A stretch of 25,042 nt of DNA from a virus: positions 15,604 to 40,645 of IMG/VR virus record IMGVR_UViG_3300030060_004051, one strand, 5' to 3'. Below the pieces are notes generated by a model. That model searched no databases and had not been told where the DNA came from. It saw only the letters and a program-made list of their open reading frames with translations. Position numbers and translations under genes: made by a program. Below are positions 1-25,042 of the stretch, one piece after another. The first letter of the stretch is position 1; each line of letters begins with the position of its first letter.

Positions 1-2
1 TC

Positions 3-16
3 TGCTATAATAAATA
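3..16 (+). promoter_or_regulatory. Extended -10 promoter overlapping a late-type box
   Basis: TGCTATAATA at 3-12 is a near-perfect extended -10 element of a sigma-70-type promoter, and AATAAATA at 9-16 overlaps it and matches the T4-like late promoter form. Transcription would start just before the structured leader at 21-131. Any -35 lies outside the window. The 16 bases from 6 to 21 recur exactly upstream of the hli gene at 15315. Confidence 0.65.
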
Positions 17-20
17 AAGT

Positions 21-131
21 TGGTGGCGAAAGTTACCACTTTACGTTCGACCCATTAGGGTTGCAAGTACGTGGCGGAACGGATTCGTTCATCTCCCATA
101 TAAGAGAGACGCAAACCACCGAAGGAACGGA
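21..131 (+). ncRNA. Glutamine riboswitch candidate (glnA/Downstream-peptide class)
   Basis: The core at 84-131 has the order expected of the cyanobacterial glnA/Downstream-peptide family: CGTTCATC (86-93), a short TCTC/GAGA stem, a GACGCAAA segment (109-116), and GAAGGAACG (121-129). GAACG at 125-129 closes the junction with CGTTC at 86-90. A separate hairpin precedes it at 21-38: TGGTGGC pairs with GTTACCA around a GAAA tetraloop. The downstream gene is a very short peptide, which is the genomic context that gave the Downstream-peptide motif its name. These RNAs are known as L-glutamine-binding riboswitches in cyanobacteria and occur in some cyanophages. The assignment rests on remembered consensus, not a covariance search. 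Frame 1 is also open from 1 to 150, so coding cannot be excluded formally. Confidence 0.7.
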
Positions 132-160
132 CTTAAAACTCCAAACCTGAGGAAAAACCC

Positions 161-322
161 ATGAACACTCTTGCACTGATCAAGAAGCACATCACTCAAC
201 AAGCCAAGGTTGAGGCTTACAATAAGTCCATCGCTTATCGCGGTGTGTCTTATCAGCCTAACCACGAGCAAGCTGAGAAGCATGGCTGCTACGTCTACAG
301 GGGACGCACTTATTGTAAGTGA
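161..322 (+). CDS. DUF4278 small protein, PirA-like
   Basis: A 53-residue peptide with two YRG motifs: YRGVSYQP in the middle and YRGRTY near the C-terminus, as in the cyanobacterial DUF4278 family. The start ATG follows a CTGAGG Shine-Dalgarno-like sequence. I associate this family with PirA, a small cyanobacterial protein that binds PII and adjusts arginine synthesis to the nitrogen supply; that link is from memory. It sits directly behind a probable glutamine riboswitch, so its production would track host glutamine. The inferred role is altering host nitrogen flow during infection. It is too short for firm homology by eye, but riboswitch and double YRG motif support each other. Confidence 0.7.
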   Translation: MNTLALIKKHITQQAKVEAYNKSIAYRGVSYQPNHEQAEKHGCYVYRGRTYCK

Positions 323-331
323 ACTTAACCT

Positions 332-339
332 GATAAATA
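332..339 (+). promoter_or_regulatory. Late-type promoter GATAAATA
   Basis: GATAAATA matches the T4-like late box NATAAATA and lies about 25 bases before the ATG at 364. It overlaps the start of the hairpin at 335-362, so transcripts started here would begin in or just after that hairpin. Confidence 0.4.
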
Positions 340-363
340 AGAGGGAGTGATCCCTCTTATTTT
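335..363 (+). terminator. Hairpin terminator after the DUF4278 gene
   Basis: AATAAGAGGGA (336-346) pairs perfectly with TCCCTCTTATT (351-361) around a GTGA loop, and a335-t362 extends it. Only a short T run follows before the next ATG. It would end the riboswitch-controlled transcript, insulating the peptide from the operon behind it. Confidence 0.65.
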
Positions 364-513
364 ATGAGATACTACGACAAAAAAGAAAACAAAGTCTCTC
401 GTTGGCATAAATCCAAAATCAAATGGTTCCAGGAGAAGACAGGTTTAACAGATTACCAACTGATGTGGGCTTCCTTTGCTAAGGGACTGATCATCGGACT
501 ACTGATCCTGTGA
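364..513 (+). CDS. Small basic protein with C-terminal membrane segment
   Basis: A 49-residue protein: a basic N-terminal half (KENKVSRWHKSKIKWF) and a hydrophobic C-terminus ending GLIIGLLIL, which may be a membrane anchor. Its stop overlaps the GTG start of the next gene in a GTGA arrangement, suggesting coupled translation. I do not recognise the family. The coding call rests on overlap geometry and the protein-like composition. Confidence 0.55.
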   Translation: MRYYDKKENKVSRWHKSKIKWFQEKTGLTDYQLMWASFAKGLIIGLLIL

Positions 514-845
514 AACCACAAAGCGCCAAAGCCAAGGGTCGCAAACTACAGCAATGGGTTCGTAACTTATTGATAGAGACTCTTGACATCCACCCTGAAG
601 ACATTCGCTCTTGCTCCATGGGAGCAGGAGGTGAGGATGTCATTATGGCAAGATCTGCTAGGGAGAAGTTCCCGTTCTCTGTTGAGGCAAAGAATGTGGA
701 GCGGTTGAATGTGTACGAAGCCTACGATCAGGCTAGTGCCAACAGCGGTGACTATGAGCCACTTCTGATTATGAAAAAGAATGGTAAGAAGCCACTGGCA
801 GTGATGGATGCTGAAACTTTCGTTAAACTTATTAAAAAATTATGA
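510..845 (+). CDS. Small PD-(D/E)XK nuclease-like protein
   Basis: A 111-residue protein starting at GTG. It has the order of a minimal PD-(D/E)XK nuclease core: a basic helical N-terminus with GRKLQQWVRNLL (10-21), GGEDVIM with Asp43, then FSVEAKN with Glu59 and Lys61, and a downstream Gln74 in an AYDQA helix. Holliday-junction resolvases and small phage endonucleases share this pattern. It could cleave branched or foreign DNA, or have lost activity. Both ends overlap neighbours by four bases, placing it in the operon with the lipoprotein lysozyme. The fold is inferred from motif spacing alone. Confidence 0.6.
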   Translation: MKPQSAKAKGRKLQQWVRNLLIETLDIHPEDIRSCSMGAGGEDVIMARSAREKFPFSVEAKNVERLNVYEAYDQASANSGDYEPLLIMKKNGKKPLAVMDAETFVKLIKKL

Positions 846-1450
846 TTAAAAAGATTACATCCGCCCTACTGGCGGTTACACTGGCAAGTTGTTCTGCTGA
901 AAACATTAAGGAAAAAGAAACAATTCAGGTTGATGTTCAACCTGTGAATAAAGAAAATGTACAGGAACTTGAAGTTGTTCCTGCTAAAGAATACAAGTGG
1001 ACCTGTGTTGGGTGTAACATCCAGGAAGAGATGGCACTCAAGGCATTTCAGGACAGAGGCATCACTGACAAACTTGCACTGGCTGCCTTGATGGGTAACA
1101 TCAAGCACGAAAGTCAATTCAAACCTGACATCTGTGAAGGTGGTGCTCGTGTACCTTATGAAAGGTGTTACACTGGTGGTTTCGGATTGATCCAGTGGAC
1201 CACAGTCAATCGTTATGATGGACTGGGACGTTACGCCAGAAACAATAAGTGCAACCCATCTACCACCGAATGTCAGTTAGGGTACCTTTTTACCGAATAT
1301 CAGTGGGGTAAGGTTGAACCTAAGATGAAGACACCTGGTCAATCAATCGAGTGGTACATGAAACATGCCTACACCTGGTTGGGTTGGGGTATTCACGGAG
1401 CACGTACCGATTACGCCTACAACTATGCTAGAATGTTAGTGGAGGGATAA
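842..1450 (+). CDS. Lipoprotein with phage tail-lysozyme-like domain
   Basis: A 202-residue secreted protein. The first 17 residues form a lipoprotein signal with lipobox LASC, so Cys17 would be lipidated. A linker to about residue 62 contains CVGC (55-58). Residues 63-200 resemble the phage tail lysozyme family: GNIKHESQF carries the probable catalytic Glu90, followed by GGFGLIQWT (112-120). The domain should cut peptidoglycan. Attachment to a host membrane is odd for a virion enzyme and suggests an inner-leaflet lysis factor or a superinfection-exclusion protein acting in the periplasm. Several cysteines (99, 109, 137, 143) could form disulfides there. The start overlaps the previous stop (ATGA). 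Confidence 0.75.
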   Translation: MIKKITSALLAVTLASCSAENIKEKETIQVDVQPVNKENVQELEVVPAKEYKWTCVGCNIQEEMALKAFQDRGITDKLALAALMGNIKHESQFKPDICEGGARVPYERCYTGGFGLIQWTTVNRYDGLGRYARNNKCNPSTTECQLGYLFTEYQWGKVEPKMKTPGQSIEWYMKHAYTWLGWGIHGARTDYAYNYARMLVEG

Positions 1451-1453
1451 ATA
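1446..1453 (+). promoter_or_regulatory. Late-type promoter GATAAATA
   Basis: GATAAATA spans the stop of the lysozyme gene and lies 25 bases before the ATG at 1478, a usual spacing for a T4-type late promoter. A GGAGAC ribosome-binding site follows before the ATG. Confidence 0.45.
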
Positions 1454-1477
1454 TTTTTATCCATACTGGAGACTCTT

Positions 1478-1723
1478 ATGAATATCAAAGAGTGTGAGAA
1501 GTGTGGCGCAAAATGGTTGAACGGTCAACTATATTGGGCCACCGGCAAACCTGGAACCGAGGTTGACCTCGCCGGGCTTGTCTGCAACGCTCTCGTAGAT
1601 GAGGATGATATTGTCCTCTGTGCGAATGAGAAGCGTGGTGATACTACAGGAACGACCTGGGAGTATCGTAGAGGTTACATCGATGGTGTAATGTCTGAAC
1701 TCTCTAGAACTAAAGATGACTAA
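1478..1723 (+). CDS. Conserved-type small protein with CxxC
   Basis: An 81-residue protein that I do not recognise. It has CEKCGAKW near the N-terminus (Cys6, Cys9) and two further cysteines (36, 48), a possible zinc ribbon. A clear GGAGAC Shine-Dalgarno precedes the ATG and a late-type promoter lies just upstream. It is probably a cyanophage-specific protein of unknown role. Confidence 0.6.
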   Translation: MNIKECEKCGAKWLNGQLYWATGKPGTEVDLAGLVCNALVDEDDIVLCANEKRGDTTGTTWEYRRGYIDGVMSELSRTKDD

Positions 1724-1734
1724 TGGAGCACAAA

Positions 1735-1875
1735 ATGTCAACAACTAGAACATGGGAAAAGACCGACAAGAAAGGTCGAACCGAAGAGTGGTCGTGGGAG
1801 GTAACTCCTGAACATCTCTCTGCTCTTGCAAATTACTATGAGTTAGTGGCTAAAAACAATGCAGATCTTTCTTGA
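1735..1875 (+). CDS. Small hypothetical protein upstream of talC
   Basis: A 46-residue soluble protein rich in Thr, Glu and Trp (EEWSWEVTPEHL), with no family I recognise. It starts at an ATG eight bases after a GGAG motif and its end overlaps the talC start by 17 bases, which suggests translational coupling. Confidence 0.5.
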   Translation: MSTTRTWEKTDKKGRTEEWSWEVTPEHLSALANYYELVAKNNADLS

Positions 1876-2488
1876 CACATGTGACATCGCCGCAGTAGCG
1901 AAGGCACAGACAACCGGGTTGATCGAAGGTGTGACTACAAGTTACACTCGTATCATCGGTCTCGGTCGTAATCCGATTGATGTTTATCGGGAGCTCATTG
2001 TGATGGGCATTCCACACATCTCAGCTGAAGTGTTGGGTGACGCCACCTGTATCGTCAGGGACGCACACAACCTCGTCGAAACTTTTGACAACAAACTCAC
2101 TATCAAGGTTCCTTGTACCAAGGATGGATTGATGGCATGCAAAGAGTTGAAAAAGGAAGGAGCAGAAGTCAATGTGACTCTTGTCTTCTCTGCTGCACAA
2201 TCTATCCTCGCTGCTAAAACTGGTGCCGATTATGTTACCGTTCCAGTTGGAATGTGTGACTCTAACTCAGTGGCAGGATTAGAGGTGGTTAGATCTGTTG
2301 TAGAGTTGTGTGCTAGGGCAAACCGATCCGCCTTCAAGGGACACACAAAAGTCATGGCTGATTGTATCCACGACGTCTACAAAGTCACAAGGGCATTCTA
2401 TAATGGGGCAGACATTGTCTCAATGCCACCGGACATCTTCGAGAAGATGTATGATCACGTACTAACAAGAGAAGGATTGATGCAATGA
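1859..2488 (+). CDS. talC: TalC-family transaldolase with substituted active site
   Basis: A 209-residue TIM-barrel protein of the small transaldolase / fructose-6-phosphate aldolase family used by cyanophages to push carbon into the pentose phosphate pathway. The Schiff-base lysine is present (Lys83 in TIKVPCT), as are Asp6 (FLDT), NVTLVFSAAQ (105-114) and VSMPPDIF (187-194). Several usually invariant positions differ: TTNPS reads TTSYT (26-30), SPFVGR reads TVPVGM (127-132), and the phosphate-binding AASIR segment reads ADCIH (167-171). The reading frame aligns without gaps, so this is substitution, not frameshift. The C-terminus, ending EGLMQ, also seems somewhat shorter than usual. Family membership is firm; transaldolase activity is doubtful. 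Confidence 0.85.
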   Translation: MQIFLDTCDIAAVAKAQTTGLIEGVTTSYTRIIGLGRNPIDVYRELIVMGIPHISAEVLGDATCIVRDAHNLVETFDNKLTIKVPCTKDGLMACKELKKEGAEVNVTLVFSAAQSILAAKTGADYVTVPVGMCDSNSVAGLEVVRSVVELCARANRSAFKGHTKVMADCIHDVYKVTRAFYNGADIVSMPPDIFEKMYDHVLTREGLMQ

Positions 2489-2700
2489 CAGTGAATCACC
2501 CACAACACTATCAATCTTCTACCATCGAATGTATTGATGCCATCCAAGCACAGATGACATCAGAAGAGTTCCGTGGTTTTTTGAAAGGTAATGTCTTGAA
2601 ATACATGTGGAGAGAACGAATGAAAGGTGGCACTGAGTCTCTTGAAAAGGCACAGTGGTATCTAACTCAACTTGTGGATAATGAAAAGACCAGCACTTAA
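2485..2700 (+). CDS. DUF3310 protein
   Basis: A 71-residue protein with the hallmarks of the phage DUF3310 family: NHPQHY near the N-terminus, IECIDAI, GFLKGNVLKYMWR in the middle and LEKAQWYL near the end. The family is common in phages, often near nucleotide-metabolism genes, and its biochemical role is not settled. It overlaps talC (ATGA) and the desaturase start, so the three genes form one translation unit. Confidence 0.85.
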   Translation: MTVNHPQHYQSSTIECIDAIQAQMTSEEFRGFLKGNVLKYMWRERMKGGTESLEKAQWYLTQLVDNEKTST

Positions 2701-3490
2701 GGGACTACAAAAGGAATACAGACCGGAGATCATCTCGTTCATGGCAGTAGTTCATGTTCTAGCTTTGGTTGCACTTCCTTTCTACTCAGTTCCAAACCTG
2801 GTTGCTTTTCTCGTTCTCTATTGGGTGACAGTACTTGGAGTGACCTTAGGTCTCCACCGAATGGCATCACATAAAAGTTTTGTGTGTCCCCGTTGGTTGT
2901 TTAGATTTCTCATCACCATGGGAACTCTGGCAGCACAAGGTGGTCCCATCGAATGGGTAGGACTACACAGACATCATCACCTCTACTCAGATCAGGAAGT
3001 AGATCATCATGACTCAGTTCGGGGGTTCTGGTGGGCACATTTCGAATGGATGTGTCATGGTGTTCCTGCAATGAGACACATTGACACCCTCACAAAGGAT
3101 CTTCAAAAAGATCCTTACATAGTTTGGTTGGAGAAGAACTTTCTCTTGACACAGGTCCCACTAGGTGTTATACTCTATCTGTTGGGTGGTTGGGGAATGG
3201 TCCTGTGGGGCATCCCTCTCCGACTAGCAGTGGTCTACAACGTCACGTGGTTAGTCAACTCAGCAACTCACACCTGGGGTTACAGATCCTTTGAGACAGA
3301 TGATAACTCCAGGAACAATTGGTGGGTTGCTCTCCTATCAGCAGGAGAGGGATGGCATAACAACCATCACGCCATCCAATCTCGGGCGAGACACGGACTT
3401 CATTGGTACGAAATTGATGTGACCTACTACATCATTTGGACCCTCGAAAAGTTTGGTCTTGTTCGCAATGTTAAACACCTAAGAAACTAA
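2681..3490 (+). CDS. Membrane fatty acid desaturase (delta-9 type)
   Basis: A 269-residue integral membrane desaturase. All three histidine boxes of the acyl-lipid/acyl-CoA desaturase family are present: HRMASH (59-64), HRHHH (96-100) and HNNHH (226-230), which hold the di-iron centre. Hydrophobic segments lie at about 19-57, 72-86 and 156-193. The enzyme would put a double bond into membrane fatty acids of the host, probably at C9, using ferredoxin as donor in cyanobacteria; the window also encodes a ferredoxin at 10971. The ATG at 2681 lies inside the end of the DUF3310 gene. Inferred role: maintaining thylakoid fluidity and photosystem II repair during infection. Confidence 0.9.
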   Translation: MKRPALKGLQKEYRPEIISFMAVVHVLALVALPFYSVPNLVAFLVLYWVTVLGVTLGLHRMASHKSFVCPRWLFRFLITMGTLAAQGGPIEWVGLHRHHHLYSDQEVDHHDSVRGFWWAHFEWMCHGVPAMRHIDTLTKDLQKDPYIVWLEKNFLLTQVPLGVILYLLGGWGMVLWGIPLRLAVVYNVTWLVNSATHTWGYRSFETDDNSRNNWWVALLSAGEGWHNNHHAIQSRARHGLHWYEIDVTYYIIWTLEKFGLVRNVKHLRN

Positions 3491-3720
3491 TGGAAGGTAA
3501 GCACTTCACTACTGACTGGTTGTATGAACCAGAGAGAATGGTCCTCAAAGAAAAATGCCTCTCTATCCTTTTGAACACTTATGGTAGTGATCTGAAGGAA
3601 GATGGTTCTCCTATGTACAGCACTCAATCAATCTATGAGTGTGCTCACGACTGGGTGTCCCAAGGGAACAAGATCCCTGATGGGATCAGTGCTTACTTCA
3701 AAGCCTACTACGTGCTATAA
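3490..3720 (+). CDS. Conserved-type hypothetical protein
   Basis: A 76-residue acidic, soluble protein of unknown function; the start overlaps the desaturase stop by one base (TAATG). Aromatic-rich patches occur at both ends (FTTDWLYEPERM; ISAYFKAYYVL). No domain recognised. Confidence 0.55.
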   Translation: MEGKHFTTDWLYEPERMVLKEKCLSILLNTYGSDLKEDGSPMYSTQSIYECAHDWVSQGNKIPDGISAYFKAYYVL

Positions 3721-3744
3721 CAACACTGTCTACTGAATTTTATT

Positions 3745-4053
3745 ATGTCCTGCGAAAACCATCGCCCTAACATTGAAAACCTAGTCCGTTCCGGAGTGAT
3801 CGTTGCAGTCGGTCTCCCTCTGGCCCTGTCACTGGGTGGTCTTACCGGAGCAGTAACTCGTTCACTGGAAGCAAACGCAGTGAACCCCACGTCTTCTGGA
3901 ATCAACACCCTCAAGGAACAACTGACTAAGCCTTGTCTTACCTGGGGATTCTCCAAAGATGATTCCAAGTTGGAACGTGCAGCCAAAGAACAGATTGATG
4001 ATATCATGGGTGGAGATGTAAGTTACTCTGACCTCTGTAACTGGGTTCTCTGA
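3745..4053 (+). CDS. Small membrane-anchored hypothetical protein
   Basis: A 102-residue protein with a hydrophobic glycine-rich helix at about residues 17-38 (VIVAVGLPLALSLGGLTGAV) and a soluble C-terminal half containing Cys64 and Cys97. No family recognised. The ATG follows an AT-rich stretch without a clear Shine-Dalgarno, a pattern shared with genes at 4572 and 11938. Confidence 0.55.
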   Translation: MSCENHRPNIENLVRSGVIVAVGLPLALSLGGLTGAVTRSLEANAVNPTSSGINTLKEQLTKPCLTWGFSKDDSKLERAAKEQIDDIMGGDVSYSDLCNWVL

Positions 4054-4055
4054 CC

Positions 4056-4065
4056 TGTTACAATA
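4056..4065 (+). promoter_or_regulatory. Extended -10 promoter of the tRNA cluster
   Basis: TGTTACAATA matches the recurrent TGYTAYAATA element of this window and lies 21 bases before the first tRNA, well placed to drive the tRNA genes and the structured region behind them. Confidence 0.55.
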
Positions 4066-4086
4066 GGGTGGGTCAACCACCCTCAC

Positions 4087-4160
4087 GACTCAGTAGCTCA
4101 GAGGAATAGAGCATCGCTCTTCTAAAGCGTTGGTCGCAGGTTCGAATCCTGCCTGAGTCG
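4087..4160 (+). tRNA. tRNA-Arg (TCT)
   Basis: A full cloverleaf: acceptor GACTCAG/CTGAGTC, D stem GCTC/GAGC, anticodon loop CTTCTAA with anticodon TCT reading AGA, and T arm GCAGG-TTCGAAT-CCTGC. The discriminator is G and CCA is not encoded. The anticodon stem has a T-T mismatch at its outer pair. AGA is common in the phage genes here, fitting a role in matching phage codon use. Confidence 0.95.
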
Positions 4161-4165
4161 TTCAT

Positions 4166-4238
4166 TGGCCTATAGCTCAGTTGGTAGAGCGCGGAGCTGT
4201 TAACTCTGTTGTCCTAGGTTCGAGTCCTAGTGGGCCAG
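4166..4238 (+). tRNA. tRNA-Asn (GTT)
   Basis: Acceptor TGGCCTA pairs with TGGGCCA (one G-T pair), D stem GCTC/GAGC, anticodon stem CGGAG/CTCTG with loop CTGTTAA (anticodon GTT), and T arm CTAGG-TTCGAGT-CCTAG. The discriminator is G. It follows tRNA-Arg after five bases, so the two are probably cut from one precursor. Confidence 0.95.
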
Positions 4239-4271
4239 TGGTCATTTGGGAGACATTAAAATACCCATCCA

Positions 4272-4343
4272 GCCCCCGTAGCTCAGTGGTAGAGCAGGGC
4301 TTTTGTAAAGCTCAGGCCGTAGGTTCAAATCCTATCAGGGGCT
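4272..4343 (+). tRNA. tRNA-Thr (TGT)
   Basis: Acceptor GCCCCCG/CAGGGGC with one C-A mismatch, D stem GCTC/GAGC, anticodon stem GGGCT/AGCTC with loop TTTGTAA (anticodon TGT, reading ACA), and T arm GTAGG-TTCAAAT-CCTAT. Discriminator T; CCA not encoded. Confidence 0.93.
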
Positions 4344-4571
4344 CTTGGAAACCGACGGGTTTCCATTGGGAGTGACAGAAAAGCAGGTGTGGTCAAGCAC
4401 CCTGCATCGTATAGTAAGGAAGGCTGTGGTGGCCACCATATCACCTGGAGACAGGAGATATGAGAACCCATACCAAGGGTCCTGAAAGTTCAGAGGTATT
4501 ACTAGCATTAGTGAGACCCCTCTGTTGGAGGTATAAATGTAATCCTCCCTCCCCACCTACCATTTTTTATT
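4344..4571 (+). ncRNA. Hairpin-rich RNA region after the tRNAs (candidate ncRNA)
   Basis: No convincing gene fills this stretch, but it is dense in local stems: TGGAAACC/GGTTTCCA (4346-4365, GACG loop), GCAGG-T-GTG/CAC-CCTGC (4383-4405, one bulged T), CCTG-GAGA-CAGG (4444-4455), CTGA-AAGT-TCAG (4482-4493), a nested CAGAGG/CCTCTG stem holding ACTA-GCAT-TAGT (4491-4524), and GGAGG/CCTCC (4527-4548). It directly follows three tRNA genes under one promoter. T4 likewise makes stable RNAs C and D of unclear function from its tRNA cluster. A 39-codon frame from the ATG at 4460, preceded by GGAGACAGGAG, is a weak coding alternative. Confidence 0.45.
4532..4539 (+). promoter_or_regulatory. Possible late promoter TATAAATG
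   Basis: TATAAATG differs in one base from TATAAATA and lies 33 bases before the ATG at 4572, in the loop of the GGAGG/CCTCC hairpin. Plausible but imperfect. Confidence 0.35.
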
Positions 4572-4859
4572 ATGATTGACTTTCTTATCAGCACACAGTT
4601 TGAAGCACTGGGAAACCACACAGTCGCAGAGTTCGCTGTTGGTTACCTATTCGGTGGAGCACTGATCATTGGTGCACCTGGTGTGTTTTTCTTTGTAGTG
4701 TTCAACGCAGCTCTTCAACGAACCAAGGGAGCACAGATTGGTTACAAGGATCACAAGGATTATGGTGACTCATCTACCTACGAGAACGGTAAGATGGCGA
4801 ACTATAAACCTTACAAGCATTGGATTGTAGCTGCTGATGATCCCTATGGATCCAATTGA
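4572..4859 (+). CDS. Small membrane protein
   Basis: A 95-residue protein with a strongly hydrophobic helix at about 23-47 (GYLFGGALIIGAPGVFFFVV) and a hydrophilic tyrosine- and lysine-rich C-terminal tail. No family recognised. Its end overlaps the next gene by 14 bases. Confidence 0.55.
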   Translation: MIDFLISTQFEALGNHTVAEFAVGYLFGGALIIGAPGVFFFVVFNAALQRTKGAQIGYKDHKDYGDSSTYENGKMANYKPYKHWIVAADDPYGSN

Positions 4860-5016
4860 ATTACTCAGGATTATCAGTTGTCTGGAAAGTGCACATCACC
4901 ATCTCCGCATCAATGACTTCCCTGAAGACCAGGATGTGGTGAGACAGATGTGTAATAAGTACTACAAGATTTACTTCAAACTCTGTAAAGAAATAGGACG
5001 GAATCCCTATGGTTGA
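4846..5016 (+). CDS. Small helical hypothetical protein
   Basis: A 56-residue protein, predicted helical (IELLRIISCLESAHHHLR, then QMCNKYYKIYFKLCKEIG). It overlaps both neighbours, the usual arrangement here, and fills what would otherwise be a gap of about 150 bases. No domain recognised. Confidence 0.5.
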   Translation: MDPIELLRIISCLESAHHHLRINDFPEDQDVVRQMCNKYYKIYFKLCKEIGRNPYG

Positions 5017-5221
5017 TTATGAACCACCAACTCTGTGCATTAGAAGTGTCACACCAGTTCCTGGTAAGCCAGGACAGTTTATGTTAGACATGCCTTCACT
5101 CTGGTTTGATGACGGTCCAGTTGAAGTCAGCCAAGCCACCATCGATTTTGTAAGATATGAGCCCTATCAAGTCGTCAACTGCCCGCCAGGATATCCGAAC
5201 CCTCCTGTGGCGGATAGTTAG
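5009..5221 (+). CDS. Hypothetical protein
   Basis: A 70-residue protein, proline-rich and probably beta-structured (SVTPVPGKPGQFMLDMPSLW). The ATG lies inside the end of the previous gene. Function unknown. Confidence 0.5.
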   Translation: MVDYEPPTLCIRSVTPVPGKPGQFMLDMPSLWFDDGPVEVSQATIDFVRYEPYQVVNCPPGYPNPPVADS

Positions 5222-5354
5222 TTCTCCTGTCACTCAGTTTAACTTATTATTCGTTGGTGTGTTAGTATTCATAGGTATTATTCATCAGATGGCACACAAT
5301 GACATCGAGACAGATGTCCACGGATACTGTTATAACTTAGAGAGAACAAAATAA
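5157..5354 (+). CDS. Single-pass membrane protein
   Basis: A 65-residue protein with one membrane helix at about 29-45 (NLLFVGVLVFIGIIH), a basic N-terminus and a short polar tail. From the ATG at 5157 it overlaps the previous gene by 65 bases, which is long for this region; the true start may be an internal GTG or TTG closer to the helix. Function unknown. Confidence 0.45.
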   Translation: MSPIKSSTARQDIRTLLWRIVSSPVTQFNLLFVGVLVFIGIIHQMAHNDIETDVHGYCYNLERTK

Positions 5355-5358
5355 GTGT

Positions 5359-5366
5359 TATAAATA
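5359..5366 (+). promoter_or_regulatory. Late promoter TATAAATA
   Basis: An exact TATAAATA preceded by TGT, so it also resembles an extended -10. It lies 124 bases before the beta-barrel gene. The leader between them holds GGAGAC/GTCTCC (5427-5445) and GTGCC/GGCAC pairings and may be structured. Confidence 0.6.
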
Positions 5367-5489
5367 CCTATAGAAAAAAGTGCCCAACCCTCCCACTAAT
5401 AAGGTAATAGGCACGTTGTAAACACGGAGACAAGTCGAGTCTCCTATCATCCGTGGGTTAATCTCCACGAGACAAAAAAGGTATCCCTA

Positions 5490-5867
5490 ATGTTTAAATC
5501 TGCACTGGCAGCCGTTGCTGCCCTCCCCGTCCTCTCTTCCGCTGCCCTGGCAGGTCCCTACGTTAACGTAGAAACCAATGCTGGTTTCACAGGCAACGAT
5601 TACACCGGCGCCGTCACCGACCTTCATGTTGGTTACGAGAACGACCTCGGCGAAAACTCTTCCTGGTACATCCAGGGTGGTCCCGCTATCGTTTCTGTTG
5701 ATGGCGAAGAGTCCTCCACTGAGTTCTCCGGTAAGGTTGGCGTGAACGTGGGCGTGACCGAGAGCGTCGGCGTCTATGGTGAGCTTGCTGCTCTGACCGA
5801 AGACCAAGAGTTCGACACCTCCACCCTTAACGTGGGCGTGAAAGCTGGCATCAAGTACAGCTTCTGA
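5490..5867 (+). CDS. Outer-membrane beta-barrel-like protein
   Basis: A 125-residue secreted protein. Residues 1-21 are a signal peptide ending AALA. The mature part has alternating beta strands (YVNVETNAGF, SWYIQGGPAIVSV, SGKVGVNVGV, STLNVGVKAGIKYSF) and ends in Phe, as outer-membrane barrels do. At about 104 mature residues it is small for a full eight-strand barrel. The gene has its own late promoter, a long leader and a strong terminator, so it is expressed as a unit. It could change the permeability or receptor surface of the host outer membrane, or be a virion component. Codons are C- and G-ending, unlike many neighbours, suggesting high expression. Confidence 0.65.
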   Translation: MFKSALAAVAALPVLSSAALAGPYVNVETNAGFTGNDYTGAVTDLHVGYENDLGENSSWYIQGGPAIVSVDGEESSTEFSGKVGVNVGVTESVGVYGELAALTEDQEFDTSTLNVGVKAGIKYSF

Positions 5868-5890
5868 GTCGAAGTAAAATAGAATACATT

Positions 5891-5916
5891 AGAGGGGCTT
5901 CGGTCCCTCTTTTTTA
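5891..5916 (+). terminator. Intrinsic terminator after the beta-barrel gene
   Basis: AGAGGG (5891-5896) pairs with CCCTCT (5905-5910), with a further G-T pair, followed by a run of T residues. Confidence 0.85.
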
Positions 5917-5936
5917 TTGTCTGAGAGTTGTCTGAG

Positions 5937-5944
5937 AATAAATA
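5937..5944 (+). promoter_or_regulatory. Late promoter AATAAATA
   Basis: AATAAATA inside GAATAAATACAAA, 24 bases before the ATG at 5968. The same 13-base string occurs on the minus strand before the convergent gene at 7866, which suggests joint late expression. Confidence 0.6.
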
Positions 5945-5967
5945 CAAATAACTATACCCTTATCGCT

Positions 5968-6471
5968 ATGAAAAAACTACTCCTCGCAATCTGTGGAGGA
6001 GTGATCTTCATTAGTTCTGCCTCGGCAGCTGAAATTAGTAATACCATCACAGATTCTGTGCAACTCACAGTTAACGGAGCAGGTGTACAATCGACTCGGA
6101 TCGGTTCCTCTTATGCTGTGACTGGAAATAACGTAAGTGTCACCACTTTGGGTGGACTGACTGGAGGCTCGGCAACTGCTCCAGCAACCCTGAGTGCAGG
6201 TGACTATGACATCGGTACCGATGAAGCTAGCTTTAACTTCTCGGAGAGTCTTACCGTGGGAGATACGGTGTCAACTGGAGTCGAAGCATCATCAACCCTC
6301 GGAACCTTTTCCTCCGTAAACATGTACAGTGACAACCAAATTACTGCTGGCGGTACTGCTGGCTCTCTCGCCGGGACACTATCAGCTACAGGCATCTCAA
6401 CTGTCACAGCTGGAGGTCAGGGAACTACCGCCTTGGGACAGAGGACAGTATCTTTATCTGTGTTTGACTGA
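5968..6471 (+). CDS. Secreted beta-rich late protein, SY-TGNN family member 1
   Basis: A 167-residue protein with a signal peptide (MKKLLLAICGGVIFISSASA). The mature part is Ser/Thr/Gly-rich, low in charge and probably beta-structured. It shares SSYAVTGNNVSV and the C-terminal SLSVFD with the next protein (NSYTMTGNNITV, SLSVF), so the two are probably related by duplication. Translation probably starts at the ATG at 5968 rather than at an upstream TTG, since only this gives a clean signal peptide. I infer a virion or cell-surface role; function is unknown. Confidence 0.65.
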   Translation: MKKLLLAICGGVIFISSASAAEISNTITDSVQLTVNGAGVQSTRIGSSYAVTGNNVSVTTLGGLTGGSATAPATLSAGDYDIGTDEASFNFSESLTVGDTVSTGVEASSTLGTFSSVNMYSDNQITAGGTAGSLAGTLSATGISTVTAGGQGTTALGQRTVSLSVFD

Positions 6472-6818
6472 TGAGGGTGTTGTTCATTATTATGAGTGTC
6501 CTGGGGACACCGGCTCTGGCCGCAGTCCCTACGTTCACACGCGGGACAATGACAAGTCGAACTGAAAGTTTCACGACTGTCACCGAGACTTATAACATCG
6601 TTGAGTATTCAACTGGCAACAGTTACACGATGACTGGTAATAACATTACAGTCAGTGGTACTCCAGGTCTCGGTGCTTCTTACTCTCAGACTTCACCAGG
6701 ACATGCCACTCAGTTCTCTGAGTCTGTTCTAGGACCTGGTATCTCTAGGGTTACAAATTTCACTAGAACCACCACCATTCAATCCACCACTGACAGTCTT
6801 TCAGTATTCACCCAGTGA
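6471..6818 (+). CDS. Secreted beta-rich late protein, SY-TGNN family member 2
   Basis: A 115-residue protein whose start overlaps the previous stop by one base. Residues 1-18 are a signal peptide ending PALAA. The mature part is Thr/Ser-rich with SYTMTGNNITV and a C-terminal DSLSVF that match member 1, but it lacks part of the middle region. Probably a shorter paralogue. Function unknown. Confidence 0.6.
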   Translation: MRVLFIIMSVLGTPALAAVPTFTRGTMTSRTESFTTVTETYNIVEYSTGNSYTMTGNNITVSGTPGLGASYSQTSPGHATQFSESVLGPGISRVTNFTRTTTIQSTTDSLSVFTQ

Positions 6819-6824
6819 TTCATA

Positions 6825-7400
6825 ATGAAAAGATTACTTGGTTTGATTTTGTTATTGTCTGCCTGTCCTCAGGTTTATGCTGAGGAGGGAGTAACTGCTG
6901 TTGCCAACCCACAGGCTACTAGCTCTGGCAATGTCACGAACCAGGCAGTTCAAGTGACTAACACTAATCTATTTCAGAACACTTATGGTGGTGGAGTTCA
7001 GTGTCAAGGAACGACACTCTCTATCTCTCCGTTTGTTATTCAAGGTTTTAGTGCTCCTGAATCTAATGTCAAGAATGACTATGGAATTGCAGGAACCATT
7101 AGCATCCCATTAGATGGTGAAGCAGTTAGGTTGTGTAGAGAGCGAGCACAGATTGAGATTGATAGGCAACAGACTGAGACAGATAAAGCTCAGCTAGATT
7201 ACAATCTAGTCAGGGCTTTGAAGTGTGCTGAGATGATTCAGGCTGGGGCTTTTCTACATCCGTCTTCCCCTTACGCGAATCTTTGCGTGGATATTGTGGC
7301 CCTTGATAACACCGGCCGCTATCGAAACGGAATCGGTCAAGTGATTTCAGGTCAACCTCAGTCGTCGGCGTCCCAGAATAATCAGGAGGCTTCTTATTAG
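6825..7400 (+). CDS. Secreted structural-type protein with conserved HPSSPYA motif
   Basis: A 191-residue protein with a signal peptide (MKRLLGLILLLSACPQVYA), a beta-rich middle (VQVTNTNLFQNTYGGGVQCQ) and a charged helix at about 98-125 (RLCRERAQIEIDRQQTETD). Then comes a motif I recall from cyanophage relatives: KCAEMIQAGAF, HPSSPYANLCVDIV. Cysteines at 59, 103, 131 and 152 may form disulfides. The last 191 bases overlap a gene on the opposite strand. It belongs to the late module that starts at 5968; a virion or surface role is likely but unproven. Confidence 0.65.
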   Translation: MKRLLGLILLLSACPQVYAEEGVTAVANPQATSSGNVTNQAVQVTNTNLFQNTYGGGVQCQGTTLSISPFVIQGFSAPESNVKNDYGIAGTISIPLDGEAVRLCRERAQIEIDRQQTETDKAQLDYNLVRALKCAEMIQAGAFLHPSSPYANLCVDIVALDNTGRYRNGIGQVISGQPQSSASQNNQEASY

Positions 7401-7866
7401 TCAACTTCTGCATTGCCTTCTTAAAGACTGACTTCAAAATCTTAAACAAACTATCCATCACAGGTTTCAGTGCCGTGGTGGCAGCGAGAGCACTGGTGGT
7501 AGCCACAAAGGCAGCTGATGCGGTGGTGGATAAGATCTGTGCGTCCGGCGCAGGGACAGCGAACTCTGTGAATGGTACAGGAATAGTGACAGGAGGATCA
7601 GGAGGTAGTGTTAGAATAGTATTTGGATCGGGTAACTCTCTTGTCTTTGTATCATCCTGAGCCGCACCATCATTCCTACCTGGACCTGGTTCCATATCCT
7701 GAGGGATAGAAGTCGGTAGTTCTATTCGTGGTTCATTAATGTTTGGTAACCGAATTTCTGGTGGACTGATGCCTCTGGTAGGAGGGATAGTGAAATTCCT
7801 GGTCGGGCCTGGTGGCAGAGGAACAACCGGTGTAGAGATAGGTTGGACCCGAGGGATAGCCATCAC
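7210..7866 (-). CDS. Proline-rich late protein with central hydrophobic helix
   Basis: A 218-residue protein on the minus strand. Residues 1-110 are proline-rich with repeated short PP and IP motifs (PRVQPISTPVVPLPPGP; LTLPPDPPVTIPVPF). Residues about 112-135 are Ala/Thr-rich and may insert in or span a membrane (STTASAAFVATTSALAATTA), followed by a basic segment (LFKILKSVFKKAMQKL). The C-terminal part is encoded opposite the end of the 6825 gene. A late-type box lies 14 bases upstream. A role as a structural or surface protein working with the 5968-7400 products is inferred from shared promoter sequence and position. Confidence 0.65.
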   Translation of the reverse strand: MMAIPRVQPISTPVVPLPPGPTRNFTIPPTRGISPPEIRLPNINEPRIELPTSIPQDMEPGPGRNDGAAQDDTKTRELPDPNTILTLPPDPPVTIPVPFTEFAVPAPDAQILSTTASAAFVATTSALAATTALKPVMDSLFKILKSVFKKAMQKLTNKKPPDYSGTPTTEVDLKSLDRFRFDSGRCYQGPQYPRKDSRKGKTDVEKPQPESSQHTSKP

Positions 7867-7879
7867 AAAGTTTTCTTTG

Positions 7880-7887
7880 TATTTATT
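7880..7887 (-). promoter_or_regulatory. Late promoter AATAAATA (minus strand)
   Basis: TATTTATT on the plus strand reads AATAAATA on the minus strand, within GAATAAATACAAA, just upstream of the ATG at 7866. It lies back to back with the psbA promoter. Confidence 0.55.
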
Positions 7888-7889
7888 CC

Positions 7890-7919
7890 TTGACAGAGAG
7901 TGCTAAGTTGTGCTATCAT
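7890..7919 (+). promoter_or_regulatory. Sigma-70-type promoter of psbA
   Basis: TTGACA at 7890-7895 and TATCAT at 7914-7919 are separated by 18 bases, with TG extending the -10 (TGCTATCATA, 7911-7920). CATAAATA at 7917-7924 is also a late-type box, so psbA may be read both early and late. This is the only perfect -35 I found in the window. Confidence 0.75.
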
Positions 7920-7925
7920 AAATAC

Positions 7926-8067
7926 TAACGAACCCCTTCCGTGGGTTTCGACGCCTCACCGAGACTAAACAGCGTCTCAAAACAACAGTCTCTCATACCT
8001 GTCTAAGGGCTGGCAGGAATACTTGGATACTTCGGTGCCCGCCGAGGTCTTACTTTAAACCCTTAAA
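7926..8067 (+). other. Structured psbA leader
   Basis: About 140 bases before the psbA ATG without a reading frame of note. Visible pairings include ACCC/GGGT (around 7932-7946), GACGC/GCGTC (around 7950-7976), and GGGC or GGCA with GCCC or TGCC further on. No strong Shine-Dalgarno precedes the ATG. It may affect translation or message stability, as known for cyanobacterial psbA leaders. Confidence 0.4.
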
Positions 8068-9147
8068 ATGGCTACTTCAACTCTTTCAAGATCCCGCCAA
8101 TCAGGCTGGGACAATTTTACCGAGTGGGTCACATCAACCAACAACCGCCTCTATGTGGGCTGGTTCGGTACCCTGATGATCCCGACCCTTCTCGCCGCTA
8201 CAACGTGCTTCATCGTCGCATTCATCGCTGCTCCCCCTGTGGACATCGATGGCATCCGCGAACCCGTCGCTGGCTCACTGCTCTATGGTAACAACATCAT
8301 CTCCGGTGCTGTCGTACCTAGCAGCAACGCAATCGGCCTCCACTTCTATCCCATCTGGGAAGCCGCCTCTCTCGATGAGTGGCTGTACAACGGTGGCCCT
8401 TACCAGCTCGTCGTCTTCCACTTCCTCATCGGCATCTTCTGCTACATGGGACGTGAGTGGGAACTTTCGTATCGCCTTGGAATGCGTCCTTGGATCTGTG
8501 TGGCATATTCCGCTCCTGTTGCTGCTGCCTCAGCAGTGTTTCTTGTCTATCCTTTTGGTCAAGGAAGTTTCTCAGATGGAATGCCTCTCGGTATCTCTGG
8601 CACATTTAATTTCATGCTTGTCTTCCAGGCTGAGCACAACATTCTGATGCACCCCTTCCACATGTTGGGAGTCGCAGGTGTCTTCGGTGGTTCACTCTTC
8701 TCTGCGATGCATGGTTCACTCGTTACCTCCAGCCTCGTTCGCGAGACCACTGAGAATGAGTCACAGAACTATGGTTACAAGTTTGGACAAGAGGAAGAGA
8801 CCTACAACATCGTTGCAGCCCACGGCTACTTCGGTCGTCTCATCTTCCAATACGCTTCATTCAACAACTCTCGTTCACTTCACTTTTTCCTGGCCGCATG
8901 GCCGGTGATTGGCATCTGGTTCACCGCCCTTGGCGTGAGCACGATGGCATTCAACCTGAATGGTTTCAACTTCAACCAGTCTATCCTGAGTAATCAGGGT
9001 CAGGTTCTTAACACCTGGGCTGACGTTCTGAACCGTGCTAACCTTGGCATGGAAGTGATGCACGAGCGTAACGCTCACAACTTCCCTCTGGATCTGGCAG
9101 CTTCTGAGTCCACACCTGTGGCTCTGATTGCTCCTTCCATTGGCTGA
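8068..9147 (+). CDS. psbA: Photosystem II reaction centre protein D1
   Basis: A 359-residue, full-length D1 with no intron. Key residues fall at standard positions: Tyr161 (tyrosine Z), Asp170, Glu189, His190, His198 (P680 ligand), His215 (non-haem iron and plastoquinone), His332, Glu333, His337, Asp342 and Ala344 for the manganese cluster. A 15-residue C-terminal extension after Ala344 would be removed by CtpA. Residue 130 is Glu, as in the high-light D1 form of cyanobacteria. The protein would replace photodamaged host D1 in the thylakoid. The gene has its own sigma-70-type promoter and terminator. C-ending codons point to strong expression. Confidence 0.99.
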
Positions 9148-9161
9148 TCAATCTCTCTCTT

Positions 9162-9187
9162 AGGGGCACTACGGTGTCCCTTTTTTT
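9162..9187 (+). terminator. Intrinsic terminator after psbA
   Basis: AGGGGCAC (9162-9169) pairs with GTGTCCCT (9174-9181) around a TACG loop, followed by seven T residues counting the last paired base. Confidence 0.9.
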
Positions 9188-9213
9188 ACCTTCCCTATTA
9201 ACATTTCTTATCA

Positions 9214-10275
9214 ATGGTAGCAACACCACTACAACAAGATCAAGCAAGGTTGGGGTGGTTTGATGTGCTCGATGACTGGCTGAAGAGAGACAGATTTGTC
9301 TTTGTTGGTTGGTCTGGAGTTCTTCTATTCCCCACAGCCTATCTGGCTATCGGTGGCTGGCTTACAGGCACCACTTTTGTAACATCATGGTACACCCATG
9401 GTCTCGCGTCTTCCTATCTGGAAGGTGCAAACTTCCTGACCGCTGCTGTTAGCACTCCTGCTGACGCTATGGGTCACAGTCTCATGCTCCTCTGGGGTCC
9501 TGAGGCACAAGGAAGCTTTGTTCGCTGGTGTCAACTCGGCGGACTCTGGGCATTCGTTGCCCTCCACGGTGCATTTGCACTGATTGGTTTCATGCTCAGA
9601 CAGTTTGAAATCGCTCGACTCGTCGGAATTAGACCCTACAATGCTATTGCATTCTCTGGCCCTATTGCTGTTTTTGTCAGCGTTTTTCTCATGTATCCTC
9701 TGGGACAGTCGTCCTGGTTCTTCGCGCCATCGTTCGGGGTAGCGGCAATCTTTAGATTCCTGCTCTTCTTACAAGGCTTTCATAACTGGACACTCAACCC
9801 CTTCCATATGATGGGAGTGGCTGGTATCCTTGGCGGTGCTCTTCTCTGTGCTATTCATGGAGCCACAGTAGAAAACACTCTCTATGAAGATGGTGAACAA
9901 TCTAATACATTCAAAGCGTTCGAAGCCTCGCAAGAGGAAGAGACGTACTCCATGGTTACAGCGAACCGTTACTGGTCGCAAATTTTCGGCATTGCTTTTT
10001 CCAATAAGCGTTGGCTTCATTTCTTTATGCTCTTTGTACCTGTTATGGGTCTCTGGACAAGCTCTATTGGTATTATTGGCCTTGCTCTTAATCTGAGAGC
10101 CTATGACTTTGTGTCACAGGAGATCAGAGCTGCAGAAGATCCCGAATTCGAGACCTTCTACACTAAAAACATCCTTCTGAATGAAGGCTTACGTGCTTGG
10201 ATGGCACCTGCTGACCAACCACATGAGAACTTTATCTTCCCTGAAGAGGTTCTACCGAGAGGTAATGCTCTCTGA
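9214..10275 (+). CDS. psbD: Photosystem II reaction centre protein D2
   Basis: A 353-residue, full-length D2. Family landmarks are Tyr161 in [10 protein letters not shown] (tyrosine D, one residue later than the usual numbering), the chlorophyll and iron histidines in [17 protein letters not shown] and [17 protein letters not shown], and the C-terminal [12 protein letters not shown]. With phage D1 it would supply the whole photosystem II core heterodimer. No homing endonuclease or intron lies between psbA and psbD, unlike some cyanophages. No clear promoter is visible in the 60 bases after psbA, so read-through of the psbA terminator may be needed. Confidence 0.99.
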
Positions 10276-10514
10276 TGTACATTTTCTTTCTGGTAATTTA
10301 CCTAGTAAGTTTCTGTCTCATCGCTGGAGGTGCCTTTGCTCTGGTGTACGCAAACATTACTTCTATCAATCAACAGATGGATAGACCTAGACCGCGTCGT
10401 CACCCAGAGGCACCTGAACCAGGTGAAGAGGTAATGTACGTCGATGTCTCTAATGACACCGCTGCAGAATTCGCAGCTAGAAAACAACAACTTGAGGACT
10501 TATACAATGAGTAG
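10275..10514 (+). CDS. Single-pass membrane protein behind psbD
   Basis: A 79-residue protein whose ATG overlaps the psbD stop by one base. It has an N-terminal membrane helix (residues 2-26), then a basic proline-rich stretch (RPRPRRHPEAPEPGEE) and a short acidic helix. The HPE-x-GEE pattern is reminiscent of small cyanobacterial membrane proteins, but I cannot name the family. Its position suggests a thylakoid-related role. Confidence 0.65.
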   Translation: MYIFFLVIYLVSFCLIAGGAFALVYANITSINQQMDRPRPRRHPEAPEPGEEVMYVDVSNDTAAEFAARKQQLEDLYNE

Positions 10515-10905
10515 ATCGTTAGGGTTTCTAATCCTAAGATTAGCTATCGGCACTATGCTGATTCATCATGGTTTTGAGAAGTTGGATAATATTGAGAACT
10601 TTGCGGAAGCGTTTGTGAAACCTATTCACTTACCCTTCCCAATCTTCATGAGTTACATCGCAGCTTTCTCAGAAATTGGCGGTAGCATTCTACTCATGAC
10701 TGGACTAGGTGTAAGGTTAGGAGGATTGGCAATCCTAGGAACAATGTCAATTGCTATCTACCACGCACTCGCTATCAATGGCTTCAACATTTATCTGTTA
10801 GAACTATTGGTTGTCTATTGGGGAGGAGCTGCAGCTCTGGTCCTCAATGGAGGAGGTCAGTTCTCGATAGATCATTTAATACTTCGAAGATTTCAAATCG
10901 AATAA
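10507..10905 (+). CDS. DoxX/DoxD-like membrane protein
   Basis: A 132-residue protein with about four membrane helices. Signature features of the DoxX superfamily are present: [18 protein letters not shown] at the N-terminus, [20 protein letters not shown] in the middle and a C-terminal helix with [13 protein letters not shown]. The ATG lies inside the end of the previous gene. Homologues include quinone-linked oxidoreductase subunits, although most are uncharacterised. Between psbD and ferredoxin, it could act on quinones or as an electron outlet; that is inference. Confidence 0.8.
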
Positions 10906-10913
10906 GTAAGATG

Positions 10914-10940
10914 ACCGACTTTACCGAGTCGGTTTTCTTA
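10914..10940 (+). terminator. Intrinsic terminator after the psbD operon
   Basis: ACCGACT (10914-10920) pairs with AGTCGGT (10927-10933) around a six-base loop, followed by TTTTCTTA. It separates the psbD operon from ferredoxin. Confidence 0.8.
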
Positions 10941-10950
10941 TGCTACAATA
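10941..10950 (+). promoter_or_regulatory. Extended -10 promoter of ferredoxin
   Basis: TGCTACAATA, the recurrent element, starts one base after the terminator T tract and 30 bases before the ferredoxin ATG, giving a very short leader. Confidence 0.65.
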
Positions 10951-10970
10951 CCCCCATCGGCTTTTCGATT

Positions 10971-11267
10971 ATGGCAACTTATACGGTCACCTTCCGTTCC
11001 TCTGACGGGACTGATCAATCATTTGAATGTGCGGACGACAACTATGTCCTGGACGGAGCAGAGGAGGCAGGAGTGGACGCTCCTTACTCTTGTAGGGCAG
11101 GAGCCTGTTCAACCTGTGCAGGGAAGGTCCTAGAGGGGACTGTCGACCAGTCTGAACAGTCCTTCCTGGATGATGACCAGATCGCTGACGGGTTCGTTCT
11201 GACCTGTGTTGCGTACCCCACCTCAGACTGTGTTATACTAACTGAACAAGAAGAATTCCTCTATTGA
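10971..11267 (+). CDS. petF: Plant-type [2Fe-2S] ferredoxin
   Basis: A 98-residue ferredoxin with all cluster ligands: Cys41, Cys46, Cys49 and Cys79 ([19 protein letters not shown]). It is soluble, acidic and of normal length. It accepts electrons from photosystem I and passes them to NADP reductase and to enzymes such as desaturases, bilin reductases or ribonucleotide reductase. Cyanophage ferredoxins of this type are known to work as electron carriers. The start is the ATG at 10971, with its own promoter directly upstream. Confidence 0.97.
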
Positions 11268-11269
11268 TT

Positions 11270-11503
11270 ATGGCTTGTAACCTACGACAAAAAACAATTG
11301 ACGCCCTCAGGAATGCTGCACTTGGTGAGATTGCCAAGGCGGAAGTGAATGTAGAAGTCTACCTTCACAACCCTGTTGGTATCGGAGAACACCCTGACGT
11401 CCTCGCTGCTATCCAGGATCAACTGGATGTAATCGCAGAGAGTGAAGAGAGACTTCAGGTTTTAGATAAGTACTTCTCAGGAGAACACGTCCAAGTAGTC
11501 TGA
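11270..11503 (+). CDS. Conserved-type helical protein
   Basis: A 77-residue, all-helical acidic protein (NAALGEIAKAEVNVEVYLHN; PDVLAAIQDQLDVIAESEER). The ATG at 11270 lies just after the ferredoxin stop; an upstream TTG at 11264 is less likely. I recall similar cyanophage proteins without assigned function. Confidence 0.6.
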   Translation: MACNLRQKTIDALRNAALGEIAKAEVNVEVYLHNPVGIGEHPDVLAAIQDQLDVIAESEERLQVLDKYFSGEHVQVV

Positions 11504-11640
11504 TGAAGCATGGCAACCTAGAACCAGAGGAAAAGATCCTCCCCGAAGACAAGAAGAAAGAGGACACGCCAAAGATTCCCAGGCTCGATGGGTACGCGTG
11601 TCCATATCCACGCCGCAAGTTAAGTATCCTAAATGAATGA
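11503..11640 (+). CDS. Small charged hypothetical protein
   Basis: A 45-residue Lys/Glu/Pro-rich protein, probably disordered at first, then GYACPYPRRKLS. The ATG overlaps the previous stop (TGATG) and its end overlaps the next start by eight bases. Function unknown. Confidence 0.5.
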   Translation: MKHGNLEPEEKILPEDKKKEDTPKIPRLDGYACPYPRRKLSILNE

Positions 11641-11917
11641 TCAATCGATGGATAGAGATCACCTACCTGAAGTTGAGTTCACCAAAGAGGAACTAACCTA
11701 TCTCCAAGAGCACATGAATACTCAACGAGCTAGTTGGTTCAACTACTATGAAGATCTAGTAGAGTTTGGACGCACCGAAGATGCAAAACGTGCTCATGAA
11801 CAATACGAAATGTGTAAATCTATCAGGGATAAAGTCTACCACATGAATGGTAGAGACACCTTGGCACCTGGCAATCATGAACAAAGATGGTGGGATCAAC
11901 AACACGATTATAAATAG
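11633..11917 (+). CDS. Hypothetical helical protein
   Basis: A 94-residue acidic protein, mainly helical (FTKEELTYLQEHMNTQRASW; FGRTEDAKRAHEQYEMC). No domain recognised. Its last codons also form the late promoter at 11909. Confidence 0.55.
   Translation: MNDQSMDRDHLPEVEFTKEELTYLQEHMNTQRASWFNYYEDLVEFGRTEDAKRAHEQYEMCKSIRDKVYHMNGRDTLAPGNHEQRWWDQQHDYK
11909..11916 (+). promoter_or_regulatory. Late promoter TATAAATA
   Basis: An exact TATAAATA that overlaps the last codons and stop of the previous gene and lies 22 bases before the ATG at 11938. Confidence 0.6.
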
Positions 11918-11937
11918 TCGCAACTGATTATTTTTTC

Positions 11938-12135
11938 ATGACATCTTTCCTCCTTCCCCTTGCTGCAAAGATCATCGACAGAGCCCTGGATAAACTACCA
12001 GGTGATGCTGAACTCGGTGAGCTCCTGGTCAACACGGCACTTCACATCCTTAAGAAGGCTGTAGCTATGACATCCACTAAGGTTGATGACAACCTTTATG
12101 AGATTGTTGAAAAGGCACTGGCCAACAGAGACTGA
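11938..12135 (+). CDS. Small helical protein, late-expressed
   Basis: A 65-residue protein with amphipathic helices (LPLAAKIIDRALDKLPG; LGELLVNTALHILKKAVAM). It has its own late promoter upstream and a terminator behind, so it is a single-gene unit, perhaps a small virion or regulatory protein. Family unknown. Confidence 0.55.
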   Translation: MTSFLLPLAAKIIDRALDKLPGDAELGELLVNTALHILKKAVAMTSTKVDDNLYEIVEKALANRD

Positions 12136-12167
12136 CTCTCTAAGAAAACTCTCAGACATACCTCACG

Positions 12168-12193
12168 AAACCCTTGGTAAAACAGGGGTTTTT
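12168..12193 (+). terminator. Intrinsic terminator before the pilin cassette
   Basis: AAACCC (12168-12173) pairs with GGGTTT (12186-12191), followed by more T residues. The loop is long (12 bases), so strength is moderate. Confidence 0.65.
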
Positions 12194-12196
12194 CAG

Positions 12197-12206
12197 TGCT
12201 ACAATA
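12197..12206 (+). promoter_or_regulatory. Extended -10 promoter of the pilin cassette
   Basis: TGCTACAATA, identical to the element before ferredoxin, begins four bases after the terminator tract and about 40 bases before the prepilin ATG. GGAGGG lies between but rather far from the start. Confidence 0.65.
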
Positions 12207-12247
12207 GTAAGGTCAAGGAGGGACAACCCTCCACCACCTTATAGATC

Positions 12248-12631
12248 ATGACCAGTTCATTCCAAAAGACCCTCGTCCAACGACTCGCTAAGTCGAAGGC
12301 CAAGAAGCAAAACGGATTCACACTGATCGAGTTGATGGTCGTCGTCGCAATCGTCGGTGTCCTTTCGGCAGTCGGTCTTCCCCAACTGACTAAGGCACAA
12401 GACAAAGCAAAAGACTCGGCAGCAGTCGCCACTCTCACCAACGCCGCTAAAGAGTGTTCACTGGACATCATCTCTGACGCTGACCCTGTCACCACCTTCG
12501 CAACCTTCGACGGCATCACTGGTACCTGTGAGGTGGACGCTGTCCTAAGTATCACCTCTGAATCATCTGATGCAACTGTCTTTGAGACAACATTCGTTGG
12601 TGGCGTCCCTGGCACTGTCGCGGAACAGTGA
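12248..12631 (+). CDS. Type IV prepilin (PilA-like)
   Basis: A 127-residue protein with a class III signal: a basic leader (KSKAKKQNG) ending in Gly23, then FTLIELMVVVAIVGVLSAVG, with Glu28 at the fifth position after the cleavage site as in classical pilins. Prepilin peptidase would cut after Gly23 and N-methylate Phe24. The mature part is about 104 residues with two cysteines (67 and 90) that could form the C-terminal disulfide loop. Such a gene is unexpected in a lytic phage. It could enter the host pilus, alter natural competence or adhesion, or block pilus-dependent phages. C-rich codons (GTCGTCGTCGC) resemble a host-derived gene. Confidence 0.9.
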   Translation: MTSSFQKTLVQRLAKSKAKKQNGFTLIELMVVVAIVGVLSAVGLPQLTKAQDKAKDSAAVATLTNAAKECSLDIISDADPVTTFATFDGITGTCEVDAVLSITSESSDATVFETTFVGGVPGTVAEQ

Positions 12632-12632
12632 T

Positions 12633-13196
12633 ATGAATATCGTATCAACAATGGTTGGTATCACGATCATGGGGGCGGCAGCCCCCGGCGTGATGCAAAT
12701 GACCCTGGCACCAGTAGAAGCCCAGGCTCGCGCAAGAAACTTTAGCACAGCAGAGTCATCTGCTGTGGCTTTTACAGCAGCAAATGAAGGTCAGAAAAAT
12801 ACTGACCTCGCACTCTTACCTGAAAACTGTGATGCCCCTGTAGCTTCATCAACAGGTGGTGGAGCATATGATGTTACCTGTTATGGTGGCGAAGACGATA
12901 GTAAGTATCGACAAGAGGTGACTCGCTCTTACAGGTTGGCAGCTCAAGATATGAATACTTACACCAACCCCGATAGGCAGTTTGCCTTTGAAACACCTCC
13001 AAAATATTCACACGTTGAGTGTCAAACTAATGATCCTTGGGGTGTGATGTGGTATAACGATCACTTAGCTGCTGGTCACTTAGATGCATGTCAGCCTTCA
13101 GTCCTCAGATCCAAAGAGGCTTATCTCGACTCTAACCCTGACGACTGGTTGTATGACATCTCAGACCACGGTTACGGAAGACACCCTAACTACTGA
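12633..13196 (+). CDS. Pilin-like partner protein
   Basis: A 187-residue protein two bases after the prepilin gene. The N-terminus (IVSTMVGITIMGAAAPGVMQ) looks like a pilin hydrophobic helix and is followed by an amphipathic segment (EAQARARNFSTAESSAVAFT) as in minor pilins, but there is no basic leader or Gly-Phe cleavage site. Four cysteines (68, 79, 131, 149) may form disulfides in a globular C-terminal domain of unknown fold. It may be a minor pilin that skips peptidase processing or one that has lost its leader. No alternative upstream start restores a cleavage motif. Confidence 0.65.
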   Translation: MNIVSTMVGITIMGAAAPGVMQMTLAPVEAQARARNFSTAESSAVAFTAANEGQKNTDLALLPENCDAPVASSTGGGAYDVTCYGGEDDSKYRQEVTRSYRLAAQDMNTYTNPDRQFAFETPPKYSHVECQTNDPWGVMWYNDHLAAGHLDACQPSVLRSKEAYLDSNPDDWLYDISDHGYGRHPNY

Positions 13197-13198
13197 TG

Positions 13199-13208
13199 TG
13201 TTATAACT
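13199..13208 (+). promoter_or_regulatory. Possible extended -10 promoter
   Basis: TGTTATAACT resembles the recurrent TGYTAYAATA element with one change in the -10 hexamer and lies 31 bases before the ATG at 13230. Confidence 0.45.
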
Positions 13209-13229
13209 AGTGTAGTTTCAATCTCATGT

Positions 13230-13424
13230 ATGGCAACTGATTTGTGGCAAGACATGGCGAGACTAAACGCCCTCTATGAAGAATTGATGTGGCCATCAGA
13301 AGATGACCTCACCATCAGAATAGAGGGCGATCACATCGTCATCCGTAACCTTTCGCAAGAACAACGCGATTGTAACATTGAGTTCACACCCGACGATGAA
13401 TGGGTTGACAAGATGAACGAATGA
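13230..13424 (+). CDS. Small acidic hypothetical protein
   Basis: A 64-residue acidic protein with a helix (DLWQDMARLNALYEELMW) followed by a beta hairpin (LTIRIEGDHIVIRNLS). Unknown function. Confidence 0.55.
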   Translation: MATDLWQDMARLNALYEELMWPSEDDLTIRIEGDHIVIRNLSQEQRDCNIEFTPDDEWVDKMNE

Positions 13425-13436
13425 TGTTACTATAAG
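13425..13436 (+). promoter_or_regulatory. Possible -10 element
   Basis: TGTTACTATAAG contains TG plus a TACTATAAG core immediately before the ATG at 13440. So close a start would give an almost leaderless message, so this call is weak. Confidence 0.25.
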
Positions 13437-13439
13437 ACT

Positions 13440-13991
13440 ATGAACATTTTTGCTGTGGACGCTGACCCCATCACGTCAGCCCGGTCACTACCTGACCGTC
13501 ATGTGACTAAGATGATCCTGGAGTCATGTCAGATGCTCTCCATCGTCTTCTCTCCCCACTACTGGGACATCGGACAGGTCATGAAGGTCAATGGTGAACC
13601 TTTCAAAACTGCTAAGGGTGCATTCAAAAATCATCCTTCTACTAAATGGGCCGGTAACTCGGTCCAAAATTGTGCATGGCTTATTCAACATGCCTGTGGA
13701 TTATGTACAGAGTTTCGTGCTCGTTATGGTAAGAAACATGGTCTAGAGAAGTCTGTCTTCGAAACTAAGAAAACATTCCAACGTGAAACAGGTGAGGTAA
13801 TCACTGTCTATAGAGAGATTACCGGTTTCGCTAGGGCAATGCCCGAACATCTCAAGTTCGATGACACCATCGATGACATAGAAGCTTACCGCCGCTACCT
13901 TAACACTAAGGAGTGGGTGTGGTATAATTATTTACGGCTACCTGATCGTCGTCCAGAGTGGCTACAACAACCTACTACAAACAATGTCTAA
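13440..13991 (+). CDS. Conserved phage protein with DxHVxKMxLE motif
   Basis: A 183-residue protein beginning MNIFAVDADP, with LPDRHVTKMILESCQML (17-33) and KNHPSTKWAG (63-72). I recall this N-terminal pattern from a phage and bacterial family of unknown role in which His, Lys and Glu of the first motif are conserved, which suggests an enzyme; I cannot name the reaction. The C-terminus is aromatic-rich (KEWVWYNYLRLPDRRPEW). It overlaps the next gene by eight bases. Confidence 0.65.
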   Translation: MNIFAVDADPITSARSLPDRHVTKMILESCQMLSIVFSPHYWDIGQVMKVNGEPFKTAKGAFKNHPSTKWAGNSVQNCAWLIQHACGLCTEFRARYGKKHGLEKSVFETKKTFQRETGEVITVYREITGFARAMPEHLKFDDTIDDIEAYRRYLNTKEWVWYNYLRLPDRRPEWLQQPTTNNV

Positions 13992-14193
13992 AGTAATTCG
14001 CAAGTTCGCTGACCACAAAGATAGTATCCGTGCCGCTGTAGAAGGACAAATGGACCTTCGAGAAAACTATAAACTCTATAATAAAATCTATAGGTTCTAC
14101 ACCAAGGAGGGTGTAACCTTTACAGGTGACGCTGAGATGGACTACAATATGATTGTAAACTACCTGAATGAAGATTTCTTCACCAACTACTGA
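13984..14193 (+). CDS. Small hypothetical protein
   Basis: A 69-residue protein, helical and Tyr/Asn-rich (ENYKLYNKIYRFYTKEG). It overlaps the previous gene by eight bases and shares one base with the NusG-like gene (TGATGG), so the three are probably co-translated. Family not recognised. Confidence 0.5.
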   Translation: MSKVIRKFADHKDSIRAAVEGQMDLRENYKLYNKIYRFYTKEGVTFTGDAEMDYNMIVNYLNEDFFTNY

Positions 14194-14771
14194 TGGAATA
14201 TAGTAACTGGTACGCACTGTCTATCAACATGAACAAAGAACGTTCATGTAAGGAACAGTTGTTGGCCCGTAGGGCACTGTTCAAAGATACTAACCTTCTG
14301 GATGTTGAGTATCTACAACGTAAGGAACTTGTTATTGACAAAGGTGGGCGACGTAAGGTCAAGAACAAACTCCTGATGTCCGGTTACCTCCTTGTCAGGG
14401 TCAAGCCAGAGATGGTTGAGACCGAGGAAGGTAAAACGGTCAAGTGTTTCCCCGGAGACACCTTCAACTTGATCCTAGGGACACCTGGCATCAAGTTCTT
14501 TGTCAATTGCGATCAAGACAAACCCATCGCCTTCCGACCTAGCGAGATCAAGAAACTGTTTGATATGTGTGATGAAGCACACCTTGAGGTCAAACAGAAT
14601 GTTGGTTTCGATTATGTAGAAGGTGACATCCTAGACGTAGTCTCAGGTCCTTTTGCTGGTCAAGAATGTGAAGTGATCAGCATCCAAGGGAATAAGATCT
14701 TAGGACAACTAGATATGTTTGGGAGGATTATTCCCGCAGAGTTCACTAAAGAACAGGTGTACAAAAAATGA
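14193..14771 (+). CDS. nusG: NusG-like transcription elongation factor
   Basis: A 192-residue protein with the NusG layout. The NGN domain starts NWYALSINMNKERSCKEQLL and includes LLMSGYLLVRVKPEM (60-74) and ILGTPGIKFFV (94-104); FRPSEIKKLF follows. The KOW domain is at about 143-170 (EGDILDVVSGPFAGQECEVI), ending with a typical strand (MFGRIIPAEFT). NusG binds the clamp of RNA polymerase and controls pausing, Rho termination and ribosome coupling. A phage copy could act as an anti-terminator on host polymerase, useful given the several intrinsic terminators here. It may also replace host NusG. It overlaps cp12 by four bases (ATGA). Confidence 0.88.
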   Translation: MEYSNWYALSINMNKERSCKEQLLARRALFKDTNLLDVEYLQRKELVIDKGGRRKVKNKLLMSGYLLVRVKPEMVETEEGKTVKCFPGDTFNLILGTPGIKFFVNCDQDKPIAFRPSEIKKLFDMCDEAHLEVKQNVGFDYVEGDILDVVSGPFAGQECEVISIQGNKILGQLDMFGRIIPAEFTKEQVYKK

Positions 14772-14971
14772 CACTAAAGCACGACCCCAACGATAAGCGT
14801 GCCCATCGCGAGGTGGACTTCCACGCAAACGAACAACACACTGAGGCAGAGTTCGACAAAGAACATGATGCCAAGGTGAATGATTGGCACGAAAGACACA
14901 AGGACAAGCTCCTTGATATCTACTGTGACACACATCCTGACAGCCCTGAGTGTAGAGTTTATGACGACTGA
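14768..14971 (+). CDS. cp12: CP12-like Calvin cycle inhibitor
   Basis: A 67-residue protein. The highly charged N-terminal part is probably disordered. The C-terminus, LLDIYCDTHPDSPECRVYDD, carries the CP12 signature: two cysteines eight residues apart (Cys53, Cys62), a central proline and ECRVYDD. Oxidised CP12 holds GAPDH and phosphoribulokinase in an inactive complex, stopping the Calvin cycle. Cyanophages use it to steer carbon and NADPH toward nucleotide synthesis. The N-terminal cysteine pair of plant CP12 is absent here. Pairing with talC elsewhere in the window fits this role. Confidence 0.85.
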   Translation: MTLKHDPNDKRAHREVDFHANEQHTEAEFDKEHDAKVNDWHERHKDKLLDIYCDTHPDSPECRVYDD

Positions 14972-15152
14972 GGAAGAGTATCATTCGCTCAAAGAAACTT
15001 ATAAATTACTTTGTCATCTCATCGACCCTCAGAAAACACCTAGGGTCGCTAAACCCATCAGAGACAGAGCTCGTCACTGTCTTAAACATTACCCAGTCAG
15101 GAGTACATTGAAGGAACTAGAGGACACTGTACACTTTTTTAATCCTAGATGA
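14961..15152 (+). CDS. Conserved-type small basic protein
   Basis: A 63-residue helical protein (EEYHSLKETYKLLCHLIDP; VAKPIRDRARHCLKHYP). The ATG overlaps the end of cp12 by 11 bases. Probably conserved in cyanophages; function unknown. Confidence 0.6.
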   Translation: MTTEEEYHSLKETYKLLCHLIDPQKTPRVAKPIRDRARHCLKHYPVRSTLKELEDTVHFFNPR

Positions 15153-15250
15153 ATAACGATCACAGTCTCAAGCCACTCGCTCAACAGGCAGCGGGTGGCT
15201 TTTTAGGTTTGCTTATTACGGTTATCCCTATAGTAATCTTGATTCTTTGA
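15149..15250 (+). CDS. Micro membrane protein
   Basis: A 33-residue peptide: polar N-terminus (NNDHSLKPLAQQ), then a membrane helix (GGFLGLLITVIPIVILIL). The ATG overlaps the previous stop (TAGATGA region). A strong terminator hairpin lies inside the frame, so either few transcripts cover the whole gene or the frame is fortuitous. Confidence 0.4.
   Translation: MNNDHSLKPLAQQAAGGFLGLLITVIPIVILIL
15171..15204 (+). terminator. Intrinsic terminator, inside a short frame
   Basis: AGCCACTCGCT (15171-15181) pairs with AGCGGGTGGCT (15190-15200) over 11 base pairs including one T-G pair, with an eight-base loop and a T run. It would end the nusG/cp12 operon. Confidence 0.85.
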
Positions 15251-15271
15251 GTAAAAAGTTTTGTAAAGTTC

Positions 15272-15290
15272 TGTTATAATAAATAAAGTT
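15272..15290 (+). promoter_or_regulatory. Extended -10 promoter with late-type box for hli
   Basis: TGTTATAATA (15272-15281) overlaps AATAAATA (15278-15285). Bases 15275-15290 repeat exactly those at 6-21 before the riboswitch. It lies 25 to 43 bases before the hli ATG. Confidence 0.65.
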
Positions 15291-15314
15291 ACTTAACACT
15301 TTCTTTATCATTTT

Positions 15315-15524
15315 ATGACTGTCTCAACAAACGACCAAGGTCAGAACAACATGTGGGCTAAAGAGCCTCGCATGTACATTGACCAAACTGCAGCCGAGCG
15401 TTACGGCCTCGAAACCCATAACGAAAGAGCTGAAAAGCTGAACGGGAGACTAGCCATGATTGGTCTGGTGTTTGGTCTCTTGTCTTACGCCATCACTGGC
15501 AACCTTTACTTCGGGCTCGCCTGA
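15315..15524 (+). CDS. hli: High-light-inducible protein (longer type)
   Basis: A 69-residue Hli protein: a polar N-terminus of about 35 residues and one chlorophyll-binding helix with the signature ERAEKLNGRLAMIGLVFGLL (Glu and Arg of ExxxGRxAM). Hli proteins bind chlorophyll and carotenoid in thylakoids, protect photosystem II assembly intermediates and quench excess energy. Cyanophages commonly carry them. The ATG at 15315 follows its own promoter, with no good Shine-Dalgarno. Confidence 0.95.
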   Translation: MTVSTNDQGQNNMWAKEPRMYIDQTAAERYGLETHNERAEKLNGRLAMIGLVFGLLSYAITGNLYFGLA

Positions 15525-15560
15525 GGTTATCCACTTTACTAACTTTATTACTTTAGAATC

Positions 15561-15668
15561 ATGAACGAAAAAGCAGAACGCACTAATGGTTGGGCCGCTA
15601 TGTTGGGCATCATTGCCGCTATGGGAGCCTACGCAACCACAGGTCAGATCATCCCCGGTATCTGGTGA
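15561..15668 (+). CDS. hli: High-light-inducible protein (short type)
   Basis: A 35-residue minimal Hli: ERTNGWAAMLGIIAAMGAYA gives the helix with Glu, Asn and the AM motif in the pattern of short marine cyanobacterial and phage Hli proteins, followed by TTGQIIPGIW. Thylakoid membrane, photoprotection with the longer Hli. It is easily missed for its size. Confidence 0.9.
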   Translation: MNEKAERTNGWAAMLGIIAAMGAYATTGQIIPGIW

Positions 15669-15733
15669 TGGCATTTATCATCGCAGCTGTGATGATTGTG
15701 ATTCCAATCGTTGCTATAGTTAAAAACACATGA
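15668..15733 (+). CDS. 21-residue membrane micropeptide
   Basis: A 21-residue peptide that is almost entirely one hydrophobic helix (AFIIAAVMIVIPIVAIV) with a KNT tail. Its ATG overlaps the hli stop (TGATG) and its end overlaps the next start (ATGA). It resembles in size the tiny subunits of photosynthetic complexes, but I cannot match a family. Confidence 0.45.
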   Translation: MAFIIAAVMIVIPIVAIVKNT

Positions 15734-15876
15734 CTTACGATTGGACTCTGTTACAAACACTGATCTTCATCATCACTCCTTACTTCCTGATGCTAGCCCT
15801 GGCAAGTAAGGATGAAGATGATGACGGTAGTGACGGTGGAATGTTACAGCCACTTTACGCTCCCTCTCAAGGGTAG
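15730..15876 (+). CDS. Small membrane protein with acidic linker
   Basis: A 48-residue protein with one membrane helix (LLQTLIFIITPYFLMLAL), then an acidic linker (DEDDDGSDGG) and a short hydrophobic tail. I recall similar small cyanophage proteins near hli genes. Coupled to the micropeptide upstream by ATGA. Confidence 0.55.
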   Translation: MTYDWTLLQTLIFIITPYFLMLALASKDEDDDGSDGGMLQPLYAPSQG

Positions 15877-15900
15877 ATTAAAAATTAAATTCAAATATCT

Positions 15901-15906
15901 TATAAT
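15901..15906 (+). promoter_or_regulatory. -10 element before glutaredoxin
   Basis: TATAAT in an AT-rich stretch 30 bases before the glutaredoxin ATG. No TG extension and no clear -35. Confidence 0.45.
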
Positions 15907-15935
15907 ATACTGTGTCCATACGACGCAGTATTTTT

Positions 15936-16181
15936 ATGCCATACACTAAGTTCTATGTGTACTCCAAAGATGGATGTGGTTTTTGCGACAAGTTGACAGA
16001 CTTTATGGAATCAAAGGGAGTGAAGTATGAAAAGTTCGATCTAGGAACTGACTTCTCCACTGAAGATTTCCTCTATAAGTTTGGAAGACAATCCACATTC
16101 CCTCAGGTCCTTATGGACAATCAAAAGATAGGAGGCATGAAGGACACTGTAAGATTTTTACTTGATAATAAAATTGTATGA
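15936..16181 (+). CDS. Glutaredoxin
   Basis: An 81-residue thioredoxin-fold protein with the active site CGFC (residues 14-17), the cis-proline segment TFPQV and the glutathione-binding GG in KIGGMKD. It would use glutathione to reduce protein disulfides, for example in ribonucleotide reductase, as T4 NrdC does. The ATG at 15936 gives a normal-length protein; an upstream GTG at 15912 would add an unlikely eight residues. Confidence 0.93.
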   Translation: MPYTKFYVYSKDGCGFCDKLTDFMESKGVKYEKFDLGTDFSTEDFLYKFGRQSTFPQVLMDNQKIGGMKDTVRFLLDNKIV

Positions 16182-16312
16182 TAGACCGTGGTTTCGAGTT
16201 GATGATCCCAAGAGAAAAGGAGGTTACAAAATCTAGATTTGATTATCAAATAAAATTCTCCCTCTTTAAGAGGGAGTTTATGTTATCATTTAAGGTAAAT
16301 CGCAAGGAGTGA
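16178..16312 (+). CDS. Doubtful 44-residue frame after glutaredoxin
   Basis: An open frame that overlaps the glutaredoxin stop (ATGA) and ends just before the next gene. The first half is protein-like (IDRGFELMIPREKEVTKSRF), but the second half runs through a terminator hairpin and a probable promoter. It may be a short gene whose end has been taken over by regulatory sequence, or chance. Confidence 0.3.
   Translation: MIDRGFELMIPREKEVTKSRFDYQIKFSLFKREFMLSFKVNRKE
16258..16279 (+). terminator. Intrinsic terminator
   Basis: CTCCCTCT (16258-16265) pairs perfectly with AGAGGGAG (16269-16276) over a three-base loop, followed by TTT. Confidence 0.7.
16281..16290 (+). promoter_or_regulatory. Possible extended -10 promoter
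   Basis: TGTTATCATT right after the terminator, 25 bases before the ATG at 16315; an AAGGAG ribosome-binding site (16304-16309) follows at good spacing and decides the start at 16315. Confidence 0.5.
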
Positions 16313-16314
16313 TT

Positions 16315-16575
16315 ATGTTCATTGTACTTTCTTTCATCTGCCTGATCCTAGGAATTACAATAGGATGGTTAAGTGCCGAAAGATACATCGCATTTATGCA
16401 ACACACCGAACACGATCATGAGGAACTATTTCAGAAGAACCCCCATCCTGAATTGTTTGATGAAGACGGGAACCTAGACAGGGGTGACTACACAACTATC
16501 ACCTTTGATCCAGGATTTGATCCAGACAACTGGGATCCCCTTACAGACATCATGCTTGACGGAGAGGACGAATGA
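16315..16575 (+). CDS. Single-pass membrane protein with HPELFDEDG motif
   Basis: An 86-residue protein: an N-terminal membrane helix (residues 1-22), then an acidic soluble part with NPHPELFDEDGNLDRGDY. The HPE-x-x-DE-x-G pattern resembles small cyanobacterial membrane proteins of unknown function. AAGGAG six bases before the ATG supports this start over the GTG at 16309. Confidence 0.65.
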   Translation: MFIVLSFICLILGITIGWLSAERYIAFMQHTEHDHEELFQKNPHPELFDEDGNLDRGDYTTITFDPGFDPDNWDPLTDIMLDGEDE

Positions 16576-16585
16576 TGCTATAATA
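16576..16585 (+). promoter_or_regulatory. Extended -10 promoter of the replication operon
   Basis: TGCTATAATA, the best copy of the recurrent element, directly after the stop of the previous gene and 35 bases before the RNase H ATG. Confidence 0.7.
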
Positions 16586-16619
16586 GTATCAGAGTTCAGG
16601 GGGTCTCCCCCTTAAAAAC

Positions 16620-17453
16620 ATGATCCTCGTAGACGCGAACCAGATCGCTATCTCCCACCTCATGGTGAGGCAGAAGATTGAGAACGGAATTAACATCGAT
16701 TCCGTTCGTAAGTCTATCGTAAGAGTGTTGGCCCGAATTCACAAACAGTTCGGCCCAGAGTATGGAAAGATGATTCTTTGTTATGATGACAAGAATTATT
16801 GGAGATCCCAAGTCTTTCCTTACTACAAGAAGAATAGAAAACAGGAGAGGGAAACTTCCAAGTACGATTGGGACTTGGTGTTTTCCGTACTAAATAAAAT
16901 CAGGGATGAGATAAGAAGGTACCTACCTTATTATGTCATTCAAGTTCAAGGTGCGGAAGCAGATGATGTCATTGCAGCTCTGAGTCGCAAACATCACTTG
17001 GACGATAAGATCCTTATCCTCTCAGCAGACAAGGACTTCATTCAACTACAACGTTACCAATCGGTAAAACAGTACGACCCAATCAGAAATCGTTGGATCG
17101 TGAATGAAAATCCTATTCAGTACCTCCAAGAACACATCATTCGTGGTGATCGTTCCGACGGCATTCCAAACATTCTGACCTGTGATGACGCTATCGTCAA
17201 CAATAAGGCACAGAAGAAAATGAGCAAAGAGAAAATCTCTGCTCTGGCGAGCATGAACCCTGAAGATTTCACCAACTACATCCGTCTCAGGAACTGGAAG
17301 CGCAACTCTGAACTGATTGACTTCTCAAAAATACCAACCAACATTGTTGATAACATCATCATGACGTTCAACAAGTACAAAGTAAACCCTAACGTTAACT
17401 TTCAGTACTTTATCGACAACAACATTCAAGAATTGATCGAAGAATTTTCCTAA
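16620..17453 (+). CDS. rnh: T4-type RNase H (5'-3' exonuclease)
   Basis: A 277-residue enzyme of the FEN-1/T4 RNase H family, which removes RNA primers and flap DNA during lagging-strand synthesis. Acidic metal-binding clusters are visible: VDAN (Asp4), LCYDD, GAEADDVIAAL, SADKDFIQL and RGDRSDGIPN, in the family order. The C-terminal helical part (NPEDFTNYIRLRNWKRNSEL) is T4-like. It heads a run of replication and small genes read from the promoter at 16576. Confidence 0.95.
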   Translation: MILVDANQIAISHLMVRQKIENGINIDSVRKSIVRVLARIHKQFGPEYGKMILCYDDKNYWRSQVFPYYKKNRKQERETSKYDWDLVFSVLNKIRDEIRRYLPYYVIQVQGAEADDVIAALSRKHHLDDKILILSADKDFIQLQRYQSVKQYDPIRNRWIVNENPIQYLQEHIIRGDRSDGIPNILTCDDAIVNNKAQKKMSKEKISALASMNPEDFTNYIRLRNWKRNSELIDFSKIPTNIVDNIIMTFNKYKVNPNVNFQYFIDNNIQELIEEFS

Positions 17454-17455
17454 TT

Positions 17456-17962
17456 ATGGCCAGACCATCCACACCCAAACTCCCAGTAGAAAAAACTCTT
17501 CTCTCTGAAGTTCTACAAAGAGTATCAAATGCCAAAACCAAGGCAAAGAAAGTAGAGATCCTACGAGAGTACAACAGTCCAGCTTTGAGAAAGGTTCTAC
17601 TGTGTAATTTCTCCAAGAGCATCTCATTTGTTTTCCCTGAAGGAGAGACACCCTACCGTCCTCTGGACCGTCCTAAAGGTGTCCATCATCAGATCCTGTT
17701 CACTGAGCACAGGATGTTAGAGAAGTTCATTAAGAAGACCATTAACGGGGTCACTTACTTTGGTTGTTCAAACCAAACCAGACCTTCACTTCAACAGCTC
17801 AAGAAAGAAAGTCTCTGGATTCAAATCCTTGAGTCACTCCACGCTGAAGAGGCTGGACTATTGGACTTGGTGAAGGACAAAAAACTAACTAGTAGGTATA
17901 AGATCACCAAACAAAATGTGATCGAAGCGTTCCCTGAACTCAAACTGCAGACAGAAGAATGA
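17456..17962 (+). CDS. Conserved phage protein (DUF6433-like)
   Basis: A 168-residue protein two bases after RNase H. Features are a helical N-terminus (LLSEVLQRVSNAKTKAKKVE), then YNSPALRKVLLCNF, and PYRPLDRPKGVHHQILFTE in the middle. I recall T4-like phage proteins of this kind as DUF6433, with no known activity. A position between replication genes suggests DNA metabolism. It overlaps the next gene by four bases. Confidence 0.7.
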   Translation: MARPSTPKLPVEKTLLSEVLQRVSNAKTKAKKVEILREYNSPALRKVLLCNFSKSISFVFPEGETPYRPLDRPKGVHHQILFTEHRMLEKFIKKTINGVTYFGCSNQTRPSLQQLKKESLWIQILESLHAEEAGLLDLVKDKKLTSRYKITKQNVIEAFPELKLQTEE

Positions 17963-18132
17963 ATAGAGCAGAACTCAAACTTCTACATCGCAAACTCAAA
18001 GAGATTGTGGAAGACTTAGAGTCTGCCATTTACTCTGACACTGAGAGTTACACGAACCACACACTAGATATAAACTATGACGAGGTGCTAACATATTATA
18101 AAGATCAAGATAGTGCCGAGGAGGGACTTTAA
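17959..18132 (+). CDS. Small acidic protein
   Basis: A 57-residue protein: a helix (ELKLLHRKLKEIVEDLESAI) followed by a Tyr/Asp-rich part. Starts within the previous stop (ATGA) and ends sharing one base with the next ATG. Function unknown. Confidence 0.55.
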   Translation: MNRAELKLLHRKLKEIVEDLESAIYSDTESYTNHTLDINYDEVLTYYKDQDSAEEGL

Positions 18133-18308
18133 TGGGCAACAGAAAAAGAACCATCAAATTAGTGACAAAGGTTCTTGGTAATGAGAAAAAGCGTCAGCTC
18201 TATTCTGAAGCAGAAATTAAGTACATGGAACGTCAAGTTCAACTGATGAAACTTCAACGAGCTATTCGCAAACAACAGCGTAAACTTGAAAAAGGATTCG
18301 GCAATTAA
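18132..18308 (+). CDS. Small basic coiled-coil protein
   Basis: A 58-residue very basic protein with a long helix (EAEIKYMERQVQLMKLQRAI) continuing into a Lys/Arg-rich end; probable coiled coil with nucleic-acid affinity. Unknown family. The opposite charge to its upstream neighbour could allow pairing, though this is speculation. Confidence 0.55.
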   Translation: MGNRKRTIKLVTKVLGNEKKRQLYSEAEIKYMERQVQLMKLQRAIRKQQRKLEKGFGN

Positions 18309-18311
18309 ACT

Positions 18312-19193
18312 ATGTTTATTGTGAACACTCCTCCCAGGAAAGTCTGGGTTCGTAAGGAGTATTTGTATGACCTGAGGAAAGGACATGGAGAATACACTCT
18401 TGGATATTGGGTATCTCTTAAGTCTATTTGGGGTAGAAGTTTCTACTTTGAGACTTACATGCCTGAGTATGGTGCTTGTTTTGACAAGCTTCCTATTTCT
18501 GCTTTCCTAGACTGGGATAGTGGGAGTCCAGAGGCCCCTATCTTTGATTCTGAGACAGATTATGATCTACCACTCTCAGACCTACAGTACTGGGATTCGT
18601 TTGACTACGACACAGAGATTATTAACAAACAGTTCCTGCACTCGATGTCAGTCACGGTTAAGCACCGCTCTGGTAAGGTGACAGAAGGTGGTAAGTATGT
18701 CTTTACCATCGACTCGTGTCACCGTGACCTAGACAGACCAGACTTGTCCTATTCAGAAACACCAGAGGAACACAAGAGTCACAACGTCATTGTCCTACCT
18801 AATGGACAGATCGGTCTCTATCCTAACAACAGATGTCAGTGGTTTGATGAGAGTCTGACACCTGATGATGTGAAGCAACCCGACTTTCTGGTTTCCACTC
18901 GTCAGTTCAGTACTGAGAATGGTGGTAGTGGTAGGAGATTAGGTCATTCAGAAGAATACTTCTGGGACTACAAGTCACCTGGTCAGAGGTACTTCCCACG
19001 GGATGATGACCTGTGGACAGGACAGGAGGATGATGCATTCGATCACGTCGAACAGATGATGAAATATGGTTTGAAAGATGTCAAGGTAACTAAACCCGCT
19101 GCCAACAACTATCCGGGTCCTCTCTACGCACCCTATAGAAAGATGCCACCTATTCCAGGACTAGAAGACTACACAGGAGAGACAGATACATGA
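18312..19193 (+). CDS. Conserved-type protein of unknown function
   Basis: A 293-residue protein rich in Asp, Tyr and Trp. Segments that look conserved include RKVWVRKEYLYDLRKGHGEY (9-28) and WGRSFYFETYMPEYGACFDK (40-59). It lacks a signal or membrane segment. Probably a cyanophage-specific protein in the replication region; I cannot assign a domain. It overlaps the psbN-like gene by four bases (ATGA). Confidence 0.65.
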   Translation: MFIVNTPPRKVWVRKEYLYDLRKGHGEYTLGYWVSLKSIWGRSFYFETYMPEYGACFDKLPISAFLDWDSGSPEAPIFDSETDYDLPLSDLQYWDSFDYDTEIINKQFLHSMSVTVKHRSGKVTEGGKYVFTIDSCHRDLDRPDLSYSETPEEHKSHNVIVLPNGQIGLYPNNRCQWFDESLTPDDVKQPDFLVSTRQFSTENGGSGRRLGHSEEYFWDYKSPGQRYFPRDDDLWTGQEDDAFDHVEQMMKYGLKDVKVTKPAANNYPGPLYAPYRKMPPIPGLEDYTGETDT

Positions 19194-19327
19194 ATCCCGA
19201 ACCCGCACTGACATATGGAGTGGGAACCTTCTTAGTTGTAATGTGTCTTACTGGTTACGGCATCTACCTAGGATTTGGACCTCCCTCCAAAGAACTCAAC
19301 GACCCTTTCGATGATCACGATGACTAA
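19190..19327 (+). CDS. psbN: PsbN-like photosystem II assembly protein
   Basis: A 45-residue protein with the PsbN layout: one membrane helix (GTFLVVMCLTGYGIYLGFG) followed by the conserved tail GPPSKELNDPFDDHDD. PsbN is a thylakoid protein needed for photosystem II assembly and repair in plants and is not itself a stable subunit. Here it sits among replication genes, away from the psbA/psbD cassette. The tail is nearly the same as I recall for cyanobacterial PsbN, so the call is fairly strong despite the size. Confidence 0.85.
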   Translation: MNPEPALTYGVGTFLVVMCLTGYGIYLGFGPPSKELNDPFDDHDD

Positions 19328-19502
19328 AAAGAAACATGGTTGGCAATTGAATAGGTGGCCACATCGCGTAGATGACGATAAGAAAGAAGTTTATGTCTAC
19401 GTGGAGTCGGGTTGGCCTACAGTGTTGGCCATTCCACAGATAGTAGAAAGATACTATCCAGGTTACAAAGCATGTTTAGTAAGCAAGGATCCCAATGAGT
19501 AA
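19320..19502 (+). CDS. Small hypothetical protein
   Basis: A 60-residue basic protein (TKKKHGWQLNRWPHRVDDDK; YVYVESGWPTVLAIPQIVER), probably a small alpha/beta fold. It overlaps psbN by eight bases if started at 19320; an ATG at 19311 is also possible. Overlaps thyX by eight bases. Function unknown. Confidence 0.5.
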   Translation: MTKKKHGWQLNRWPHRVDDDKKEVYVYVESGWPTVLAIPQIVERYYPGYKACLVSKDPNE

Positions 19503-20166
19503 TGTGAAATTGATCTCCCACACCACAGGTGCAGGAGAACTAAAAGGTAAGACACCACAAGAAGTCATCTCCTATGTGGCACGTGTCTCCAATCCACACA
19601 ACCAGGAGAGTTATCACACCGCAGCAGGACTTCTCAAGTATTGCATCAAACATGAACACTGGTCGATCTTTGAGACAGCCAGCATGACACTGGAGATCAA
19701 CACTAACCGTGGAATTGCTGCTCAGATCCTACGACACCGTTCATTCACATACCAAGAGTTCTCCCAGAGATATGCTGACACCAAACTCCTTGATTATAAT
19801 CTCCCTCTACCGGAACTGCGTCGACAGGATACGAAAAACAGGCAAAACTCTATCGCAGACTTGCCGCCGGGTGTTGTCGCGAACTACAACCACAAAATAG
19901 CGAAGCACTATGATGATGCGATGTGGTTGTATAACAACCTGTTAGACAGTGGTGTCGCCAAGGAGTGTGCGAGGTTCATCCTTCCCCTGGCCACTCCCAC
20001 TAGGATCTACATGACAGGTTCTTGTCGTTCATGGATTCACTACATCAATCTTCGATCCTCTAACGGAACACAGGAGGAACACAGACTGATTGCTGAGGAC
20101 TGTCGTGTGGTCTTCAAGGATGTGTTTCCAGAGGTCTCAGAGGCCCTGGAATGGTCCGATAAATAG
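19495..20166 (+). CDS. thyX: FAD-dependent thymidylate synthase
   Basis: A 223-residue ThyX with the signature RHRx7S at 80-90 (RHRSFTYQEFS), followed by QRYAD. The C-terminal part has ECARFILPLATPTRIYMTG and the active-site serine/arginine region SCRSWIHYINLR. ThyX makes dTMP from dUMP with methylene-tetrahydrofolate and FAD/NADPH, supplying DNA synthesis. Normal length. Its last bases contain the late-type box at 20158. Confidence 0.97.
   Translation: MSNVKLISHTTGAGELKGKTPQEVISYVARVSNPHNQESYHTAAGLLKYCIKHEHWSIFETASMTLEINTNRGIAAQILRHRSFTYQEFSQRYADTKLLDYNLPLPELRRQDTKNRQNSIADLPPGVVANYNHKIAKHYDDAMWLYNNLLDSGVAKECARFILPLATPTRIYMTGSCRSWIHYINLRSSNGTQEEHRLIAEDCRVVFKDVFPEVSEALEWSDK
20158..20165 (+). 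promoter_or_regulatory. Late-type promoter GATAAATA
   Basis: GATAAATA overlaps the thyX stop and lies 22 bases before the ATG at 20187. Confidence 0.45.
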
Positions 20167-20186
20167 TACATAACTTTACATACACT

Positions 20187-20438
20187 ATGAGATACCCTGT
20201 AATCAACAAAGTGACTGGAGAACGTAAGGACATCGAACGTTCCTGTCATGACATCATGGAATGGTACGAAGATAATCCTGACTGGGAAAGAGACTGGGGC
20301 GAAGGTGCCGCCACTCAGATTGGTGGGGTAGGAGAATGGAAGACGACGAATGTTAATAAGAACCCTGGATGGAAAGATGTACTTGACAAAGTTCGTAAGG
20401 TACCAGGTAACACACTAGCAAAAGACAATCTCTACTGA
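20187..20438 (+). CDS. Conserved T4-like small protein
   Basis: An 83-residue protein: MRYPVINKVTGERKDIE at the N-terminus, then NPDWERDWGEGAA and NPGWKDVLDKVRKVPGNT. I recall the PDW-RDW and PGW pattern from T4-like phage proteins, annotated variously and without clear function. Placed directly before phoH, three bases apart. Confidence 0.65.
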   Translation: MRYPVINKVTGERKDIERSCHDIMEWYEDNPDWERDWGEGAATQIGGVGEWKTTNVNKNPGWKDVLDKVRKVPGNTLAKDNLY

Positions 20439-20440
20439 CC

Positions 20441-21160
20441 ATGGTTAAGAAAACTAGAGCAAAGACCAAGAGGCAATTGCCCATCAGTTCTAACCTGATG
20501 GTACCAGTAGAACCTCTGACTGAAAATCAAGAGAAGATTTTTAAGGCTTGGGATGAAGGCAAGCACATGTTCATCTATGGATGTGCTGGCACAGGTAAGA
20601 CCTTCTGTGCCCTCTACAAGGCACTTCATGACTGTCTGAGTGCTACTCCTGCTTATGACCATGTGTACATGGTTCGTTCGCTGGTAGCTACCAGAGAGAT
20701 TGGTTTCCTTCCCGGAGACCATGAAGATAAGTCCTCTCTCTATCAAATTCCTTACAAGAACATGGTTAAGTACATGTTTGAGTTGGGTAATGATAGAGAC
20801 TTTGACATGTTGTATGGTCAACTCAAAGCACAAGAGTCCATTAAGTTCTGGTCTACCTCATTCCTTCGTGGTGTGACCCTGGACAACTCTGTTATCATCA
20901 TCGATGAGATGCAGAACTTGAATTTCCATGAACTTGATAGTATAATTACTCGTGTGGGTGAAAACTCACGCATCATCTTCTGTGGTGATGCAATGCAGAC
21001 CGACCTGGTCAAGGACCGAGAGAAGAATGGTATCCATGACTTCATGAGAATCCTTGAATACATGCCCGACGATTTCACTATGATTGAGATGGGCATTGAT
21101 GACATCTGTCGTTCCGGATTGGTTCGTAACTATCTCCTAGCTAAGAATCAAGTACTTTGA
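20441..21160 (+). CDS. phoH: PhoH-like ATPase
   Basis: A 239-residue P-loop protein with Walker A GCAGTGKT (47-54), Walker B VIIIDEMQN (Asp155, Glu156) and the PhoH-type IFCGDAMQTDL and SGLVRNYL segments. PhoH is a widespread cyanophage gene; it binds ATP and may be an RNA helicase or ribonuclease partner, although its phage role is open. No phosphate-regulon box is apparent upstream. Confidence 0.96.
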   Translation: MVKKTRAKTKRQLPISSNLMVPVEPLTENQEKIFKAWDEGKHMFIYGCAGTGKTFCALYKALHDCLSATPAYDHVYMVRSLVATREIGFLPGDHEDKSSLYQIPYKNMVKYMFELGNDRDFDMLYGQLKAQESIKFWSTSFLRGVTLDNSVIIIDEMQNLNFHELDSIITRVGENSRIIFCGDAMQTDLVKDREKNGIHDFMRILEYMPDDFTMIEMGIDDICRSGLVRNYLLAKNQVL

Positions 21161-21163
21161 TCC

Positions 21164-21853
21164 ATGTTTACTCATTGTGATGACTTCATTGACGTGTTCA
21201 AACCTATTGAACAACTCAATGAAGATAATGTTCGTTATTATAAGATAGAGGGCAACAACTGTTATCCATCTATCACGTCTGTCATTTCTTTTATTAACAG
21301 AAAGAAGTTTGCAGACTGGCGCGCCAAGGTAGGAAATGAAGCAGCTAATAAGAAGTGTAAGAAAGCAACTACCAGGGGAACTCGACTTCACCTGATCAAC
21401 GAATACTATCTAAAGAACTGGGACTACACTCTACTGAAAGAGTGGGAGGTTCCATTGATCCAGATGATGTTCAACTCTAACAAATCTAAGTTAGATGAAC
21501 AGATCAACAACATCTATTATCAAGAACAAAGAATGTACTCAGACAAGTTATGTCTGGCAGGTACAGTCGATCTAGTCTGTGAACACGATGGAGAACTCGC
21601 CATCGTGGACTTTAAGACATCAGAACAGGAGAAACCAGAAGAATGGTTGGAGGATTATTTCGTTCAACTGTCCGCTTACTGGGCGATGTTCTCTGAGAAA
21701 ACAGGAGTTGCTCCCAAGAAATTGGTGGTATGGCTTGTAGCTGAGGACGGTAGCGTTCAAATTGTGGAACGCACAAACATTATGCATTATTTGAAAACAC
21801 TACAAGATTATGTTAGTAAATTTGTTCAACATAGAGATGCCCCAATCCAATGA
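21164..21853 (+). CDS. RecB-like PD-(D/E)XK exonuclease
   Basis: A 229-residue nuclease. The RecB/Cas4-type core is clear: GTRLHLINE (His76), AGTVDLV (Asp136), LAIVDFKTS (Asp149, Lys151) and YFVQLSAYW (Gln168, Tyr172). No Fe-S cysteine set like that of Cas4 is visible. It probably trims DNA ends in recombination or degrades host DNA. It lies in the replication block, overlapping gp33 by 17 bases. Confidence 0.88.
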   Translation: MFTHCDDFIDVFKPIEQLNEDNVRYYKIEGNNCYPSITSVISFINRKKFADWRAKVGNEAANKKCKKATTRGTRLHLINEYYLKNWDYTLLKEWEVPLIQMMFNSNKSKLDEQINNIYYQEQRMYSDKLCLAGTVDLVCEHDGELAIVDFKTSEQEKPEEWLEDYFVQLSAYWAMFSEKTGVAPKKLVVWLVAEDGSVQIVERTNIMHYLKTLQDYVSKFVQHRDAPIQ

Positions 21854-22097
21854 CATCAATGAAGCTTTGAATAAAAAGTTCATCAGCAAAGAGAAATTTG
21901 CTGAGGACATCGAACAACTTGTGCTTGTCACTAAGATGAACTACATCGATGCTATCATTCAGTATTGTGAGGACAATGAGATTGAACTTGAGACTGTTGG
22001 GAAACTTGTCAGTAAGCCACTCAAGGAAAAGATTAAGTACCTTGCAACAGAATTAAACTACATGAAGAAAACTTCTAAGGGTAAGCTCCCACTGTGA
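21837..22097 (+). CDS. 33: Late promoter transcription accessory protein gp33
   Basis: An 86-residue acidic helical protein resembling T4 gp33, the co-activator that binds the RNA polymerase flap and links it to the sliding clamp at late promoters. Typical parts are FAEDIEQLVLVTKMNYIDAI, QYCEDNEIELETVGKLVSKP and LKEKIKYLATELNYMKK. The position just before gene 59 and 32 is the T4 order. It fits the late-type NATAAATA boxes in the window. Confidence 0.85.
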   Translation: MPQSNDINEALNKKFISKEKFAEDIEQLVLVTKMNYIDAIIQYCEDNEIELETVGKLVSKPLKEKIKYLATELNYMKKTSKGKLPL

Positions 22098-22102
22098 TAC
22101 TC

Positions 22103-22714
22103 ATGCATGGTTTCGAGGTTTATAGAATGTACCTTGCTATGAAGCAACATTTCTCTAACCCGAAGTTCGATTTCTTTCAATATAATGGACAGGTAAATGC
22201 AAAGGAAAAGACGTACCAAGAGAGGAATGACTTCTGGTTCTTTGAAACAGTCGCTAAGAAACTCACGACTAATGAGGTACAGGACTTCCTCCTTGCTTCC
22301 TTCATCAGATCTTCTGACCCATCAAAGGTCTGGATCGGCGACATCAAAAGACTTGGAAAGGATCGGTGGTTGGCACACCAAAAACAAACACAGAGTATGT
22401 CATACCTTGTTGAGCAAGATCTTGGTACAGTGGTTCACCATATGGAAGCCAAAGGGCATTCCTTTAATGATCTATTTGCGACACTGGGAACGCATCCTCC
22501 CCTCCTCAAGCTCTATGTCCAGGGACTTATTTCTATAGAGACCATGGTGGTGATGGACATCTGTCTGGGTTATAGTAAGGTATGGGACACAAAATTAGAT
22601 GACCCACTATGGGGTCAGGCATCCCTTAAAATAAAGAAGTATAAACCATTCTTATCCATTAGTACGGATAAATACAAGAAGATTATGAAGGAGAAACTCA
22701 GTGAGTCTCGTTGA
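22103..22714 (+). CDS. 59: Helicase loader gp59
   Basis: A 203-residue protein matching T4 gp59, which loads helicase gp41 onto gp32-coated DNA. The N-terminus GFEVYRMYLAMKQHFSNPKF and the NDFWFFETVAKKL and FLLASFIRS segments are family-like. Start could be the GTG at 22094, overlapping the gp33 stop, or the ATG at 22103 chosen here because relatives begin just before GFEVY. Confidence 0.9.
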   Translation: MHGFEVYRMYLAMKQHFSNPKFDFFQYNGQVNAKEKTYQERNDFWFFETVAKKLTTNEVQDFLLASFIRSSDPSKVWIGDIKRLGKDRWLAHQKQTQSMSYLVEQDLGTVVHHMEAKGHSFNDLFATLGTHPPLLKLYVQGLISIETMVVMDICLGYSKVWDTKLDDPLWGQASLKIKKYKPFLSISTDKYKKIMKEKLSESR

Positions 22715-22931
22715 TCAATGGATGAATTCCAAAAAGAAAACCTACTGGAAGTGTTGGGAATGCACAGGCACTGACTACATAGAAGGCACCTGGCAATGGG
22801 TGTTGTTTTATACTGATGATGACAATGACATCAAAGCGTCTTATGACTCCGGAATATGTGGATCAGAAGACGAGTGTAAGAAAGAGATTAAAGAAAACAT
22901 AGAGATCAGAATTAAGAACTCTGTGCTATAA
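22701..22931 (+). CDS. Small acidic hypothetical protein
   Basis: A 76-residue protein: WKCWECTGTDYIEGTWQW suggests a CxxC-containing beta fold, followed by an acidic helix. The GTG start is supported by AAGGAG at 22688-22693, at good spacing. It lies between genes 59 and 32, whose products interact, but its role is unknown. Confidence 0.55.
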   Translation: MSLVDQWMNSKKKTYWKCWECTGTDYIEGTWQWVLFYTDDDNDIKASYDSGICGSEDECKKEIKENIEIRIKNSVL

Positions 22932-22933
22932 TA
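22924..22933 (+). promoter_or_regulatory. Extended -10 promoter of gene 32
   Basis: TGCTATAATA overlaps the last codons of the preceding gene. Transcription should start near 22940, giving a leader of about 57 bases. Confidence 0.7.
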
Positions 22934-22939
22934 GTTAGA

Positions 22940-22996
22940 TGGGCCCTGAGTGAAGCCCCTAAACTCGCCTCAATCGAATCCTACGAATCCAAGACT
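22940..22996 (+). promoter_or_regulatory. Gene 32 leader, possible autoregulatory pseudoknot
   Basis: GGGC (22941-22944) can pair with GCCC (22955-22958), and loop TGAG (22947-22950) with CTCA (22969-22972), giving a small H-type pseudoknot at the start of the message. CGAATCC is directly repeated at 22975-22981 and 22984-22990 in an otherwise unstructured stretch before the ATG. T4 gp32 represses its own translation through a leader pseudoknot and adjacent unstructured sequence. Stems here are only four pairs, so this is tentative. Confidence 0.35.
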
Positions 22997-23908
22997 ATGT
23001 CTTTTAGCTCCATGAAGTCCGGCGGTAAGTCGGCATTCTCTCAACTGCAAAAGCAATTGGAGAAGACCACGCAAGTCGGCACTGTCGACGAACGTTTCTG
23101 GAAACTGACAACGGATAAAGCCGGTAACGGTTTCGCTGTCATCCGATTCCTTCCCGCCACTGATGGTGAGGACATGCCATTCGTGAAGATGTACTCTCAC
23201 GCCTTCCAGGGTCCTGGTGGTTGGTACATTGAGAACTCCCTTACCACTGTTGGTAAGAAGGATCCACTGGGTGAGTACAACAGGGAACTGTGGAACTCTG
23301 GTGATGAGTCCCTGAAGGAACAAGTCCGTAAGCAGAAGCGTAAGCTCTCTTACTACTCCAACATCTACGTGGTGAAGGACAGTGGTAACCCTGAGAATGA
23401 GGGCAAGGTGTTCCTGTTCCGTTATGGCAAGAAGATCCATGACAAGATCATGGACATTGTCAATGGTGACGAACTGGAAGGTCGCGCTGGAATCAATCCC
23501 TTTGACTTCTGGGGTGGTGCTGATTTCAAACTCCGCGCCAAGAAAGTAGCTGGTTACCCCAACTACGACTCCTCAGAGTTCAAAGATCCCGGCACACTGG
23601 AAGACCTGGATGACGCACAGTTGGAATCCATCTGGAACCGTCAGCACAAGTTGGACACCCTGGTCGCAGAAGACCAGTTCAAGTCCTACGAGCAACTCCA
23701 GGAGCGTCTCAACTCGGTTCTGAACCTGAAGGGTGGTGTCAGTTCTGTTCCCGATAGTCCATCGGAAACACTGGCAGCGAAACCATCTTTCGAACCCAAG
23801 CCAGAACCGGTGGCAGCACCTGTTGCAAAACCTACCACATCTGAAGTTTCAGATGATGGTGAGGAGGATGTGATGGACTTCTTTAAGAAACTTGCGGATA
23901 ACGAGTAG
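22997..23908 (+). CDS. 32: Single-stranded DNA-binding protein gp32
   Basis: A 303-residue T4-type gp32. A basic N-terminal arm (MSFSSMKSGGKSAFSQLQKQ) for self-association is followed by the OB core (FWKLTTDKAGNGFAVIRFLP; YSNIYVVKDSGNPENEGKVF; INPFDFWGGADFKLRAKKV) and an acidic tail (DDGEEDVMDFFKKLADNE) that recruits partners. The protein has no cysteine at all, so the zinc site of T4 gp32 is absent; the equivalent segment reads SHAFQGPGGWYIENSL. It coats single-stranded DNA and organises replication and recombination. It ends 26 bases into the convergent gp53 gene. Confidence 0.96.
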   Translation: MSFSSMKSGGKSAFSQLQKQLEKTTQVGTVDERFWKLTTDKAGNGFAVIRFLPATDGEDMPFVKMYSHAFQGPGGWYIENSLTTVGKKDPLGEYNRELWNSGDESLKEQVRKQKRKLSYYSNIYVVKDSGNPENEGKVFLFRYGKKIHDKIMDIVNGDELEGRAGINPFDFWGGADFKLRAKKVAGYPNYDSSEFKDPGTLEDLDDAQLESIWNRQHKLDTLVAEDQFKSYEQLQERLNSVLNLKGGVSSVPDSPSETLAAKPSFEPKPEPVAAPVAKPTTSEVSDDGEEDVMDFFKKLADNE

Positions 23909-24581
23909 CATCACTCGTCGGAGTAGGACCAGTTGTGTTCTGCTCCGAAGTCACAAAACTTACGCTGGGTTCTAAATTCCTGGCGTAGTTATTGACTTCT
24001 CTTTGATAGTTATAAATGTATTTCTTATCAAGAATAAAGATCTCTGACTTTAATTCATTGACCTGTCGTTCATAATCATAATTAGTTACCGCAATAGGGA
24101 ATGATGTTAAGAAAATATCAGACCCAGGTGTGTCAGGATAAGTAAATTTGTAATTCTCTGGAACCGTCAGACCGCCTGGCAACACTCGGTTTGGAGGTGT
24201 TGATTTATCATAGGTCTCTACTGTCTGGTAGTGATGGATCTTCTCTGCACCTACAAATCCACCATACTTTTTATTGACAAACTCAGTCAGTTCAGTTTCA
24301 GATAGTGGCCACTCTGTGTAGTAGTCAGTAATCTCATTGATCTGAAGTAGGATCCAGTAGTACTGTTCATCACCATAGAACTTGTAAGACACCTGGTCAG
24401 GTCTCTCTCCATTCTGAATAACATAACGAGTGTAAAGGGTCTCCTCTCTAAAGATGTCAGGTCTGACAGTCAGTAGATGGAAGTAGTCTTTAATCGTAAT
24501 GAAACTAGGACGTCCTGCTTTATCAATGCTCGTGGCATACTCAATGTTAGGAAAGTTCTGAAAGTATTTTGGTGTTGACAT
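23883..24581 (-). CDS. 53: Baseplate wedge protein gp53
   Basis: A 232-residue protein of the T4 gp53 family: YFQNFPNIEYA at the N-terminus, then RPDQVSYKFYGDEQYYWILL (59-78), EWPLSETELTEFVNKKYGG and a long C-terminal extension. In T4, gp53 joins baseplate wedges. It is on the minus strand and overlaps the end of gene 32 by 26 bases, making a tail-to-tail boundary between replication and structural modules. Confidence 0.85.
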   Translation of the reverse strand: MSTPKYFQNFPNIEYATSIDKAGRPSFITIKDYFHLLTVRPDIFREETLYTRYVIQNGERPDQVSYKFYGDEQYYWILLQINEITDYYTEWPLSETELTEFVNKKYGGFVGAEKIHHYQTVETYDKSTPPNRVLPGGLTVPENYKFTYPDTPGSDIFLTSFPIAVTNYDYERQVNELKSEIFILDKKYIYNYQREVNNYARNLEPSVSFVTSEQNTTGPTPTSDATRYPQVS

Positions 24582-25042
24582 TAGTAACCTTGGCCTCCGA
24601 CCTCTTCGTGATCCTGACGGATGATGATGTCACATTCCATAAAGGATAACGACAACGTAGTAATGACAGGCACTCCATCCATGTGTGCGACGTGCATGGG
24701 AGTTGGAGCGTTCGCTTGAACCTGGATGTTGGTGCAAGCCGCCTTCTTAAATTTATTCATGTTGGGATTTTCTTTCCCATTAGTCATGTACCTCACCCTC
24801 CACACATAGGGGATCTGGAACATTCCATTCTGTAGATCCTTAGGAGCACTCCACTTTTTAAAGTTAAAGATAATTTTATTAACCATCTCAGCCTCGGCTG
24901 CGTTCTTTGCTACAAAATCAAAAGACATTGAGAAAGGACGGAGACTAGGTGATGAGTAGAAGAGTTCCTGGTTGGGATTAAAAACATTACCAGTTCCAAG
25001 TGCTAGCTGTTGATTAGGACTAATACCAATCAATCCTTGAGC
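24581..25042 (-). CDS. 48: Baseplate tail-tube cap gp48 (partial)
   Basis: The C-terminal 153 or so residues of a protein cut by the window edge. NPNQELFYSSPSLRPFSMSF, a long amphipathic helix (NAAEAEMVNKIIFNFKKWSA), IPYVWRVRYM and a final beta segment (VITTLSLSFMECDIIIR) match the gp48 tail-tube cap of T4-like cyanophages, which links baseplate hub to tube. The reading frame is open to base 25042, so the true start is outside. Stop and the gp53 start share one base. Confidence 0.8.
   Translation of the reverse strand, partial: AQGLIGISPNQQLALGTGNVFNPNQELFYSSPSLRPFSMSFDFVAKNAAEAEMVNKIIFNFKKWSAPKDLQNGMFQIPYVWRVRYMTNGKENPNMNKFKKAACTNIQVQANAPTPMHVAHMDGVPVITTLSLSFMECDIIIRQDHEEVGGQGY

Follow-up and report, generated by a model that had tools for sequence, protein, structure and literature searches.

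The interval at 12168-13208 of a T4-like cyanophage sequence consists of two genes, a type IV prepilin and a companion designated gp2, and on sequence evidence these form one module rather than a lone gene. We consider it likely that this module is a captured host pilin pair which, under an operator of host surface genes, supplies or recoats the pili of the infected cell by means of the host machinery. The window analyzed here is a stretch of 25,042 nucleotides (positions 15,604 to 40,645 of IMG/VR record IMGVR_UViG_3300030060_004051). It comes from a viral contig of 40.6 kb with the gene content of a T4-like cyanophage: psbA, psbD, PhoH, thymidylate synthase and ssDNA-binding protein, along with T4-type baseplate wedge and tube-cap proteins. 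The original prediction had placed a prepilin in this interval, correctly, but had missed gp2 and the operator. The features of the window referred to below are as follows, with the basis of each assignment in parentheses.

4086-4344 (+): three consecutive tRNA genes (Arg-TCT, Asn-GTT and Thr-TGT)
12140..12172 (+): candidate operator of three tandem 11-bp repeats, CTAAGAAAACT CTCAGACATAC CTCACGAAACC (motif score, shared position)
12167..12192 (+): terminator-like hairpin with a 10-bp stem and a U-rich 3' arm (fold -14.9 kcal/mol, z -3.1)
12197..12205 (+): extended -10, TGCTACAAT (sequence)
12217..12232 (+): 5'-leader stem GGAGGG-ACAA-CCCTCC, between the -10 and the start codon (read from the sequence)
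12248..12631 (+): type IV prepilin, 127 aa (PF07963, phrog_3433, pilins matched by the family profile, alignments)
12248-12316 (+): prepilin leader, 23 residues, basic, ending KKQNG (sequence)
12633..13196 (+): gp2, 187 aa, with a C-terminal Cys-bearing domain ending ...NPDDWLYDISDHGYGRHPNY (phrog_3415, adjacency, register test, model)
13405-13433: sigma-70-like promoter further downstream, TTGACA-17-TACTAT (consensus scan)

The prepilin gene and its companion

The leader and the family matches identify the ORF at 12248-12631 as a real prepilin. It opens with the full class III prepilin signal that had been predicted, MTSSFQKTLVQRLAKSKAKKQNG followed by FTLIELMVVVAIVGVLSAVGLP; the leader/mature junction reads KKQNG/FTLIELM, with both the G/F site and E5 present. 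PilD is predicted to cleave after Gly23, so that the mature protein would begin at Phe24 with FTLIELMVVVAIVGVLSAVGLP. In our alignment the NG/FTLIE junction is common to all phage pilin copies, and Cys70 and Cys94 are invariant. The prepilin matches the Pfam N_methyl accession (PF07963) with an E-value of 5.7e-10 and the PHROG 'pilin' family phrog_3433 with 3.4e-37, and pilins of known structure are matched by the family profile with E-values down to 7.6e-14. A weak AlphaFold model (pLDDT 72) has a helix at residues 26-75 followed by three strands; a Foldseek comparison of this model to the PDB gave no significant match.

The companion gene starts one base past the pilin stop codon. It carries no annotation in the phage records and matches phrog_3415 (1.9e-45), a family to which no function is assigned. 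Its start is fixed as M-N-(I/L) across copies, and stop codons 1-3 codons ahead of the Met in several copies exclude a leader further 5' that would make gp2 a prepilin. Both the class III leader and E5 are missing (position 5 is S/T or another residue), and gp2 is thus not a pilin by definition. Its start Met sits at position 1 of a mature pilin. In an ungapped register test, Met1 on pilin Phe1 was the best of 17 offsets, with a score reached in 7 of 3000 column shuffles for the paired pilins and 10 of 3000 for other pilins; hhalign chose the same register, but with a probability of only 1.8%. With moderate confidence, the N-terminal helix of gp2 may be called pilin-like. The AlphaFold model of gp2, of low confidence (pLDDT 60), places a helix at residues 17-51 and then strands. 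Foldseek found no significant PDB match for this model, and comparisons of gp2 to Pfam and to PDB sequences gave chance-level matches only. The low profile-profile probability, the lack of a Pfam match and the poor model would all suit an exported protein, anchored in the membrane and unrelated to pilins, that shares only its transcript with the pilin. The register test, in which hhalign agrees, and the adjacency of pilins to gp2 in phages and hosts alike speak against this alternative, which we regard as possible but the less probable view of gp2. The leaderless companion may itself be a pilus component that has so far gone unrecognized.

Matches to the pilin occur in 49 phage records (45 ACG-2014f and 4 S-CAM7), and gp2 matches an equal number of records in the same groups, lying directly 3' of the pilin in every close copy inspected. 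Each of the ten contigs of the viral collection with the closest pilins (L008-L017) has an adjoining gp2, and a profile search of this collection added two further contigs with gp2. The pair is thus distributed over phage isolates of at least two genera as well as environmental contigs, and what a survey of other cyanophages did not sustain is the picture of a lone cassette. The pair also has a host homologue, and its copies occur in lytic phages outside of the structural core, as is the case for auxiliary and host-takeover genes of phages; phrog_3433 is assigned to the category 'moron, auxiliary metabolic gene and host takeover'.

Most contigs carry the pair near psbA or psbD, and in two of them (L218 and L219) it directly follows psbA. 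This location, and the rarity of the pair among phages (49 records in two named groups only), could be those of a host fragment that travels with the psbA/psbD region at little benefit to the phage. We find such hitchhiking improbable, since both frames are open in most copies across deep divergence (gp2 identity between copies falls to 33-49%), with the Cys residues, the start Met and the operator kept, and since the repeated replacement of the exposed domain alone, described below, argues for use. The gp2 frame is broken in a single copy, that of L009.

The host-like codons of the original prediction are not supported for either gene. The GC3 of the pilin (0.575) is like that of the phage psbA (0.599) and of the ssDNA-binding protein gene (0.591), and the GC3 of gp2 is 0.412; by codon log-likelihood, both pilin and gp2 agree more closely with genes of the phage itself than with four host genes. 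On these two measures, host-like codon usage was rejected as proof of a recent gain. The proposal of a gained cassette is supported as to host origin, for which the match of both pair and operator to the host pair argues, but not as to a single, recently gained prepilin, given the two genes, their spread over phages and the divergence of gp2.

Host counterparts and the upstream region

Profiles of the pilin and of gp2 were searched over 300 Cyanobiaceae genomes. The pilin profile matches 195 of these genomes. Host copies of gp2 are rare: four full-length matches (E < 1e-58), two N-terminal matches (about 1e-30) and four weak ones. The best five pilin matches and the seventh come from the six genomes with a clear gp2, and each lies directly upstream of it. 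In four of these genomes (G035, G163, G272 and G284) the pair adjoins lepA, with minor-pilin-like genes close on the other side, and the gp2 ATG is within about 3 nt of the pilin stop or overlaps it. Phylogeny against host pilins, which had been proposed as a check, gave weakly resolved trees of modest support, in which phage pilins interleave with the gp2-paired host pilins, apart from other pilins of the family. Clear matches to a profile of the N-terminal 53 residues are confined to Cyanobiaceae in the samples searched. A scan of genome contigs with gp2 peptide patterns, which were too specific, confirmed nothing, and the whole-genome profile search then found gp2; among the matches listed, the genome-contig scan with the pilin returned unrelated, mostly proteobacterial pilins, and was used only to give a cyanobacterial center. 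The best reading of the pair, from its sequence and gene order, would be a captured host pilin pair.

In L214 (8615-9559) and L215 (9147-10100) the usual C-terminal domain of the host gp2 homologue is replaced by a long Ser/His/Asp-rich, repeat-like tail, for a length of about 315 aa in all. Tandem ORFs in L176 (genome G070; 556-954 and 964-1803), and also in L177 (G024), begin like leaderless pilin helices (MGQLLAVLIATVIMG..., MNLVALLIAAALLG...), which suggests that leaderless pilin-like genes may be a wider group in Cyanobiaceae.

The tandem repeats at 12140-12172 follow the consensus CT(A/C)AGAAAACC, which is found about 85-117 bases 5' of the start codon in phage and host pilins. In leave-one-out testing the window operator scored 27.4, compared to 3.3 (sd 3.6) in shuffled sequences; with the final matrix its score is 28.8. 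Together with its 11-bp register shift it is the only site to score at least 13 in the 25-kb window, where 0.5 would be expected. Fourteen of 17 upstream regions had p <= 0.035 by leave-one-out; the exceptions are L009, G163 and G261. In L009 and in host G163 the operator is either missing or below significance. The motif had been seeded from phage sequences before this testing, and more weight is therefore given to independent tests of the operator. It also occurs ahead of pilins on which it was not trained, with scores of 30.5 in G107 (the highest) and 19.6 at the second pilin of G272. The exact three-repeat pattern occurs at about 35 places in the 300 genomes, versus about 14 for a reversed control. 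Among 30 such loci that were scanned, three precede a pilin match by roughly 90-110 bases, and four stand just ahead of proteins that resemble, by eye, CBM2-like carbohydrate-binding surface proteins; these proteins and the pilins would make up a possible surface-protein regulon. Direct repeats in an 11-bp phase are characteristic of regulators of the OmpR/PhoB type, and at the pilin the repeats have this arrangement, 5' of a promoter. They are best read as a putative OmpR/PhoB-type operator and a probable host surface-gene switch. The TCTCA repeats were also considered as a general phage promoter element, and this was rejected on finding the full motif in the window only at the pilin.

Related observations were made elsewhere. 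Exact CTCAG 11-bp triple repeats lie upstream of CBM2-like surface proteins of Cyanobiaceae in L264-L267. In the window, an inverted two-repeat match to the operator motif, CTCAGACAACTCTCA, occurs at 5922-5936 (-), in the gap before a secreted-protein gene at 5965. A run of four secreted-looking proteins extends over 5490-7400 (+); one is a cyanophage outer-membrane beta-barrel (PF24653, 1.8e-46) and the other three have signal-peptide-like starts, with matches that include phrog_564 and phrog_848. This run points to remodeling of the host envelope as a further activity of the phage.

The transcription signals of the original prediction were recovered. The terminator ahead of the prepilin corresponds to the hairpin at 12167-12192, which a consensus terminator scan did not list; it overlaps the third operator repeat and probably ends the upstream operon. 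The extended -10 is present, and a -10-like CTAnAAT is the consensus at the matching place in related upstream regions. Downstream of the pair, the predicted promoter is the sigma-70-like one listed above. Leader stems of the GGAGG(N)CCTCC type are found in three phage pilins (those of the window, L010 and L011) and might sequester the Shine-Dalgarno sequence or stabilize the 5' end.

Exchange of the exposed pilin domain

From their isolate names (Syn7803...), we take the ACG-2014f accessions to belong to a published isolate study. That study drew its phages from two water samples and isolated all of them on a single strain, WH7803 (PMC5112629); its text never uses the name ACG-2014f and has no word beginning with 'pil'. 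Three pilin alleles occur among the ACG-2014f isolates. Over five isolates the flanking DNA is mostly 95-99% identical, whereas the C-terminal part of the pilin is 43-59% identical between alleles. When isolates US3 and US4 are compared over 50 kb, the pilin shows the lowest identity among 53 proteins (52.7%; the median is 100%), followed by gp2 at 90.4% and a tail fibre at 92.0%. The divergence of allele C runs into the first 60 codons of gp2 (83-85% DNA identity) and identity then recovers. The exposed domain of allele B shares 73% identity with its counterpart in S-CAM7, which belongs to a different genus; that of allele C is 71-73% identical to those of two environmental phages and 63% to that of host G284. 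Exposed domains therefore appear, from these identities, to circulate among phages and hosts, and not simply to track the host strain used.

Since the tail fibre is also among the more divergent proteins, variation of the exposed domain could reflect receptor binding, with the pilin and gp2 on the surface of the particle as an aid to adsorption. Such a virion role is most improbable: a prepilin with an inner-membrane type III leader is targeted to the membrane, the genes are grouped with the psbA/psbD auxiliary genes, and phages with all three alleles infected the same strain. The swapping of the exposed domain suggests that something outside of the cell recognizes this domain.

Known systems and proposed role

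The pilin itself is already known, since it is labelled in GenBank and PHROGs; the companion, the operator and the allele swapping appear to be new to description. The literature searched, which did not cover subscription journals and preprints, yielded no cyanophage pilins, phage-encoded pilins or leaderless pilins, nor a constant pilin-like partner, a shared operator or allele replacement. The nearest relatives in phages are the 'pilin' proteins of ACG-2014f and S-CAM7 (phrog_3433), which belong to the same family, have the same neighbor gene and share 49-52% identity with the window pilin over most of the protein, although the exposed domain of the window pilin shares only about 20% identity with theirs. 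The records of those phages annotate neither the partner gene nor the operator. The best PDB sequence match of the pilin is a geopilin. Geopilins (PilA-N/PilA-C of Geobacter, PDB 7tgg) likewise combine a short pilin with an adjoining partner gene, but there the partner, PilA-C, is the globular domain that was split from that pilin; gp2, by contrast, has an N-terminal helix of its own. Tip pseudopilins such as GspK resemble gp2 in having a pilin-like helix that lacks E5. GspK has a leader and is processed, unlike the leaderless gp2, and no sequence match between them was found. The PilA1-PilE pair of WH7803 (SynWH7803_1795/1796; PMC7994388) offers a small PilA-type prepilin with a GFTLxE leader, a distinct second partner gene and a hypervariable C-terminal domain, all in the same kind of cyanobacterial host. 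The differences are that PilE has its own GFTLxE leader, which gp2 lacks, and that the window pair is carried by a lytic phage.

The window's record and two complete phages, ACG-2014f and S-CAM7, gave no match to the prepilin peptidase (PF01478) and none above the family cut-off to the assembly ATPase (PF00437); any pilus function therefore needs host machinery. Together with the match to a host pilin pair, this lends support to the action on host pili that had been predicted. One form of such action would be a jammed pilus, in which pilin and gp2 poison the host apparatus so that pili fail to extend or to retract, to the exclusion of pilus-dependent phages or of DNA uptake. A subunit that lacks E5 and a leader, as gp2 does, might cap or poison a pilus, and superinfection exclusion directed at pili is known from Pseudomonas phages. 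Hosts carry the same pair at a pilus locus, however, so it is not evident that gp2 acts as a poison; a jammer would have no use for a swapped exposed domain, and the literature searched contained no pilus-dependent cyanophage. We accordingly rate jamming as unlikely.

The preferred reading is the resupply or recoating of host pili. The module would have been captured along with a promoter operator of the host family, or would have regained one later; in the host family, this operator would serve the pilins and certain other surface proteins. The infected cell would make the phage pilin and the co-translated gp2; host PilD would cut the prepilin, and the host type IV pilus machine would assemble the product, with gp2 as a pilus-associated partner. 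The pili of the infected cell would thereby be supplied, and recoated, with phage pilin. We infer this incorporation from sequence, and likewise prepilin processing, assembly, the identity of the regulator and the benefit. The absence from gp2 of a leader to carry its C-terminal part over the membrane counts against this reading. As for the benefit, the infected cell could remain in suspension and escape grazing as the expression of host genes breaks down, or it could turn an altered pilus surface towards rival phages or grazers. The former is plausible because PilA1 pili of WH7803 prevent sinking and grazing (PMC7994388); the latter is favored by the fact that it is the exposed domain that is swapped. 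More tentatively, the whole may be a pilus-recoating module with a host surface-gene switch and an antigen-like exchange of exposed domains, by which a pilus of the phage's choosing is shown to rivals, grazers and the water column; this fullest version is conceivable but somewhat doubtful.

The hypervariable tips of marine Synechococcus pili have been proposed as a trait for escape from phages (PMC7994388), and this idea becomes directly testable with a phage that has that domain and shuffles it. The swapping of the exposed part between sister viruses, together with a host-style switch, suggests that the virus rebuilds the pili of the infected cell. The host genes of cyanophages studied to date are mostly metabolic. 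If the proposed role is true, these phages would also manage the exterior of the infected cell: its buoyancy, its grazing and who else infects it.
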